Shown here: piece by piece, positions 1 to 64,000 of the stretch
How the letters are laid out: the number at the start of each line of letters is the position of its first letter
How positions within the stretch are numbered: the first letter of the stretch is position 1
From: Rhodococcus globerulus NBRC 14531
GTDB lineage: Bacteria; Actinomycetota; Actinomycetes; Mycobacteriales; Mycobacteriaceae
Length of the DNA: 64,000 nucleotides
Direction: 5' to 3'
NCBI RefSeq assembly: GCF_001894805.1
Contig: NZ_BCWX01000001.1
Span: 310,001 to 374,000 of the forward strand
The notes under the pieces: generated by a model
Databases searched by the model: none
What the model was told of the DNA's origin: nothing
The model's input: the letters and a program-made list of their open reading frames with translations, nothing else
Program-made: the position numbers and the translations under genes

Positions 1-917
1 AGCGAGCAGTTCAAGCGGCGCCATTGATCGACAAATGTGTCGCGACGTTACCCGAAGCGGTCAAGCAGAAGATCCCTGCTGATCCGGAAACGCTCGTCAA
101 GATCAACTCTGCAATCCAGATCGGAGGTGGTGTGTTGCTGGCCAGCGGCAAAGCGCCCCGCCTTGCGTCGATAGCCCTCGCTGGCAGCCTGGTGCCCACC
201 ACGCTCGTCGGTCACGATTTTTGGAACGAGACCGATCCCTCGGTGCGCGCGATGCAGCGTACGCAGTTTCTCAAGAATGTCAGCTTGCTCGGTGGGTTGA
301 TAATCGCATCCGTCGACACCGAAGGAAAACCATCTCTGGGGTGGCGCGGACGTCGCGCCGCAAAAAAGGCGCGGGCATCGGTTGTCGCTGCACTTCCGCT
401 GGTCGCGGCACAGGGCCATAACGCTGGTTCTCGTGTCGAACATGCAATGGCTGTGGCATCGGAGCGTGGCTCCGAACTCGGCGACACTGCCAAAGCGCAC
501 GGTACGGATTGGATCGAACTGGCCAAGGAACGGGGTTCGGGGATTGCGGAGATCGCAAGCAAACGAGCAGCGGAACTTGGCGAAGCTACAAAGGAGCGCG
601 GGCCGGATCTCTTGGAGGTCGCGCAGAAGCGTGGCTCCGAACTGGCAGAGATGGCGCGCGAGCGAGGCTCCGAACTCGCCGATTCGGCTTTGGAGCGTGG
701 CACCGAACTCGCCGAGACCGCGCGCGAGCGTCGGGCTGAACTGGCAGACTTGACGCGCAAACACAGTGCCGAGATCGCAGAACTTGCACGCGCGAAGAGC
801 AACGACTGGGCCGAGGTTGTATCCGAACAAACCGAGGTGCAGGGAAAGCGCGCACGTAAACGTGCGGAGGCAGCACTCGAAAAGGTTCGCGCCAAGAAGG
901 ACGAATTGGCACACTGA
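1..917 (+). CDS. DoxX-like membrane protein with 11-residue repeat tail (5' partial)
   Basis: The reading frame is open to the left edge, so the true start lies outside the window; the TTG at 24 is only the first start-like codon inside it. Residues 1-125 (counted from that TTG) resemble the DoxX family, with hydrophobic segments and the conserved stretches VGHDFWNE and QRTQFLKNVSLLGG. From about residue 147 to 267 the protein is eleven consecutive 11-residue repeats of the type ERGSELAEMAR, then a basic tail rich in Lys, Arg and Glu. Eleven-residue periodicity suits an amphipathic, possibly membrane-lying helix. DoxX proteins are small membrane proteins linked to redox homeostasis; the tail is not part of the usual family. 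The function of the tail is unknown. Confidence 0.8.
   Translation, partial: RAVQAAPLIDKCVATLPEAVKQKIPADPETLVKINSAIQIGGGVLLASGKAPRLASIALAGSLVPTTLVGHDFWNETDPSVRAMQRTQFLKNVSLLGGLIIASVDTEGKPSLGWRGRRAAKKARASVVAALPLVAAQGHNAGSRVEHAMAVASERGSELGDTAKAHGTDWIELAKERGSGIAEIASKRAAELGEATKERGPDLLEVAQKRGSELAEMARERGSELADSALERGTELAETARERRAELADLTRKHSAEIAELARAKSNDWAEVVSEQTEVQGKRARKRAEAALEKVRAKKDELAH
462..824 (+). repeat. Eleven tandem 33-bp coding repeats
   Basis: Eleven in-frame 33-bp units each encode an 11-residue block, with consensus roughly [E/K]RGSELAE-A[R/K]. The copies have diverged at the DNA level, but the block length never changes, which suggests selection on the helical period rather than recent slippage. 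Confidence 0.85.
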
Positions 918-927
918 ATATGTTGAA

Positions 928-965
928 GAATAGGTCAGGCCACCTTCGGCCGGCCTGACCTATTC
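928..965. terminator. Bidirectional terminator hairpin
   Basis: A perfect 14-bp inverted repeat (928-941 pairing with 952-965, 10-nt loop) lies between the convergent DoxX-like gene and the glutamate decarboxylase gene. The long stem and its placement between two stop codons support a terminator serving both strands. Confidence 0.85.
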
Positions 966-981
966 AGGGTGCATGTGGCGG

Positions 982-2361
982 TCAGTGTGCGAATGCCTTC
1001 CTCGCAGGTCGGTCGGCTGCGCTGTTCCTGAGTTGCTGGACGACTTCGTTGATCGCGGTTACCAGTTTGTATGCGAGGTCTTGACTGAAGCCTTCGCGTA
1101 ACACGATGCGCAGGACGGCGACATCTTCGGCATCTGCGGGCATCGTGTACGCGGGAACTTGGAAGCCGCGTGCTCGCAGTTCGTGGGAGATGTCGAAGAC
1201 GGTGAAGCCTGGGTCGTCGACGACTTCGAAGGACAAGACCGGGATGGCGGTGCCATCGGTGATGATGTGCATGTTGTCTATTTTCGAGATCGCCGCGGAC
1301 AGCATCAGTGCGGTATCGCGTAGAGATTCCATGATCTGGGTGTAACCAGCTACTCCGAGGCGGATGAAGTTGTAATACTGCCCGACGACCTGATTACCTG
1401 ATCGGGAGAAGTTCAGGGTGAAGGTCGGCATGTCTCCGCCGAGGTAGTTGACGCGGAACACCAGATCTTCGGGTAGATACTCCTTCGAGCGCCAGACCAC
1501 GAACCCGATGCCCGGATAGGTCATGCCGTACTTGTGGCCGCTGACGTTGATCGATACAACACGTGGAATCTTGAAGTCCCACTTCAGTTCCGGGTGCAGG
1601 AACGGGACCACGAAGCCACCACTTGCCGCGTCGACATGCAGCGGTACATCTGGGCCGCCGTTGGCCGCGATGTCGTCGAGTGCTGCGGCGATCTCGGCAA
1701 CGGGTTCGAGTTCGCCGGTAAACGTGGTGCCGAGAATCGCGACCACACCGATGGTGTTCTCGTCGACAGCGTCGCGGACCTGTTCGGGGGTGATCACATA
1801 GCGGCCCTTGGCCATGGGAAGGTATTTGGGTTCGACGTCGAAGTAGCGGCAAAATTTTTCCCACACGACCTGGACGTTGCTACCAAGGATGAGATTCGGT
1901 TTCGTAGCGTCTTTGCCTTCCTGCTCGCGGCGTTGGCGCCACCGCCACTTGAGGGCGAGTCCACCGAGCATGACGGCCTCGGAGGAGCCGACCGTGGAGA
2001 CCCCGGTCGCGGAGGCAGGGTCGGATGTCAGTCCTTCTGCGTGGAAGAGGTCGGCAACCATGTTGACGCAACGAGTTTCGATTTCCGCCGTTGCTGGATA
2101 CTCGTCCTTGTCGATCATGTTCTTGTCGAACGTTTCGGCCATCAGACGATCAGCCTGAGGGTCCATCCACGTGGTGACAAAAGTGGCGAGATTCAGTCGT
2201 GAACTACCGTCGAGCATCAACTCGTCGTGGATGAACCGGTATGCCGCTTCGGGATCGGATTCGGCTTTGGGTAGTCGTAGCGCGGGAATCGGATCCGTGC
2301 CGAGCCTGCCGGTGTACGCAGGTGCGAGGGTTTCGGTGGGAGCTGCAAAAATATCTGACAT
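982..2361 (-). CDS. gadB: Glutamate decarboxylase
   Basis: PLP-dependent enzyme converting L-glutamate to GABA and CO2 while consuming a proton, usually cytosolic and linked to acid resistance or GABA metabolism. The 459 residues match the usual length of about 460-466. The PLP lysine is K277 in SGHKYG, and D244 in HVDAASGG is the conserved residue near the PLP ring. A GGAGGA ribosome-binding site lies just upstream of the ATG at 2361. It is the last of four co-directional genes, 84 bp after the YhgE-like gene, and ends at the hairpin 928-965. No glutamate/GABA antiporter gene is adjacent, unlike in enterobacterial acid-resistance systems. Confidence 0.95.
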   Translation of the reverse strand: MSDIFAAPTETLAPAYTGRLGTDPIPALRLPKAESDPEAAYRFIHDELMLDGSSRLNLATFVTTWMDPQADRLMAETFDKNMIDKDEYPATAEIETRCVNMVADLFHAEGLTSDPASATGVSTVGSSEAVMLGGLALKWRWRQRREQEGKDATKPNLILGSNVQVVWEKFCRYFDVEPKYLPMAKGRYVITPEQVRDAVDENTIGVVAILGTTFTGELEPVAEIAAALDDIAANGGPDVPLHVDAASGGFVVPFLHPELKWDFKIPRVVSINVSGHKYGMTYPGIGFVVWRSKEYLPEDLVFRVNYLGGDMPTFTLNFSRSGNQVVGQYYNFIRLGVAGYTQIMESLRDTALMLSAAISKIDNMHIITDGTAIPVLSFEVVDDPGFTVFDISHELRARGFQVPAYTMPADAEDVAVLRIVLREGFSQDLAYKLVTAINEVVQQLRNSAADRPARKAFAH

Positions 2362-2445
2362 CTTTCTCCTCCAATAGTCGAACGAGCGATTGCGGATCAG
2401 TCGGACAGTCCAGAATCGAGTCGGAAGTTGTAGCGCCGCAGCGCT

Positions 2446-4431
2446 CTACACTTCGATCGACGGGTACAGACGTTCCATCGTGTAGCGGCGATTGCGGCGT
2501 ACCGAGAGTGCGCTGATGCTCATCGATACGAGCAGAATGCCGGAAAGGACGGCGATTGCTGTCCAGAGTCGCGAATCGACGTGTTCGGCGGTGATGAGTT
2601 GCCGGAGTCCGTTGACGGTATACGTCATCGGGTCGAACGGATGGATGTATTGAAATGGCGTAGCTGTCGTCGGTACCGGATAGATTCCGCCGGCGGAGAC
2701 CAACTGCAGCATCAGGAAGGCCAAGGTCACCACTCGGCCGACTGCAACTCCGAAGAGAGCATTGAACATCTGAATCATCGCCAGATAGGTCGCCGAGACC
2801 AGCATCAGGAACAGGATCGTTCCTGGAACGTGTTTGACGTCCAGGCCCACTCCGATGTGTACCACTGCGTACATGGTGATCACTTGGAGGATGCCGATGA
2901 GCAGTGCCGGCCAGTACGAGGCCAGAACTGTTCGATACAGGCCAAGATTGCTGATGGTTGCGCGGGATTGCAACGGGGTCAACAACATCCAGGTGATAAT
3001 GCAGCCGACGAACAAGGCCAACGACAGGAAGAACGGTGCGAATCCCGTACCGAACGTTGGCGCCTCGTTCGTGTAGTCCTGCTTGAGTGCGACTGGAGTG
3101 GACAGGGTGTCCGCGGTAGCTGTGCGTTGATCGTCAGTCCAAATCGGTACCTGCCCGGCGCCCTTTGCGAGTGCGTCGGCCAGTTCATCCGAGCCCGATT
3201 GCAGTTCCACCATTCCCGAAGCGAGCTGATCGGCTCCGCTCGCGAGCGCGATACTGCCATCGGTCAATTGGATCAGCCCGGAGTTCAAAGTCGTGGCTCC
3301 GGAACTGAGCTGGTCGGCGCCGTCGCGTAGTTGCCGCACGTCTGAAGCCAGTCCACCGTTTTGCAGGAGTGCGAGTCCGGATTGCAGGGGACTGGTTGGA
3401 TCCGTCAACTGGTATTCGAGTGCGCGTGCGTCTTCGCTGAGGCGACTGATTTCCGCTTGTAGTGCGGCAGTGTCACTTTGGGGTTGTGCTGCAGCGAGTG
3501 GGGTGAGTGCTGCAACGGCCTGTTGTGCGAGAGGATCTGTGCTGGGCCCGAGAAGGTCGAGCACCCGCTGGACCTCTGGTGAGACGGTGACTTGTGGCGG
3601 CTGGGGGAGGCGATCGCCGAGAGCAGTGAGGGACTGCCTCAGCTGTGCCGCTTGGGCTCCGAGGTCGGGCACGTTGCTGGAGTCGAGGGCGTTGAGCAAT
3701 GGATCCGCGACACCGTCGATCGCCGTGGCAAGCTGGCCGGCGCCTGCTGCGAGCTGCGCAGACCCATCGCGTGCGGTGACCATGTTCGTGGAGAGCTCAT
3801 CGGCACCGGAGCTGAGTTGATCCGCTCCGGCCTTGGCTGTGTCGATACCGTTCGCGAGGGTCTTTGCTCCGTCGGCAGCCTGGCCCAGGCCCGAACCGGC
3901 GGTCTGTAGACCTGTCAGGACCTGGCCGACGCCTTGGGCGCCGATGGTCGAGTTGACCTGGTTGATGACCTGTTCGGAGGCGTCTTGACCGATGATGGTG
4001 GCCAGATAATTATTGGCGTCGTTGAAGGTGAAGGTGAGATCGGCCTTCTCGGGGTTGTCACCGTTGGGTGATTCGACAGCGTCGCTGAAGTTCTCGGGCA
4101 AGGTGATCGTGAAATAGTACTTGCCACTGGAGAGCCCGGCTTGGGCTTCTTGATCCGAGACCTCCGCCAAATCAAGTTGTCCGGAGGCGATGAGCGATTT
4201 GACGACTTGATCGCCGGCGTCGACTTGTTGTCCTGTCGATGTTCGTCCCGAGTCGTTGTTGACAATCGCCGCGGGGATTTTGTTCACCTCGCCGAAGGGG
4301 TTCCAGAAGGCCCACAAGTACATCGCGCCGTACAGCAGCGGCAACAAGATGATGGTGACGATCGCGATTCGTGGCAGGGTGCCGCGGGAATAGCGTTTGA
4401 CATCGCTGCCCAGAGATATACCTGCGAGCAT
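2446..4431 (-). CDS. YhgE/Pip family membrane protein (ABC-2-like permease)
   Basis: 661-residue protein with the YhgE/Pip layout. One N-terminal membrane segment (about residues 22-42) is followed by the conserved NKIPAAIVNNDSG stretch. Next comes a long extracytoplasmic region with repeats such as QLSSGADEL typical of this family's helical stalk, and then about five membrane segments from roughly residue 470. YhgE/Pip proteins resemble ABC-2 permeases and include a phage-infection protein and type VII secretion-associated proteins. The start lies 3 bp after the stop of the ATPase-like gene, so the two are almost certainly translated from one message. The substrate is unknown. Confidence 0.85.
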   Translation of the reverse strand: MLAGISLGSDVKRYSRGTLPRIAIVTIILLPLLYGAMYLWAFWNPFGEVNKIPAAIVNNDSGRTSTGQQVDAGDQVVKSLIASGQLDLAEVSDQEAQAGLSSGKYYFTITLPENFSDAVESPNGDNPEKADLTFTFNDANNYLATIIGQDASEQVINQVNSTIGAQGVGQVLTGLQTAGSGLGQAADGAKTLANGIDTAKAGADQLSSGADELSTNMVTARDGSAQLAAGAGQLATAIDGVADPLLNALDSSNVPDLGAQAAQLRQSLTALGDRLPQPPQVTVSPEVQRVLDLLGPSTDPLAQQAVAALTPLAAAQPQSDTAALQAEISRLSEDARALEYQLTDPTSPLQSGLALLQNGGLASDVRQLRDGADQLSSGATTLNSGLIQLTDGSIALASGADQLASGMVELQSGSDELADALAKGAGQVPIWTDDQRTATADTLSTPVALKQDYTNEAPTFGTGFAPFFLSLALFVGCIITWMLLTPLQSRATISNLGLYRTVLASYWPALLIGILQVITMYAVVHIGVGLDVKHVPGTILFLMLVSATYLAMIQMFNALFGVAVGRVVTLAFLMLQLVSAGGIYPVPTTATPFQYIHPFDPMTYTVNGLRQLITAEHVDSRLWTAIAVLSGILLVSMSISALSVRRNRRYTMERLYPSIEV

Positions 4432-4434
4432 CAG

Positions 4435-5256
4435 TCACCTTCCTTCGGTCATAACGCCGATATCGCCGGCTCCGAGCAATCCGTGCATGTTCACCACGGC
4501 GTGGACGCCGGTATCAGGCGGGAGTGCGTTGACATCTGCAGTGATCACCGACTGGTGCTCGCCGAGTGCAACAAGCCGTTGCAGCAAGGCGGCTCTCTCG
4601 AGGTCGTCGGCGATTTTGTCGATGCGCCCGACAACGAGCAATGGCGGGCGTTTGGTGTTCGCGACGGCGATCCGCAACAACAATTGTTGGATTTCGGGAA
4701 GGTCGTCGACGAAGGCATTGAGCGGGGGTAATTCGATGTCACCGAACGTGTCCGCGCACATGTTCGCGACTTCTACCTCGCTCGCGCGGGGAACGATTTT
4801 GTACCACGGAGAATTCCATCGCAGTTGTTCGGTCACCATGTCACGTACGGTCACCGACGGTCGGACGTCGTCGAGTTCGTTCAGACATGCGATCGCCGAG
4901 ATGGCCAAGATTCTTGTCGGATTGTCGTAGCCGAGTACGGCTAATGTCCCCGCGGACAATCGCATTCGTCCGCACAGTGTCATCAGCAAGGCGGTTCGCG
5001 CGGCGCCGGCCTGCGCAGCCAGCACCGTCACACCGCCTGCGTCGATATCCATATCGAGTGGACCGAACACGTGGCCCCACGGTCCGTGTAATTCGATGCC
5101 CCGAGCGGAGACCAATGTCCCCGCCGCTGCTTCGGCGGGTAATTGCCAACTCTCTGAACTGGTTTCAACCAATTTGAGGCCTCCCGACCTTGGTGCGGCA
5201 CGGCGGCGCGGAGCTACGCGAGAGGTCCCCGGTGGGTTCGTCTCGTGGAGGATCAC
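4435..5256 (-). CDS. ABC ATPase-like protein with degenerate nucleotide-binding motifs
   Basis: 273 residues with the fold pattern of an ABC ATPase, but the catalytic motifs are lost. The Walker A position reads AQAGAARTALL, with Gly-to-Ala changes and Arg in place of Lys. The Walker B position reads LLVVGRID, lacking Asp and Glu. The signature region LPEIQQLLLRIAVA keeps only the QQ and hydrophobic pattern. An internal GTLAVLGYDNP matches the strand after Walker A in real ABC proteins. It sits between the amidohydrolase (16 bp upstream) and YhgE (3 bp downstream). I infer a non-hydrolysing partner of the YhgE protein. The frame is otherwise clean, so this looks like a maintained protein and not a recent pseudogene. 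Confidence 0.75.
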   Translation of the reverse strand: MILHETNPPGTSRVAPRRRAAPRSGGLKLVETSSESWQLPAEAAAGTLVSARGIELHGPWGHVFGPLDMDIDAGGVTVLAAQAGAARTALLMTLCGRMRLSAGTLAVLGYDNPTRILAISAIACLNELDDVRPSVTVRDMVTEQLRWNSPWYKIVPRASEVEVANMCADTFGDIELPPLNAFVDDLPEIQQLLLRIAVANTKRPPLLVVGRIDKIADDLERAALLQRLVALGEHQSVITADVNALPPDTGVHAVVNMHGLLGAGDIGVMTEGR

Positions 5257-5272
5257 GCATCGACGAGAGATG

Positions 5273-6553
5273 TCACAAAGTGTCTTTCACTACCTGGCCG
5301 TTCTTGACGATGACCCTTAGGCTCTTGCCTGGCTCTGCGAGCAGGTTGAGGTCCTCGAGTGGATTTCCGTCGACGAGTAGGACATCTGCCCAGGCGCCCT
5401 CGGTGATTACTCCGAGTGGTGCCTGCCTGTAGGGATCCCGCTCGCCGGCGAGCCGGAAGAGTTCGGCATTTCCGGAGGTGAGCATCCGAAGGGCGTCGAC
5501 ATTGCTGTAATGGTCGCCGAGTCGGGCGGCCATCTCGCTCTGCCGGGGCGCGATCTGCGGTTCGAGCAAAAGATCTGTGCCCCAGGCTGTTTTGACGCCG
5601 TGTTTGCGGGCCCAGCTGTATACGTCATCGGTACCGGTGCAGATCTCGCGGTCCTTTTCTGCACGGCTAGGGTCGGGGTAGTGATGATCGCCCAAGGCGA
5701 AGGGCTGCATCGAAAGCCAAATGTCCTTCTCGGCCATCAGCGCGATCGTCGCCTCGTCGGCGAGATGGCCGTGTTCGATGGACTTCACGCCGGCATCGAT
5801 CGCGCGGCGAATGCCGGTGACGTTGTAGACATGGGTAGCGACGTAGGTTCCGTAGTCGGTGGCGGCATTCACCGCTGCACGAAGTTCGGGATCGGTGAAC
5901 TGGACTGTGTAGAGAGGGTCGTACATCGACGCTGCGCCGCCGCCGACCATCATCTTGATTTGTGAGGCACCCTTTTTGAGTTGTTCGCGAACTGCGGCCA
6001 ATACTCGCTCCGGACCGTCTGCGACGCGCATGAAGCCGATTTCTTCGGCCCGACTTTGCTTTCCGCCCAAAGCGGTGGGGCATTCGTAGACGAATCCGAA
6101 GTCGCCGTGCCCGCTGGTCTGCGAAATAGCGGCCTGGGAGGGATAGATTCGAGGTCCCTCGAACAGTCCCCGGTCGATGACCGATTTGATGCTACTGGTG
6201 TCGCCGGCCATGTCCCGGACCGTGGTGAACCCGCGGTGGAGCATGTTCTTTGCCTCGGCGAGGCCATTGAGCGCGATATGCGCTTCGCTGCCCATCACCA
6301 TATCCATGTATGAATTGGCGTTGCCGACCAGATGCACGTGAGCGTCGCTCATACCCGGCATCAAGACTCGATTTCCACCGTCGATGACGGTGGTCTCTCG
6401 GCTCGGGTCGTCTCCGATCGGGGATTGCGAGACTCCCGCAATCGTCTCTCCGTCAATCAGCACGTCACCCGAAACTACTGTCGCAGCGACGCCGTCGAAG
6501 ATACGAACATTGCGGAACAGTAAACGATGTCCAGCTTTTGAAGGGGCTGTCAT
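5273..6553 (-). CDS. Amidohydrolase family protein (imidazolonepropionase-like)
   Basis: About 426 residues of the metal-dependent amidohydrolase superfamily (TIM barrel with flanking beta sandwich). Visible metal and active-site motifs are DAHVHL after strand 1, ATHVYN and IEHGHLAD for later His ligands, and TAWGTDLL carrying the late catalytic Asp. The family includes prolidase-like peptidases, imidazolonepropionases and various amidases, so the substrate cannot be named. I prefer the ATG at 6553; a GTG three codons earlier (6562) is also possible, and neither has a good ribosome-binding site. It is the first gene of the four-gene minus-strand run ending with gadB. Confidence 0.85.
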   Translation of the reverse strand: MTAPSKAGHRLLFRNVRIFDGVAATVVSGDVLIDGETIAGVSQSPIGDDPSRETTVIDGGNRVLMPGMSDAHVHLVGNANSYMDMVMGSEAHIALNGLAEAKNMLHRGFTTVRDMAGDTSSIKSVIDRGLFEGPRIYPSQAAISQTSGHGDFGFVYECPTALGGKQSRAEEIGFMRVADGPERVLAAVREQLKKGASQIKMMVGGGAASMYDPLYTVQFTDPELRAAVNAATDYGTYVATHVYNVTGIRRAIDAGVKSIEHGHLADEATIALMAEKDIWLSMQPFALGDHHYPDPSRAEKDREICTGTDDVYSWARKHGVKTAWGTDLLLEPQIAPRQSEMAARLGDHYSNVDALRMLTSGNAELFRLAGERDPYRQAPLGVITEGAWADVLLVDGNPLEDLNLLAEPGKSLRVIVKNGQVVKDTL

Positions 6554-6731
6554 AACTCGCACGCTAACAGTGAAATTCGGACATTGAGGGCAAATAACGA
6601 AAAATCACCCTATTGATTCGGTAACGATCAGACCTGGCGAACCGATCCGGAGATGCCGTCGTAGACGGGGGGTATGCGCAAAATCTCGGATCCTCGAAAT
6701 ATTATGTCGGAGTTGAACTACACTGCGGCGC

Positions 6732-7373
6732 ATGCTGATTCACCCGACATTACGGATGCAGTCCTGGGGCTTCGTGATCGGATCGACTCTCTTCGCGCTC
6801 GGTTCGGCACCCTTCCTTTCGTCGCTCTTCGGCGCCGCCCTCGCGAACGTTTTCTTTTTCGCCGGGTCCTGGTTTTTCACCGGCGCCGCGTTTATCCAGT
6901 TGATACTCAGTGGATCGGCCACTACTTCCGACTCCGGTAAGCCTGCAATCCGTGCCGTGTGGTTATCGGCAGCAGTGCAGCTTCTCGGCACGATACTGTT
7001 CAACATCAGTACCGGTTCAGCTCTGCACGACCTCAACGTGCAAGGAGAAATGCACCTCGTCTGGAATCCCAACGCGGAGGGCTCCATCGCATTCCTCGTT
7101 TCGAGCGGTCTTGCTGTGCTTATCCTATGGCGCGCGAAGACGTACTGGGCGCCGCGATCGACGGAATGGCAAAGCGTCTGGCTCAACACATTCGGATCCA
7201 TTGCTTTCGGCGTATCTGCCGTCGGATCGTTCATACTCCGTGACGGAAATACACTTGATCCCAATATGGCCAATATCGGCACCTTCGTCGGTGCGTTGTT
7301 CTTCCTGTTCGCCTCCGCGGTATTCCTGGGAAAAAGCACCCGGCCAGTGTCGGCAATGGCAGAAGCGGTCTGA
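6732..7373 (+). CDS. Hypothetical multi-pass membrane protein (YrhK-like)
   Basis: 213 residues with about five to six hydrophobic segments, including AALANVFFFAGSWFFTGAAF and VGALFFLFASAVFL. The alternation of short loops and Ser/Gly/Phe-rich helices recalls proteins with YrhK-like domains, but this is a weak recognition. It is transcribed divergently from the amidohydrolase gene across a 178-bp gap and faces the Ntn-hydrolase gene. No Shine-Dalgarno sequence is obvious before the ATG. Function unknown. Confidence 0.7.
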   Translation: MLIHPTLRMQSWGFVIGSTLFALGSAPFLSSLFGAALANVFFFAGSWFFTGAAFIQLILSGSATTSDSGKPAIRAVWLSAAVQLLGTILFNISTGSALHDLNVQGEMHLVWNPNAEGSIAFLVSSGLAVLILWRAKTYWAPRSTEWQSVWLNTFGSIAFGVSAVGSFILRDGNTLDPNMANIGTFVGALFFLFASAVFLGKSTRPVSAMAEAV

Positions 7374-7450
7374 GTGCACCAGTTTCATCACCGTGAGGAA
7401 ACAGCGGTGCGTACGTGAGGAATCGTGAGACACGATCGAGCAATGTTTAT

Positions 7451-7521
7451 CGCGCGATATGATCGCGCGAATACCGGCGGTTATGTGCGCTGCCCATATC
7501 TTGCAAGCGCATATAACCACC
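7451..7521. terminator. Two adjacent hairpins between convergent genes
   Basis: First is a perfect 8-bp inverted repeat, CGCGCGAT at 7451-7458 with ATCGCGCG at 7462-7469. Second is a 16-bp arm at 7476-7491 pairing with 7506-7521 with two mismatches. They lie between the stops of the membrane protein gene and the first Ntn-hydrolase gene, which fits a bidirectional terminator. Confidence 0.65.
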
Positions 7522-7538
7522 GATGATTCGGGTACCGA

Positions 7539-8528
7539 TCAGGACGGTAGGGCGAGGAATTTCAAAGGTGCGGTCTCATCGAAGCGGCCGGTGACATTTC
7601 CGGCCAGCCCACCCTCGAGAGCGGTGTCCCCGATCAGGTCGAGCTTGCCGGCGGGAGCGCCCTCCTCGAAGTTCAATTCACTCAATTCGACCCAGACGAC
7701 ATTGGGTCGAGTTGTCGACTCGAAGACGTACCGCTTGTTGGTGAGGTCGGAGACGGTCTGCCAAATCGTCTGCGACGCGTTCGGCTTGTCGGGATCAGGG
7801 ATGCGGAACGGTTGCGCGGTGTTACGGATGACGCTGAACATGCCGGCGATTGCCTCGAGTTGGCTCTTGGGTTCGGGAAGGCGTCCGACGTAATACGCTG
7901 CGCGCGCGAACCTGTCGGAGGCCACTGTGGTTCCGGGAAGTGGCCTGTCTCCACCGAACCCTTGGACCTGCTTCAATAGTTCGATCTGCTTGTCGTAGGT
8001 GGGGGAGTTGGTCATCACGCGGTAGTCACGGCTGTGCCACACGTTGGGCTTTCCGTCGATGTACTCGATGACTACGGAGTCGCCGTTCCCATCGACCAAC
8101 GCGAGGTGCACCGCGGGTACTTCACCGGTGCTCGGGTCTCCCAGCGGGACGACTTGGACACTGGTGTCCTCGATCCAGGCCACTGCTTCGTCGACGGTTG
8201 CGAAGTTGTCGAGGAAGTACTGCATCCAGACCGCCATGCTCAAGGCGGGTTTGCTTTTGTCGTGCTCGCCGTACGTTGATTCGGAGAGCCAGAGGATATG
8301 CCCGGCGAGGCCAACTTCGTTCATCCCGTCGACGGTCATCATGTCGTACGCGCCTGCCACGACGCTGCCGTATCGGGCTACCCAGGACAGTTGGCCGCCG
8401 ACGCCGTCGTCTCGTTTGATCCCCCGAGGCATAACCCACAGGTTCGTGGCGGTATCCCGGTGGTAGTCCATGTTTCGACCGACGAGAACCGCTCCGCCGG
8501 GTTCATTCCAGATGACGCGAGTGCACAT
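7539..8528 (-). CDS. Choloylglycine hydrolase / penicillin V acylase family Ntn-hydrolase, copy 1
   Basis: 329 residues. Cys2 (start MCTRVIW) would become the N-terminal nucleophile after removal of the initiator Met, as in linear amide C-N hydrolases. RNMDYHRD carries the conserved Asp, and VMTNSPTYDKQ carries the Asn region of the oxyanion hole. The family cleaves bile-salt amides, penicillin V or N-acyl-homoserine lactones; the sequence does not say which. No signal peptide is possible because the Cys must be N-terminal, so the enzyme is cytoplasmic. A gene roughly 75-80% identical by eye lies at 9696-10685 in the opposite orientation. Confidence 0.88.
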   Translation of the reverse strand: MCTRVIWNEPGGAVLVGRNMDYHRDTATNLWVMPRGIKRDDGVGGQLSWVARYGSVVAGAYDMMTVDGMNEVGLAGHILWLSESTYGEHDKSKPALSMAVWMQYFLDNFATVDEAVAWIEDTSVQVVPLGDPSTGEVPAVHLALVDGNGDSVVIEYIDGKPNVWHSRDYRVMTNSPTYDKQIELLKQVQGFGGDRPLPGTTVASDRFARAAYYVGRLPEPKSQLEAIAGMFSVIRNTAQPFRIPDPDKPNASQTIWQTVSDLTNKRYVFESTTRPNVVWVELSELNFEEGAPAGKLDLIGDTALEGGLAGNVTGRFDETAPLKFLALPS

Positions 8529-9337
8529 ACTTTCACCTTCCCTGGATCAGATGTGGGACGAATCAACTGCTCAGGCAATGGTTATTGGAATGCCCTCCGA
8601 TTTTGGCGCACGAGGTCCGCAACTCGGCAGGCGAGCGTACGATTCATCTGCGTTATCGGTGGATAGTCCGTAGTCGCTGTGAACAATCGAGTCCAATGAC
8701 CAGCAGCGCGAATTACCCCGCCGGTCTTCATGAGGTATCTGCTTTTCACCTCCGTGTACAGGCGCCTCGCTGCCGTTTTCGACGTATGTCGCGGATCAAC
8801 GCGTTCCAAGAATTGCCGTCTGGTAAAGGGTCTGAAAGAAGATGTGTGCAGGCAACTCTCCTTTGTTTTGTATCACGAGTCACGTGTTTGCATGGGCATA
8901 CGGCACATTGGCTAGGGGTGAAATCGTGGGTGAATTTCGCGATTTAGTGCGTGATGTACACGCATGATGTGTCAGGCGAACGGCACCTGCCGCATGTAGC
9001 AAGTGGTCGATCGGCCGGCCGGACAAAGGCAGTGACAAGGAGGGTGGTTAGTCTAAGAATTCGCCCTAATCGACCATCGCGCTGCGTCTCACGTGTTAGA
9101 TTTCGATTGTTCCAATCTTTGTCGTAGCGCCCGCCGAGTCCGGCTCGGATTTCTCGGGCAAGTTTTTGTGACTGTGCCGACCAGCCGTCCTCGTAGACAC
9201 GGATGTCTGGATCAATTCCTCAATGGTCGGCGAACCGTAACCGCGGGCAGTCTCACGCACGCGAAGTTTCCCGCTCGGAAAGCACGCATCCTCGCAGACC
9301 GATTACTCACCGACTGCGGCGACGAAAGGTAGCTCCC
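8529..9337. other. 809-bp intergenic region between divergent hydrolase genes
   Basis: No convincing gene. Short frames at 8585-8947 and 9093-9332 have unstructured, Arg-rich translations without recognisable domains. The segment must hold the promoters of the copy 1 hydrolase (minus strand) and of the LapA-like gene (plus strand). I see no strong palindrome. Confidence 0.5.
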
Positions 9338-9570
9338 ATGAGTTCAGGCGCCCAGATCGACTCCGCCCCATCGTTACTCACCCGCGTAACATCCTCGCTG
9401 CGGTGTTGGTGGTTCTGACCCTGATCTTCATCTTCCAGAACCGGAGCGAAACCACGATCAAACTGTTCTGGGTATCCGTGCAGTCACCGCTCTGGCTCAC
9501 CCTCGTCGTGATCCTCCTACTCGGCTGGATCGCCGGCCTTCTCACCCGCCGTAAAAAGCCAACCAACTGA
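9338..9570 (+). pseudogene. LapA-like (DUF1049) small membrane protein, frameshifted
   Basis: The ATG at 9338 has a GAAAGG ribosome-binding site and begins MSSGAQIDSAPSLLT, but this frame stops at 9418. A second frame carries the rest of the protein. It reads RNILAAVLVVLTLIFIFQN, a membrane segment plus the FQN typical of LapA-like proteins, then a second membrane segment LTLVVILLLGWIAGLLTRR, and stops at 9570. Joining the frames needs one base around 9370-9387. Either the gene is broken, the sequence has an error there, or a GTG at 9403 starts a short 55-residue version with no ribosome-binding site. Intact relatives are about 75-100 residues of unknown function. Confidence 0.7.
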
Positions 9571-9695
9571 ATTCGCAAACGAATAGCTGTCGGTGGCCGG
9601 GATCGGCTGTCGCGGAAAGGTCTTCATAGTTCAGGTGCGTAGCAGAAGAATATCGGCAAACACTGGTTCTCTCGAAATCTACAGAAGGTGAAACG

Positions 9696-10685
9696 ATGTG
9701 TACCAGAGTAATTTGGCCTGATGCCGCGGGGTCTGTTCTCGTCGGCCGCAACATGGACTATCACCGCGACACCGGGACAAATCTGTGGTTGCTTCCCCAG
9801 GGGGTTGAACGCAACGATGGCGTCGGCGGTTCCCTCAGTTGGACAGCCGAATACGGCAGCGTCGTGGCTGGCGCATTCGACATGATGTCGGTGGACGGCA
9901 TGAACGAGGCTGGACTGGCGGGCCATATCTTGTGGCTCGCGGAATCGGATTACGGTAGTCGTGACACATCGAAGCCAAGTCTGAGCATGGCGATCTGGCT
10001 GCAGTACTTCCTGGACAACTTTGCCACTGTTGCGGATGCCGCCGCCTGGATCGTCGATTCCGACGTCCAGGTTGTACCGCTGGGCGATCCGGCGACTGGC
10101 GAGGTGCCCGCCGTTCACCTTGCGTTGGACGACGCGACCGGCGATTCGGCGATCATCGAGTACCTCGACGGCAAGGCGACCGTCTGGCACGACCGTGACT
10201 ACCGTGTGATGACCAATTCCCCGTCCTTCGACAAGCAAATCGAACTTCTCAAAGAGGTCGACGGGTTCGGTGGCACCAAGCCGCTACCGGGGACCACGCT
10301 TGCGTCCGACCGGTTCGCTCGCGCAGCATATTACGTGGGCCGGCTGCCTGAGCCGAAGAGCGAGGTCGAGGCGGTGGCGGGAATGTTCAGCGTCATCCGC
10401 AATGCTGCGCAACCCTTCAGGATCCCTGATCCCGACAAACCCTATGCCTCGCAGACGATTTGGCAGACCGTCTCCGATTTGACCAACAAGCGGTACGTCT
10501 TCGACTCGACTACGCGACCCAATGTCTTGTGGGTGGACTTCGACAAGCTGGACTTCAGTGTGGGCGCGCAGGCAGGCAAGCTCGACCTGATGGGCGACAC
10601 GTCCCTCGAAGGCGGACTCGCCGGTAACGTCTCTCGCCGCTTCGAGGAAACGCCGCCTATGCAATTTCTGACTCTGCCGGCCTGA
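9696..10685 (+). CDS. Choloylglycine hydrolase / penicillin V acylase family Ntn-hydrolase, copy 2
   Basis: 329 residues, the same length as copy 1 and aligning end to end without gaps. Cys2 nucleophile (MCTRVIW), RNMDYHRD and RVMTNSPSFDKQ are all present. The ribosome-binding site AAGGTGA precedes the ATG. Differences from copy 1 cluster in residues 8-60 and near the C-terminus, while the segments around PLGDP-TGEVPAVHLAL and RFARAAYYVGRLPEPKS are nearly identical. This suggests an old duplication with conserved chemistry and possibly shifted acyl-chain preference. It is followed 91 bp later by a co-directional MFS exporter. Confidence 0.88.
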   Translation: MCTRVIWPDAAGSVLVGRNMDYHRDTGTNLWLLPQGVERNDGVGGSLSWTAEYGSVVAGAFDMMSVDGMNEAGLAGHILWLAESDYGSRDTSKPSLSMAIWLQYFLDNFATVADAAAWIVDSDVQVVPLGDPATGEVPAVHLALDDATGDSAIIEYLDGKATVWHDRDYRVMTNSPSFDKQIELLKEVDGFGGTKPLPGTTLASDRFARAAYYVGRLPEPKSEVEAVAGMFSVIRNAAQPFRIPDPDKPYASQTIWQTVSDLTNKRYVFDSTTRPNVLWVDFDKLDFSVGAQAGKLDLMGDTSLEGGLAGNVSRRFEETPPMQFLTLPA

Positions 10686-10776
10686 TCGACAGCAGCCAGC
10701 TCTCCCTGCGTGGGTGGTCAGCTCACCGTCGGTTACGCCATCGCCGCGACATCATCGATCCCTGAGGGGTGTACAT

Positions 10777-12405
10777 ATGGATACTGCGGATCAGCTGCCT
10801 TCCGTTCCTGTGGCAACCGAGCGTGCGGTCGACGCTCAACTCAGGGCGAGTTGGTTGCCGCTCGTGCTCGTGTGCTGCACCGGTTTGGTCTCGGTATTCA
10901 ACGCTACGGTGTTGCCAATGGCGATCAGTGGGATCGTCGACGGGCTGGACACCACGATCTCAAACGTGCAGTTGGCCATCGTCGCGTACGGCGTGTTCGT
11001 CGCAGCCTTCACGATCACCGGCGGCAAGATCAGCGGGGTGCTGGGTGCTAGAAACACTCAGCTGCTCGGCTTGAGTGTCTACGCCGCGGGAATGCTGTCT
11101 TGCGTTCTGGCACAGAATGTCTCGGTTCTTATCGCAGGTGAGGCGATCGCCGGACTCGGTGGTGCTCTTCTTGTGCCCAACGCGCTGGCGATTCTCGGTC
11201 AGACATATTCCGGCACGCAGCGCACCGTTGCGGTGTCGGTGCTGGCGGGTACAACCGGAATCGGTGCGGCGCTCGCTTTGCTGGTCGGTGGATTCCTCGT
11301 GCAGGCCTGGGGTTGGCGAGCACCCTTCGTGCTGCTGCTCGTCGTAATTGCAGGAACGAGCGTCGTCGCGTCCCGTCTACGGCTTCCCCGGACTACGTTC
11401 CGAGGGACCATCGACAAGACGAGTATCGCGCTTTCGGCCGTGGGCGTGCTGATGTTGGTCGCCGCCATCAATCAGATCGGATCGTGGGGGCTTGTCCTCG
11501 CCGCCGAGGGTGCTCCCTTGAGTGTGCTCGGCCTCTCTCCCGTGCTCGCGTTGGTAGTGATCGGCGGCCTGGTGCTCCACACGTTTGTCGCGCGCCAACA
11601 CGAGTTGCTCGACGCTGACAGGACACCCCTGCTTGCCCCTCAGGTGTTCGGCTCTGGGCTCAACCGTGCGTGCCTGAGTGGGCTGGTCGCGGTGAACCTG
11701 TTGATGGCCGGCGTGAGCTACCTGCTGCCGCTCTATACGCAGATGGTGCTGGGCAAGAGTCCACTGGGGACGGCACTGATGCTGATACCGATCTCCCTTG
11801 CCGCACTCGCCTCCGCTGCTGCCACACCAGTTCTGATGCGACTGTTTGCGTGCCGATGGTTGTTGACAGCAGCCCACGTGCTGGCTGCCGCGTCGGTGAT
11901 ACTGCTGGCAATGACCATCTCCAACCAATGGTCAGGTGCGTGGACTTTGATCAGTGAGGTCGCCTTGGGCCTCGGTATCGGAGTGGGACTGAGTGCGGGC
12001 AGTGCATTGCTCATGGAGACCAGCCCACCGTCTCTCTCCGGAGAGATCGGCAGCGCTCGGGGAATGGCGAACTTTCTCGGCCTGTGCACGGGTACCGCCG
12101 TCGCGGGGGCCGTGCTGATGTCCGTGCTTGCGCAGTCTGCCTCGGTCCGTGTCGCCGAAAGCTCGGATCTACTGTCCAACAGTAGAATCGAAGTAACAAC
12201 CAGTTCGGTTAGCTTCGTCGAGAACGACGACCTCCGAAGCCGCCTCGCGGGAATGGAGTTGACCTCGGCGCAGCTCGACCGGGCGGTGGAGATCAATGTC
12301 GAATCCAGGTTGGTTGCGCTGCGTGCGAGCCTCTGCGTGCTCGGGTTGGCGGCGTTACTCCCGATCGTGACGTTCAGGCACCTGCCATCCCGGCGGGAAG
12401 GGTGA
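10777..12405 (+). CDS. MFS transporter, 14-TM drug/H+ antiporter (DHA2-like)
   Basis: 542 residues from the ATG at 10777, chosen because GAGGGG lies 7 bases upstream; a start at 10714 would add an implausible leader. The protein has about 14 hydrophobic segments and the DHA2 layout, with a long central loop and a C-terminal extracytoplasmic loop (about residues 470-510) before the last helix. The motif SNVQLAIVAYGVFVAAF in TM2 and GGALLVPNALAIL in TM4/5 fit the EmrB/QacA type. It probably exports a small hydrophobic compound by proton antiport. It lies directly after the second acylase gene and may share its transcript. Confidence 0.85.
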   Translation: MDTADQLPSVPVATERAVDAQLRASWLPLVLVCCTGLVSVFNATVLPMAISGIVDGLDTTISNVQLAIVAYGVFVAAFTITGGKISGVLGARNTQLLGLSVYAAGMLSCVLAQNVSVLIAGEAIAGLGGALLVPNALAILGQTYSGTQRTVAVSVLAGTTGIGAALALLVGGFLVQAWGWRAPFVLLLVVIAGTSVVASRLRLPRTTFRGTIDKTSIALSAVGVLMLVAAINQIGSWGLVLAAEGAPLSVLGLSPVLALVVIGGLVLHTFVARQHELLDADRTPLLAPQVFGSGLNRACLSGLVAVNLLMAGVSYLLPLYTQMVLGKSPLGTALMLIPISLAALASAAATPVLMRLFACRWLLTAAHVLAAASVILLAMTISNQWSGAWTLISEVALGLGIGVGLSAGSALLMETSPPSLSGEIGSARGMANFLGLCTGTAVAGAVLMSVLAQSASVRVAESSDLLSNSRIEVTTSSVSFVENDDLRSRLAGMELTSAQLDRAVEINVESRLVALRASLCVLGLAALLPIVTFRHLPSRREG

Positions 12406-12696
12406 CGATCGCGACTCTGCGGTCGAGAGATTTCGAGAGCAAGCGTTGTCGAAGTGATGCCCGCGACGAACCAGAAGAACAGCTCGGCAACGAAATTGGT
12501 CGAAGACCAGTGAATACAATCGTCAGGCCGCGCCGAGTCGAGCTATTCACTGAGACAGCGCACTTCAGCGAGGTTCGCTTCGACAACCATGAGACCGTCG
12601 ACCACAGCTCCGACGTTTGTCAGGGATGGGTACGACGGTCTCCTGGCGGCGTGAGTGCGACTCTCGGACCAATTTCAAATTGTTTGTGGGAGCTGC

Positions 12697-13986
12697 TCAG
12701 TCGCTGCTGTGAGCTGTCTTGGACGGATTTTCGGTCCTGACCCGGGGAGACGGCTCGCCTGGGGAGGGTATTCTCGGTTTTCGGGGTATGCACAGGCAGG
12801 CAATGAGGGCGGCAGCCAGGACACCGGCGCTCGACAGGAACGCTACGGGGGCGCCGGCCGCATCCAGGAGAGCACCTGTTGTGTACGGTCCCAGAATCGC
12901 GCCAACGTCGAACGCGATCCAAAAGGCGGCCACCGCTAGACCGCTGTCGCCACCATCCACCTCTCCGAGGAGCGATGGTGCCGTGGTGGAAGTCAGTCCG
13001 TGAGCCAGCCCGAGTCCGACGAAGGCAGCAACGATCAGCTGTATTTCCTCGAGCTCACCAAATAAAGCGGTCACGACCAGCGCTACAACGAGAGCTGTGA
13101 CAGTGACCGTTCGAAAACTCAGCCGTCCGGTTACAGCGCCCAAGCTGCTTGCGGCAATTTGGGCGACGGCCGCGACTGTCAACAACATGCCTATTACCCC
13201 AATACCGAACCCGAGGTCATCAAGCCGGACCGGCATGACCACGGTGCGCACGCCGTACAACACCCATCCCGTCGCAAACTGAAGCAGCACTACCGCTACG
13301 AACGTGCGGCTGCGAAATAGTTGTCGGAGGAGATTCCAGGTCGAGACGGGCACAACATCTTCGGCACTAATGCCGTCACTCGTGCGGAGTCCTCGCACGC
13401 TGCGCAGCGCGACCAAAGCAACCAGCGACCCCACGCCGAGAAGCACGCCGTAGATGATCAGCGGCAGGCGCGGGTCGATCGTTGCCATCAACCCGCCAAT
13501 CGCCGGTCCTGAGATCATTCCCAACGATGTGGCTGTGAAGTAAACGCTCATCGAGCGGGCGCGTTGCGCCGAAGTCGTGACGATGAGCAACAATCCGGTA
13601 CCTGCGACGGTGAAACCGGCGCTGCCTATGCCGCTTATCGACCGAAATGCAACAAAGAGTTCAAAGGTCGGCGATAAGCCGGCGACGACACTGCATACAG
13701 CTTGAATGGCGAGTCCGAGTACGAGGACGTTCCGCAGACGGAATTTTTTCAACAAGCCCGTCAGGGAGACGTTTGCGATCAGTCGGCCCGCCGCGAGTCC
13801 ACTGACGGCAAGACTTACGCTCGCTGCTCCGACGGAGTAAAGGTCAGCCAGCGCCGGCAGTGCCGGCCCTAGCATTCCGTAGCCGAGACCGGACGCGACA
13901 GCGATAAACGAGAGGACCCACACGGTTGACGGCACACGAGCGTTCTCGGTGACTTCTGTCGCAGGATCACTTACGGTGCGCGTCAT
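12697..13986 (-). CDS. MFS transporter, 12-TM (DHA1-like)
   Basis: 429 residues with about 12 membrane segments. The first helix carries ASGLGYGMLGPALPALADLY and the loop after TM2 carries GRLIANVSLTGLLKKFRLRN, a variant of MFS motif A. Family members are usually exporters of drugs or metabolites; the substrate is unknown. It is convergent with the DHA2-type gene, and the 291 bp between them contain no gene and no clear terminator. The start ATG at 13986 has no good ribosome-binding site. Confidence 0.85.
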   Translation of the reverse strand: MTRTVSDPATEVTENARVPSTVWVLSFIAVASGLGYGMLGPALPALADLYSVGAASVSLAVSGLAAGRLIANVSLTGLLKKFRLRNVLVLGLAIQAVCSVVAGLSPTFELFVAFRSISGIGSAGFTVAGTGLLLIVTTSAQRARSMSVYFTATSLGMISGPAIGGLMATIDPRLPLIIYGVLLGVGSLVALVALRSVRGLRTSDGISAEDVVPVSTWNLLRQLFRSRTFVAVVLLQFATGWVLYGVRTVVMPVRLDDLGFGIGVIGMLLTVAAVAQIAASSLGAVTGRLSFRTVTVTALVVALVVTALFGELEEIQLIVAAFVGLGLAHGLTSTTAPSLLGEVDGGDSGLAVAAFWIAFDVGAILGPYTTGALLDAAGAPVAFLSSAGVLAAALIACLCIPRKPRIPSPGEPSPRVRTENPSKTAHSSD

Positions 13987-14432
13987 CGGTAGAGCGCTTT
14001 CGGCTGGGCTACTGCTCGACTGCCGATGACCACGCGATTATTTTCTCCCGCAACGGAAATCGTCGACCTGACGCCGAAATGTATCTCCCTGCCGAACGGA
14101 CGCGAACGTGACAATATCTTCATTGGTACTCCTGGCAACATGGCTGGTAAGGCAGGGAAACATGAGATGGCCGACGCGGGTGTGGTCAACCGTGGTGAGC
14201 GCAACAAACAGATAGCGTTGCCGGACTGAGTGACAGCGAGCTTCGCTATCTAGTGGAAAGTTTGGTCAGTATCCGCGGTTCTGGGTCTCAGTTCCCAAGT
14301 CGGAGAGAGCGTGCTGACAGCTGCTGCTCCGATACTTCGCCCTGATCCCGTGCAGATCGCTTCGCTGCTCGCGGGAGATCCCATGATGTCGTTGTCCGCC
14401 TGATTGTTTCGGAAATTATGTGTGTCTTACGG
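13987..14432. other. 446-bp intergenic region
   Basis: No supported gene. A 67-codon plus-strand frame at 14026-14229 has no domain or ribosome-binding site. The MFS gene promoter must lie near 13990-14100. Confidence 0.45.
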
Positions 14433-15272
14433 TCACACGATGGTGGCGGTGCCCTGGTCGATGACGGGTGCACCTGCTGCATCTGTTGTCTGGAATCGCA
14501 CGACCGTACCGTCGATCCACATCGAGACAGTGAGGCTCTCGCCGGGGAGAATGGGTTTCGTGAAACGACCCTGCATCGCGCGGAATCGCTTCGGCTCCGA
14601 GTTGGCAGCAGCATGTAACAGCGCACGGCCGGTGAACCCGTACGCGCACATACCGTGCAGGATTGGTCGTGGAAATCCGCCTCGGGACGCGAACGAAGGG
14701 TCCGTGTGCAGAGGATTTCGGTCACCAGTCAGTCGGTATAAAAGTGCCTGGTCCGTGCGAGTGCGGTAGGTGACCTGATGATCGGGTTTGCCAGCGGGTT
14801 TCTCCCATTCCGAGGCCGGTCCCCGGCTGCCACCCCACCCTCCGGATCCACGGAAGAACATAGCGGATCGAACGACGCTCAGCAGACGTCCCGTATCGTC
14901 GCGGGCTTCGGATTCGACCTCGACGAGTGTTCCGGAACCCTTGTCGTAGACGCCCGCGATGGCACTGGACGTGGTTACCTCACCCTCGACGGGGAGTGCG
15001 TCGTCGATGATGAATCCCTGCTCGGCGTGGAGCATTTTCGACAGGTCCACACCGTCTGGCAACGGAATGAGGCCACCGGAGAGGGCGACATTCGCGAATG
15101 TCGGCAACACCTTCTGCGGCTTTGCCTCGCTGTTTTCGGTGGTGAACTCGAGTTCTTCCAACGGGTGGCCCTGCCCGGCACCCACTGCAAGTGCATACAG
15201 CAACGCATCCTTGGACGACCAACTGCGTGTGATCGTCTCACTTCGCCGACCCACCCACGACTCGTCGAACAT
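14433..15272 (-). CDS. MaoC-like enoyl-CoA hydratase 2 (double hot-dog)
   Basis: 279 residues with two hot-dog halves, as in eukaryote-type hydratase 2 and its actinobacterial relatives. The C-terminal half has the hydratase 2 motif, YRLTGDRNPLHTDPSFA followed by GGFPRPILHG, with catalytic Asp and His in DRNPLH. The enzyme hydrates trans-2-enoyl-CoA to (R)-3-hydroxyacyl-CoA in beta-oxidation-like pathways. The N-terminal half lacks the catalytic motif, which is normal. Lone gene with no fatty-acid genes beside it. Confidence 0.88.
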   Translation of the reverse strand: MFDESWVGRRSETITRSWSSKDALLYALAVGAGQGHPLEELEFTTENSEAKPQKVLPTFANVALSGGLIPLPDGVDLSKMLHAEQGFIIDDALPVEGEVTTSSAIAGVYDKGSGTLVEVESEARDDTGRLLSVVRSAMFFRGSGGWGGSRGPASEWEKPAGKPDHQVTYRTRTDQALLYRLTGDRNPLHTDPSFASRGGFPRPILHGMCAYGFTGRALLHAAANSEPKRFRAMQGRFTKPILPGESLTVSMWIDGTVVRFQTTDAAGAPVIDQGTATIV

Positions 15273-16096
15273 CTAGTACCTCGTCTTATCTCGAGAGGTC
15301 AGCGGTATCGGTCCGCGACCTGGCGTGCTGCCTGGGGTGTCCTGCGGCGCCGACAGTAGGGCGCAGCACTCCACAGGTTCAGGGAAGACCCGTTTGCCTA
15401 ATCGGATCCTGTTCTCTTTATACCTGAGCATATCGAGTGAATATTTTCAACAGGAGCTTCATTTCTTCGCCTGATCGAAAGATTGCGATTCGATCGCACT
15501 GGCCGGTGAAGTAGTGAGGGGGACTTGACAATACGTGGAGCGAGGTCCACGCTAGCTAAGCGTAACACGTTCCGATTGTTGGACGATGATCCAGGTTTAG
15601 CGGACAGGACTCACCCGATGTGAGCCACGTTCGAGGTCTTTCGTGTGCCGAGACGGTTGGTTTGTGTAGTCAGAAAGGAGCACCCCGTCCGGCCTAGTTC
15701 CACAAACAACACCCGACGCGAAGAGGGGCTACGCATTCGGTTCTGGGCCGTGGGTACCGAATGCTTGTTCTGCCCGCGCAATCTGTCCTCTCTGCGGGTC
15801 CGATGACGCGCAGTGGAGCAGTGGAGCAGTGGAGCAGTGAAACAGGGAATGCGAAGGAGGACTGCGGATGGTGTCGAATATCGTGCTGTTGCAGACCTGT
15901 TCAGCCGCGCCATCTGCTGCGTCGTCATGTTAGGCGTCCTAGGCTCGAACGCGTCCTCGTAGTGGCAGGGGAACTCGCGCCAGTCGGCTGCTACGAAGGT
16001 GTTCACATTCGAGAAGTGGCAATGCCGGCTCAGCGGCGCCTGTGTCGAGGACCGGCTCCGCGTCGCTGCCCGACGGTTGATCGAGCCGGTCGGTAC
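15273..16096. other. 824-bp intergenic region with a short tandem repeat
   Basis: No supported gene. A minus-strand frame at 15611-16006 is Arg/Thr-rich and featureless. The only structure seen is the 8-bp tandem repeat at 15811-15839. This is one of the longest gene-free stretches in the window and may hold eroded sequence. Confidence 0.45.
15811..15839 (+). repeat. 8-bp tandem repeat, about 3.6 copies
   Basis: CAGTGGAG occurs three times in a row (15811-15818, 15819-15826, 15827-15834) followed by CAGTG. It lies in non-coding sequence, so it is most likely a slippage product. Confidence 0.8.
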
Positions 16097-16627
16097 TCAC
16101 AGCGAAATTGGAACGTCACCATGAAAATCGTCCAGCGTCGCTTTGGTGTGACTTTTGTCGAGGTTGACGAGGGATCGGCGGCATGCAAGAAAGAGCGTTC
16201 GGTGTCTGTCACTGTGGGCCAACCCGATGGTCAACAGCGAAAGCTTTTTTCCTGAAGGACAATTGGAGCCGAAGAGCATAGAGCCGGCGGTGGTCACCCG
16301 CACTTCGGCGCGCACACCTGATGCTGAGTTGTCTATGACATCGAGGGTTGCAACAACGACGCGTTCAGATCGTTCATTGGATGCCGCTACGCTCAATTGC
16401 CCCTGCACCCCGGTCAAACGAACCTGGGGATCGGCGATGACGATATCCAGAAGTCCGTCGTGTGCCCGGAGATGGATCCGGCCACGGTACTGGGCAATCC
16501 GAGTTCCGTCGGGCTTATGATGATCGGTGACGAGTGGCCAGGCCAGTTCGTTGCCCCGTTCGACGATGGCAGAATCATATGAAATCTCGCCAAGTGCTCG
16601 AACGTATTGCAGCAATGACTCTTTCAC
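16097..16627 (-). pseudogene. HtaA-like domain fragment
   Basis: 176 codons from a GTG at 16627. Residues 45-80 (YRGRIHLRAHDGLLDIVIAD and the following VRLTGVQGQLSV) resemble the HtaA domain found in corynebacterial haem-uptake and cell-surface proteins. The expected conserved Trp of such domains (frame reading LRWSVKESLLQYV) lies just upstream of the first usable start codon, and the frame is closed by a stop 13 codons further up, so there is no signal peptide. The C-terminal 60 residues do not look like the family. I read it as a truncated remnant, but a short cytoplasmic protein cannot be excluded. Confidence 0.45.
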
Positions 16628-16920
16628 TGACCATCTCAGTGACGTGGAAGTATCGATCTATGGCATTTCCATAGTGTCTCGTTTCTCTACCTACGCGCAT
16701 CAGGAAGTCGCGATCCGATTGAACGCAACCAAGGATCGGACCCGTCGCTGCCGACCATCGTCGGCCAGGTCCGTCGGTTATAGACGCTCGATGTATATGT
16801 ACGTCAACAACTTTCGCCTAAACAGGCGAGTCGGTCGTTCAATGGCTCAGCCTGCCGGTGCACCGCGAGAACAGAAGTTGAGCGCTTGATTCCCGGTTGG
16901 TCGACAGGTGATACTCGTGA

Positions 16921-17553
16921 TTACTTGTCGGCAGAATTACTGTGGCAGTTGAGGCCCGCGAGAACGAGGTCGACGACTGATTCGATGTATTTCTCGGCCC
17001 CGGATTCGAACTCTTTGAGTTTCGACATCGGGGTCATCAAATAATGGTGCTCGATTGTTCCTGTGACAGCATCGAGTACCAGGGCTGGCGACGTACCCTC
17101 TATGATTTCACCGCGTTCGATTGCGCGAAAGATAATTCCACGACCGTTGGCAATAGTTTCACTGCGCAAATCGGCTATTTCGCCCTCGAATAGTTCGGGA
17201 TAAATCTTTGCATCAATCATGGCTCGCATTCGCACTAAGCCGTAATCGCCTAGTAGCCAATCTGCCGTCGCTCGGCCAAGAGTAAGAAGGTCGCCACGAA
17301 ACGTTCCGGTATCGAAGTCGACCTGGGGACCTTGGTGGGATCGCAACGCGGCTGACATTATCTGTTCTTTCGTTTGCCATCGCCGGTAGAGGGCCGCTTT
17401 TCCAACCTTGGCGTGTCGCGCAATGAGATCGAGATTCAGTCTTGCCCACCCCAGATCTCCGTACAATTCCAGCGTAGTGGACAGAAGACGTGCTTCTATG
17501 TCTGGATCGATCGGGCGCCCGCGGCCGGATGGTTGCTGGATGGCGCGTGACAT
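16921..17553 (-). CDS. TetR family transcriptional regulator
   Basis: 210 residues from the ATG at 17553; a GTG ten codons upstream (17583) is an alternative. The N-terminal helix-turn-helix is typical: LDLIARHAKVGKAALYRRWQTKEQIM. The C-terminal ligand domain is of the TetR_C type with a WLLGDYGLVRMR segment. It follows the split MFS exporter gene in the same direction (134-bp gap), so the likely role is repression of that exporter. Confidence 0.88.
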   Translation of the reverse strand: MSRAIQQPSGRGRPIDPDIEARLLSTTLELYGDLGWARLNLDLIARHAKVGKAALYRRWQTKEQIMSAALRSHQGPQVDFDTGTFRGDLLTLGRATADWLLGDYGLVRMRAMIDAKIYPELFEGEIADLRSETIANGRGIIFRAIERGEIIEGTSPALVLDAVTGTIEHHYLMTPMSKLKEFESGAEKYIESVVDLVLAGLNCHSNSADK

Positions 17554-17687
17554 TGGCCCATCATGCCACGCGCCATCCGGCACTTTCTTCAGGACATCTC
17601 GTCAGTTTCTGGTCAAGCCCGATGCAGTAGCGAGGTACGGCCCGCTCACTGCTCAAAACTGGTGTTCGAAAGATCTCGTACGCAGTC

Positions 17688-19167
17688 TCACGATGATTCT
17701 CGGACCGGATGATTGATCACTTGCTCCGGCGACTCGGGTTGGTAGGCCTTTCCGCCTAGCTTGTTAAGGAACGGGACGAGCATGAAAATTAGAACTCCCG
17801 CTCCGATACAGCCGGACCAAACTGTGATGAATGCACCTTCGTTTGGTATTTTCGACCCACTGATCAACATCCCGGACATGATCGCGGCGCATATCGCTCC
17901 AGCGGTTGCCCCAGCCACCGTTCGCGCGGTGTTATATAGAGCGCCCGCGATTGCGGAGTCTTCCGGACGTGCGCGAGAAATCACGAGTGCGGGAAGGATT
18001 GCGACGAATAGACCAATTCCGGTGCCGCCAACGAATCCCATTGAAATGAAGGCGGACAGTGTGTGTCGAAATACAATTAACCCACCAAACCAAGTGGAAA
18101 TCAATGCAGCAGAAATCTGCAGTGCCGTTCGTGTACCGAATCGTCGCGCGAATCTGTCGGCGAGCGCCGCCGAAATCATGAGGGCAATGGGTACTGGGGT
18201 TATCGCAAACGCGATGCCCATCGAATCGAGACCAAATCCGTATCCGACGATGTCAGGTTTGGATGAATAATACAGTGTAGAAACTGTAACGGCTCCGTAA
18301 AACTGCAATCCGAATACTAATGTCAAAACTAACAGGAATCCGACTCCTCCCTTCGTCAACAAGTTGAAGTCGACTAGGGGGGGTGCTGATTCTTTTTTCC
18401 ATCATGACAAAGGCGACAAGTAATGCCACGCCGCCGCCAACTGTCATCAGGGTTGTAGTAGAAATCCACCCTAGGTTGCTTCCATTGCTTATCCCGATGA
18501 GAAAGGCCCCGAGGCCGGTGCCCAGCAGTGCAGCACCCGTCCAGTCGATGGAACCTGTTGCACGAGTGGAGGTTTCGGGCACGAAATATGCAATGCAAAC
18601 AAGGCTTGTCAGTGTGAGTGCGGCGGGAATGAAGAGGGCGAGAGTCAGGTCGACTGTAGTTCCGAGTATCCCGACCAAAAGTGTCCCCGCCGCGCCTCCG
18701 GCGCCAAGGCACCCTACAAGTATTCCGATTGCGCGTCCTGCGTCAGCGCCAGCGCGTTCTCGGAGAATTGCCAACTCGAGAGGGAGAAGCGCGCCCAGCG
18801 TTCCTTGGATGATTCTGCCCAACAAGAAGATCCCGAATGAGGGTGCCATCGCGGTAAGGGTCGTTCCGACGGTTACGGTGCCAAGCACGATCAATACCAT
18901 GCGACGGTGGCCGTATTTGTCTCCCAGTTTGGCCAGCAAAGGCACGCAAATTACGGTCGAGAGGAGGTAGGAAGCCAACACCCAGTTGAGTTGTGCCGGG
19001 TTGACACTGAGCTGCTGTCCAATGTGCGGTAAGAGCGGGATGTACCACGACTGCAGCATTCCGCTGATGACTTCGGAAAAAGCCAGGAATCCAACGGCTG
19101 CGAGTCCTCCGGCTTGATGTGGAGACATCGCTAGATTTGACTGAATGCTTGGTTCGGTCACTGGCAC
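17688..19167 (-). pseudogene. MFS transporter split by a frameshift at a run of seven G
   Basis: Two adjacent frames make one MFS protein of about 490 residues. The first (from 19167) holds TM1-TM8, including KLGDKYGHRRM (motif A), and runs into a false tail after EKRISTP. The second continues at once with LLTKGGVGFLLVLTLVFGLQ and TM9-TM14. Removing one base from the G run at 18377-18383 (plus strand) makes the junction read EKRISTPLVDFNLLTKGG, restoring the frame exactly. This is either a sequencing slip, a real mutation or a phase-variable tract. The gene and the TetR gene downstream look richer in AT than their neighbours, which may mean foreign origin. Confidence 0.8.
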
Positions 19168-19536
19168 GCCCCGTTGGAATATTCATCATGAGTTGAGTTG
19201 TCAGGCATGGGTTCTCGTGTCCTTCTCGTCAAGGGTTACGGGTCGACCGAATAAGAGACGACTATCGTCCGCTGAACTGTATGGAGTGACGAATAACTGT
19301 GTCAAGGGTCACATTTCTTTGCTGGAGGATTGCCGCCGTCGGACGAAACCGGTTGCGGCCCAACGTCCACGTCCTACATTGTCAAGTTGCCTGCCGCTTC
19401 GAAGGCGGGGGCTGCGGACCGTTGATCTCGAATCCGAATCGGTGGAGTTCTGCGCAGCTGACTGCAATCGCATTTCCAATCGGGTCTTCGGCAGCCACCG
19501 CCAGTTTCTGCCGATGTAAGCGATACGATCGGGGCT
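19168..19536. other. 369-bp intergenic region between divergent genes
   Basis: No gene or clear palindrome seen. It should contain the promoters of the MFS gene (minus) and the pentapeptide-repeat gene (plus). Confidence 0.4.
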
Positions 19537-20292
19537 GTGAAGAGGTCGGAGATCAGCGCTCTGCGCCGCCGTTGGTCAGTAGAGGACGTCGAAAATCTAC
19601 GGGCGCAGCTGCTCGATCAGTCGCGAATCACCAAGCCCCCTCACACGCTCACCTCCCCGTGGCCCGCGACCGAGAATGAGCTGCTGGATTTGTGTGGTCT
19701 GACGGTGGGTCGCTATGGATTGGACATCAGATTCGTCACGCTGGAACATATCGATCTGAGTTTCGTGCGCGGTGCGCTCACGGCGTTCGAAGCCGAATTG
19801 TTCGACTGCCGCTTCGATTTCGCCGCATTGACCGGCCAACCACGCTTGAACCGCAGATTCGAACGATGCAGTTTCCGCGGCGCCACCCTCTCTCGTCTGG
19901 CGCTCGGGCCGAAGGTTGTCGATTGCGATTTCACTGGAGCGAAAGCCCACAAGCTACGTTCCGTGCCCAATACCGTGTTCGATCGGTGCACGTTCGACGA
20001 CTCGGACCTCGCAGGTGCGCAGTTCTCCGACACCTCGTTCGTCGATTGCACCTTCGGTGCCGTGCGGTTCTCCGCGTCGACGAGCTTCGTGCGGTGCTCG
20101 TTCACCCGTACCATCATCGATTTCGGCATGGCACAGGTCTCGCGAACGACGAGCGACGGCACAGCTGTGCCTGACCAATGGAAAGGTGAAGACGAGGCAA
20201 GCGTCGCACTGGAGCGGTATGCCGCACGCTACGCCCGAGCCATTGTCGCGGAGGATGAGGATGGGCCGCCGTCAAGTCCGAAACTCGAGTGA
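19537..20292 (+). CDS. Pentapeptide-repeat-like protein
   Basis: 251 residues from a GTG at 19537. From about residue 70 to 200 it has repeated five-residue units with a central Phe or Leu, such as CRFDF, CSFRGATLS, CDFTGAKAH, CTFDDSDLAGAQF and CTFGAVRF, which build a right-handed square beta helix. Cys often replaces Ala at the first position. Pentapeptide proteins include DNA-gyrase protectors (Qnr, MfpA), but most are uncharacterised. The N-terminus (residues 1-65) and the acidic C-terminus are unlike MfpA, so gyrase protection is only a possibility. No partner genes nearby. Confidence 0.75.
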   Translation: MKRSEISALRRRWSVEDVENLRAQLLDQSRITKPPHTLTSPWPATENELLDLCGLTVGRYGLDIRFVTLEHIDLSFVRGALTAFEAELFDCRFDFAALTGQPRLNRRFERCSFRGATLSRLALGPKVVDCDFTGAKAHKLRSVPNTVFDRCTFDDSDLAGAQFSDTSFVDCTFGAVRFSASTSFVRCSFTRTIIDFGMAQVSRTTSDGTAVPDQWKGEDEASVALERYAARYARAIVAEDEDGPPSSPKLE

Positions 20293-20729
20293 AGAGCTAG
20301 CTGACGTTGACCTCGGCTGCTTCGTCCTCCTGCCCGTCCGGCGGCGACGGTCAGGCGCGTGGTGAACGCGGAGACGCTCGAGGCTCTGCACTCCGCTATC
20401 TGCTCTCCGCTATCTGCTCTCGAATGTCGTTGTACGTCGACGCGTCAGGGGTTACCAGTCGTACAGCGTCGTTGATGCCCTCGATTCGCTGCGCCTCAAC
20501 TGTTTCGAGTTCACCTCGGTTGATTCGGCCAAGAAATCGGAAGTCGACGAACAATTGGATCTGTTACAGGCCGGCACCGCCGAAAATCGCAGACGGATTG
20601 TTCGTCGTGAAGGACGACGTGTCGCTGTTCGACAGCTTCGAGCCTCTGGATCGGCATCTCGATGCGGGCGTAGCCTACGTCCAAGTGGAGTTCGACTCGT
20701 TGATCGATCCACGGCTTCCCAATGGGGAT
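20293..20729. other. 437-bp region without a recognised gene
   Basis: Overlapping plus-strand frames (for example 20307-20834, which runs into the neighbouring gene) have no recognisable domain. A stretch around 20455-20560 translates in one frame to a helical, Asp/Leu/Ser-rich segment (VDALDSLRLNCFEF) that could be the relic of a lost gene. I cannot identify it. Confidence 0.4.
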
Positions 20730-21356
20730 TCAGTTTCTGACCACGGCGATCTGTGTTCGGTGGTGCGTCGGATTGTCGATTTCGTCAACCGTCGCGACAG
20801 CGAGGTCGGTATAGGTGAATGCGGGATCGGATGAATGCAAGAGTTCCGGGCCGGCGCTGACTAGTAGTGGGCCGGTTTCGGCGTGCTCTGCGATGACCAC
20901 AGGAGGGGGAGTGATTACCACCCAGTCGAGTTCGCTCGGGCTCTGCTGGAGGAGTTCGAGTTCGAGGGCATGACCGACGGTGAACGGCTTCGCTTCGTCG
21001 GGGAAGTCAGGTGTATCCACCAGTCGTATTCCCGGGGTCGGTTCGAGGGTTGTTCCGATCCCGATCACGAGTAGACGCCTGGTCTGCAGTCCTCCGATCA
21101 ATGCATGCGTGGATGCGGAAAAGAACTGGTCCGGTGGTACATCCATGCTAGCGCCGGCATTGATCACCGCATCGGCCCCTGCTGTGAGTCGGCGTACGTC
21201 AGCGACATCGGTGACGTCGCCCGTGACGCCGTCGATGTCGGGGTGCGCATGTGGGTGGCGCATCACGGCTAGTACGTCGTGGCCCCGGGCGCGGGCCTGT
21301 GCCAAGATTCGACGACCCGCGCGGCCGCCAGCTCCGAACAACACAATCCGGCTCAT
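20730..21356 (-). CDS. NAD(P)-binding oxidoreductase (atypical SDR / NmrA-like)
   Basis: 208 residues. The N-terminal Rossmann motif is IVLFGAGGRAGRRIL, followed by GDVTDVADVRRLTAGADAVI, typical of NAD(P)H-binding atypical SDRs. The catalytic Tyr-x-x-x-Lys is not evident, as usual in this group. Its start faces the HxlR gene across 112 bp, the common arrangement of an HxlR regulator with a divergent quinone- or aldehyde-responsive oxidoreductase. Substrate unknown. Confidence 0.85.
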   Translation of the reverse strand: MSRIVLFGAGGRAGRRILAQARARGHDVLAVMRHPHAHPDIDGVTGDVTDVADVRRLTAGADAVINAGASMDVPPDQFFSASTHALIGGLQTRRLLVIGIGTTLEPTPGIRLVDTPDFPDEAKPFTVGHALELELLQQSPSELDWVVITPPPVVIAEHAETGPLLVSAGPELLHSSDPAFTYTDLAVATVDEIDNPTHHRTQIAVVRN

Positions 21357-21468
21357 GCTTTCCTCCGTTCACTGCGTCACCGAGATGGCGACGGGGACGC
21401 GTTCACGGTAGAACGCGCCCCCTCGGTTACCGCAACGTAAGCGACCCGACATCCGTAGTGTGGATTCC

Positions 21469-21837
21469 ATGACTGGACCTCTGGATTCAGAACTATTCGC
21501 CTCGTGCGGGACGGTTCGTCCTCCGGTGCAGGTAGGCGGTAAATGGGATGCTCAGATCATCTTCTGCCTCCTCGGTGGGGCCCGGCGGTTCTCCGAGATA
21601 CAAGTCCCGATGCGGCACGTTGCGCCGAAAGTCCTCACCGAATCTCTGCGAACTATGGAGCGTGACGGGTTCGTCAGTCGGACAGTGCATTCGGAATCAC
21701 CGCGTCACGTCACCTACGCTTTGACCACGCTCGGATACACGCTCACGCAGCCGCTGCAGGCTGCTTGTGAGTGGTCTCAAAAACACCTTCCGGAGGTGAT
21801 CGAGTCGCGTCGTCAGCACGAAGCTGGGCTCGCTTGA
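21469..21837 (+). CDS. HxlR family transcriptional regulator
   Basis: About 122 residues from the ATG at 21469; a GTG at 21460 adds three residues. Winged helix-turn-helix with the HxlR hallmarks: VGGKWDAQIIFCLLGGARRFSEIQ, then VAPKVLTESLRTMERDGFVSR, and YALTTLGYTL near the end. The conserved Cys near the N-terminus (ASCGTVRP) is the residue used for redox or aldehyde sensing in HypR/HxlR-type proteins. Divergent to the NAD(P)-binding oxidoreductase gene, which it probably controls. Confidence 0.9.
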   Translation: MTGPLDSELFASCGTVRPPVQVGGKWDAQIIFCLLGGARRFSEIQVPMRHVAPKVLTESLRTMERDGFVSRTVHSESPRHVTYALTTLGYTLTQPLQAACEWSQKHLPEVIESRRQHEAGLA

Positions 21838-21861
21838 CGGGTCGCGCGGCGGGGTTTCGTG

Positions 21862-23526
21862 TCAGCGAATAACTAGGTCATGGTCGGTGGCGCTGAGGGT
21901 GATCGCTGCAATGTGGTTGCCGCGCATCCAGTCTCGGACAAACGCGTCCAGTGCGGGGTTCGATTCCCGAGTCGCGTACGCGTCCACCGGGATTTCGATT
22001 GCCCCGACGAGGTGGCGGGGGTTGGCGTCGAGGCCGGGCCCGCGAGGTGTCATTCGGAGTCCGTCGGCGGTGTGCAGGATGACTGGAATGCAGGTGCCGT
22101 CCGGTGCGGTGACTGTCGCGGTCCGGGTGGTGGCGACGGGATCGAAGTGTTCCACGTCCAACCGGTAGCCAGAAGGCTGTGCGTGCTGGCCGATCGCGTC
22201 GAGCATGCGCGGGTCCACCACGGTGTACGGAAAACCGATGTCGATCAGTGCCTGACCGTCGATGGCGCCGTTGCGGGCGGGCAGCGTTGTGGACAGGTCC
22301 CAAGGGGCCGCGGGGGCAAGGGTATCTGTCGAGCGGTCGATCGGTGTGTTCTCGATCGGCGAGCCGAGGAGGTCCGCGCCCGTTGGTGTGAACTCCCACA
22401 GGCCGCCTACGAGATCCTTGTGCCAGAAGCCGGATTCGGTGCCGTTACGGCCCTCTACGCGCAACTCGCGCCGATTCGGGCCGGGGCCGAGGGAGTGCAC
22501 ACTGATCGCGGATGTGATCTCGCCGGGAATCTTGGGTTGGTGCACCCAGTCCGGAGCCGGCAGTTGGATTGCGGCGGTGCTGCGGTCGAGCGTTTCGGCG
22601 ACGAGGTTGGGCGCGGACGGTTTATCCGACTGGTCGTCCCAGCTGTAGCGGAAGAAGATCGAGTCCGATCCCGACGAATCGAAATCGAATGTGCGGGTGT
22701 ACATGTCGCCGTACTTGTTCATCACGAAGGTGGTCGATCCGGCCGCCGACAACGAGTCGGCCTGGAACCGCCCGCCGAGCGGCCCGCCGATCTCGTAGCT
22801 GTCGTCGTTGGGGAGCCACGGGTCCGCGTACGTGATGCGGCTGCCGTCCCCGGTCAGCGCGGGGAGCATTGTCATCTTGCCAAATCCGACGAAGTGGATT
22901 CGTCCGGCGATGTCGGTGAAGGTTTGGTTGTCCCACGGCGACGACACGCTCAGCGCCCATCCGTTCGGCCGGTCTCCTGGTAGTTGGCGGCCGGGGGCGC
23001 TCCACAGGGGTGCGCCCCACGCGGAGGTCCAGTTCCAAGCGAGCGGGTGCTGGGACGCGTTGTCCATCGTGTAGATCCAGCCGTTGTCGTCGACCGCGAC
23101 GAGTTCGTCGTCGTCCAGCGATATCCCGACCAGTCGGCCGCGCAGGCACTCGGGCATCGGTACGAATCGCCAGGGTTCGGTGGTAGACGCGTCGGCTTCC
23201 CGTGGCCGAGTGAGCAGGTCGTGGCCGACAAGCGCGAAGTCCCAGAATCGGTTGAATTGCGTTGTCGGCGTGCGAACCTCGATAGATTCCGGGGCGGTCG
23301 AGCCGGTGAACGTCGGCAGTTCGGCCAGCCCGATGCGCCCTCCGCCCGATGGAGCGCCCGGCGGCAGCTGGGCGGTCCCGAACGGTACGCAGCTCGCTGG
23401 TCCGGCCTCGGCGGGTGCGGCCGCGGCGAGGGGAGTGGGCCACAGCAAGCCTGCGGCGAAGAGGACGCCGACACACAGAAGTCGCGTTGGGCGCGGGTGC
23501 AACACTCTACGGCTGGTGTCGATCAT
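21862..23526 (-). CDS. Large secreted protein of unknown function
   Basis: 554 residues from the ATG at 23526, preferred over 23583 because it places a proper signal peptide (basic MIDTSRR, hydrophobic LLCVGVLFAAGLLW, AAAAPAEA cleavage region) at the N-terminus. The mature protein is rich in Asp, Gly, Trp and Thr. It has repeated strand-like blocks (VGISLDDDELVAVDDNGWIYTM, then ITYADPWLPNDDSYE), which suggests a beta-propeller or lectin-like fold. Cysteines are few. It is convergent with the HxlR gene, with a gap of only 24 bp. I do not recognise a family; export to the cell surface or medium is the firm statement. Confidence 0.75.
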   Translation of the reverse strand: MIDTSRRVLHPRPTRLLCVGVLFAAGLLWPTPLAAAAPAEAGPASCVPFGTAQLPPGAPSGGGRIGLAELPTFTGSTAPESIEVRTPTTQFNRFWDFALVGHDLLTRPREADASTTEPWRFVPMPECLRGRLVGISLDDDELVAVDDNGWIYTMDNASQHPLAWNWTSAWGAPLWSAPGRQLPGDRPNGWALSVSSPWDNQTFTDIAGRIHFVGFGKMTMLPALTGDGSRITYADPWLPNDDSYEIGGPLGGRFQADSLSAAGSTTFVMNKYGDMYTRTFDFDSSGSDSIFFRYSWDDQSDKPSAPNLVAETLDRSTAAIQLPAPDWVHQPKIPGEITSAISVHSLGPGPNRRELRVEGRNGTESGFWHKDLVGGLWEFTPTGADLLGSPIENTPIDRSTDTLAPAAPWDLSTTLPARNGAIDGQALIDIGFPYTVVDPRMLDAIGQHAQPSGYRLDVEHFDPVATTRTATVTAPDGTCIPVILHTADGLRMTPRGPGLDANPRHLVGAIEIPVDAYATRESNPALDAFVRDWMRGNHIAAITLSATDHDLVIR

Positions 23527-23674
23527 TGTCCGATTCTCGCATGCATCGACATGTCCACCGCGTTGCTGGTGAGGACGGTCCATCCGTGTCGAATGCGGCG
23601 CAGCGTGCTGATTGTGGCCTTGGACGTAGGTAGCGGATGCGTCGCTGCTCCACAGTGACCAGGAGCCCGTCCAG

Positions 23675-24286
23675 TCAGGCGGTCGGGTGCTCGGAAGGCG
23701 TCATCGCGGTCAGTAGCGCGAGGAAGTTCCGGAATGCGGCAGGCATGTCCACCTCGTCCGGCGCCAAGAGCCACTGGATCTGTATGCCGTCGATGACAGC
23801 TATGAGTAGTGGTGCAGCTTGCTCGGGTGTGAGCCCGCCGGCCAATCGGTCCCCGAGCTCCGCGCGCAGCAATTCGGCCATGCCCTCTCGCACGGACGCA
23901 TAGCGCTCGGTGAAGAACTCACGCGCTGGGTGCTGCCCGGTCGCGCTTTCGGCGGCGAGTGCGGTGAAGGTCTGGACGACTCCGGGCCGGTCGGCATTGA
24001 ATTCCACGATTTGTTCGAGGTGCGACAGGCGCACATCCGTCGAGTTCGCGAGAAGGGCTGCGGCGTCCCATCGGTCGCGAGCGTCGAGCACTCCGATCAG
24101 GAGGTGCTCCTTGCTGGGAAAGTGGTGCAGCAGTCCGGGTTGCGTCAGGCCGACGCGCTCGGCGACGGCAGCGAGAGTGGTGCCGCGGTATCCGCGTTCC
24201 GCGATCTCGGCCATCGTCGCATCGAGAATGGCCTCGCGCCGGGCCTCGGCCTTGACCGCCCGGCCACCCCGTTGTCGCTCAGTCAT
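23675..24286 (-). CDS. TetR family transcriptional regulator
   Basis: 203 residues. The helix-turn-helix reads TTLAAVAERVGLTQPGLLHHF, followed by PSKEHLLIGVLDARD. The C-terminal domain resembles TetR_C families of actinobacterial regulators next to glycosidases. It follows the beta-glucosidase gene in the same direction (143-bp gap) and is the best candidate to control it. Confidence 0.88.
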   Translation of the reverse strand: MTERQRGGRAVKAEARREAILDATMAEIAERGYRGTTLAAVAERVGLTQPGLLHHFPSKEHLLIGVLDARDRWDAAALLANSTDVRLSHLEQIVEFNADRPGVVQTFTALAAESATGQHPAREFFTERYASVREGMAELLRAELGDRLAGGLTPEQAAPLLIAVIDGIQIQWLLAPDEVDMPAAFRNFLALLTAMTPSEHPTA

Positions 24287-24429
24287 GCAGTGAGCCTATC
24301 GACGGAAGCGTTTCTCATCGCGCCTGGGTGAGGATGACGGCCATCAGTCCCGCGTCCTGGCTCTGGGTCGGCGCGAGAGCATTGCCAAGGTGACGGCCCC
24401 CGCGATGACGCGAACGGTGTTCAAGGACT

Positions 24430-26889
24430 TCAATTTCGAGTCTCGATGCGCAGGGTGAGAGGGCAGTTGGCCGACGAGGCACCGACGTGGAGATCGTACG
24501 ATCCGGGTCGGTAGCACCAACTACGGCTCTGCTCGTCCCAGACCTCGAACGCACGACGCGGCAGAGTGATTGTTGCCGTTGCGGTTTCGCCGGCCTCTGC
24601 CACCACGCTCGCGAAGCCGGCAAGCGCACGGGCGGGTCTGGACGGGTCGATGTCGGCGGTAGCGAGATACACCTGCACAACCTCGCGTCCCTGCCTAGAT
24701 CCAGTGTTGTGGATACGAACCGTGACGGTGTCGCCTTGCCATTCGACGCTCTCGTATTCCCACGTGGTGTAGCCGAGACCGTGTCCGAACGCGAACGCGG
24801 GTGCGACATCTGTTCGGTCCCAGGCGCGGTAGCCGATGAACAGGCCCTCGGAGTACGTGAGCTTGCCATCGACGGGTGTGACATCCGTGACCGGGCAATC
24901 TACAAGTGTTGCGGGCCAGGTGGTCGGTAGCCGGCCACCCGGCTCAGTCAGTCCGACCAGAACATCGGCCAGTGCGGCGCCGGCTTCCTGGCCGGGGAAC
25001 CAGCTCAACAATACCGCCGAGACATCGTTCCGCCAGGGCATCTCCACCGGCGAACCCGAGTTCACGACAACGACAGTTCGCGGGTTAGCGGCAGCTACGC
25101 GGGAGACCAATTCGTCTTGACGCCCCGGCAATTTCAGTGTGCTGCGGTCGAAGCCCTCGGACTCGACCTGGTCAGTTGTCGCGACGACAACGACGGCGAC
25201 GTCCGCCGCCTTCGCGGCATCGACCGCCTCGGCCAGCAGCTCTTCCGGGTCTCGTTGCGGCTCCTGGTGTCCCAGACTGAAACTGAGGATGTCGATCGGC
25301 GAACCCTCCATTTTCATCGGAGTGTGCTTCAGGACCACTTCGACAGGTTCTCCGGCAGTCAGTTCGACGGAGCCGCGGTCCTTCGGAGCACCGAAGAACA
25401 GCTCGAACGGATCGAAGCTTTCCAGGGGTTGGTCACCGTCGAACAGAGTTTCACCGCCGACTGTCAGGGTGAACATGCCGAGTCCCTTGGTGCCGAATCG
25501 ATGCGAACCGCTCTCACTGGGTGTGAAAGTGCCGAGAAGCTCGATTGTGTGCAGCGCTTGGAAGTCGAGGCCTTCCGGGAGGATTCCCATCCATGTGATC
25601 ATTCCGTTGGGCAGGTCGAGTTCTCGAAGCAGCGTTCCCGCAGCGTCGTAGCACCGGGCGCGTAGATCGAATCCTCTTTCGGCGGTACCCATCTGGTCGG
25701 TCAACGTTGTGCCGATGCTGTAGCTGAGCGAGCCCTCGGGCAGTGCTGCCGTCAGTCCGTCGAGTGGGGACACGACGGACTCGGGAAAGACCATTGCGGA
25801 GCCGCCACCGAGGACGCGGGCGTCGCGGGCGGCCAGTCCGATCAGTGCGACGGTGGTAGTGCTCGGGTCGATCGGCAGGATCGTCTCACCGCCGATGGGA
25901 GCATTGCGGGTCAGTACGAAGGAACGGCTGGCGATCTCGTGGGCCAGAGCGCGGCCGTCGACCGGCGCGGGGAGTTCGGTCACCGCAGGATTGGCGTCCT
26001 CGAGGAGGCCCGCGCGCGCCGCGAGCAGTAGGACTCGGCGCACTGCGTCGTCGACTACCGACTCGTCGACCTCGTCATTCCTGACTGCCTCGGCCAGTAG
26101 CTCTCCGTAGACGGAGCGGGGGCCGGGCATCGCGATGTCGAGGCCACCCAGAATCGCGCCAAGGGTCGAGCGCGTTCCCATCCAATCCGAGACTACGCAG
26201 CCGTCAAATCCCCACTCGCCCCGCAATACTCCGTTCAGAAGTTCGTTGTGCTCGCTCATGGTGGTGCCGTTGACGCTGTTGTACGCGGACATGATTGCCC
26301 AGGGTCGGGAGTTCTTCACGATGTCCTCGAAGGGCGCAAGATAGATCTCGCGCAGCTCATTCGGGGACACAATGTTGTCGACGGACATGCGGTCCGTCTC
26401 GGCGTCATTGGCTACAAAATGCTTGACGGTGGCGCCGACGCCACCGGACTGCACCCCGCGGACGTAGCCGGAACCGATTGCGCCGGTGAGCAAAGGGTCC
26501 TCGGAGTAGGCCTCGAAGTGTCGGCCGCCGACCGGGGTGCGGTGCATGTTCACGGTCGGAGCGAGCAACAGGTGCACGCCCTTGCGCCTGGCTTCCTGCG
26601 CGAGCAGAACTCCAGCACGCGCGATCAGGTCAGGATCCCAGGTCGCGGCCATTGCGGTGGGCGACGGCAGCAGAATTGACGGATCGTCCGGTCCCCAGAA
26701 GACGCCTCGCACACCTACCGGTCCGTCGGACATCACCAGCGACCCGAGCCCGATTTGCGGGAGGGCAGGAAGGGTCCACATGTCCTGGCCCTGGAGGAGT
26801 CGTGCCTTCGCATCCAGGTCGAGCTTGGCGAGTGCTGATTCGACGGCCTCGTAAGTTGCTTCGTCCCGCAATGTGCACTCCTTCGACAT
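24430..26889 (-). CDS. Glycoside hydrolase family 3 beta-glucosidase with PA14 domain
   Basis: 819 residues. Residues 40-290 are the GH3 TIM barrel, with the nucleophile D235 in CVVSDWMGT and substrate-binding KHFVANDAETDR. The second alpha/beta domain follows, interrupted by a PA14 domain at roughly 390-530. A fibronectin III-like domain (EVVQVYLATADIDP) ends the protein. No signal peptide, so it is cytoplasmic and acts on imported beta-glucosides or glycosylated metabolites. The ATG at 26889 lacks a ribosome-binding site, whereas a TTG at 26871 has a perfect AAGGAG six bases upstream and may be the real start. Divergent from the secreted hydrolase gene. Confidence 0.92.
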   Translation of the reverse strand: MSKECTLRDEATYEAVESALAKLDLDAKARLLQGQDMWTLPALPQIGLGSLVMSDGPVGVRGVFWGPDDPSILLPSPTAMAATWDPDLIARAGVLLAQEARRKGVHLLLAPTVNMHRTPVGGRHFEAYSEDPLLTGAIGSGYVRGVQSGGVGATVKHFVANDAETDRMSVDNIVSPNELREIYLAPFEDIVKNSRPWAIMSAYNSVNGTTMSEHNELLNGVLRGEWGFDGCVVSDWMGTRSTLGAILGGLDIAMPGPRSVYGELLAEAVRNDEVDESVVDDAVRRVLLLAARAGLLEDANPAVTELPAPVDGRALAHEIASRSFVLTRNAPIGGETILPIDPSTTTVALIGLAARDARVLGGGSAMVFPESVVSPLDGLTAALPEGSLSYSIGTTLTDQMGTAERGFDLRARCYDAAGTLLRELDLPNGMITWMGILPEGLDFQALHTIELLGTFTPSESGSHRFGTKGLGMFTLTVGGETLFDGDQPLESFDPFELFFGAPKDRGSVELTAGEPVEVVLKHTPMKMEGSPIDILSFSLGHQEPQRDPEELLAEAVDAAKAADVAVVVVATTDQVESEGFDRSTLKLPGRQDELVSRVAAANPRTVVVVNSGSPVEMPWRNDVSAVLLSWFPGQEAGAALADVLVGLTEPGGRLPTTWPATLVDCPVTDVTPVDGKLTYSEGLFIGYRAWDRTDVAPAFAFGHGLGYTTWEYESVEWQGDTVTVRIHNTGSRQGREVVQVYLATADIDPSRPARALAGFASVVAEAGETATATITLPRRAFEVWDEQSRSWCYRPGSYDLHVGASSANCPLTLRIETRN

Positions 26890-27083
26890 GGTGTGGGTTG
26901 GTTGCCCGTCCGATGGAAACTCATCGTGCCATCAAACTTAATAAATGATAGGTGTTGTTACTAAAACGTTATATCATGGCGGGATTGGTGTCGAAGGTGG
27001 CTCTCCGGCAAGCGAACTCGCAACTGTAACGATTAAATAACAAAGCCTAAGTTGAATTAGGTCTCGTCGTTAGGGTGCATCAC

Positions 27084-28082
27084 ATGAAAAGTCTGATGAG
27101 CAAAAGCGTCGTGCTCCTCGCAGCTGTAACTCTGGTTCTGCTGGGATCCGGCGCCACAGCGCAGGCGGGTGGAACCAGTGAGCCTGTCGCGAACGGCAGA
27201 ACCGTCGACGCCACGTACTCCGAGCGAGGTCCGTGGGAGGTGACCAGTCGGCAAGGTTTCGGTTGCTGCGACTCCTCCGGTAACAAGTTCGACGTCTGGT
27301 ATCCCACTGACCTGGGCGCGAACGGAGATCGGCACCCGATCATCACCTGGGGTGACGGGACGTGGGCGCACCCCTTCCAGTACGACTATCTGCTCTCCCA
27401 TCTGGCATCGTGGGGGTTCGTGGTGATCGCGGCCGACAACACCAATACCGGCACAGGTCAGGAAATGCTGGAGGCAGTGGATTTCCTCCGACATGAGGAC
27501 AGCGATCCGTCGAGCATTTTCTATCAGAGTTTGGATACCGGCAATGTCGGTGCGATGGGGCACTCTCAGGGGGCGGTCGGTGCCCTCAACGCGGCGATCA
27601 GCTCCGGCGGCGAACTGAAAACCGCTGTCCCCATAGAGCTTCCGGGCCAGTACATGTGTGGCCTGCCCAAGGCTGATGCGGCGATGAACGTCTGCACGGA
27701 TCCGCGGGCGCTGACCACAGGTTCTGTGCTGTACGTGAACGGCTCCAACAGCCCCATTTCGCAGTCGATCCAGCCGTTGCCGTGGGACTTGATCGGAGCG
27801 CAGTCCGCGGAGGGCTATTTCGGTGCCACCCCGGACTCTGTGCCGAAGGTGCGCGCGACTCTGAACGGTCCTAACCACAACGACATTCAAGGTCAACCCG
27901 GTTGCCCGGCAAACGATCCGGGCTGCGTCGACGGAGTGCAGGGGTTCCTTGGTGTTCTCACTGCGTGGAACATGGACAATTTGCGCGGAGACGCGCATGC
28001 GCACAGTGCCTTCATCTCCGGGGCCGGTGAGCTGTTCAGTCTGCCGGCGTGGAGTAACCAAGCTAGCAACATCATCAGCTGA
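27084..28082 (+). CDS. Secreted alpha/beta hydrolase (lipase/cutinase-like)
   Basis: About 332 residues from the ATG at 27084 (AGGGTG six bases upstream; a GTG at 27075 is the alternative). The signal peptide runs through VVLLAAVTLVLLGSGATAQA. The alpha/beta core has WGDGTWAHPFQYDYLLSHLASWGF-type spacing, and the nucleophile elbow is GHSQGA. The catalytic His is probably in GPNHNDIQ. Paired cysteines (GCCDSS, CGLPKADAAMNVC, GCPANDPGC) suggest disulphides in an exported enzyme. The family includes dienelactone-hydrolase-like esterases and PET-type cutinase relatives; the substrate is unknown. A small inverted repeat, CCTAA / TTAGG at 27046-27061, lies shortly upstream. Confidence 0.82.
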   Translation: MKSLMSKSVVLLAAVTLVLLGSGATAQAGGTSEPVANGRTVDATYSERGPWEVTSRQGFGCCDSSGNKFDVWYPTDLGANGDRHPIITWGDGTWAHPFQYDYLLSHLASWGFVVIAADNTNTGTGQEMLEAVDFLRHEDSDPSSIFYQSLDTGNVGAMGHSQGAVGALNAAISSGGELKTAVPIELPGQYMCGLPKADAAMNVCTDPRALTTGSVLYVNGSNSPISQSIQPLPWDLIGAQSAEGYFGATPDSVPKVRATLNGPNHNDIQGQPGCPANDPGCVDGVQGFLGVLTAWNMDNLRGDAHAHSAFISGAGELFSLPAWSNQASNIIS

Positions 28083-28092
28083 CAGGACCTTC

Positions 28093-28108
28093 TCGGGCAC
28101 CCCCGAGT
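28093..28108. terminator. Short hairpin between convergent genes
   Basis: CTCGGG at 28093-28098 pairs with CCCGAG at 28103-28108 around a 4-nt loop, 10 bp after the stop of the secreted hydrolase. A weak but suitably placed terminator. Confidence 0.5.
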
Positions 28109-28156
28109 TGGCCTACCCAGCTGGACGAATTCGCCGTTAACCTGCAGGATCGAGAG

Positions 28157-28564
28157 TCAGGGAGTGGCAGCTGCGGTGATATGGCTCAACACGCATAGCC
28201 AGCGGCCATTCCGTCGAACGAAGACATCGGTAGTCCACTCGTCGGCGTCGAATTGTCGGCCGCGGTAGTGCGCCGTGTTCGTCAACCGCGCTGTCAGAAC
28301 CGCGGTGTCACCGTAGGTGCGGACTCTGGCGTCGTTGACCCGGTCGAACGTCGAGTGGGTGAGCTCGCCAGACTGGATGATAGACAGGAATTGTTCTTTG
28401 GACGTGATGCCTGAATAGGACACGATCACCCAGTCGTCCGCCATGAATCTGCCGATTCGTTCGGCATCGTTCGAGACGATCGCCGTGGACCACTGCTCGT
28501 GGATCGCGAGTATGTCTGCCTGCACGTCATCACCCGTGCCTGTTGTGACGTCCTTGCCCATCAT
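28157..28564 (-). CDS. NTF2-like (SnoaL/DUF4440) protein
   Basis: 135 residues with the cone-shaped NTF2 fold pattern: an N-terminal helix (ILAIHEQWSTAIVSNDAERIGRFMADD), then strands WVIVSYSG, ARVRTYGDTAVLTARLTN and RWLCVLSHITAA. Such proteins are small ligand-binding or isomerase-like domains, and no catalytic residue can be assigned. It lies 32 bp after the ABC permease gene in the same direction, so it is probably the last gene of the GntR-ABC operon. Confidence 0.82.
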   Translation of the reverse strand: MMGKDVTTGTGDDVQADILAIHEQWSTAIVSNDAERIGRFMADDWVIVSYSGITSKEQFLSIIQSGELTHSTFDRVNDARVRTYGDTAVLTARLTNTAHYRGRQFDADEWTTDVFVRRNGRWLCVLSHITAAATP

Positions 28565-28596
28565 CGCTCCTCGGCGCCTCTAATTGATCGTGGCCG

Positions 28597-29337
28597 TCAC
28601 GGCGTTGCGCGCCGCAGTGTCGCCCAGGCGCCGGCGATGCACGCGATGGTCAGGACGAGAGGGAGCAGCGCCATCGGCACCACCCGTGGGACATCGACAA
28701 ACCACGAACCGATCGCCGGCCACCAGCGGGCCCAGGTGATTACGATCGCTGACAGGCCGAGCGCGCCGAAGAGTCCGGTGAGGGAGGCAAGCAGACCGGT
28801 GATCCGCCACCGCTGGTAGATCGCACCCGTCAGCATCGCGATCGAACTGGTCAGCAGCAGCGTTGCGAACAGCGCCGACAGCTGCACGGCCGTGCTGTCG
28901 GTGAAATAGCGTGCGATGCCGAACATACGCATGTGCACACCCCAGCCGTTGGTAGCGGACTCCACCACTGACAGCAGCTGCAGCGCGATTGCGAAGACCG
29001 CGGACTGCGCCAGCGCCATCACCGTTGTGGCGGTGAAGAACTCGCGGCGAGTCACGCTCAGTCCGAGTGCGAACGGGAATGTCTGGGCCATCGACTGGAG
29101 GTAGAAAGCGAGCACGAAACCGTAGACGGAGAACACGCTGCCGGTGAAACCCTCGTCCTGCTCGTTCCTGACGATCGCGTAGATGGTGAAGCTGATCAGG
29201 AACGAGACCAGCAGAATGCCGACCGGCCAGGCGATCAGCAGCGGCCATGCGACCGTATGCAATTGGAGGACGGAACCGATCCGGGACCGGGTGGGTGCCT
29301 TCGGGATCGTCCGGGGCGCGGTCGTTGTGATGCTCAT
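28597..29337 (-). CDS. ABC transporter permease
   Basis: 246 residues with six predicted membrane helices, such as LLIAWPVGILLVSFLISFTIYAI and LLLTSSIAMLTGAIY. The layout is that of ABC-2-type permeases paired with YtrB-like ATPases. It overlaps the ATPase gene by 4 bp (ATGA-type coupling). The operon structure GntR, ATPase, permease is that of YtrA-regulated exporters, which respond to cell-wall-active compounds in Firmicutes; whether that holds here is inference. Confidence 0.85.
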   Translation of the reverse strand: MSITTTAPRTIPKAPTRSRIGSVLQLHTVAWPLLIAWPVGILLVSFLISFTIYAIVRNEQDEGFTGSVFSVYGFVLAFYLQSMAQTFPFALGLSVTRREFFTATTVMALAQSAVFAIALQLLSVVESATNGWGVHMRMFGIARYFTDSTAVQLSALFATLLLTSSIAMLTGAIYQRWRITGLLASLTGLFGALGLSAIVITWARWWPAIGSWFVDVPRVVPMALLPLVLTIACIAGAWATLRRATP

Positions 29338-30269
29338 ACGGTGGTCTCCCTGCGCTGTGTGGTGGTCGCGATGACAAGTTCCTGCAAAGATGCCGGCTCC
29401 AGTTCGACCCCAGCCTCCCGCAAACGGTTCCGCTCGGTATCGGTCACGCCGGCCTGCACCGTGATTCGGGCGTGGGAGCCGAGGGACTCACGGTGCAGAA
29501 CCGTGCCGGACGCGGCAAAAGCATCTACAGCAGCGAGGGGACCGGTTGCCACTACTGCGCGGCTGCGCAGTGTGTCCGCGTCCTCGTCGAGCGCGATTCG
29601 GCCGTGGTCGACGACGATCACGTGCTCGAGCAGATTGGCTACCTCGTCGATCAGGTGAGTCGAAAGCACCACGGTACGTGGATGTTCGGCGTAGTCGGCA
29701 AGAAGTCGGTCGTAAAACAGTTGGCGTGCAACGGCATCGAGACCGAGGTACGGCTCGTCGAAGAGCGTCAGCGGCGCGCGGGATGCGAGCCCGATTATTA
29801 CCCCCAGTGCCGATCGCATGCCGCGCGAAAGCTTCTTTACCTTGCGGCCCAGAGGAAGTTGGAAGTCGTCGAGCAGTGCCTCGGCGAACGTGTGGTCCCA
29901 CTTCGGCAACAGATGGCTCGCGGCGGTGAGTACGTGCTTGACCCGGAGGTCTTCGGGGTATGTCTGGCTTTCCTTGACGAAGCACACGTTCGCCAGCACG
30001 TCAGAATTTTCGAACGGGGCGGCGCCGAATACCTCGACCTCGCCGCTGGTGTGCAGGTCCTGCCCGGTCAGGATCTGCATGATCGTCGTCTTGCCCGCGC
30101 CGTTACGGCCAAGCAGGCCATAGATCTTGTTGTGCTCGATCTCGAAGGAGACGTCGGAGAGCGCGTCGACATCCCCGTATCTTCTGTTCACTGCGCGCAT
30201 CGAGGCGGCGAGTTCGAAGTCGGTGAAACGCCTGATGTCGGACTCGGTCGTTGTCATGCTCGCGTTCAT
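29334..30269 (-). CDS. ABC transporter ATP-binding protein
   Basis: 311 residues. Walker A is GLLGRNGAGKTTIMQIL, the signature is LSRGMRSALGVIIGLASRAP, Walker B is LTLFDEPYLGLD and the H-loop is VLSTHLIDEV. The signature is a variant (LSRGM in place of LSGGQ), as in YtrB/EcfA-type export ATPases. The C-terminal 80 residues form an accessory domain. It is coupled by 4-bp overlaps to both the GntR gene upstream and the permease gene downstream. Confidence 0.92.
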   Translation of the reverse strand: MNASMTTTESDIRRFTDFELAASMRAVNRRYGDVDALSDVSFEIEHNKIYGLLGRNGAGKTTIMQILTGQDLHTSGEVEVFGAAPFENSDVLANVCFVKESQTYPEDLRVKHVLTAASHLLPKWDHTFAEALLDDFQLPLGRKVKKLSRGMRSALGVIIGLASRAPLTLFDEPYLGLDAVARQLFYDRLLADYAEHPRTVVLSTHLIDEVANLLEHVIVVDHGRIALDEDADTLRSRAVVATGPLAAVDAFAASGTVLHRESLGSHARITVQAGVTDTERNRLREAGVELEPASLQELVIATTTQRRETTV

Positions 30270-30628
30270 CGGGCCACCTTCCTGTCGTCCAGCATGGATT
30301 TGAGTTCGTCGAGGGGGATCTGGAGTCGTTCGGCCTCCGCTACGAGCGGCTCGATGTACTGACGTGAGAATGCTTCTCGGCGTCTGAACCTGAGTGCGTC
30401 GCGCGCACCGAGAGTGACGAACATTCCGATTCCTCGTTTCTTGTAGAGGATCCCCTCGGATACGAGCTGATTGAGGCCCTTGGCTGCCGTCGCAGGGTTG
30501 ATCCGGTGGAACGCCGCAAGTTCATTGGTCGAGGGCACCTGCCCGTCTTCGGGCAGTGAGCCGTCGATGATCGAGCCTTCGATCTGCTCGGCGATCTGCT
30601 GGAACAGTGGTCGCCCGTCGTCGATCAC
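30266..30628 (-). CDS. GntR family transcriptional regulator (YtrA subfamily)
   Basis: 120 residues: a winged helix-turn-helix (PSTNELAAFHRINPATAAKGLNQLVSEGILYKKRGIGMFV) with only a short C-terminal tail, the size typical of the YtrA subgroup. First gene of a tightly coupled operon with an ABC exporter. A perfect 11-bp inverted repeat lies 24 bp upstream of its start codon, pointing to autorepression of the whole operon. Confidence 0.92.
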   Translation of the reverse strand: MIDDGRPLFQQIAEQIEGSIIDGSLPEDGQVPSTNELAAFHRINPATAAKGLNQLVSEGILYKKRGIGMFVTLGARDALRFRRREAFSRQYIEPLVAEAERLQIPLDELKSMLDDRKVAR

Positions 30629-30651
30629 GATGATCCACGCCCGGGGCTCAC

Positions 30652-30677
30652 TGGTTCATTACTCATGTAATGAACCA
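30652..30677. promoter_or_regulatory. Palindromic operator of the GntR/ABC operon
   Basis: TGGTTCATTAC (30652-30662), spacer TCAT, GTAATGAACCA (30667-30677): a perfect 11-bp inverted repeat just upstream of the GntR start. YtrA-type regulators bind such repeats with GT...AC ends. Confidence 0.8.
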
Positions 30678-30793
30678 TAGAACTTAGTGAGGGGTGTTGG
30701 CAACCCCCGGTGACGTCGTGCCCGTTCCAGGTGTGGCCTGAGAATTCTTGCAACATCGGTTCGTTCAGCGACGTGAATGGCGCGAGCCGGAAC

Positions 30794-31572
30794 TCACCTC
30801 GAATGCCGAGTCAGGAACGACGCGCCTGCCCGTACCGCATCCCAGTCGGTGTTCACTTGGTGCGCCATCGCTTGCGAGAGCCAGGTCCGACGCTCGGCCT
30901 GCTCCCGGATCAGACCGGGGATGTCGAGGTCGAACCCCGAGAGAACGTCGGTCGCGGCGATCGTGTCCACCCTCACTTGCATGGCTTCGAGGAGGAGGTA
31001 GTCGAAATCCGTTATTGCGGAGACAAATTCGTTGGTGCTGCCCGATGCCCGGCCCGATAGCGGCGCGGTGAACGCGACATCGCCGTCGGGGTCGACAGGG
31101 AACCGCCAGTCCACGTTGACGGTGTCTACCGGTTCGAGTGTGCGCCACCACTGTAGTTCGGGCCCGAAACGCAGATAACCCGTGTCGACGCTCCGATCAC
31201 TGTATGCATCGATGGCCGCGTCGATCTGCGTATTGTCCAGGAGCTCTGCGTCGTCGATGTCATCGAAATCGATTGACCACCCGGCAGTCACGAAATCCAC
31301 CAGGTCATTCGGTACTGGTTCGAGGATGTAGGGCAACGCTTGCAGCATGTCTTCCCGGAGGCGGACCACGTAATATTCCGCGCACGGGGGACGGTTCGCC
31401 CGTCCGTGGGGGAGCGCCTGGCCGTTGTCTGCTCGCTATTGCGCAACAAATCGACTCCACCCACATCGAGGCAATACCAACCCTCGGTGAGCCCGAACCA
31501 GTGCAGGTTCCGGTTCTCTCCCCACGGTTCGACCTCGTCCACCGGTACCAGCTCGAACTGGAAACGCACCAT
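30794..31572 (-). pseudogene. DUF5984-like gene broken by a frameshift
   Basis: The ATG at 31572 begins MVRFQFELVPVDEVEPWG and continues NLHWFGLTEGWYCLDVGG, characteristic of DUF5984 proteins. The frame is then lost, and the rest of the protein appears in another frame (YYVVRLREDMLQALPYILEPVP onwards) and runs to a stop at 30794. The shift lies between about 31385 and 31470; a run of five G at 31387-31391 is one candidate site. Together the parts give about 255 residues. DUF5984 has no known function. Either a pseudogene or a sequence error. Confidence 0.7.
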
Positions 31573-31966
31573 GCCTCGATGTAACTCTATCGCCGCATAT
31601 TCCGTCCACAGGCTTTCGCGCGAGAGCATCTGAGAAGGTGGGTATCTCGGTCGTCGACGTGCAAAAGTCGATGGAAACAAGAAGCGGGGCAATGTACTTC
31701 GCGCGCGATCCCTTTCCGAAGGCCAACGTCGTAGTGCGGAACGACCCGTAGTAGTCGCTGCAACCGACGTGACGAACCCAATCGCCCTGAGTTGCGTGCC
31801 ACGGACTCGGGGTGAGGTGCGCGGAGACTGTGATGAAAAGGCGGCCTCCGAGTGAGCGGCCGAATTCAGTTCGGCAGTTCGGGCATGGCGCGAGAAAATC
31901 CATGCTGGACATAAACAAGTCCCACGACTTAGAGTTCAGTCCAACGACTGAAAGGTGAGTACAGGG
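31573..31966. other. 394-bp region upstream of the catabolic operon
   Basis: A minus-strand frame (31436-31918) starts with a plausible segment (MDFLAPCPNCRTEFGRSLGG) but runs into the antisense of the DUF5984-like gene, so I do not call it. The right end holds the promoter and a candidate operator (31917-31930) of the genes that follow. Confidence 0.45.
31917..31930. promoter_or_regulatory. Candidate TetR operator AAGTC-N4-GACTT (site 1)
   Basis: AAGTC at 31917-31921 and GACTT at 31926-31930, 37 bp before the first gene of the operon. The same half-sites with the same 4-nt spacer occur in the larger palindrome at 35279-35308 next to the TetR gene. Shared sequence and spacing are the evidence; binding is inference. 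Confidence 0.5.
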
Positions 31967-32767
31967 ATGGAAAATCTAGGTAAGGAAGCTGTATACGCGG
32001 TGATGACGACTCGGCCCGCCGAGATCGGTTCGGCGTTCGATGAGGCAAACCAAGACTTCGTGTTCGGCGAGATCTGGTCCCGCCCTGGATTGAGCCGGCG
32101 CAACAGACGTTGGGTCACACTGACCTGCGTTGGGGCTGCTGTTGCGCCTCGTGCCATAGACGAGCAGGTCTATGGCGCGCTGAACAGCGGTGACATGACC
32201 GTCGACGAGATGCTCGAGTTTGTCTTGCATTTCGCTGTGTACAACGGTTGGCCTAAAGCTTCACATCTCGAAGGCGTCGTTCGCCGCCAGTGGGCCCGGA
32301 TAGAGAAGGACCGAGGTCTCGAGCGTTCCCCAATTGAACCTGCGAGCAATGACACTCTCGGGCTTAATGATTGGGACGATCGGATCGAACGTGGTGTAAA
32401 AGAATTCATGGACGTCAATCTGATCGACGCTCCATCGCCCGATACTCCCTATATTCACGCCGGGATCTTGAACTTCGTCTTTGGACACGTCTGGCAGCGC
32501 CCGGGTTTGACGAGGCGGGATCGACGGTTCATCACTGTTGCATCCGTGGCGGTGAACGATGCAGTGACGCCGCTGCAATCACATGTCGGCTCGGCCTTGG
32601 AATCGGGCGATATCACCAAGTCGGAGATGGATGAAGTAGTTCTCCAGCTATCCGCATACTCGGGATTTGCCAAAGGTGAAGCCCTACAGACGACTGCCGA
32701 CGAAGCATGGGATCGACTGAGCCTGGCCCGGACTGCCGTTGGCGGCGTCCGACATGAGAGCGCCTAG
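31967..32767 (+). CDS. Carboxymuconolactone-decarboxylase-like protein, two domains
   Basis: 266 residues from the ATG at 31967, chosen for the AAAGGTGAG ribosome-binding site; a GTG at 31955 is the alternative. Two similar halves each carry the CMD helical pattern: FVFGEIWSRPGLSRRNRRWVTLT in the first, FVFGHVWQRPGLTRRDRRFITVA in the second. Each half is followed by a VLHFAVYNGWPKA- or LQLSAYSGFAKG-type helix. The AhpD-type CxxC motif is absent, so peroxidase activity is unlikely. CMD-like proteins take part in lactone and aromatic degradation. First gene of an apparent operon with an SDR and an aldehyde dehydrogenase. Confidence 0.85.
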   Translation: MENLGKEAVYAVMTTRPAEIGSAFDEANQDFVFGEIWSRPGLSRRNRRWVTLTCVGAAVAPRAIDEQVYGALNSGDMTVDEMLEFVLHFAVYNGWPKASHLEGVVRRQWARIEKDRGLERSPIEPASNDTLGLNDWDDRIERGVKEFMDVNLIDAPSPDTPYIHAGILNFVFGHVWQRPGLTRRDRRFITVASVAVNDAVTPLQSHVGSALESGDITKSEMDEVVLQLSAYSGFAKGEALQTTADEAWDRLSLARTAVGGVRHESA

Positions 32768-32821
32768 TACGTCGCCAGAAATTACATTCGAAAAGTTGAT
32801 GTCTAAAGGAGAACTTCGAAC

Positions 32822-33652
32822 ATGTCAGGATTAGAAGGCCGCGTCGCTTTTATCACCGGAGCCGGGCGGGGACAGGGCCGAGCGCATGCGATACGGCTCG
32901 CCCGTGAAGGCGTCGACATCATTGGCGTTGATATCTGCGAGAACGTGGACTCGATGACCTATCCGAATGCCAGCGAAGCTGACCTCGAAGAGACAGTGCG
33001 GTTGGTGGAGAAGGAATCTCGGCGCATGGTCGGCCTGAAAGCTGACGTGCGGAACTATCGACAACTCACTGCCGCCTTCGAGGAGGGGTACGAGCAGTTC
33101 GGTCGCGTCGACATCGTTATTGCCAATGCAGGCATCATCCGGATGGGGGCAGAATCGGAGGATTTTCTGGCGGACTGGAACGATGTCATCGACACCAATC
33201 TGACCGGGGTTTATCACACGGTGCGAGCGGCGCTGCCTGCCATGCGCGAGGCTGCGCGCGGCGGGTCGATCGTCATCACCAGTTCGACTGCCGGTCTCAA
33301 AGCTTCCTCGTCGTTGTCAGCCAGCGGCAATGCGTACGCGTCTGCCAAACGTGGCGTTGTGGCTCTGATGCAGGGTTTGGCAGCACATCTCGCCCCGGAA
33401 TGGATTCGGGTCAACACCATCCATCCCACCGGAGTAGCCAGCGGGATGACCCAGAATGCCGCGATGGACGCCCTCATGGCGCATGCCGCTGCCGGCGGCT
33501 CGAACTCGATCTCCGGGATGCAAAACGCTTTACCGCTGCAAATGCTCGAGTGTGGAGACGTCGCCAATGCTGTCGCATATCTCGTTTCCGATGAAGCCAA
33601 ATTCATCACCGGCATCCAATGGCCACTCGACGCCGGATTCATGATTCGCTGA
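32822..33652 (+). CDS. Mycofactocin-coupled SDR family oxidoreductase (1)
   Basis: 276 residues. The nucleotide motif TGAGRGQGRAHAIRLA followed by a DIIGVDIC acidic strand is characteristic of the mycofactocin-associated SDR subfamily, whose NAD is bound tightly and recycled by mycofactocin rather than free NAD. Catalytic Ser and Tyr-x-x-x-Lys are in VITSSTAG and YASAKRG. A longer loop after strand 2 (SMTYPNASEADLEETVRLVE) is also typical. The family includes carveol dehydrogenase. A strong AAAGGAG precedes the ATG. No mycofactocin biosynthesis genes lie in this window. Confidence 0.9.
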   Translation: MSGLEGRVAFITGAGRGQGRAHAIRLAREGVDIIGVDICENVDSMTYPNASEADLEETVRLVEKESRRMVGLKADVRNYRQLTAAFEEGYEQFGRVDIVIANAGIIRMGAESEDFLADWNDVIDTNLTGVYHTVRAALPAMREAARGGSIVITSSTAGLKASSSLSASGNAYASAKRGVVALMQGLAAHLAPEWIRVNTIHPTGVASGMTQNAAMDALMAHAAAGGSNSISGMQNALPLQMLECGDVANAVAYLVSDEAKFITGIQWPLDAGFMIR

Positions 33653-33677
33653 CAGTCATTCGAGACAAGGAAGTTCT

Positions 33678-35156
33678 ATGACTGCAACATATGGTGCTGC
33701 AACCGTTTTCGATGAACTTCCCAGCGGACTTCTCATCGGCAGTGACTGGGTTTCGGGCTCCTCGGGTGGATCGTACGAGCACGTGTATCCGGCAAGCGGC
33801 CGACGGAACGCAACGATCGAGATCGCCGGCGAAGTCGAAATCGACCGTGCAGTGAAGTCTGCGTGGGAGGCTCATCGTGAGTGGATCGCGTACACGCCTG
33901 AGCGTCGTCGCGATCTTTTGTTCGACCTCGCCGACGCGGTGAAAGCTGACGTCGATCGTCTCGCGCGGCTCAACGTGCATGACTTCGGTGTTCCGATAAT
34001 GATGAGTGCCGGGCACATCGGATTGGCTGAAAAGTTCATCCGGTACTACGCCGGATACGTCGACAAGGCCCACGGATCGAGTACCCCCGTGTCCAACAAG
34101 TTCGACGTCAACCTGATCGAACGCGAGCCCTACGGAGTAGTCGGCATCATCGCACCCTGGAATGGGCCGATGGTGGTCGTCGGACTCAACGTTGCTCCTG
34201 CCCTCGCCGCCGGAAACGCAGTCGTACTCAAACCTTCCGAACTCTCCCCATTCACATCACTGCGATTCGGCGAACTCTGTCTCGAGGTAGGTCTACCACC
34301 CGGACTGGTCAATGTGCTGCCATCCGGACCCGAAGGCGGTGCCGCGCTCGTCCGCCATCGCGGGATCAGCAAGATCCACTTCACAGGCGGAGGCGACACC
34401 GCAAAAAAGATCATCGCCGAAGCTGCTGCCAATCTCACCCCGGTGGCCACCGAACTGGGTGGCAAATCCGCCAACATCGTCTTCGCTGACGCCGATCTGG
34501 ATGCGGCGGCAAAACTGTCGGCGTTTCAAGGTCCACTTGGACAGGCCGGTCAGAGCTGTGCGTGTGGTAGTCGAATCCTTGTGCAGGACTCCGTCTACGA
34601 CGCGTTCATCGAGAAATTTCTCGCTGTGGTGCAGTCGGTGAAAATCGGAGAACCTTTCGATCCAAGCGTCGTAGTCGGGCCAGTGGTAAGTCAGGTGGCG
34701 GCGGATCGCATCCTCGAGACCATTGATCGGGCATCAACCGAGGAGATGGGTGAACTCATCGCCGGTGGCAAACGACTCGGTGGAGACCTGGCAGACGGCT
34801 TCTTCATAGAACCCACCGTCTTCACCGACGTCGACAATCACTCACCGTTGGCCCGGATCGAAACATTCGGCCCAGTCGTCTCGATAATGCGATTCACCGA
34901 CGAAGCACAGGCCGTGGGCATCGCGAACGACACCGTTTTCGGACTCAACGCCTACATTCAAACCAACGACCTCACACGCGCACATCGAGTTGCGCGTCAG
35001 CTCGAAGCAGGCTCGGTCTGGGTCAATCGCAACAGCGATATCTCACCCCAAAGTCCTTACGGCGGTTATAAACAGAGTGGTACAGGTAGAGCAGGGGGAC
35101 TCGAGGGCCTCCACGAGTTTCAGCAAGTGAAGAACATTCGTATCGGAATGTCGTGA
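33678..35156 (+). CDS. NAD-dependent aldehyde dehydrogenase (1)
   Basis: 492 residues, the usual length. It has the oxyanion Asn region (IIAPWNGPM), the cofactor-binding KPSELSPF, the general-base Glu in ELGGKSANIV and the catalytic C294 in GQSCACGSR. An AAGGAA ribosome-binding site precedes the ATG. It lies 25 bp after the SDR gene, so alcohol oxidation by the SDR followed by aldehyde oxidation to the acid is the natural reading. Cytoplasmic. Confidence 0.93.
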   Translation: MTATYGAATVFDELPSGLLIGSDWVSGSSGGSYEHVYPASGRRNATIEIAGEVEIDRAVKSAWEAHREWIAYTPERRRDLLFDLADAVKADVDRLARLNVHDFGVPIMMSAGHIGLAEKFIRYYAGYVDKAHGSSTPVSNKFDVNLIEREPYGVVGIIAPWNGPMVVVGLNVAPALAAGNAVVLKPSELSPFTSLRFGELCLEVGLPPGLVNVLPSGPEGGAALVRHRGISKIHFTGGGDTAKKIIAEAAANLTPVATELGGKSANIVFADADLDAAAKLSAFQGPLGQAGQSCACGSRILVQDSVYDAFIEKFLAVVQSVKIGEPFDPSVVVGPVVSQVAADRILETIDRASTEEMGELIAGGKRLGGDLADGFFIEPTVFTDVDNHSPLARIETFGPVVSIMRFTDEAQAVGIANDTVFGLNAYIQTNDLTRAHRVARQLEAGSVWVNRNSDISPQSPYGGYKQSGTGRAGGLEGLHEFQQVKNIRIGMS

Positions 35157-35278
35157 TCGAGAATCGCCGTAGTTTCCCTTCGAGTACCTCTCCACATGCT
35201 CGGTGGTTTCGTCCTTCTGTGCCGCGCTTGTCGGGTGTGGGGACGCCACGTGCCGCATCCCGCCTTCAGGCGAGGCGT

Positions 35279-35308
35279 CGAAGCCTAAGTCTTTGGACTT
35301 AGGCTTCG
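35279..35308. promoter_or_regulatory. Perfect 13-bp palindrome abutting the TetR start (operator or terminator)
   Basis: CGAAGCCTAAGTC (35279-35291), spacer TTTG, GACTTAGGCTTCG (35296-35308), directly followed by the ATG at 35309. It contains AAGTC-N4-GACTT, also found at 31917-31930. It could be the TetR operator, the terminator of the upstream operon, or both. No T run follows. Confidence 0.65.
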
Positions 35309-35968
35309 ATGATGGTTACATTAGGTGTGCCAAAATACGCCCCTGCAGCCGTAAACCTGTCGGCCAAACAGCAGCTGATTCTCACTGCTGAGCGACTCTA
35401 TGCTCTGCATGGCTTCGATGGTGTGCCGCTGAGGCACATCGGAACTGCGGCAGGTATGGCCAACAAGTCCGCGGTGCAATACCACTTCGGAGGCAAAGAG
35501 GGCTTGATACAAGCCATCCTGGCGTACCGGGTCGAAGAACTGACACGGAGGCGAGCAATTCTCGGCGCGCGCTCTTCTGCAACGGACCTGAGAAGTGTCC
35601 TCGAAGCGCATCAGTTGCCTTTGATGGAACTCGCTGAGGACGAAGACTGCTACTACTTGCCGTTTCTCGAGCAACTCATTCGGGTGGTGCATCCTCTTGA
35701 CGACCTACCTGAGGGGTCTCGAGACTCTGAACGTGTCTACTACGAGCGAGTTGGCGCTCTCCTTGGACACATTCCACAAGCGTTGCGCGAGATCAGAATT
35801 CACCAAGCCTCCGGAATGTGCTTGCACACAAGTGCCGACCGCCACCGTCAACGTTTGCTCGGCGCCCCCGTTGCGTCATATGCCGTATATGTCAGTCAAC
35901 TCCTCGACACGCTCGTAGCCATGCTTACGACTCCACCCTCGACGGAAACGCTTGCAGCACTTGGATAA
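35309..35968 (+). CDS. TetR family transcriptional regulator (catabolic cluster, plus strand)
   Basis: 219 residues from the ATG at 35309, which abuts the palindrome at 35279-35308 and has no ribosome-binding site, so a leaderless transcript or a later start (GTG at 35327) is likely. The helix-turn-helix reads VPLRHIGTAAGMANKSAVQYHFGGKEGLI. The C-terminal domain has FLEQLIRVVHPLDD and HTSADRHRQRL segments. Candidate operators lie at its own start and 37 bp before the CMD/SDR/ALDH operon, so it probably controls both. Confidence 0.88.
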   Translation: MMVTLGVPKYAPAAVNLSAKQQLILTAERLYALHGFDGVPLRHIGTAAGMANKSAVQYHFGGKEGLIQAILAYRVEELTRRRAILGARSSATDLRSVLEAHQLPLMELAEDEDCYYLPFLEQLIRVVHPLDDLPEGSRDSERVYYERVGALLGHIPQALREIRIHQASGMCLHTSADRHRQRLLGAPVASYAVYVSQLLDTLVAMLTTPPSTETLAALG

Positions 35969-35994
35969 CTCCACGATCGCGACCCGTCTCGCGT

Positions 35995-36627
35995 TCAGCG
36001 AGTCACAGAAGCGGGCGGCCGATCGGTCCCAGCTGTCTCGTTGTGCTGCGAGGCCTGATAGCCAGTGGTCAGCAAGAAGACGGTGCGATCAATTGTCGGC
36101 ATGATGTCGCTGATCGCGATCTGGTTTTCGCGGCACCGACCTACGAGTCCGTAGACGACGGCCGAAAGTATCGACTGCAGTTCTGTGACGAATTCAGGGT
36201 CTACGTCGGACATGACTGATCTGCCGATGCGTATGACGGGGTCGAAGCTGTCCATGCCGAGATCACGGTCGCCGACGACGGTCCGTACTTGAAAGTACGC
36301 AAAGAGCATCGTCGGGTGCTTTTCCCAAGGTTCGAATATCGACCCCATCACCCGCATTATGGCCGGGTGCAGGGGCTCATTCGGGCCGCGCGTGTGATTG
36401 ACGAGCCCGGAGTGATTCTCCATCATCCACCGTTCGATGGCAGCAGCGATCAATTCTTCTCGAGTGGCATACCGTTTGTAGATAGTCGACAGCGACGTGC
36501 GGGCACGACGCGCGACTTCGCGGAGTTGCACCGCGTCGTACCCTTCGTCCTCGAGGAAGTCGATGACGGTGTCGAGAAGTGGGTCTCGTGTGAGCTCCGG
36601 ACCGCCCGCAAGATCTACATTCTCCAT
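35995..36627 (-). CDS. TetR family transcriptional regulator (catabolic cluster, minus strand)
   Basis: 210 residues. The helix-turn-helix reads VQLREVARRARTSLSTIYKRYATREELI. The C-terminal part (HPAIMRVMGSIFEPWEKHPTMLFAYFQVRT) resembles the KstR2/cholesterol-regulator-like TetR_C group, but this is a loose similarity. It is divergent from the ferredoxin-P450-SDR operon, with two palindromes (36653-36667 and 36677-36691) in the intervening region, the classic local-repressor arrangement. Confidence 0.88.
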   Translation of the reverse strand: MENVDLAGGPELTRDPLLDTVIDFLEDEGYDAVQLREVARRARTSLSTIYKRYATREELIAAAIERWMMENHSGLVNHTRGPNEPLHPAIMRVMGSIFEPWEKHPTMLFAYFQVRTVVGDRDLGMDSFDPVIRIGRSVMSDVDPEFVTELQSILSAVVYGLVGRCRENQIAISDIMPTIDRTVFLLTTGYQASQHNETAGTDRPPASVTR

Positions 36628-36652
36628 TTTGTGAATTCCCTTGCCTTGTCTG

Positions 36653-36691
36653 GATAACCAGGTTATCGTAGCGCTTAGTAACTCAGTTACT
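36653..36691. promoter_or_regulatory. Tandem palindromic operators TAACYNRGTTA
   Basis: GATAACCAGGTTATC (36653-36667) and AGTAACTCAGTTACT (36677-36691) are each perfect 15-bp palindromes with one central base. They share the core TAAC-Y-N-R-GTTA, and their centres are 24 bp apart. They lie between the divergent TetR and ferredoxin genes. Confidence 0.8.
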
Positions 36692-36791
36692 TACCTCACA
36701 TCCTACGGTGGCCGCACGGAAAATGTCCGCGCCGTCGGCAATCGGCGAGACCACCGCTGTTCGAGTTCGAATTCACAATGCGGAGCACCCA

Positions 36792-37034
36792 ATGACTGGT
36801 TCCCCAAAGCGCGTACATATCGATCGCGGCATGTGCGAGGCGCACGCGCTGTGTGTCGAGATCGCGCCCGAGATCTTCGACCTCGTCGACGATGACGTCG
36901 CAAGCTGCAACGAGAATCCTCCGGAAGCGTTGTGGCCCAAAGCGCTGGCCGCGGTCAGTGCTTGCCCGCGCCAGGCCATCAGCATCGTGGACGAATTGCC
37001 TGCTACTTCACCCGAAAGGTCAGTGATCCGATGA
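36792..37034 (+). CDS. [3Fe-4S] ferredoxin of a P450 system
   Basis: 80 residues from the ATG at 36792 (GGAG upstream); the open frame reaches 36708 but the extension is unlike a ferredoxin. Cluster ligands are C15, C21 and C58. H18 takes the place of the second cysteine of a 4Fe motif, a pattern usual for actinobacterial P450 ferredoxins. APEIFDL after C21 is also family-typical. It passes electrons from a ferredoxin reductase (not in the window) to the P450. The stop overlaps the P450 start (ATGA), so the two are translationally coupled. Confidence 0.92.
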   Translation: MTGSPKRVHIDRGMCEAHALCVEIAPEIFDLVDDDVASCNENPPEALWPKALAAVSACPRQAISIVDELPATSPERSVIR

Positions 37035-38317
37035 CCGATCTAGCATCAGTCGACTATTTCTCCGACGGAGAGATCGCACAAGATCCCTTCGAATACTTCG
37101 ACTACCTTCGAGGACAGAATCCGGTTTTTCGTGAGCCGCACTACGGCGTGGTGGCAGTCACCGGACATCAAGAGGTGATCGAGGGATTCAAGAACACCGA
37201 CGCGCTGTCGGCCGTAAATGCGATCGGCGGGCCGTTTCCTCCGCTGCCGTTCGAACCCGAGGGTGACGACATCACCGCCCAGATCGAAGCGCACCGTCAC
37301 CATTTCCCGATCTTCGAGCACATAGTTGTGATGGATCCACCTGAGCACACGCGAGCTCGATCGCTACTGGGACGGCTCCTTACCCCAAAGCGCCTGCAGG
37401 AGAACGAACAGTATCTGTGGGACTTGGCTGATTGTCAGCTCGACGAATTCATCGATAACGGGGACTGCGAGTTTCTGGGTGAGTACGCTAAACCTTTTGC
37501 TACGCTGGCAATTACGGACTTACTTGGTGTTCCGTCAGAAGATCGGGCGGAGTTTCGCCGGATGCTGGGCGCCGGGAAGCCACCCGGTAACCATGTTGGA
37601 GCGCTCAACCATGATCCTGTCGGGATCAACCCGCTGGAATACCTGGAGGAGCGCTTCAGCGGTTACGTGACCGAAAGGCGTCGCGAACCCCGCAACGACA
37701 TTCTCAGCGGTCTGGCGTCGGCCAAGTATCCGGACGGATCAACACCTGAAATCCTGGAAATCGTCCGGCCTGCAACGTTCCTGTTCGCCGCCGGCCAGGA
37801 GACTGTGACGAAGCTACTCAGTTCGGCGTTACGAGTACTTGCCGAACGCCCTGAACTCCAGCAAACTCTGCGTGAGGATCGCAGTCTGATCCGCCCATTC
37901 ATGGAGGAATCACTTCGTTTCGACAGTCCGACGAAGGTGGACTTCCGCCTCGCCCGCAAGTCCACCAGAATCGGCGATCTCGACATCCCCGCCGGAACTG
38001 TCGTCATGCTGGGTCTCGCCGCCGCCAACCGTGATCCGCGAAAGTTCGATAATCCGAATGAGTTTCGGCTCGATCGGAAGAACTCGCACGACCACATCGC
38101 GTTCGGTCGTGGGCTGCACACCTGCGCCGGTGCACCGCTCGCTCGAGTGGAGGCCTACGTCACCTTGAACCGTCTGCTCGACCGGATGAGCGACATCGCC
38201 ATCAGCGAACGCGCACATGGCCCGGCCGGCAACCGTCGATACGTATACGAGCCCACCTTCCTGCTGCGCGGGCTCATGGAACTCAACATCGAGTTCAACC
38301 CGATCCGAAAGCCGTAA
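37031..38317 (+). CDS. Cytochrome P450
   Basis: 428 residues from the ATG at 37031 that overlaps the ferredoxin stop. It has the heme-ligand C365 in FGRGLHTCAGAPLAR, the K-helix ESLRF (ExxR) and the I-helix motif FAAGQETVT, in which Gln replaces the common Gly/His before the acid-Thr pair. No membrane anchor, so a soluble bacterial class I P450. With its ferredoxin and the SDR that follows, it should hydroxylate a substrate to an alcohol that the SDR then oxidises. The CYP family cannot be assigned by eye. Confidence 0.93.
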   Translation: MTDLASVDYFSDGEIAQDPFEYFDYLRGQNPVFREPHYGVVAVTGHQEVIEGFKNTDALSAVNAIGGPFPPLPFEPEGDDITAQIEAHRHHFPIFEHIVVMDPPEHTRARSLLGRLLTPKRLQENEQYLWDLADCQLDEFIDNGDCEFLGEYAKPFATLAITDLLGVPSEDRAEFRRMLGAGKPPGNHVGALNHDPVGINPLEYLEERFSGYVTERRREPRNDILSGLASAKYPDGSTPEILEIVRPATFLFAAGQETVTKLLSSALRVLAERPELQQTLREDRSLIRPFMEESLRFDSPTKVDFRLARKSTRIGDLDIPAGTVVMLGLAAANRDPRKFDNPNEFRLDRKNSHDHIAFGRGLHTCAGAPLARVEAYVTLNRLLDRMSDIAISERAHGPAGNRRYVYEPTFLLRGLMELNIEFNPIRKP

Positions 38318-38375
38318 TTCGTCGTACAACAGCATCGGGCGATTGCTCGATGTCCCAACCGAGAGAGGCAATTTC

Positions 38376-39215
38376 ATGGCAGGCAGAGTAGAGGGCAAGG
38401 TCGCGTTCGTTACCGGCGCGGCACGTGGTCAGGGACGCAGTCATGCGGTGCGACTGGCACAAGAAGGTGCGGACATCATTGCCATCGACATCTGCGGACC
38501 GATCAGACCGAACGCCCAGATAGCCCCGTCTGAGCCGGCCGATATGGCCGAAACCGCAGACCTGATCAAAGGACTCAACCGTCGCATCGTGACGGCGGAG
38601 GTCGACGTCCGCGATTTCGACGCCCTCAAAGCTGCGGTGGACAGCGGCGTCGAGCAATTGGGCCGGCTCGACATCATCGTCGCCAACGCCGGAATCGGAA
38701 CCGGTGGCCCTACCCTCGACCAGACCAGTGAACTGGACTGGCAAGAGATGATGGACATCAATCTCTCCGGTGTGTGGAAGTCGGTGAAGGCCGGTATTCC
38801 GCACTTGATCGAGGGCGGTCGCGGCGGGTCGATCATTCTGACCAGTTCGATGGGAGGTCTGAAGGGATACGCCCACATGGGTCCGTACATCGCCGCGAAA
38901 CACGGTGTGGTCGGGCTGATGCGTACGTTCGCAGTCGAACTGGGAGAGCACTTCATCCGGGTCAACTCCATTCATCCCACAAACGTGAATACACCGATGT
39001 TCATGAATGAGGGAACGATGAAGATGTTCCGTCCCGACCTCGAGAGTCCCGGACCGGAGGATCTGAAGGCCGCCGCGCAGTTCATGCATGTACTGCCGAT
39101 CGGCTGGGTGGAGCCCGAGGACGTCAGCAATGCTGTGCTGTTCCTGTCCTCTGACGAATCCCGTTACGTCACAGGGCTTCCTCTCACCATCGATGCCGGT
39201 AGCAACCTCAAGTAG
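38376..39215 (+). CDS. Mycofactocin-coupled SDR family oxidoreductase (2)
   Basis: 279 residues from the ATG at 38376 (GAGAGAGG upstream). Motifs are TGAARGQGRSHAVRLAQEG with the acidic strand DIIAIDIC, VANAGIGTGG, catalytic Ser in ILTSSMGG, and YIAAKHG. The RGQGRSHA signature and the long loop after strand 2 place it in the same mycofactocin-type subfamily as the SDR at 32822, but the two are only moderately similar, so they probably act on different alcohols or stereoisomers. It follows the P450 by 58 bp and is closed by the hairpin at 39238-39282. Confidence 0.9.
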   Translation: MAGRVEGKVAFVTGAARGQGRSHAVRLAQEGADIIAIDICGPIRPNAQIAPSEPADMAETADLIKGLNRRIVTAEVDVRDFDALKAAVDSGVEQLGRLDIIVANAGIGTGGPTLDQTSELDWQEMMDINLSGVWKSVKAGIPHLIEGGRGGSIILTSSMGGLKGYAHMGPYIAAKHGVVGLMRTFAVELGEHFIRVNSIHPTNVNTPMFMNEGTMKMFRPDLESPGPEDLKAAAQFMHVLPIGWVEPEDVSNAVLFLSSDESRYVTGLPLTIDAGSNLK

Positions 39216-39237
39216 CAGTGACATTCCGCTTTACGTT

Positions 39238-39282
39238 TCGGTACCGGGTTGTGCACTCCACTCCGTGCGGGCCCGGTACCGA
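39238..39282. terminator. Hairpin after the P450-SDR operon
   Basis: TCGGTACCGGG at 39238-39248 pairs perfectly with CCCGGTACCGA at 39272-39282. The 23-nt loop contains a further small stem. It lies 22 bp after the SDR stop, so part of the transcription probably ends here before the transporter genes. Confidence 0.7.
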
Positions 39283-39401
39283 CAGCGATGACAGAAAGCC
39301 ACCTGGCACGTCGCGATTAACCGCGGCGTGTGCCGCCAAAGAGCGTCCACACCCACGGGCAACACTGTCGACCCGTATCACCTGAATTCGTCGCAGTATC
39401 A

Positions 39402-39546
39402 ATGCTGCTCGGTCGGCCGGAATATATTGCCGCTTCCTGCGCTTCCTTGCCTTCCCGAGGAAGCCGGCTTCATCACCGGATCAATCCTCCCTCTCAGCAG
39501 CGGAACTCTCACTTACGCACGTGCCATGTCAAGGAATGCACGGTGA
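39402..39546 (+). pseudogene. C-terminal remnant of an SDR gene
   Basis: One frame reads MLLGRPEYIAASCASLPS and the next frame reads EEAGFITGSILPLSSGTLTY. Joined, they give the LGRPE-IA...EEAGFITGSILP...GGTL block that ends many short-chain dehydrogenases. The last ~48 codons survive with one frameshift and a GG-to-SS change; nothing upstream matches. The cluster once held a third SDR. Confidence 0.6.
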
Positions 39547-39593
39547 TCTGTCGATTCCGTCAGTTGACCGCCTTGACCAAATGTAGGAGACCT

Positions 39594-40985
39594 GTGAAAC
39601 CACAACGAACACTCGCTGCCTTCCTCGCCGTGGTGGCGGTAGCGGCAGCCGTCACCGGATGCAGTGGCCGAAGTTCGAGCGAGAGTCCGGCTGAGGGCGC
39701 CGACGATGGCGGAACGAGCGCTGCGGCCGCCTCCAGCGACTTCGGCGACCTTCGAGGCGTGTGTCAGCCTGGCGATGTCAAGGGCGCACCGGCCCAAGGC
39801 GTGACCGCGGAGGAAATTTCTGTCGGAGTCTTCTCCGACATGGGTTTCAACAAGAACACGGAATTTGCCGACGCGGCAGAGGTTTTCACGTCGTGGTGTA
39901 ACGATGCCGGCGGCATCAACGGTCGCCGGATTGTGGCCAACATCCGCGATTCGAAGTTGATGGAAGTTCGTCAGAGAATGATCGAAGCCTGTCGTGACGA
40001 CTTTGCTCTCGTCGGCGGCGGCGCAGCGTTGGATGCTCTCGGTGTCAAGGACCGGCTGACATGTATGTTGCCGAGTTTCCCCGCGCAGGCTGTCCAGTCA
40101 CGGTCTGCCGGCGCAGACCTGGAGGTGAGTGCGTCACCGACCATGGTTCCCGGATACGACAATTACAACGGTTTTCGGACCTGGATCGCTGACGAGGCCT
40201 ACCCGGACTCGAAAGCCGCCGTCGGGATCATCAACGGTGATTCGGCGGTTACCAAGGCAATTGGTGCCTTGACCGCAGAAACACTCGCAGCGACCGGTGC
40301 AACGCTCATCTACGACGAGCTCTATCCAGCTATGGGTGTCTCGGACTGGACTCCATACGCTCAGGCGATCAAGAGCAAGGGCGTCAAGGGTCTGATCTTC
40401 ATGGGCGACTTCAATCAGTTGGCCAAGCTCGAAGAGGTCCTCACCAGCATGAACTACAAGCTCGACTGGATCGATGCCAACAACAATGCGTATAACGCCT
40501 CGTTCATCGAACTGTTGGGGAAGTCCGCGGACTTCCAGAACAATCTCGTATCTCTCAGCGGGGTAGCGCCATTGGAGAGTGACGAGCCAGCGGTGGCGGA
40601 GCTCAAGGCTATGTACCAGAAGTACGCCCCGGACGCGCAGATCACACTTCCGTCGATGCTCGCCATGTCGTCGTGGTTGCTGTTCGCGAAGTCGGCCGCC
40701 AGTTGCGGTGCCGATCTCACCCGCTCGTGCCTTTACAACGCAGCTGTCGCCGAAACTGCCTGGACCGGGGGAGGTTTGCATGTCGCTAACGATTTGGCGA
40801 ATCCTATCCCGCCGCAGCCGTGCTTCAACGTCGAGCGAGCGACATCTGACGGATGGGAGGCAGCTGATTTCAATCCCGACAACGGTCTCTACCGTTGCGA
40901 TATCCCCGCTCGTAAATTGACAGCTGACTTCGGGACGCCGATGACCCTGGCCGAAGTCGGTAAAAGCATCGGCGATTTCGAATAA
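39594..40985 (+). CDS. Branched-chain-amino-acid-type ABC transporter substrate-binding lipoprotein
   Basis: 463 residues from the GTG at 39594 (TAGGAGA four bases upstream). A lipoprotein signal peptide ends in VTGC, with C23 as the lipidated residue, then a Ser/Glu/Gly linker. The mature part is a periplasmic-binding-protein type I fold (Peripla_BP_6): EEISVGVFSDMGFNKN, AAEVFTSWCNDAGGINGRRI and GLIFMGDFNQL. Such proteins in rhodococci often bind aromatic acids, steroids or other carboxylates, not only amino acids. It catches the substrate outside the membrane for the permease encoded next. Confidence 0.88.
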   Translation: MKPQRTLAAFLAVVAVAAAVTGCSGRSSSESPAEGADDGGTSAAAASSDFGDLRGVCQPGDVKGAPAQGVTAEEISVGVFSDMGFNKNTEFADAAEVFTSWCNDAGGINGRRIVANIRDSKLMEVRQRMIEACRDDFALVGGGAALDALGVKDRLTCMLPSFPAQAVQSRSAGADLEVSASPTMVPGYDNYNGFRTWIADEAYPDSKAAVGIINGDSAVTKAIGALTAETLAATGATLIYDELYPAMGVSDWTPYAQAIKSKGVKGLIFMGDFNQLAKLEEVLTSMNYKLDWIDANNNAYNASFIELLGKSADFQNNLVSLSGVAPLESDEPAVAELKAMYQKYAPDAQITLPSMLAMSSWLLFAKSAASCGADLTRSCLYNAAVAETAWTGGGLHVANDLANPIPPQPCFNVERATSDGWEAADFNPDNGLYRCDIPARKLTADFGTPMTLAEVGKSIGDFE

Positions 40986-43108
40986 TGGAACAGTTCATCT
41001 CCTTTGGGATCGTCGGGCTGAGCACTGCGGCGATCTACGCGATCATCGGCAGCGGATTGGTGGTTACCTACACGACCACCGGCGTGTTCAACTTCGCACA
41101 CGGCGCGACGGGCATGATGGCGGCTTTCTCCTATTGGCAACTCAGCGTCGGTTGGGGTTGGCCGGTGTGGCTGTCGGTAGCGACCGTACTTCTGGTTCTG
41201 GCACCAGCTTTCGGGCTCCTAGTCGAACTGTTGGTGCGGCCGGTCCAAGCCCTTGGTGAGGCCGAGAAGCTGGTGATGACGATCGCCTTGCTGAGCGGTC
41301 TGATTGCGCTCGCGAGATGGATCTGGAGTCCGAACAAGGCACGCACGCTTCCCAAGTTCTTTGCCGAGCAAGACTCTTTTCAGATCGGTGCTGCGACGGT
41401 CAGTTGGCACCAGGCAATCACCATGCTGGTAGCGGTCGTCGTCGCGGCGGGGTTGCGAATCCTGATGCTGCGCACTCGAACCGGAACCGAAATGCGAGCG
41501 ACTGTCGATGACCGTGCCTTGGTGGGTCTCACCGGGGCAGACCCGGTTCGCGCCAACCGGGTTGCCTGGATTCTGGGGACGGTATTGGCGGCAATCGGCG
41601 GCATTCTCATCGCTCCGATGGTCGCCCTCGATGCGACCCAACTGTCACTCGTGATTGTCAGTGCCTATGCCGCAGCGATATTCGGACGGTTGAAGAGCTT
41701 GCCGATGACTTTTGTCGGCGCGATCGTCGTCGGGTGCATGGAAAGCTACCTCACCGGTTACCTACCGCAGAGTCCCTACCTTCCCGGGCTGCGACTCGCT
41801 GCGCCGGCAATTCTGTTGCTGCTCGCGCTGTTGCTGTTTCCGCACGGGCGACTTCGGAGACGCGACCGTCACCTCAGTCAAGTTCCGCTACCGACAGTTC
41901 GCGGCACAATCGCCTTCGCAGGAGTTATCGTCGCGTTCGGACTCATTCTGGCCACCGTACTGGGGGAGGGTGATCTGATCACCTATGGACAGATATTCGC
42001 ATTCGGCGTCATCGCGTTGTCCTTCGTTCCGTTAGTCGGTTACGCCGGTCAGATCTCGCTCGCACAGCTCACGATGGCGGGGGTCGGGGCGATCGTCTGT
42101 GCACGCTTGGGCGGAAATGGGCAATGGTGGGCACTTTTGGCGGTGATGGTCATCGCGGGCATTGTCGGTGCGGTGATCGCAGTGCCCGCGCTGCGACTCT
42201 CAGGGGTGTACCTGGCGCTCGGGACGGCGGCAATCGCGGCCATCTTCGACCGATGGATCTTCACGTTGCCGTCTTTCGAGGTGTTCGGCACGGAGATCAC
42301 ACTGTTTGATCAGGGTTCAGTGGAATTGGTAGGCCCGCGACTGTTCGGATTCGCGATCGACACCCCGGCAGAACTGACGGTGTTCTCAGCAGTGTGTCTG
42401 GCGCTCGTCACACTGGGCGTGGCAATGCTCCGGCGAGGGCGCCTCGGCCGACGATTGATTGCACTGCGCGACAGCGAGGCAGCGTTTGCGACATTGGGAG
42501 GCAGCTTGCTGCTGACGAAAATGCTGGTCTTTGCGCTGTCCGCCGGCATTGCCGGTCTCGGTGGGGCGCTGTACGGAATGCAACTGATGTCGATCTCGGC
42601 GGAGCAGTTCAGTTTTGTTGCCGGACTAGGTATTTTCCTGATCGCCGTAGTCGGTGGACTCGGTGTGGTCGGAAACGGACTCTTCACCGGAACGATGATT
42701 GCCGGTCCTCTCAATGCAATTGTGGCGTTGTGGCCGGCGGCCGCCAACCTCGTGCAGACGCTGCCCGCTGCTGCCGGCTTGGCATACAGTTCCGGCGCTG
42801 TCGACGATGGACTCGTACCCAGTCTGCGTCGGCGTTGGGAGCCCGCACTTCGGTACCCCGTCGTGATGGCTGCCTTGCTCGGTTGGATTGGGGCGCTGTG
42901 GATTCTGCGACTCGTCGATGTCGTGAACGGGTACGTGCTGATCATCGGGGCGGTGGCCGGAATTCTCGCAGCCCGAAGTTGGGGTGTATCGAGGCAACGG
43001 GAGGCTCCGGCGCAGCGGGAGATTCCGGTGGAGTGGTGGGGCCTGGAGCGCCCCTGGACTACGGAAGACGAGGAGGTGCTCGATCGTGCCATCGCAGCTC
43101 GAAGTTAA
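40985..43108 (+). CDS. Fused LivH-LivM branched-chain-type ABC permease
   Basis: 707 residues. Residues 1-300 match LivH (TYTTTGVFNFAHGATGMMAAF, then TGADPVRANRVAWILG). Residues about 310-620 match LivM (YAGQISLAQLTMAGVGAIVCARLGG, then LGRRLIALRDSEAAFATLGG and AGLGGALYGMQL). A C-terminal extension of about 85 residues has two more membrane segments and a charged tail. The start overlaps the last base of the binding-protein stop. Fusing both permease halves into one chain fixes their 1:1 assembly. Confidence 0.92.
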   Translation: MEQFISFGIVGLSTAAIYAIIGSGLVVTYTTTGVFNFAHGATGMMAAFSYWQLSVGWGWPVWLSVATVLLVLAPAFGLLVELLVRPVQALGEAEKLVMTIALLSGLIALARWIWSPNKARTLPKFFAEQDSFQIGAATVSWHQAITMLVAVVVAAGLRILMLRTRTGTEMRATVDDRALVGLTGADPVRANRVAWILGTVLAAIGGILIAPMVALDATQLSLVIVSAYAAAIFGRLKSLPMTFVGAIVVGCMESYLTGYLPQSPYLPGLRLAAPAILLLLALLLFPHGRLRRRDRHLSQVPLPTVRGTIAFAGVIVAFGLILATVLGEGDLITYGQIFAFGVIALSFVPLVGYAGQISLAQLTMAGVGAIVCARLGGNGQWWALLAVMVIAGIVGAVIAVPALRLSGVYLALGTAAIAAIFDRWIFTLPSFEVFGTEITLFDQGSVELVGPRLFGFAIDTPAELTVFSAVCLALVTLGVAMLRRGRLGRRLIALRDSEAAFATLGGSLLLTKMLVFALSAGIAGLGGALYGMQLMSISAEQFSFVAGLGIFLIAVVGGLGVVGNGLFTGTMIAGPLNAIVALWPAAANLVQTLPAAAGLAYSSGAVDDGLVPSLRRRWEPALRYPVVMAALLGWIGALWILRLVDVVNGYVLIIGAVAGILAARSWGVSRQREAPAQREIPVEWWGLERPWTTEDEEVLDRAIAARS

Positions 43109-43799
43109 GGACATCACGGTCACATTCGGCGGCCACCATGCACTCACCGACGTTTCACTGACCGCCGAACAAGGCAACATCACCGGCCTCATCGGACCCA
43201 ACGGTGCCGGAAAGAGCACCCTGTTCGACGTCATATCCGGACTCCGTAAGCCAGCCACGGGAAGTGTGTTCCTGGGTGGCTGCGACGTGACCCGAGCCGG
43301 ACCGTCTCGGCGCGCCAAACACGGCCTGGCACGGACGTTCCAACGCCTCGAACTCTTCGGTCGCCTCAGCGTCAGAGACAACCTCCTCGTTGCCGCCGAA
43401 ATTGGGCCGCAACGACGCAACGCGACAGCCGTTGTCGACGACATCATCGATCGACTGGGATTGGCTGCGGTGGCCGCCGTCACCGCCGACTCGCTGTCGA
43501 CCGGCATGGGACGACTCGTCGAGGTGGCGAGGGCAATGGCAGTGCACCCGTCCGTCATTCTTCTCGACGAACCGGCTGCCGGGCAGGACCCCGAAGAGAC
43601 ACAACGGTTCTCGGTGCTGCTGCGATCACTGGCGGATCAGGGAACAGCGGTTTTGTTGGTCGAACACGACATGGAATTGGTGATGAGCGTGTGCGATCAG
43701 GTGTATGTGCTCGATCTCGGGAAGATCATCTCGGTCGGCCCACCCGAGATGATCCGGCGCGATGACGCGGTTCTGGCAGCGTATCTGGGGGAATCATGA
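43086..43799 (+). CDS. ABC transporter ATP-binding protein, LivG type
   Basis: 237 residues from the GTG at 43086, which has AGGAGG nine bases upstream and overlaps the permease end by 23 bp. Walker A is GPNGAGKST, the Q-loop region is LARTFQRLELF, the signature is LSTGMGRLVEVARAM (variant of LSGGQ), Walker B is VILLDEPAAGQDP and the H-loop is VEHDMELV. The energising subunit of the importer, paired with LivF. Confidence 0.93.
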   Translation: MPSQLEVKDITVTFGGHHALTDVSLTAEQGNITGLIGPNGAGKSTLFDVISGLRKPATGSVFLGGCDVTRAGPSRRAKHGLARTFQRLELFGRLSVRDNLLVAAEIGPQRRNATAVVDDIIDRLGLAAVAAVTADSLSTGMGRLVEVARAMAVHPSVILLDEPAAGQDPEETQRFSVLLRSLADQGTAVLLVEHDMELVMSVCDQVYVLDLGKIISVGPPEMIRRDDAVLAAYLGES

Positions 43800-44503
43800 G
43801 TCCCGTTCTCGAACTACGCGGCGTCCGCGCGGGTTACGACGATATCGCTGTCCTGCACGGCATCGATCTTGCAGTCGAACCAGGGCAAGTAGTGGCTTTG
43901 CTCGGTCCGAACGGTGCAGGCAAGACCACCACGCTGCGCATCATCTCCGGTGTCCATACGATCACCTCAGGACAGCTCCTGTTCTGTGACAGAGACATGA
44001 CCGGAGTATCACCGCGGGAATTGGCGCGCGCGGGTGTATGTCTCATCCCCGAGGGGCGCGGCGTATTCCCCAATCTGTCCGTCCGGGACAATCTGTCGAT
44101 GATGACCTTCACCGGTCGGTCTCGTGACGAGATCGAAGAGGTCGCATTCACTCGTTTTCCCATCCTCGCGGAACGAGCTTCACAAATTGCCGGAACGCTG
44201 TCCGGTGGCGAGCAGCAGATGCTCGCTCTCTCTCGCGGCTTGGCCACCGAACCAGCTGTGCTTCTGCTCGACGAATTGTCCATGGGACTAGCGCCTTTGA
44301 TCGTCGGCCAACTCTACGAGGAGGTCGCCGAGATAGCGAGGCAAGGTGTCGCCGTGATACTCGTCGAACAGTTCGCGAACGCCGTACTCGAATTCGCTGA
44401 CCATGCTGCAGTTCTCGTTCGAGGTCGGATCGAAAAGCAGGGTCACCCGGACGACGGACTGCGCACCGAACTTGCCACCCTCTACCTAGGGAGTTCTACA
44501 TGA
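43796..44503 (+). CDS. ABC transporter ATP-binding protein, LivF type
   Basis: 235 residues. Walker A is GPNGAGKTT, the signature is LSGGEQQMLALSRGL, Walker B is LLLDELSMGLAP, and the H-loop region VEQFANAVLEF has Gln instead of His, which is usual for LivF. The GRGVFPNLSVRDNL segment is typical. The ATG overlaps the LivG stop by 4 bp. Confidence 0.93.
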   Translation: MSPVLELRGVRAGYDDIAVLHGIDLAVEPGQVVALLGPNGAGKTTTLRIISGVHTITSGQLLFCDRDMTGVSPRELARAGVCLIPEGRGVFPNLSVRDNLSMMTFTGRSRDEIEEVAFTRFPILAERASQIAGTLSGGEQQMLALSRGLATEPAVLLLDELSMGLAPLIVGQLYEEVAEIARQGVAVILVEQFANAVLEFADHAAVLVRGRIEKQGHPDDGLRTELATLYLGSST

Positions 44504-44853
44504 CCACGACTGAAACACGCGCAGAGCGCTTTTCCCGCGAGCTTGCCGATTTGAAGATTCCCGACCCGTCCGCGGGCCGGTCCAGTCTCTGGCTGCGACT
44601 CGGAATCGCGCTGATGGTGCTGGGTCCGGCGTTGGGAGTGGGGGCTTATCTTCTGTCACACAACACATCTGATCCGCTTGTTCAACGCGACGCCATCATT
44701 GTCGCTGTGATCGGAATAGTCGTAGGAATCAACGGAGCTGCTATCTTCCTGCGCTATTCACTGACCAATTTCCTGAGATTCTGGATGGCTCGCCAATCTT
44801 ACGACTTGGCACTTGCAACGAGACTTCCCTCCCTCGACGGAGAACAGTCGTGA
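44500..44853 (+). CDS. Small two-TM membrane protein in the transporter operon
   Basis: 117 residues with a charged N-terminus, two membrane helices (about 30-53 and 65-88) and a basic region with ARQSYDLALATRLPSLDG at the end. It starts inside the LivF stop (4-bp overlap), so it is translated with the transporter. I know no such subunit in standard Liv systems; it may be an actinobacterial accessory subunit or anchor for the importer. Function unknown. Confidence 0.8.
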   Translation: MTTTETRAERFSRELADLKIPDPSAGRSSLWLRLGIALMVLGPALGVGAYLLSHNTSDPLVQRDAIIVAVIGIVVGINGAAIFLRYSLTNFLRFWMARQSYDLALATRLPSLDGEQS

Positions 44854-44922
44854 CCTTCTGACACGCCAGGAGTTCGAAACATGTGGTGGCGGAACCGTTC
44901 CGTCCACCGGAAAGGATTCACC

Positions 44923-45441
44923 ATGCGTAAATCTGTAATCGGTCGAGCCCTGATCGTCGGCGCCTTCATCGTCACTACATTCGCGACGGGCTGTAGCAGC
45001 TCCGATGACAGTTCGAGCGAGACCACCTCATCAACCAAGGCGACAAGTTCTTCGGCGCCGGCAGCAGCGACAACCAGCGCTGTGGCGTCCGCTGCGGCGA
45101 CCAAAGAAATCACGGACGCGTACATCACCTTCTTCAATGGAACTACCGCCCCTGCCGCGCGTGCCGCCCTGCTCGAGAACGGCGATGTATTTCTCCCAAC
45201 GCTCGAAGCGATGGCCGCTGATCCGCAGTCGATGGCAACTACTGCCACCGTAGAAGGCGTCACCGCAGCCGGCGCCGACAACGCCTCTGTCAAATGGACA
45301 CTCGTGATGGGCGGTACTCCCGTACTTCCCGACCAGTCCGGTGAGGCAGTACAGGAAGCTGGTACCTGGAAGGTCTCCGCAACGACGTACTGCACCTTGA
45401 TGGCTATCCAGGGGAGTGGGGCCACCGTTCCCGGCTGCTAG
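44923..45441 (+). CDS. MTB12-like lipoprotein
   Basis: 172 residues from the ATG at 44923 (GGAAAGG upstream). The lipobox ends ATGC with C24, then a Ser/Thr/Ala linker. The folded part has the pattern of the mycobacterial low-molecular-weight antigen MTB12 family: AYITFFNGTTAPAARAALLENGDVF and EAGTWKVSATTYCTLMAI, with a Cys pair (TYC and the final C). The family has an NTF2-like fold and no firm function. Its place between importer and aldehyde dehydrogenase suggests a role in delivering the substrate across the outer layers. Confidence 0.78.
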   Translation: MRKSVIGRALIVGAFIVTTFATGCSSSDDSSSETTSSTKATSSSAPAAATTSAVASAAATKEITDAYITFFNGTTAPAARAALLENGDVFLPTLEAMAADPQSMATTATVEGVTAAGADNASVKWTLVMGGTPVLPDQSGEAVQEAGTWKVSATTYCTLMAIQGSGATVPGC

Positions 45442-45537
45442 TGCCAACAGCCCGAATCTTCACCCAGGCGCGCTATTCGATCACCCAATCGGCCAGCGAT
45501 ATCGACTCAAGTTTCGAACTACCCGAAAGCAGTCAGA

Positions 45538-46992
45538 ATGACACTCCAATCGATCATGGACGAGGTACGCAATCTCCCGGGCACCGGTGAAGTCATTGCG
45601 GTCATCGACCCGGCGACCGAAGAACAGATCACCGAGTTCACCGATGGCGGGGCAAAGGCGGTCGAGGAAGCCGTTTCTCGTGCGCGCGAATCCTTCGAGG
45701 CCGGTGTGTGGCACGGTCTCCCCGGCAGTGAAAGGGCTAAAATCCTTTGGCGCGCTGCCGATTTGATCGACGAATACGCAACTGAGATCGCCCAGCTCGA
45801 TTCGATCAACACCGGGATGCCATTCGTTCAGGCGCATTCCATCGTCGGGACCAGTGCCGAATTCTTCCGGTACTACGGCGGCTGGTGCACGAAGGTCAAT
45901 GGCATCGCCCATGACGTGCACATGACCGGCGGGATCACTGGTGCTCATTCGAATATGCACGGATACACGCTCAAGGAACCCGTGGGTGTCGTCGGGCTGA
46001 TCTTCCCGTGGAACGGCCCGATCTTCAACGCGTGCGCCAAACTTGCTCCAGCCCTTGCCGCAGGGTGCAGCGTCATCGTCAAGCCTGCCGAAGAAACACC
46101 GCTGTCGGCACTGCTACTGGTTAAGTTATTGGCTCAGGCCGGCGTGCCCGATGGTGTCGTCAACCTCGTCAACGGCTACGGCCACACTGCAGGCGCGGCA
46201 CTGAGCGAGCATCCCGATGTAGACAAAATCGCTTTCACGGGATCCACCGAAGTCGGCAAGAAGATCGTGCAAGTAGCCAGTGGCAACCTCAAGAAGGTCA
46301 TGCTCGAGCTCGGCGGCAAGTCACCCGTACTGATCTATGACGACGCCGATCTGAACACGGCCATCCTGAGTGCCGCGATGGGTATCTTCGTGCACTCCGG
46401 TCAGGGCTGCATCAGCGGCTCACGCATCTTCGTTCAGCGCGGTGTCTACGATCAGGTCGTGGAGGGCATTGCGGCGATTGCCAATTCGCTGAAGCTGGGC
46501 GGGCCTAAGGATGAGGGCGTCCACATCGGTCCGCTCATCAGTCAAAAGCAGCTCACTCGAGTCATGGGCTTCGTCGAAGAGGGAAAGCGCGACGGTGTCG
46601 AGGTAGTGGCAGGCGGATCCCGGATCGACCGGCCGGGTTATTTCGTGCATCCCACCGTCCTCACCGATGTCAGGCCCGACATGCGGCTCTATCAGCAGGA
46701 AATTTTCGGACCCGTCGTTCCGATCATGCCGTTCGACGACGATGACCAAGTGGTTGCCATGGCAAACGACACCACATACGGGCTCGCTGCCACGGCGTGG
46801 ACCTCGGACGTCGGACGTGCTCACCGCCTCGCGAAGCGACTGGACGCCGGAACTGTCACCCTGAACTGCCAGATGGTCTTCGACCACGCTATGCCGTTCG
46901 GCGGATACAAGCAGTCCGGATGGGGCTACGAGCACGGCAGAGAGGGCATCGAGGGATATATGAAGACGAAGTCGGTTTACACCCAGATCTAG
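45538..46992 (+). CDS. NAD-dependent aldehyde dehydrogenase (2)
   Basis: 484 residues. It has IFPWNGPI for the oxyanion Asn region, KPAEETPL, general-base Glu in LELGGKSPV and catalytic C291 in GQGCISGSR. Similar to betaine- or retinal-type dehydrogenases rather than to the enzyme at 33678, so the pathway has two different aldehyde steps or two substrates. The C-terminal GGYKQSGWGYEHGREGIEGY is typical. It is the last gene of the plus-strand cluster and is followed by the hairpin 47036-47072. Confidence 0.93.
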   Translation: MTLQSIMDEVRNLPGTGEVIAVIDPATEEQITEFTDGGAKAVEEAVSRARESFEAGVWHGLPGSERAKILWRAADLIDEYATEIAQLDSINTGMPFVQAHSIVGTSAEFFRYYGGWCTKVNGIAHDVHMTGGITGAHSNMHGYTLKEPVGVVGLIFPWNGPIFNACAKLAPALAAGCSVIVKPAEETPLSALLLVKLLAQAGVPDGVVNLVNGYGHTAGAALSEHPDVDKIAFTGSTEVGKKIVQVASGNLKKVMLELGGKSPVLIYDDADLNTAILSAAMGIFVHSGQGCISGSRIFVQRGVYDQVVEGIAAIANSLKLGGPKDEGVHIGPLISQKQLTRVMGFVEEGKRDGVEVVAGGSRIDRPGYFVHPTVLTDVRPDMRLYQQEIFGPVVPIMPFDDDDQVVAMANDTTYGLAATAWTSDVGRAHRLAKRLDAGTVTLNCQMVFDHAMPFGGYKQSGWGYEHGREGIEGYMKTKSVYTQI

Positions 46993-47035
46993 ATCAATTT
47001 GCGTGCGATGGAAAAGCGCTCTCGCACATGACGAT

Positions 47036-47072
47036 TCCCTAAGCGGGGCATGCATGGCTCCCCGCTTAGGGA
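47036..47072. terminator. Strong bidirectional terminator hairpin
   Basis: A perfect 13-bp inverted repeat (47036-47048 with 47060-47072) around an 11-nt loop, between the convergent aldehyde dehydrogenase and DJ-1/PfpI genes. Confidence 0.88.
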
Positions 47073-47078
47073 TTTCGC

Positions 47079-47777
47079 TCAGCTCAAGTCCGCGATGATT
47101 CGCTCTGCGAGGGGCTTGGACGACGCGGGATTTTGTCCGGTGTACAACTTTCGGTCCACTACAACGTAAGGGGACCACGCCTCGGCATTCGAGAACTTGC
47201 CGCCCTGCTCGCGTAGCTTCGTTTCGAGCAGCCACGGAGCCTTGTCCGCCAAACCTGCCTGGGTCTCCTCCTCGTTGGTGAAGGAGGTGAGGTTGTAGCC
47301 GTCGAACAGCCAGCTTCCATCGGATCTGCGTGCGGGAAGCAACGCTGCCGGTGCGTGACAGACTGCTGAGACAACCTTGCCTGCGTCCAAGAATTTCACC
47401 AGAAGCTCGCCGAAGGCTGTGGACACTGCGAGATCCTCCATCGGCCCGTGCCCGCCCGGAACAAAGACCACGTCGAAGGTGTCGGCGTCGATATCTTCGA
47501 GAATGTGGGGCGAGTTCAGCGCCGGCTGCAGATCGGCAATGTACTTGCGCATACGGTCGGCGCCCTCCTGACCTCCATTGACCTCGGGGGCAAGGCTTCC
47601 TTCATCCACAACCGGGACCTTGCCGCCGGGTGTTGCAATCACGATGTCGTACCCGGCATCGACGAACGCCTTATGAGATTCGACCAGCTCCTCGGCCCAG
47701 TATCCGGTGGGGTGGGCGGTCCCGTCGTTGAGCGTCCAGTGATCTGCAGAGGTGACGGCAAACAGCAACTTGGTCAT
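47079..47777 (-). CDS. DJ-1/PfpI (class I glutamine amidotransferase-like) protein
   Basis: 232 residues. Nucleophile-elbow Cys140 and His141 are in SAVCHAPAALL, the acidic residue is around E30 in YWAEELVE, and FVPGGHGPMEDL is the family Gly motif. The length and insertions match the Hsp31/YajL-like glyoxalase III and chaperone branch. Such proteins repair or detoxify glyoxal- and methylglyoxal-modified molecules. GAAAGG precedes the ATG. It is convergent with the aldehyde dehydrogenase gene and is probably regulated separately. Confidence 0.88.
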   Translation of the reverse strand: MTKLLFAVTSADHWTLNDGTAHPTGYWAEELVESHKAFVDAGYDIVIATPGGKVPVVDEGSLAPEVNGGQEGADRMRKYIADLQPALNSPHILEDIDADTFDVVFVPGGHGPMEDLAVSTAFGELLVKFLDAGKVVSAVCHAPAALLPARRSDGSWLFDGYNLTSFTNEEETQAGLADKAPWLLETKLREQGGKFSNAEAWSPYVVVDRKLYTGQNPASSKPLAERIIADLS

Positions 47778-48166
47778 TGCACAACCTTTCGTTGGAGACA
47801 GGACCCGAAGACAGGCCCAATCGGCAAAACAGCGTCAGTCAATGCAACACACTGGTCCGGAGAGAATTCCGCATCGGCCGTCTTCGGTGAGATGTGTCAT
47901 GTCTACTCCGCAGTTGCGGAGCAGCTTTGTGCGCAGAGAATCCTTAATGTGTTTCTGCTGCAATATGTTTGATCGGCGAGCGATTCCACGATGTCCGAAT
48001 GTTACAGTCGGGTCTCAATTTTAACCGGCGGAAAGTGCGTATACCTGCGCAAACCTCGATGTAAACCCTGCTAGGCATCGAAACTTCGGTTCACAGCGGC
48101 CGGCATTCGTGATTGCATGGGTCGTGATCCAAGGAACGCAATAGAGGTACACCGGTGCCTCGACAA
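47778..48166. other. 389-bp intergenic region between divergent genes
   Basis: No gene seen. The sequence from about 47940 to 48060 is relatively rich in AT and probably holds promoters. No strong palindrome noted. Confidence 0.4.
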
Positions 48167-48640
48167 ATGCGCAAGTGCAAGGAAACGAAGAGAGCGAACG
48201 CGATCGAAATGACCACGCCGCAAAAAAGTATCGACCCCGACCTCGAAGTCGATTGGGTATGGGAAGACGGGCAACTACGAGGCGTGGCGGCCGGCGGCGC
48301 CGTGAGGCTGACTGCGAATCTCCAACGTGCCCAATGGTCATGGGGTTCGTACACACTCTTTGCCGAGCAATTGGGAGACCAAGTGTGGCTCACATTCGAC
48401 AAGGTTGTCGATGAAATCGGACGCCTCGGTATCGCGGACACGACTGCTGTCGAGGTATTCGCCCCGTGGATGGGGCAAGCCGCGACACCACTTCGGGCAC
48501 TCAATTCTCCGTTGACGAAGGAAAAGCTGTCAGCCCTGCCGGCTGAAGCTGAAGTTCCGGATTTTGCCTACGCCGTTGTTGCAGAAGCTGTTCGGATTTT
48601 CGAGAATCCCCAAAACCCAAATCTCACTGCAAGGTTCTGA
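48167..48640 (+). CDS. Hypothetical protein
   Basis: About 157 residues from the ATG at 48167; a second ATG at 48209 (MTTPQKSID) is equally possible, and neither has a good ribosome-binding site. The body (VDWVWEDGQLRGVAAGGAVRL, then GDQVWLTFDKVVDEI, and PDFAYAVVAEAVRIF) looks like a real soluble protein with mixed strands and helices, but I do not recognise a family. No membrane segment or signal peptide. Confidence 0.55.
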   Translation: MRKCKETKRANAIEMTTPQKSIDPDLEVDWVWEDGQLRGVAAGGAVRLTANLQRAQWSWGSYTLFAEQLGDQVWLTFDKVVDEIGRLGIADTTAVEVFAPWMGQAATPLRALNSPLTKEKLSALPAEAEVPDFAYAVVAEAVRIFENPQNPNLTARF

Positions 48641-48873
48641 GCGGAAACTCGTGGGTAGTGGCGGCCCACTGCGTCTGACTCAAAGCGGTGCTCGATCGTC
48701 TTATGGCGCTCACGGGTGTGAGACCTGTTGCTGTATAACGCTTGCTGAACTCAGTCGCGGAAGTAGACGCGAAATGCATTGCGCACAAGACGGATTCTCC
48801 GCGAAGGGGTGAAGCGCCGGAACCTGGTCGTCGTGTTGATTCGTGCGCGTAGACCGACTCGTACGCGTGGTAC

Positions 48874-49330
48874 CTATTCAAAGGATGAAAAGTACTCGCG
48901 AAGTGCGTCGTGCGACTCGGCCAGTACCGTCTCGTCGCCGGACGGGTTGGTCCGGAAGGCGTACTGAGCAAGTCGCTCGATAATTTCGACGGCAATGGCG
49001 CACTGTAGGTGTGACAAGCGGTTGAAGCGTGGCGCGTGAATTTCGAACTGCTCGAAGACGAGAACAGCTATCTCGTCGCACCAGATCTGGTCGAGACTAC
49101 GGATGCTCGCATTCAGATGTTGCCCGACCCACAGTTCGCGAATCAGTGGAATTGTGTACTGCTGTCTGTAGTGACCGACCAGGATGTCGACAATCTTGGT
49201 CCACGTCGTTCGCGAACGATTGTTGAACTGACGGGTGATCAGCCCGTACGAGTCGATCATGCATCTCCGTGCGAGTTCGTCCAGAACCCGCTCAGGAGAG
49301 TCGAAGAACGGTAGCGGATTTCGGTGTCGC
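48874..49330 (-). pseudogene. TetR regulator remnant, DNA-binding domain lost
   Basis: The frame ending at 48874 translates to the C-terminal ligand-binding half of a TetR protein (VGHYRQQYTIPLIRELWVGQH, then FNRLSHLQCAIAVEIIERLAQ, ending AESHDALREYFSSF). The N-terminal helix-turn-helix is missing: upstream of about 49330 the frame turns into unrelated sequence and reaches its first start at 49395. It lies head to head with a monooxygenase fragment that has likewise lost its 5' half. Confidence 0.6.
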
Positions 49331-49389
49331 TCTGTTGTCTTCCGTTTTGCGACGGCGACGCCGACGAGTGCTGCGATGGGGAAGATCCC

Positions 49390-49686
49390 GAGCAATGTGT
49401 ACTGCCTCTTCGAATCTCTACCGCGGCGCCTGTACGTGACTGGGAACCGAGTCGCGTCACGCTAATCGGCGATGCGATCCACGCGATGAGTCCGGTACTG
49501 GCGATGGGAGCAAACACCGCGATGCGTGACGCGTCCGAGTTGACCCGGACGCTCTGTGAAGCCAGGAGCCCTCACGCGTCGCTGGTTGAAGCGGTCGCTG
49601 ATTATCAAGCCGAAATGGCAGCATATGCGTTTCCGCTTGTGGCCAACTCCCGGGAAACGGGCCGAACCCGCGTCGGGCAAGCATGA
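49390..49686 (+). pseudogene. FAD-dependent monooxygenase remnant (C-terminal third)
   Basis: From about 49399 the frame reads LPLRISTAAPVRDWEPSRVT and then LIGDAIHAMSPVLAMGANTA. This is the GD-motif block (GDAAH-M-P--G-G-N) of flavoprotein aromatic hydroxylases, followed by the usual helical C-terminus. The FAD-binding N-terminus with GxGxxG is absent, and the frame upstream is unrelated. Truncated, presumably non-functional. Confidence 0.75.
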
Positions 49687-49810
49687 TTTGCCTTCGCTGC
49701 CGACTTGACTCAGGTTCGCTGTACGAGAATCTGCGGGCTACGGCGTCAACCATATCGAGGAAGGGCTGGAAAGAACTGCGGCCGTATACAAATACCTCCG
49801 GATAGGATCT

Positions 49811-50398
49811 CTAGTCGCGTTGTCGGTTTACCCAGATACCACGCAGGAGCATGAGCACGCTTAGGCAAGCGCCCCATCCAAGCGCGGACAGCACCACGCC
49901 TACGCCTGCTTGGCCGGTGGCATCAGTACTGGCTGCAACGCTGAATGCAGTCGTGAATCCTGCGGTCGTACCTACAGCGGCGGCGAAACCACCTGCCGTG
50001 GTCCAACGCGAGAAATGTGCAGCGACGAAACATGCCAGAATCACGGTTATTCCGCAGGCGACCACCTGCCAAGTGGGGAACTGGGTCGGTGCCGGCAGGC
50101 CGGGCCTACGGAACTCGCCCCGATAGTCGACGGACCAGCTCAGCCAGCCCACACAGGACAGAAGTCCCAGCAAGAACGCGACCAGGCCGGTAGTCCACAG
50201 CCCCAGCGGACCCCCGCCGGCTGGCTGCGTAGCTGCGGATCGGTTCGACGATTGCTCGGGTCTAGTTCGCTCTGATCGCCAGATTGACGAGATGATGCCT
50301 GCACTGATCATCGTGGGCACTCCGACGAAGATGAGCACCATCCAAAGAAACTGCGGTAGAGCAAATTCGGAATCGACGGTCATTATAGGAGTATGCAC
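49811..50398 (-). CDS. Hypothetical four-TM membrane protein
   Basis: 195 residues with helices near 17-38, 68-92, 112-130 and 160-188. The segment WTTAGGFAAAVGTTAGFTTA is Gly/Ala/Thr-rich. Alternative start at 50383 (MTVDSEF). No recognisable family. It is co-directional with another small membrane protein at 50594, 195 bp upstream. Confidence 0.65.
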   Translation of the reverse strand: MHTPIMTVDSEFALPQFLWMVLIFVGVPTMISAGIISSIWRSERTRPEQSSNRSAATQPAGGGPLGLWTTGLVAFLLGLLSCVGWLSWSVDYRGEFRRPGLPAPTQFPTWQVVACGITVILACFVAAHFSRWTTAGGFAAAVGTTAGFTTAFSVAASTDATGQAGVGVVLSALGWGACLSVLMLLRGIWVNRQRD

Positions 50399-50593
50399 CT
50401 GGCATGGTTATTGTCGTGGGAACGTGACCCCGATGCGTACGTGAAGTTCTCTTGATGCGTTAGTCGATCTGCATGACAATCGTGCGAGCGCGTCCTGCGA
50501 CATTCAGCGGGTTCATGCCGACGACGCTACCCAGTGCCCGCCCCGGCCTGTTACTGCCTGGATATCTCTGTGTTGGGCGGAGTCTGCAGAACT

Positions 50594-50932
50594 CTAGGCT
50601 TTAGTTTGTGGCCGCGCACGAAGGGGCCCGTTGTGTGCAACGGTAGCGATCAGTGCGGGAACCACAATGGCTGATACCGCGAGGACTGCACCGAGAAGCG
50701 ATCCAAGTAGGGGCCGATCGAACCAAAGTTCTTGTGCCAGTATCAATGCACCTAGTATCGAAACACCGGCACCGACGCCTCGAAGAGCGGACACACGCAG
50801 AGGCGGCCTGATCGGGTATTGCCCCGTGACGATCGGCAGTCGACGCCCGGCATTGATCGTCGACAACCGCACTGCGTACAGCCAGTTCAAACCTGTTGCA
50901 ACGATCAGTAAGATCACACCAAGCACTATCAT
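50594..50932 (-). CDS. Hypothetical small membrane protein
   Basis: 112 residues with three or four hydrophobic segments (MIVLGVILLIVATGLNWLYA, VSILGALILAQELWF, LLGAVLAVSAIVVPALIATV). No family recognised. Possibly linked with the membrane protein at 49811 and the single-pass protein at 51122. Confidence 0.6.
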   Translation of the reverse strand: MIVLGVILLIVATGLNWLYAVRLSTINAGRRLPIVTGQYPIRPPLRVSALRGVGAGVSILGALILAQELWFDRPLLGSLLGAVLAVSAIVVPALIATVAHNGPLRARPQTKA

Positions 50933-51121
50933 CTCTGGACCATACCGAATGGCTTGCTGGGGCAGCCGACTTCACCTGACTTGCGATTGTTCCGACTCTG
51001 GGCTGTCCGCCCGTCTTGGTCTATGGAGGCGGGCAATAACATGGTTCGATGCGACATGGCCGGAGTGCCAGCGTGTCCACGCTAAAGCGTCGTCCGTGAC
51101 GGAGACCGGTACAACTGACCG

Positions 51122-51568
51122 ATGGGAGTATTTCACTCGCAGCGACTCCGCCCGGTACTGCTGGCGCTCATCGCTGTTGTGGTAGTTGTCTTCGGACTTC
51201 TCTGGTGGACAAAGGCGATCACCTTCACGAAGACCGCGTTCGTAGAGTTCAGTGTTCCTCCTCCGTCTGCGCATGTAGTCGATACGTATCAATCCAGATA
51301 CATTGCCTACGAGAGCTTCGACTCTTCGGAACTGGTTGGGATGATGAGTAATCGGCTCGCGGCCGCACACGGTGGCACAGTATCCGACTACTCGAGAGCA
51401 TTGACCGTGACTCGGGCACCTGATCGCTCTGGAATGACCTTGACAGCTCGCGGGCGAACACCCGATGCCGCAGAATTGCTGTTGATTGACGCTACCGACA
51501 CACTCAATGGGATTCTCCGCCAACTCGCTGTTCGAGTGCCCACACTCACGGTCGATCCCGACAACTGA
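51122..51568 (+). CDS. Hypothetical single-pass membrane protein
   Basis: 148 residues: a basic N-terminus, one membrane helix (LLALIAVVVVVFGLLWW), then an extracytoplasmic domain with VDTYQSRYIAYESFDSSEL and LTARGRTPDAAELLLIDATD. The short periplasmic domain next to one N-terminal helix recalls the front half of Wzz-type chain-length regulators, but the similarity is slight. The ATG at 51122 lacks a clear ribosome-binding site. Convergent with the hydrolase gene at 51624. Confidence 0.55.
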   Translation: MGVFHSQRLRPVLLALIAVVVVVFGLLWWTKAITFTKTAFVEFSVPPPSAHVVDTYQSRYIAYESFDSSELVGMMSNRLAAAHGGTVSDYSRALTVTRAPDRSGMTLTARGRTPDAAELLLIDATDTLNGILRQLAVRVPTLTVDPDN

Positions 51569-51623
51569 ATTGACACCTTGGGCTTTACCAACACCGCTTA
51601 TCGCCAGCTCTGACGGCCAGGCC

Positions 51624-52349
51624 TCACTGGAGGTGGCGGAGGAAGAACCGGCCAGCATCGTCCCCCGCGAACTGCGGGACGCCAGTATGCCCACCCATGT
51701 TGGCCTGCAGCGTTTTCTCTTGGGATCCGAAGGCGTCGAACAAGTCCAGTGCCGACTGTCGGTCGTTTCCTTCGTCGTCCCACTGCAACAGAACGTGCAG
51801 GGGAATCGTGACCTGACTGGCTTCGTCGAACATGACGCGGGGCACGAAACTCCCGGCGAAGAGACCGGCGGCCACGATTCGCGGTTCGACCACAGCCAGC
51901 CGGATACCGATAGCGATCACCCCACCCGAGTACCCGACAGGGCCGCGGATCTCGGGCAGTGAAAGCAGGGCGTCCAGGGTGGTCTGCCACTCCGGGACCG
52001 CCTTCTCGACCAGCGGGAGGACCAGTCGGTCGATGATCTTCTCGTCAACCGGCTCGCCGGCCGTCAGCGCCCGATGTAGATCGGCGCGGGCCTGCTCGGC
52101 TTCGGTTGATCGGGGCCGGTCACCGCTCCCGGGGAGCTCGATGGTGGCCGCGGCGAAGCCGTTCGCCACGCAGTGCCGGGCTCGTCCCGCCAGCCGGGGG
52201 TACATTTTGCGGAGTCCGCCGGGGTGTCCGAGCAGGATCAGTGGCGCCGGCGAAGATGTGGGCGTCCACAGGGTGCCGGGGATCTCGCCGAGGGTGAAAT
52301 CGCGTTCGAGGCTGCCGTTTTCGAGGCGCCGTTCGGTAGTGAAGTGCAT
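51624..52349 (-). CDS. Alpha/beta hydrolase (dienelactone hydrolase-like)
   Basis: 241 residues. The nucleophile elbow is GYSGGV, the oxyanion region is LLGHPGGLRKMYP after strand 3, and the C-terminal His is in NMGGHTGVPQF. Acidic residue probably in LLQWDDEGNDRQ. GAAAGG precedes the ATG. No signal peptide. Relatives include prolyl-oligopeptidase-like esterases; the substrate is unknown. No neighbour suggests a pathway. Confidence 0.85.
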   Translation of the reverse strand: MHFTTERRLENGSLERDFTLGEIPGTLWTPTSSPAPLILLGHPGGLRKMYPRLAGRARHCVANGFAAATIELPGSGDRPRSTEAEQARADLHRALTAGEPVDEKIIDRLVLPLVEKAVPEWQTTLDALLSLPEIRGPVGYSGGVIAIGIRLAVVEPRIVAAGLFAGSFVPRVMFDEASQVTIPLHVLLQWDDEGNDRQSALDLFDAFGSQEKTLQANMGGHTGVPQFAGDDAGRFFLRHLQ

Positions 52350-52519
52350 GGTCGTGCCTTTCGGGAGTGCTCGTTGAACGGCGCTCCCGGACGACCTATC
52401 GCCCGACCGTGACCCTGAGAAGGAGCACCCACGTCGATACGTTCACGGGTACCACCTCCTCGTTCTCTCGCACGGCTTCGAGGAGAGAATAGCAGTGGCC
52501 GTCGTCTTCGCCAACAGAT

Positions 52520-52693
52520 TTATCGGTGTTCACCGAGGCCGAGATTTCCACTCGGGGCGACGAGCAGCATCAGACCGAAGGCGAGCGGGTATCCGAACGT
52601 CCAGTGCAGCTCTGGCATGGTGTCGAAGTTCATGCAGTAGATGGCGCAGATCAAGGTGGGTGTGAATAGTATTGCGGCCCAAGCATCCAGGAT
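52520..52693 (-). pseudogene. CorA-type Mg2+ transporter remnant (3' end)
   Basis: The last ~55 codons of a CorA protein: [20 protein letters not shown], then [11 protein letters not shown] and a final hydrophobic helix. The universal GMN motif is altered to CMN. Homology stops abruptly near 52693; upstream codons belong to the antisense of another gene remnant. The cytoplasmic funnel domain is missing, so this is dead. Confidence 0.75.
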
Positions 52694-52849
52694 TTCAGGT
52701 GGTACCCGTTGCCACTCGGACCCGACCAACCGATCAGAGAGGACGAGGTCAAGCTTCTCGCCGTGCACATTCCACACCTACCCATCGATGCCGAACTCGA
52801 CTTGCACTCACAGGTATTCACCACAGTCGCAGCCGAGGAGTTCGATTGA
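52694..52849 (+). pseudogene. 3' remnant of an unidentified gene
   Basis: From the point where CorA homology ends, the plus strand has a coding-like frame ([20 protein letters not shown], then IDAELDLHSQVFTTVAAEEF) that stops at 52849. It has no start codon or ribosome-binding site and looks like the C-terminus of a soluble protein. Family not recognised. Confidence 0.4.
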
Positions 52850-53017
52850 CACGCAAAGCGATTCGAGGCAGAAACCTCGGTTTGCACGCTGTCCTTGGGG
52901 CGGTGCTCGTTCGGTCGAGTGGAATAGACGACATCCAGCCGCCGGCGTCCCCTTGTGCCCAAGCCGGAACCGCCTAAATCGTTTGCAAAAGGTTCTTAAT
53001 ACATTTACCTTTGGGAC

Positions 53018-53178
53018 GTGCATTTGTACTTTCTCTAAGACGGCTGAGTAAGGCCTTCCGCGCTCGTCGAGTCATCCGAGCTTGCGGCGGCCGCTCGTTA
53101 TCGACCCCTGCGTGGGGTCGCCGTCTTCGGCGTACCTGTTTGCCATTGGCAGCCGGTGGGCCTTCTCTAAGGATCCGA
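53018..53178 (+). promoter_or_regulatory. Attenuator-like leader of the ABC-F gene
   Basis: A 6-codon frame GTG...TAA (53018-53038, encoding MHLYFL) is followed by a hairpin, CGACCCC at 53102-53108 with GGGGTCG at 53114-53120. A CCTT/AAGG stem (53161-53172) covers the AAGGA ribosome-binding site of the main gene. The 9-mer TTCTCTAAG occurs both at the short frame's stop (53031-53039) and at the main ribosome-binding site (53163-53171). This resembles translation-controlled leaders of ABC-F and erm resistance genes; inference only. Confidence 0.45.
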
Positions 53179-54834
53179 ATGCTCACTTCTACGAACCCTC
53201 AATCCATGCGCCAACGCGCCCAGCTGATCGCTTCCGACGTATCGGTGATGCGCGGTGCGAACCCGGTCTTGAACCACGTCGACCTCAATGTCACTCCTAC
53301 ATCGCGTATCGCCATTGTGGGAGAGAACGGGCGAGGGAAATCCACCCTCCTCCACGTACTCGACGGAACCCTCAGTCCTGACTCCGGCACGGTGCAACGC
53401 ATCGGAACACTTGGTGTCGCGGAGCAGGAGATGCCGGCACACGACGATCGAACAGTCGGTCAAGCAGTCGCGGAGGCGATAGCCGAATCAATCGCGGCGC
53501 TGGCGTCACTCGACGCCGCCATACTCGCGATATCCGATGGAACCGCCGACGGCGCGCAGCGATACTCGGCCGCATTGGAATATGCCGAAGTGCTGAACGC
53601 TTGGGATGCCGAGCGACGGGTGCACATCGCCCTCGAAGCGCTCGACGCAGAAACAGATCCTGACCGGTTGCTTGACACTCTCTCTGTGGGGCAGCGATAC
53701 CGCGTACGTTTGGCCTGCCTTCTGGGTGCCGATGACGATTTTCTGCTACTCGACGAGCCCACAAACCACCTCGACCGAAGTGGTCTCGAATTCCTGACTG
53801 TGCGGCTCCGAGAGCGCCAGGGAGGCGTCGTTGTCGTCACCCACGATCGCGCACTGCTCTCCGATGTTGCGGAGACCATCGTGGACCTCGACCCCTCACC
53901 CGATGACCGGATCCGCCTGTACGGCAACGGCTACGCCGGCTACCGCGAGGGCCGCCTCGCCGAACGTACACTCTGGGAACAGAAGTACGACCACCAACAA
54001 GCCGAACATGCCCGACTGAAAGACAGTCTCAGCTCAGCGCAGAACCGTCTCCAATCTGGATGGCGACCGGAGAAGGGAACGAACAAGCACGGTCGCGTGA
54101 CGCGCGCGGGCGGGCTCGTGCAGAGCGTTCATCGCCGCCAGGAGCAGCTCGAAGCGCACGCGGTGACGGTGCCGGAACCACCCCAGCAATTTCGGTTCCC
54201 TGAACTAGCAACAACAGCCGGTCAGGTGTTGGTGAGTGCGGATCGGGTCTGCGTAGCGGCGCGCTTGGGCTGCCAGGTTTCCTTTACGCTCTCTCGCCGC
54301 GATCGCCTCGTCGTAGCCGGCCCCAACGGTGCCGGGAAGTCGACGCTGTTGAGCGTGGTAGCCGGTGAACTGCAACCGAGTACGGGTTCCGTCCGGAGGT
54401 CGCAGGGCACCCGTCTCGGGTACCTCCGTCAGGAAACCGATCTGCCCCTGCACAGGCGGGCGGGTGAGGTCTATGCCGCTCACCTCGACGCGCTCATTGC
54501 AGCGGGGACACTCGAGCCGTCCGATGCAATCGGGCTCTCGCACCTCGGCCTCCTGCGCGCGCGTGAGTCGAGCAAGCGGATCGGTGAACTGTCGATGGGA
54601 CAACAACGTCGTCTCGACCTCGCGATGGTACTAGCCGGCAAGCCGCATGTGCTCCTACTCGACGAGCCGACGAACCACCTCTCAGTCGCCCTCGTCGACG
54701 AACTCACCGAGGCATTGGCCGCGACCTACGCCGCGGTCGTTCTCTCCACCCACGATCGCCAACTTCTTCGCGACGTCGACGACTGGCCCCCACTGCAATT
54801 GACTGAAACGGCCCTGAGCGGGGAATCGGTATGA
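53179..54834 (+). CDS. ABC-F family ATPase (ribosome-associated, possible antibiotic resistance)
   Basis: 551 residues from the ATG at 53179 (AAGGA five bases upstream). Two ABC domains on one chain and no membrane segments. Domain 1 has GENGRGKST, LSVGQRYRVRLACLL and LLLDEPTNHLD. Domain 2 has GPNGAGKSTLLSVV, LSMGQQRRLDLAMVLAGKP and LLLDEPTNHLS. A linker of about 80 residues, rich in Gln, Lys and Arg (QKYDHQQAEHARLKDSLSSA), carries the P-site-tRNA-interaction region. ABC-F proteins act on the ribosome, either as translation factors or by displacing antibiotics. The leader upstream favours an inducible resistance role. Confidence 0.88.
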   Translation: MLTSTNPQSMRQRAQLIASDVSVMRGANPVLNHVDLNVTPTSRIAIVGENGRGKSTLLHVLDGTLSPDSGTVQRIGTLGVAEQEMPAHDDRTVGQAVAEAIAESIAALASLDAAILAISDGTADGAQRYSAALEYAEVLNAWDAERRVHIALEALDAETDPDRLLDTLSVGQRYRVRLACLLGADDDFLLLDEPTNHLDRSGLEFLTVRLRERQGGVVVVTHDRALLSDVAETIVDLDPSPDDRIRLYGNGYAGYREGRLAERTLWEQKYDHQQAEHARLKDSLSSAQNRLQSGWRPEKGTNKHGRVTRAGGLVQSVHRRQEQLEAHAVTVPEPPQQFRFPELATTAGQVLVSADRVCVAARLGCQVSFTLSRRDRLVVAGPNGAGKSTLLSVVAGELQPSTGSVRRSQGTRLGYLRQETDLPLHRRAGEVYAAHLDALIAAGTLEPSDAIGLSHLGLLRARESSKRIGELSMGQQRRLDLAMVLAGKPHVLLLDEPTNHLSVALVDELTEALAATYAAVVLSTHDRQLLRDVDDWPPLQLTETALSGESV

Positions 54835-55231
54835 GCAAACAATTCCGATACCAGCGATCTTCATCGTTGCGGCGCTGATCTCACCGCGTCGCAATGGGAA
54901 AGCTGATGTGTACGAATGCCTCTCGATGTTCAGGGATTGCTTCCCGTATTGAGATCCCGAACGTCCTGAACGTTCGCGGTGCCACCGCCCAACAACCGAC
55001 CCCGCCCGCCACCCGCAAAAACCGAATGCGCATCGAAGCGCCGAGACCGATCAATACCGACCCGATCGAGTCGAATGAGGCATTCTCGCACGTGTCTACT
55101 TGGCCTCAGGCGATCCTCCATTGTTGCCGTTCGGCGATTAAGGAAAGCACGTCAAGCGTGGCTATAGTCTTGTCGAGTGACGTCAATCGGGCCGCGAAGC
55201 CATCGGCGCCGATCCCTTGACTGACACCGAT
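54835..55231. other. Intergenic region with no recognised gene
   Basis: Small frames on both strands (for example 54894-55220 plus) have no recognisable domain. A minus-strand stretch around 55110-55250 (IGVSQGIGADGFAARLTSLDK) could be a gene relic but was not identified. Confidence 0.4.
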
Positions 55232-55256
55232 GTTTGTCAGATCTAGCTTCGGGTAG
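55232..55256 (+). promoter_or_regulatory. Candidate SigF/SigB-type stress promoter
   Basis: GTTT at 55232-55235, 15 nt, then GGGTAG at 55251-55256. This is one base from the GTTT-N15-17-GGGTAT consensus known for mycobacterial SigF. It lies 57 bp before the dead CsbD gene and could still drive the catalase gene. Confidence 0.5.
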
Positions 55257-55312
55257 TGCCTTGAGTGTATGAATCGCAACATATGTCTCCGTATCGAAAC
55301 TGGAGGATTCAC

Positions 55313-55536
55313 ATGCCGGAGGACAGGAGCAGTCCCTGCGTAGGCGTCGAAGGCGTCAAGGGCAAGGCGAAGGAAGCTTCTGGTGTGGTCAGCGGTAACG
55401 ACAGCTTGTCTCGGGAAGGACGAGCCTAGCGGGAGAAGGCCGAGAGCCAGCGGAAGTCGCCGAGAATGAAGCAGCAGCCGAGAAAGCTCGCGCGGAAGCG
55501 GCCGCGGACCAAGCACGACAACGGTCCGAGCAATAG
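55313..55536 (+). pseudogene. CsbD-like stress protein gene, inactivated twice
   Basis: The ATG at 55313 has a GGAGG ribosome-binding site and starts a CsbD-type sequence (VEGVKGKAKEASGVVSGNDS). The frame hits TAG at 55427-55429, where CAG is expected. A further single-base loss near 55455-55460 moves the remainder (EVAENEAAAEKARAEAAADQ) into another frame, which ends at a stop at 55534-55536. Two independent lesions indicate a real pseudogene. An intact CsbD-family gene is at 58786. Confidence 0.75.
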
Positions 55537-55627
55537 TCGAGGCCCACTCGTCACCCTCGGTTCGGGGCGTACCTGAGCCGAAGTGCTCGGTTGCTCGATC
55601 CATCCTGTAATCAAGAGGAGTTGTTCA

Positions 55628-57796
55628 ATGCCGTCACCTGAATCCGTCCCAGGCGCACCATCCTCGCAAACGCCGGACCTGCGCGAGCCTGTCAAGCCCC
55701 GCCAACCGCTGCCTCCCAAGGACGACCAGAGACAGCCTGAGGTGCGCACTGTTGCGGGCGCAGAAGAGAAGGTGAAGGGTAACGGCCGCGGGCAGCGGGG
55801 TGAATATCTCACTACTGCAACGGGGACGCGACTGTACGAGACCGACCACTCACTCACTGCAGGTGAGCGGGGGCCGACCCTCCTTCAAGACCACCACCTT
55901 CGCGAGAAGATCACTCACTTCGATCACGAGAGAATTCCTGAGAGGGTTGTGCATGCACGTGGTGCCGCTGCACACGGAACGTTCCTGGCTAATGGGGCAG
56001 CCGAAAGTATTTGCAAAGCAGCCATGTTCGCATCGGGCGCAAGGACCCCGGTATTCGTGAGATTCTCGACGGTGCTGGGTTCTCGAGGTTCTGCGGACAC
56101 CGTGCGAGACACACGCGGCTTTGCCACTAAGTTCTACACCGACGAAGGTGTTTTCGACTTGGTAGGCAACAACATTCCGGTTTTCTTCATTCAAGACGGA
56201 ATCAAGTTTCCCGACATCATTCATGCTGCGAAACCTCACCCGGATCGTGAGATCCCGCAAGCACAGAGCGCGCACGATACGTTCTGGGATTTCGTTTCCC
56301 TTCACACCGAGGCGACCGCTCACACGTTGTGGAATATGTCCGATCGAGGCATCCCCCGCTCGTATCGCATGATGGAGGGCTTCGGCATCCACACGTTCCG
56401 ACTCGTGAACCCCGACGGTGAAACGAATTTGATCAAGTTCCATTGGAAACCGGCGGCAGGCGTTCACTCGCTGGTGTGGGAGGAAGCTCAGATAGCAGGT
56501 GGGGTAGACCCGGACTTCCATCGCCGCGACCTCGCGGATGCCATCGAAGCCGGCGCGTATCCGTCCTGGGATCTCGGGGTTCAGGTGTTTCCGGATACCG
56601 AAGACGAAATGTTCGAAGGCATCGATCTGCTGGACCCCACGAAGATCGTTCCGGAGGAGATTGCGCCGGTTCAGATCATCGGAACGATGACACTCGACGC
56701 CAACCCCACCAATTTCTTCGCCGAGACCGAACAAGTTGCATTCCATCCGGGCCATTTGGTGCCAGGTATCGACATCACCAATGATTCTCTGCTGCAGGCA
56801 CGTTTATTCTCGTATCTCGATACTCAGATCACGCGTCTCGGCGGTCCCAACTTCGATCAGATCCCGATCAACCGTCCTCATGTACCCGTCAACGACATGC
56901 TTCGCGACGGCTTCCACCAGGACGGGGTCCACACCGGGGTAGCGCCGTACCATCCCAATTCGCTCGATGGGGGTTGCCCGTTCCTGGCCTCGGCAGAGAG
57001 CGCCGCCTACATCGAAGTGCCCGAAGAAGTTTCAGGCCGTAAGGTGCGTCAGGCACCGGCGACGTTCGACGATCACTTCTCGCAGGCGCGTCTGTTCTAC
57101 CGCAGTCTGTCTCCGATCGAGCAGGAGCACGTCGCAGGGGCATATACCTTCGAATTGGGGAAGTGCTTCGAGGAGAACATCAAGATTCGGAATCTGGAGA
57201 TTTTGGCGAACATCGACCCAGTGCTCGCCAAGACGGTGGCGAGGGGGATCGGGCTCGAGGTCCCCGAACCTACAGAGCCACTGGAGGATTCGGAGCCGAG
57301 CCCAGCGCTCTCGCAAGTGGGCGCGGAATGGCCCGTCGACGGCAGGATTATCGCGCTGGCCGTCGACGAGAACTCCGATCTGGATACCGTCGCCTCTGTG
57401 CGCGAGAAGATCGTCGACGCCGGTATGGTGCCGCTTGTCCTCGGACCGCACGGAGGGACGATCGGAGAGGGGAAGAACGCGGTGACCGTGCAGAGGACGT
57501 ATCTCACAGCGCGTTCGATCGAGTTCGACGCAATCCTGTTGAGCGGTGACGCGTTCAGGATCGACGAAGACAAGCTGGATCCCCGTGTTGACACGCTTCT
57601 CAACGAAATGTACAGACATTGCAAGGCGATTGGCGTTTGGGGTGAGAACACGGGTGTGCTCGCTGCTGCCGGTATCGACGAGGCTGCACCAGGCGTCGGA
57701 GTTGATGCGGATGCAGAAGCGGCTCTGGCCGCAGTCGCCCAGCTCTTGAAGACGCACCGGGTATGGGAGCGCTTCGAGGTACCACCGACCGCCTGA
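55628..57796 (+). CDS. katE: Large-subunit clade II catalase HPII
   Basis: 722 residues from the ATG at 55628 (AGAGGAG upstream). It decomposes H2O2. Catalytic H109 is in [12 protein letters not shown], the distal Asn is in [11 protein letters not shown], and the heme Tyr is in [18 protein letters not shown]. After residue ~560 comes the extra C-terminal flavodoxin/amidotransferase-like domain ([13 protein letters not shown], then [13 protein letters not shown]) that distinguishes the ~750-residue catalases from the ~500-residue ones. Likely driven by the stress promoter upstream. Confidence 0.95.
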
Positions 57797-58582
57797 CACG
57801 GGACGGTCCGTCGAAGCGGGATGATACTGGTCAGCCTATCCAGGAAAGCAGTCGAACCCATATATACGTTGTGACGCATGGTTTAGCTGCTTCCTGGGTT
57901 TACCGGGGCGCCGGGCGGGGGACCTCTCGTTGTGAAGCCACCGAGACGTACGGCGAGCGCAGCCCCCTGTCCGGATCGACAATCCGCCCGGTGCAGGGGT
58001 CGACAGCATCATCGTGAAGATCCTGTCGCAATGTCGAGGTGCATGCCGGCACCTTCCGGAAACGCCGCAGGTATTTCGCGACTAGATTGATATCATATTG
58101 TAGTGCAGTAACTTTCGCGTCTCATGCTGGTGTACGCTCCTGAGGCCGGAAACGCCCCACCGGGTGAGTCTGTGAGGCGGGCGAATGCCGCACACAGTGA
58201 CCACCTACTGCGCGACCTATCTCGACGCGCGTCCGCCGCGGGCGCGTTCCGGATCGCGCGTACGGAAGCTGTGAGCACTCGCGGCGGAGATGGGAGAACC
58301 CGAAACCTTTCGTCTGGACCAAGACTTCCGAGGCGATCCTCGCTGCGTTCGCAAAATGTAGCGAACGAATTTCACGCGTAGCAAACTTGGGGCGCTTCAT
58401 ACGGAGGGTCCGCGCATTGTTGCGCGCTCCGGACAAATGACGGAATCGCGCTGCTGATCAACGTAATTGAGTGACCTGGTGTCGCGGACGGTTCACCCCG
58501 GGGCCATCAGCGAGACCTACGGTGTTGACGCGCTGCAGAATGCGGCGTTGACTAGGCATTACGCCATGGCCGGGAGGCCGTC
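57797..58582. other. 786-bp region without a supported gene
   Basis: Several short frames exist (58124-58381 plus; 58122-58436 minus), but their translations are Arg/Ser-rich without domains. The segment 58080-58120 is AT-rich and could be a promoter. I see eroded sequence and nothing I can name. Confidence 0.45.
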
Positions 58583-58789
58583 ATGCTCATCGTCTTCGGA
58601 CTGGTCGTCCTGGTTTTCGCGGCGACCGCTGCAGTCGCGCGCCCGTTGAGCAACTGCAGTCATGCACATCCGATAGCGGGCAACTTCGGAGTCTGCAGTT
58701 ACGACGTCGATCACCATGGGCGATCCAGGGGAAGACGACTGGGCAAAACCGTTCGGCCGCCGATCGCCGTAGAGAAAGAAACGCCATGA
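58583..58789 (+). pseudogene. Remnant of a small actinobacterial membrane protein
   Basis: The ATG at 58583 has GGGAGG upstream. The start MLIVFGLVVLVFAATAAVA and the following HPIAGNFGVCSYDVDHHG resemble the front half of a common ~80-residue rhodococcal two-helix membrane protein. The second membrane helix expected after the FGV-YDV block is replaced by a charged tail. The frame overlaps the CsbD start by 4 bp. Probably decayed. Confidence 0.5.
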
Positions 58790-58980
58790 GCATCGTGAAG
58801 AAGATCCGACACAAGGCCGAAACTGCCGGGGGCGCTACCAAGAAGACTGTCGGCAAAAGCCTGGGAAATGAAAGGATGGAGGCCGAGGGAAGCGCAGACC
58901 AGGCCAAGGGCCAGGCCAAACAAGCCGGCGACAAGCTCAAGGAGGCGGGCCAGAAGGTCAAACACATCTTCAAGCACTGA
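58786..58980 (+). CDS. CsbD family stress protein
   Basis: 64 residues, highly charged, of the CsbD type: TVGKSLGNERMEAEGSADQA, then KGQAKQAGDKLKEAGQKVK. CsbD proteins are small, probably four-helix or disordered proteins induced by general stress. GAAAGAAA lies just upstream of the ATG. Together with the catalase and gas-vesicle genes it points to stress-sigma-factor control of the region. Confidence 0.85.
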   Translation: MSIVKKIRHKAETAGGATKKTVGKSLGNERMEAEGSADQAKGQAKQAGDKLKEAGQKVKHIFKH

Positions 58981-59083
58981 CTTGGTCCCGCACCGTCATT
59001 AGTTGGGGTAATAAGCAATCAATCCTGGTGCACGTCAGGATCGCGCTGCGAGGTGCCTGTGCACGCGAGAGTAGGCGAGAAGT

Positions 59084-59833
59084 ATGAGTGCACAACAGAA
59101 TACGAGAGGACGGGCTGCACCGGCCACGACGCGACGTACGGGCGCGACACCCACTACAGGCACGGCACGCAGCAGTAGAGCCGGTGGTAGTGCCACGCGA
59201 GGTGTGTCCGCCACGTCGCGTTCGGCGCGGACGTCGAAGGCTTCACCAAGGTTGGGGTGGGGATCTTCGCAAGCCCTGGCGGCGCGGCAGGCGACTGCGG
59301 ATTCGACCACCGTCGCATCTCGTCGCGGCTTACCACGGCGCGAAGAGCCGACACGACGATCAAAGCGCGCGGAGCCGACACGACGATCAAAGCCGCGGCA
59401 ATCACAGCAAGGTGCCACGGTTGCGCCCGAAGGCGTCTCCACCGGCACTGCTCGCGGTCCGGTGTGGCGATCGGTCGAGGCCGCCCTCGAGTGGTTGAAA
59501 ACCCACACTCACCTTGCTGATTCGGTGCAGGATCGGGTAGGGGCGGTGAGGAGCAAGCTCCAGGAGAGGATGAAGACCTTTGTCGAAGGGGCCACACCCC
59601 ACGGGCCGGGCGTATCAGCGGGGCTGGCAGGCGTCCGGGCAGTTCTGACGGGGAAGAATCCTGTATTGCCCGCGGTCAAAGGCATGGTGTCAGGACTGAG
59701 TGGAAAAACGAAAGTCATGCTCGTCCTCCTGTTTGCCCTTGCGCTCCTGCTCGGGCCGGTGCTGCTCGTCGTCCTCGTGCTGGCGCTCATTGTCGCGGGG
59801 GTGATCGCAGCGGTGCGAGCCGCCGCCAAATAG
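59084..59833 (+). CDS. Basic low-complexity protein with C-terminal membrane helix (gas-vesicle region)
   Basis: 249 residues. Residues 1-115 are disordered, rich in Arg, Thr, Ser and Ala. They include the EPTRRSK motif twice, encoded by a 22-bp direct repeat. Residues 120-200 form a helical region (WRSVEAALEWLKTHTHLADS), and the C-terminus is a long hydrophobic helix (VMLVLLFALALLLGPVLLVV) ending in basic residues. It begins the run of genes leading to gvpA and probably tethers something to the membrane. No known Gvp family recognised. Confidence 0.65.
   Translation: MSAQQNTRGRAAPATTRRTGATPTTGTARSSRAGGSATRGVSATSRSARTSKASPRLGWGSSQALAARQATADSTTVASRRGLPRREEPTRRSKRAEPTRRSKPRQSQQGATVAPEGVSTGTARGPVWRSVEAALEWLKTHTHLADSVQDRVGAVRSKLQERMKTFVEGATPHGPGVSAGLAGVRAVLTGKNPVLPAVKGMVSGLSGKTKVMLVLLFALALLLGPVLLVVLVLALIVAGVIAAVRAAAK
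59345..59393 (+). repeat. 22-bp direct repeat within the basic protein gene
   Basis: The same 22-bp sequence occurs at 59345-59366 and 59372-59393, 27 bp apart. The spacing is a multiple of three, so both copies encode EPTRRSK. A recent in-frame duplication. Confidence 0.85.
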
Positions 59834-60103
59834 GCCACAACCGTCGAAAGCTGTTGAACAACAACGCGCACGTCAGTCCCATCGACACGGTCGCGGAGGT
59901 GATCACGCACGACCCACATACTCGGCGATGGCCGCCTGGTGCAAAGCGGGAACCAACACTCGGCCGAATCAAGTGTTCTGCTGATGATTGAGTGCCCTAC
60001 GGGCAGGGTAGTCGAAATGCGCACCCTTACCGCACACGGTTGTGCGGCCCACCTCCGAGAACCGTCCTGCGACACATTGCCGACGTTTGGCAAGAGGTGC
60101 GCT

Positions 60104-60766
60104 ATGACTACTCGGCGAAGGGGTTCGACAATGAAAGCAAAAGGTCAAGTGGCGTTGGCAGTCGGCGCGGGCTACATGCTGGGCCGCACCCGCAGAATGA
60201 AGATGGCGTTGATGCTCGCGGCCGCGGGCGCGACTGGCCGCTTCCCCGGCGGACCGCGTGACTTGCTGGAACGCGGCACCAAGATGCTGGCAAAATCGCC
60301 GGAGGCCGCCAAGATCGGCGACGTGGTCAAGGAAGAATTGGTCAGCGCAGCGAAGGCCGCAGCAGTCACCGCTGCCAGTCAACGCATCGATTCTCTGAGT
60401 AACCGGTTGTTGGCGGGCGGTCACTCCGTATCGGGCACTGTCGATGACGTCTCAGACGCCGTCGGTGACGTCGCAGGGGTCCGGAGGCTCGGCCGCAAGA
60501 AAAGCGCTCACTCGCAGGACGACAAGCGCGACGATGAGGAACGCGACGAGGAGGAAGACGACGCACCTGAGGAAGAGGAGTCGACTCCACGCAAGCGGCC
60601 GGCGCCGCGCCGCCGCACCTCGAGTACCGGCAGCACCCGATCCAGTAGTTCGGCGCGGAAGACCAAGTCCGACAAGGGTGAGGGAGAAGAGGCTACCGAA
60701 AGCAGCCACAGAACACGAGCTAAAGCCGCAACGGACTCTGCGCCAGTCCGACGCTCACGGAGATGA
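60104..60766 (+). CDS. GvpY-type gas-vesicle cluster protein
   Basis: 220 residues from the ATG at 60104 (AAGAGG six bases upstream). The N-terminus has a short hydrophobic segment with AVGAGYMLGRTRRMKMALML, as in the poorly named proteins found before gvpA-type genes of actinobacteria (sometimes mislabelled DNA primase). The middle is helical and Ala-rich (VKEELVSAAKAAAVTAASQR). The last 90 residues alternate acidic (EERDEEEDDAPEEEE) and basic Ser/Arg-rich stretches. It overlaps the next gene by 4 bp. Role unknown; perhaps scaffold or membrane attachment. Confidence 0.65.
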   Translation: MTTRRRGSTMKAKGQVALAVGAGYMLGRTRRMKMALMLAAAGATGRFPGGPRDLLERGTKMLAKSPEAAKIGDVVKEELVSAAKAAAVTAASQRIDSLSNRLLAGGHSVSGTVDDVSDAVGDVAGVRRLGRKKSAHSQDDKRDDEERDEEEDDAPEEEESTPRKRPAPRRRTSSTGSTRSSSSARKTKSDKGEGEEATESSHRTRAKAATDSAPVRRSRR

Positions 60767-61938
60767 TGACGATGACGAACGCCGCGAAGAAACTACAAGA
60801 AGCTATACCGGGTGACGGACACAGTTCGTCGAGCGTGTTACAGGACTCGTTCCAAAAGCTACTCGGTGCGGTGGCTGAACGTGCCTTGTCGTCGGTCTCG
60901 GAAACTGTGTCGAACACCTCGGAAAGGCTCAACGACTACGCCGAGGGTGGCGGCGGCGGGTTGCTCGCCGCTGTTACCGGTTCCGAGAAATCGGATGACG
61001 GTGAGTCACCCCTCAAGTCAGCCGTGAGCGGTGGCTGGGAGGGCGCCAAGCAGATGGTCAAGGACAGGGCTTCCGACGTCAAGGACGCGGTCACCGGCGG
61101 CGGTGACGGTGGAGGCAAGGGCGGGGGTAAGGGCAAGAAGCTCAAGTTGACCAACATCATCGAATCGATAGATGTCGGGGTCCCTGTTCAACTGGCTTAC
61201 AACCAATGGACTCAGTTCACCGACTTTCCGTCGTTCATGAAGAAGGTTGAACGAGTGGAGCAGGAATCGGACGAGAAACTCGAGTGGAAGGCCCAGGTCT
61301 TCCTGTCGCACCGAACGTGGGAATCGACGATCCTCGAACAGGTTCCCGATGAACGGATCGTGTGGCGTTCGAAGGGTGCCAAAGGTTACGTCGACGGAGC
61401 GGTGACGTTCCACGAGGTAACGCCAGATCTGACCCGCATCCTCGTGATCCTCGAATATCAACCGAAGGGTTTCTTCGAGAAGACGGGAAACCTGTGGCGT
61501 GCGCCTGGACGGCGAGCACGGTTGGAACTCAAGCACTTTCAACGTCACGTCATGACGCAGGCCATTCTCCATCCCGATGACATCGAGGGCTGGCGCGGAG
61601 AAATCCGGGACGGCCAGGTCGTGGAGGCCGAGGAGGACGAAACACAACTGGATGAGGGCGAGGAGCCCGAGGAAACAGACGAGTACGAGGAGCCCGAGGA
61701 AACAGACGAAGACGAGGAACCTGAGGAAGAGCCCGAGGACGAGGAACCTGAGGAAACAGACGAGGACGAGGAACCTGAGGAAGAGCCCGAGGAGGAGCCA
61801 CCGCCTCCGCCGGTACGCCGAGGACGCCCCCGCAAAACTGCGCCCGCGAGTGAGGACAAGGCGCCGGTACGTAGAGGCCGCCCACGCAAGACCGCGGCAG
61901 CAAAGTCCGCGGGTTCGAAGCAGGGAGCACGACGATGA
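60763..61938 (+). CDS. SRPBCC domain protein with acidic repeats and AT-hook-like motifs (gas-vesicle cluster)
   Basis: 391 residues. Residues 1-120 are helical, with two Gly runs. Residues 125-265 are an SRPBCC/polyketide-cyclase-like domain ([20 protein letters not shown], then [14 protein letters not shown], and [13 protein letters not shown]). Residues 280-350 are acidic repeats of [12 protein letters not shown] type. The end carries two copies of [11 protein letters not shown], the core of AT-hook DNA-binding motifs. The gene overlaps both neighbours by 4 bp. An SRPBCC gene in this position is common in actinobacterial gvp clusters (GvpZ-like); the tail is unusual. Confidence 0.75.
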
Positions 61939-62345
61939 CGTCGATACAACCCGCGGGAGGTGGTGGCGGCGCAGTCGGCGGCGGGCCTAGTTCGAGTAGC
62001 CTCGCCGATGTCATCGACACCATCCTCGACAAGGGCCTGGTCATCGACGCCTACGTGCGTGTCTCCCTGGTCGGTATCGAACTGCTGACCATTGATGCCC
62101 GCGTAGTCGTCGCCAGTGTCGATACCTATCTGCGGTTCGCGGAGGCGGTGAACCGGCTCGAGATCGGCGATGAACCCAAGGGACTGACGGATTTGGTCGG
62201 GGATGTCACCGAGAGCGGTGCCAAATCGAAAACCAAGGGCGCGCTCGAAGCAGCTGGTGAGAAGCTCGGCGGAATCCTCGGGGGTGGCGAGGAAGAGCCT
62301 GAGCGCGAACGAGTTTCACGCAAGTCGAGCCGAGGTGACCGATGA
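61935..62345 (+). CDS. gvpA: Gas vesicle structural protein GvpA with extended ends
   Basis: 136 residues. Residues 22-77 ([51 protein letters not shown]) match the canonical GvpA core of helix-strand-strand-helix that forms the ribs of the gas-vesicle shell. The N-terminus has a Gly/Ser/Pro run of about 20 residues, and the C-terminus a charged ~58-residue extension with [19 protein letters not shown]. True GvpA is about 70 residues, so the shell protein here would carry tails. The start overlaps the SRPBCC stop. Confidence 0.9.
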
Positions 62346-63148
62346 TGTCCACGTCGAATACGTCTACCTCGAACCAAGCAGCCGACGCGCGCCAGGAGCC
62401 TCGAACCAGCGGGATCTACGTGTATGGCATCGTGCCTGCAGATGTGGAGGCCGGAGAGGACGCGGTCGGCGTGTGTGACGAGGCGGTCAGCATAGTCACA
62501 CACGGCGACATTGCCGCGCTCGTCAGCGAAATCTCGGTAGACAGACGGCTGGGTAAGCCTGAGGACCTACAAGCCCACGCGAATCTGTTGAACGGAACTG
62601 CTCGCGTTGCACCCGTTCTTCCCCTGAGGTTCGGGGCGGTCCTCACCGACACTGACGCCGTGAAGGACGAATTACTCACAGCACACGCCGACGAGTTCGC
62701 CGCAGCATTGGCAGAACTCGAAGGACTCGCGCAGTACATCGTGAAGGGGCGCTACGTCGAAAAGGCGATCCTACGGGAAGTTATCGAAGAGAACGAACAG
62801 GCGAGCAGGCTGCGGGACACTATCCGTGATCAGCCCGAAGAGGTCACTCGTGACGCGCGGATGGCCCTCGGTGAGATCGTGAGCAACGCCATCGTGGCCA
62901 AGCGAGAGGAAGACACTCGCGCGGTGGTCGATGCGCTCACAGCGCTGACCGACTTCCTCAATGTGCGGGAACCCACGCACGAGGAGGAAGCCGCGCAAGT
63001 GGCGGTGCTCGTCGAGGTCGCACGACAAGACGAACTCGAGAACATTGTCGGCGAGTTGGCGCAGCAATGGGACGGCCGGGTCGAGATGCGGTTGCTCGGC
63101 CCGCTCGCGGCCTACGACTTTGTGGTGACACAGAAACCGGAGGGCTGA
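62342..63148 (+). CDS. gvpF: Gas vesicle protein GvpF/GvpL
   Basis: 268 residues. The N-terminal half ([13 protein letters not shown], then [13 protein letters not shown]) and the C-terminal half ([16 protein letters not shown]) are typical of the GvpF/GvpL family, two-domain accessory proteins that bind GvpA and help nucleate vesicles. [19 protein letters not shown] is the most conserved block. Whether it is F or L cannot be decided by eye. It overlaps gvpA by 4 bp and is followed after 3 bp by gvpG. Confidence 0.92.
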
Positions 63149-63151
63149 CCG

Positions 63152-63403
63152 ATGGGTTTGCTCTCCTTCATCGTCACGTTGCCACTCGCCCCGGTGCGCG
63201 GGGTGATCTCGCTGGCCGAGTTGATTCAACAACAGGTCGAGGACGAACTGCACAATCCCGCCAGTGCACGCCGCGCTCTCGAGGAGTTGGAGGAAGCGCG
63301 GGCTGCGGGCGAGATCACGGCGGAAGAAGAACAACAAGCGCAGCAGGTCATCCTCGACGACATGGCTGCAACTCGACAGACGATCACTCAGGAGGAGGAG
63401 TGA
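63152..63403 (+). CDS. gvpG: Gas vesicle protein GvpG
   Basis: 83 residues: LPLAPVRGVISLAELIQQQV and a helical, Glu/Gln-rich C-terminus (RRALEELEEARAAGEITAEE). GvpG is a minor assembly factor found next to gvpF in most clusters. GAGGG within the gvpF end serves as its ribosome-binding site. Confidence 0.9.
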   Translation: MGLLSFIVTLPLAPVRGVISLAELIQQQVEDELHNPASARRALEELEEARAAGEITAEEEQQAQQVILDDMAATRQTITQEEE

Positions 63404-63409
63404 TGCGCC

Positions 63410-63700
63410 ATGGTGGAAGAGGAGCCACCGCCCCTGCCTGCACATGACGTCGCCGAACTCGCATTGCGCGACATCACGCAGTTGACTGGAAAGAAGCCGT
63501 TGGGTGCGACGTCGGTGATGCCGACCGACGAAGGCTGGACTGTGGAAGTGGAGGTGATCGAGGATCGGCGCGTCCCGTCGTCGACGGACATGCTCGCACT
63601 ATATGAGGTGGTGTTGGATATGGACGGAGAGTTGCTGTCCTATCGCAGAACCCGCCGCTATGCCCGCGGTGCGGGTGACGGTATGGGCGGACGGTCATGA
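63410..63700 (+). CDS. gvpO: Gas vesicle protein GvpO
   Basis: 96 residues from the ATG at 63410, with AGGAGGAG eight bases upstream (within the gvpG end). It has ITQLTGKKPLGATSVMPTDE, then GWTVEVEVIEDRRVPSSTDM and LALYEVVLDMDGELLSYRRT, the GvpO core. GvpO is needed for vesicle formation in haloarchaea and is the first gene of streptomycete gvp clusters. It overlaps the next gene by 4 bp. Confidence 0.9.
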   Translation: MVEEEPPPLPAHDVAELALRDITQLTGKKPLGATSVMPTDEGWTVEVEVIEDRRVPSSTDMLALYEVVLDMDGELLSYRRTRRYARGAGDGMGGRS

Positions 63701-64000
63701 CCGTCGCCGGCGGCGGTTCGAGCAACCTGCCACAGGTCTCAGGTGGCGGCATGGGCGGTGGGCGCCAGTCGACCAACCTTGGGGACATTCTCGAACGGGT
63801 GCTCGATAAAGGTCTGGTGATCGCCGGGGACATTCAGGTAAACCTGCTCGACATCGAATTACTGACGATCAAGGTGCGACTCGTGATCGCTTCGCTGGAA
63901 ACGGCGAAGGAGGTGGGTATCGATTGGTGGGAGCACGATCCCTGGCTTACCGGAAAGAACAACAGCGTCGAACTGGAGAACACACGCTTGCGGGAACGGA
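63697..64000 (+). CDS. gvpJ: Gas vesicle protein GvpJ (3' partial)
   Basis: 101 codons are visible; the frame runs off the window. After a Gly/Ser-rich N-terminus (~20 residues) come the GvpA-fold core (LGDILERVLDKGLVIAGDIQ, then VNLLDIELLTIKVRLVIAS) and the GvpJ-specific ETAKEVGIDWWEHDPWL. GvpJ is a minor structural protein placed at the vesicle tips. It has the same Gly-rich start as GvpA in this cluster. The ATG overlaps the gvpO stop (ATGA). Confidence 0.88.
   Translation, partial: MTVAGGGSSNLPQVSGGGMGGGRQSTNLGDILERVLDKGLVIAGDIQVNLLDIELLTIKVRLVIASLETAKEVGIDWWEHDPWLTGKNNSVELENTRLRER

Follow-up and report, generated by a model that had tools for sequence, protein, structure and literature searches.

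A conserved pairing of a predicted dead ABC nucleotide-binding domain with the YhgE/Pip membrane protein in Rhodococcus globerulus and its relatives

ATP hydrolysis is the defining trait of ABC transporters. If a widespread family had retained its motor subunit in an inactive form, nature would have set up an experiment on the roles of that subunit that burn no ATP, and a primary transporter would have been converted to something else. The described systems that come closest are the ABC-2 (type V) exporters (ABCG, ABCA, ABCH and KpsMT), which bacteria encode as separate tandem genes, and the ABC heterodimers in which one of the two sites is degenerate, such as ABCG5/G8, whose degenerate site has Arg for the Walker A Lys (PMC7756269, in excerpt). 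An ABC-type membrane fold that works without ATP also has a precedent in SbmA (SLiPT family), described in excerpts of PMC13316013 as a proton-driven transporter that does not use ATP. The YhgE/Pip proteins form the PIP family (TCDB 9.B.74; PMC3924187, in excerpt), whose known members are phage receptors or proteins of unknown function, as far as excerpts of PMC4999554 and PMC3924187 go. Among the listed papers from open-licence PMC, we found no description of a dead ATPase partner of YhgE.

Here, we analyzed a 64,000-nucleotide stretch of the genome of R. globerulus NBRC 14531 (the window), in which a gene for a pseudo-ABC nucleotide-binding domain (psABC) is paired with a YhgE gene. The host of this pair is a soil bacterium. 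As in bacterial ABC-2 systems, the two are separate tandem genes, psABC has a predicted nucleotide-domain fold and the membrane part of YhgE resembles that of these exporters, but the psABC motor lacks the Walker A Lys, the catalytic Glu, the LSGGQ signature and the H-loop His. The loss of catalytic residues and the change from Lys to Arg in Walker A are shared with the degenerate-site heterodimers (to the extent that the excerpted sources describe them); in those, however, one site remains active, whereas psABC, the only motor subunit encoded beside YhgE, has lost every motif tested. SbmA, as excerpted, differs in being kin to another ABC membrane fold (YddA) and in having no pseudo-ATPase subunit.

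Gene layout and protein families

The original prediction, made from the letters of the window, had placed an ATPase-like gene with an intact frame 3 bp before the YhgE gene, and the coordinates and the open frame agree with this (Table 1). The frames of the amidohydrolase, psABC, YhgE and glutamate decarboxylase (Gad) genes are all open (4 out of 4), and the gaps between them measure 16, 3 (from the psABC stop to the YhgE ATG) and 84 bp. A frameshift artefact in psABC was ruled out by the matches of the window clade, which contain no internal stops. The same prediction put Gad and the amidohydrolase in one transcription unit with the pair; we can add that this is a conserved gene arrangement (see below), while the unit itself is suggested by order and spacing. 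A scan of the locus for promoters and terminators gave no more matches than in shuffles.

Table 1. Positions of genes and psABC motifs in the window.
Feature	Position in window	Strand	Remarks
Glutamate decarboxylase (Gad), downstream in cluster	982..2361	-	TIGR01788 E 5.7e-199
YhgE/Pip membrane protein, psABC partner	2446..4431	-	661 aa; TIGR03061, TIGR03062 and TIGR03057 above cut-off
psABC (pseudo-ABC nucleotide-binding domain)	4435..5256	-	273 aa; open frame, predicted ABC fold, purifying selection
H-loop position, SVITADVN, residues 236-243	4528..4551	-	without His
Degenerate Walker B, LLVVGRID, residues 206-213	4618..4641	-	without Asp and without catalytic Glu
Signature position, residues 182-193, FVDDLPEIQQLL	4678..4713	-	without LSGGQ
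Stretch TEQLRWNSPWY, residues 142-152, past the former Q-loop	4801..4833	-	family-specific conservation
Degenerate Walker A, AQAGAARTALL, residues 81-91	4984..5016	-	Arg87 for Lys
Amidohydrolase (M38-like), upstream in cluster	5273..6562	-	PF01979 E 4.3e-30
Small protein, divergent, co-travels with the Gad-YhgE cluster	6732..7373	+	weak YrhK match, below cut-off

The profile matches of psABC fall below their cut-offs, both for Pfam ABC_tran (E 0.013, 16.6 bits against a gathering score of 25) and for CcmA, its best NCBIfam match (E 7.9e-5). Four of its relatives (L031, L098, L123 and L126) score above the Pfam ABC_tran cut-off. The structure model of psABC takes an ABC nucleotide-domain fold (pLDDT 87.8), matches known structures with a Foldseek E of 4.5e-13 and gives Z of 18-21 against ABC ATPases for the 50 best entries. 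The predicted fold thus favors an ABC ancestry of psABC, to which the sub-threshold profile matches also point. Its partner passes both YhgE/Pip family models, TIGR03061 (185.7 bits, cut-off 96.15, E 4.7e-55) and TIGR03062 (228.3 bits, cut-off 102.2, E 7.1e-68), together with the heptad-repeat model TIGR03057, and it is above cut-off for the ABC-2 membrane domain (PF12698, E 9.1e-30; PF01061, E 4.4e-7). The structure model of YhgE is middling (pLDDT 74, pTM 0.54), and its membrane part resembles the membrane domains of ABCH, ABCG, CcmB and KpsM in weak matches (best E 3.5e-4).

Motif loss across the family

Walker A had been said to lack its Lys and Walker B its Asp and Glu, and we found both motifs as quoted, with Gly210 and Arg211 at the Asp and Glu positions of Walker B. 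The psABC of the window has also lost the first Gly of the P-loop and, beyond what had been noticed before, has neither a signature motif nor an H-loop His. To compare psABC with its relatives, we used 137 aligned rows, namely 57 diverse rows (the psABC of the window plus 56 sequences taken from the 72 paired ones that reach 85 bits) and 80 named loci (the best 80 of 88 found by two peptide patterns); several genomes occur in both sets, and 17 weak partners and L248 (see below) are kept apart from them. None of the 137 rows has the catalytic Glu, and within the aligned stretches none has an SGG signature or an H-loop His. Arg takes the place of the Walker A Lys in all 80 named loci and 48 out of 57 diverse rows, while position 87 is Q, A or K in the other nine; the few relatives that retain the Lys lack the other motifs. 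The Walker B Asp is missing in 23 of the 57 diverse rows. As a control, the pattern G....GK[ST] was found in all 30 best-scoring of at least 150 ABC domains of the own genome (in the matched stretch, in any of six frames). The motif loss is therefore conserved in the orthologues, the outcome for which an alignment had been recommended, with no intact row among the 137. Because similar dead-motor pairs recur in many relatives, the pair looks like a conserved arrangement with a predicted dead ATPase and not like a decaying gene.

A stretch elsewhere in the domain shows family-specific conservation: T142, E143, Q144, R146, W147 and W151 are present in 80 out of 80 named rows, and E143 in 55, W147 and W151 in 37 of the 57 diverse rows. 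We propose that residues 142-152 may form a surface that faces YhgE.

Pairing, selection and pump fusions

The psABC of the window clade is under purifying selection (dN/dS 0.094-0.137 against five orthologues). The second psABC copy of the genome gives higher values (0.116-0.363), and the ratios for distant pairs are rough since their dS is high. Local decay of psABC, the outcome that would have spoken against the original prediction, was ruled out by the dN/dS of 0.09-0.14 together with the recurrent pairing. In a YhgE-first sample of Actinomycetes (80 regions, L058-L137, chosen by hand and thus non-random), a psABC relative lies directly upstream of 67 out of 84 YhgE genes. Among these 67 partners, 17 match the psABC profile weakly (18-58 bits), of which 14 entered a profile-profile comparison as alignments A5 (ten) and A4 (four), with L102, L107 and L111 left out. 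In the named loci, which were fetched by psABC, the relative is directly upstream of YhgE in 80 out of 80 instances, and in 79 of them the two genes are -1 to 6 bp apart. The tree distances of psABC and YhgE correlate with r 0.932 over 72 pairs, against a permutation maximum of 0.179, and 17 out of 106 YhgE ORFs are without a partner.

The pair is present in many Mycolicibacterium and Rhodococcus species. Within the genus of the window, a psABC match reaches 1e-13 or better in 10 out of 28 genomes (its own included); in the remaining 18, the pair is either missing or has escaped recognition. To look for an intact orthologue in other classes of the phylum, we took 15 YhgE regions from 246 genomes searched; three of them have a partner, and in 12 there is none beside YhgE. 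The clearest of these partners, L248, keeps the Lys (GRNGSGKT) but has DD for DE and lacks LSGGQ and the H-loop His; the other two (L261 and L262) are decayed.

In 12 genomes from three other families, YhgE is immediately preceded by an MMPL (RND) pump gene that is extended at its C-terminal end. We inspected six of these 12 loci, and in all six the extension is a dead psABC domain that forms the C-terminus of the MMPL protein, while the pump retains both of its Asp-Tyr pairs; for one fusion, the best solved relative is MmpL3 (E 3.1e-48). The window-type pairs differ in this respect, as MMPL is neither fused to them nor adjoining, also in the window itself. A profile of the six fusions (E up to 1e-10) detected no MMPL gene next to the unfused pairs in L031-L247, and none was found in the other-class regions L248-L262. 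Mycobacterial MmpL pumps export envelope lipids, and the fusions suggest a link between these pumps and the YhgE/Pip proteins, a functionally uncharacterised family with phage receptors among its members.

Possible roles of the pair

We propose, with a probability of about 0.6, that psABC joins YhgE in a membrane complex resembling type V (ABC-2) exporters, but one where the former motor has turned into a non-hydrolysing scaffold or gate. In the physical complex that we infer, YhgE would provide the membrane domain and, outside the cytoplasm, a long coiled coil, and psABC would occupy the place of the nucleotide-binding domain on its cytoplasmic side, where, having lost hydrolysis, it would be retained to stabilise, position or gate YhgE. 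If psABC does not hydrolyse ATP, any transport would be ATP-independent, and YhgE would move a putative substrate passively, by exchange or with proton drive as its presumed source of energy. In the fusions of psABC to MMPL, the pump would be the likely engine. More tentatively, a whole ABC-2-type lineage of Actinomycetota may have lost its ATP fuel and kept the motor as an adaptor, which would be a coupling joint in an MMPL-YhgE machine where it is fused to a proton-driven MMPL pump and would elsewhere, for example in the window, serve an ATP-free YhgE or dock a separate pump.

The middling YhgE model with its weak fold matches and the lack of an MMPL gene next to the pair of the window count against this reading, and the P-loop is where it could be contested. 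Gly84 and Arg87 are found in 80 out of 80 and Thr88 in 76 out of 80 named rows, they are among the better conserved positions of psABC, and nucleotide binding, even slow hydrolysis, could thus persist. psABC might then be a sensor that binds ATP or another phosphorylated ligand via its Arg P-loop and gates YhgE by the level of that ligand without hydrolysing it, and the replacement of Lys by one residue, Arg, is indeed non-random. We nevertheless consider this unlikely, given the varied residues at position 87 in the diverse rows, the absence of the first P-loop Gly in the window and the frequent loss of the Walker B Asp, which holds the magnesium; moreover, in several mycobacterial partners the P-loop is gone altogether, yet they are still paired with YhgE.

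The original prediction had left two options, that the pair works without ATP hydrolysis or that it borrows another ATPase. We favor the former. An intact ABC ATPase encoded elsewhere could pair with psABC as in heterodimers with one degenerate site, which are common among ABC transporters (PMC7756269, PMC11466899, both in excerpt), and the ABC domains of the genome counted above are all candidates. Two features make this improbable: a borrowed ATPase would depend on a signature motif that the family of psABC has lost, and psABC is without its own P-loop Lys. The degenerate subunits of such heterodimers still complete the working site with an intact signature motif; psABC has none, and both composite sites would thus be incomplete. 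Furthermore, we found no intact close relative of psABC in the own genome (next match E 2.7e-4), and no intact nucleotide domain lies beside the psABC-YhgE pair in the loci read. That psABC is a non-functional passenger kept by translational coupling to YhgE is very improbable given its purifying selection, its fixed family-specific residues and its fusion to MMPL pumps, even though the partner is hardly recognisable in some families (the ten-row alignment A5).

Finally, the neighboring genes of the scaffold or gate that we favor form a conserved arrangement. Of the 20 closest named loci, 17 share the gene order with the amidohydrolase upstream, and so do L067 and L070. Gad follows the pair in 15 out of 89 paired loci (the window excluded) from six genera, and in six of these 15 it is only 48-52% identical to the Gad of the window. 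GadC-type exchange needs no ATP, and a Gad-linked YhgE with psABC could likewise export GABA for glutamate without it, replacing GadC in acid resistance. This is highly doubtful, as Gad was not seen within the stretch read in 74 out of 89 paired loci (among them that of the second pair in the own genome) or in 63 out of 80 named loci. The exterior of YhgE, a long coiled coil, also points to a role spanning the envelope. In a few named loci (e.g. L175, L182 and L213), YhgE, Gad or the amidohydrolase appears as two ORFs.

Loss of the ATP site in the YhgE partner

The YhgE/Pip gene of the window follows a gene for an ATPase-like protein of 273 residues (psABC, for pseudo-ABC nucleotide-binding domain), and 3 bp separate the psABC end from the YhgE ATG. 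YhgE passed both YhgE/Pip cut-offs and the glutamate decarboxylase (Gad) of the same cluster passed the equivalog cut-off; psABC reached no family cut-off (ABC_tran E 0.013, CcmA E 7.9e-5). Structure prediction (pLDDT 87.8) gave it the fold of an ABC nucleotide-binding domain, with a best Foldseek E of 4.5e-13 and Z scores of 18.0 to 20.8 over ~205 residues against the 50 best structure entries, and general ABC domains were the sole matches by sequence of the psABC profile to solved structures. The YhgE profile matched mainly coiled coils (best 60 of 94 matches).

Features of the window, with the order of the genes in the cluster
Feature	Position	Strand	Order in cluster
Amidohydrolase	5273-6562	-	first
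psABC, ATPase-like	4435-5256	-	second
YhgE/Pip	2446-4431	-	third
Gad, glutamate decarboxylase	982-2361	-	fourth
Small protein, weak YrhK match	6732-7373	+	
CBAH-like (choloylglycine-hydrolase-like)	7539-8528	-	
CBAH-like	9696-10685	+	
DoxX-like start with repeats	24-917	+	

The original prediction held that psABC lacks the Walker A Lys and the Walker B Asp and Glu, and the sequence bears this out: Walker A (residues 81-91) is AQAGAARTALL with Arg87 at the Lys position, Walker B (residues 206-213) is LLVVGRID with Gly and Arg instead of Asp and Glu, and FVDDLPEIQQ and SVITADVN stand where the signature and the H-loop belong. A comparison of orthologues, named there as the check, found the loss conserved. 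Across 137 aligned rows, made up of a diverse set of 57 and 80 named loci (the best 80 of 88) that overlap in part, the catalytic Glu, the SGG signature and the H-loop His each occur in none; the Lys position is Arg in 80/80 named loci and R 48, Q 4, K 3 and A 2 in the diverse set. As a control, the Lys is present in 30/30 best-scoring ABC domains of the window's own genome. Judged by its sequence, then, the ATP site of psABC is gone. Gly84, Arg87 and Thr88 are still fairly conserved, so psABC may hold a ligand at the P-loop.

Three partners within the class (L126, L127 and L137) and one from another class of the phylum (L248) keep the Walker A Lys and lack LSGGQ, Glu and His, which suggests that the signature, Glu and H-loop probably went first; Lys to Arg probably came next, and last the Walker B Asp disappeared from the wider group to which the window's psABC belongs (Gly in 23 of 57 rows). 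At ten further loci the partner is hardly recognisable, and profile comparison ties their alignment to the psABC family (probability 99.6, E 9.3e-24).

Age, selection and gene neighbourhood of the pair

As far as sequences tell, the psABC-YhgE pair is old. A psABC match at 1e-13 or better was found in 15 of 61 genomes of relatives, and of 27 regions examined, all 22 bearing psABC have YhgE directly downstream; the remaining five, chosen for weak matches, have neither. A search that started from TIGR03061 instead covered 196 genomes in the class and 121 in the family; in 80 regions picked by hand from its lists, a psABC-profile match (weak in 17 cases) stood directly upstream of 67 of the 84 YhgE ORFs. 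Both genes occur together in all 80 named loci, from Rhodococcus, Prescottella, Mycobacterium, Mycolicibacterium, Mycolicibacter and some metagenome-assembled Actinomycetes, with a gap of -1 to 6 bp in 79 (nearest in-frame start codon). Tree distances of the two proteins correlate (r 0.932, 72 pairs; permutation maximum 0.179), the trees have 47 of 69 splits in common, the nine window-clade loci are monophyletic in both (support 1.0), and both group the same 32 loci, including both copies of the Rhodococcus genomes.

The substitution pattern indicates that psABC is kept by selection: Nei-Gojobori dN/dS of the window against five orthologues was 0.094-0.137 for psABC, 0.049-0.095 for YhgE, 0.014-0.054 for Gad and 0.043-0.058 for the amidohydrolase, and the second pair of the same genome gave 0.116-0.363 (psABC) and 0.033-0.231 (YhgE); high dS makes the ratios approximate for distant pairs. 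T142, E143, Q144, R146, W147, W151 and N243 are fixed in 80/80 named rows; in the diverse set E143 holds in 55/57, W147 and W151 in only 37/57. The stretch T142-W151 comes after what was once the Q-loop, the usual site of contact between an ABC domain and its membrane partner, and we therefore infer a YhgE-facing surface.

Excluding the window, 15 of 89 paired loci have Gad after the pair, spread over six genera (g1, g9, g10, g110, g120, g124), and the Gad of L037, L067, L068, L070, L071 and L073 is only 48-52% identical to that of the window, which indicates that the link is conserved and not local. The arrangement with Gad and the amidohydrolase, which the original prediction had left unexplained, recurs in 17/20 closest named loci, where both genes are present. 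The sequence read around most other pairs contained no Gad, however, which makes a core role for Gad unlikely. The small weak-YrhK protein is divergent beside the window cluster; at L037, L068, L070 and L073 such a protein is located after Gad.

A proposed complex without ATP hydrolysis

The pair had been predicted either to work without hydrolysis or to borrow an ATPase. We favour the former: YhgE and psABC would assemble into a putative type V-like complex whose nucleotide domain now acts as a non-hydrolysing scaffold or gate. Borrowing an ATPase from elsewhere is unlikely, because psABC offers neither P-loop Lys nor signature. Precedents exist for both features: in SbmA a membrane fold of the ABC type works without ATP (PMC13316013), and in ABCG5/G8 a degenerate site has Arg in place of Lys, although there the other site works (PMC7756269). 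The parts of the open-licence YhgE/Pip literature consulted, where Pip is a phage receptor or a protein of unknown function, hold no description of a psABC-type partner.

YhgE lacks a partner in 17 of 106 ORFs and in 12 of 15 regions from other classes of the phylum, so it evidently manages without psABC there. Seven of these 12 (L254-L260) carry two tandem YhgE genes each and no ATPase-like partner, as if a YhgE heterodimer stood in place of the paired system. Three more YhgE-type genes without adjacent psABC lie in the window's genome (L086, L093, L094; contigs C4, C5).

Fusions to MMPL pumps

L126 and the similar L127 encode an unusual architecture upstream of YhgE, in which a pseudo-ABC domain that still has the Walker A Lys is fused to an MMPL pump; in L126 the domain spans residues 756-913 of 973, after an MMPL part (PF03176 E 1e-87). 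The MMPL proteins of L130, L131, L132 and L136 end in a more decayed copy, together linked to the psABC family by profile comparison (probability 99.3, E 8.1e-21). All six fusions directly precede YhgE. When the L126 protein was searched against 196 genomes, with few candidates scored per genome, 12 among the matches listed reach residue 817 or beyond, and each adjoins a YhgE match (G082, G158, G240, G178, G150, G223, G249, G141, G205, G247, G160, G187; families f37, f46, f51); the six fusions are those inspected among these.

Among solved structures, MmpL3 is the nearest to the L126 protein (E 3.1e-48), and both Asp-Tyr pairs align between the two. Both pairs, which carry protons in MmpL3, are present in 6/6 fusions. 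A dead ATP domain is therefore joined here to a pump that appears to be functional and driven by protons. Such gene fusions suggest that MMPL and YhgE act together, at least in fusion lineages. No MMPL gene was found beside window-type pairs. In Saccharopolyspora hirsuta, YhgE (F1721_04135) and MMPL (F1721_04140) have close locus tags and rise 3.82-fold and 3.33-fold, both among 28 cholesterol-raised genes (PMC9782250).

Elsewhere in the window, the two CBAH-like genes (77.5% identical over 329 aa) lie ~1.2 kb apart on opposite strands. The DoxX-like start (PF07681 E 4.1e-5) leads into an amphipathic, apolipoprotein- or phasin-like tail of successive 11-residue repeats (pattern at residues 180, 191, 202, 213, 224 and 235).
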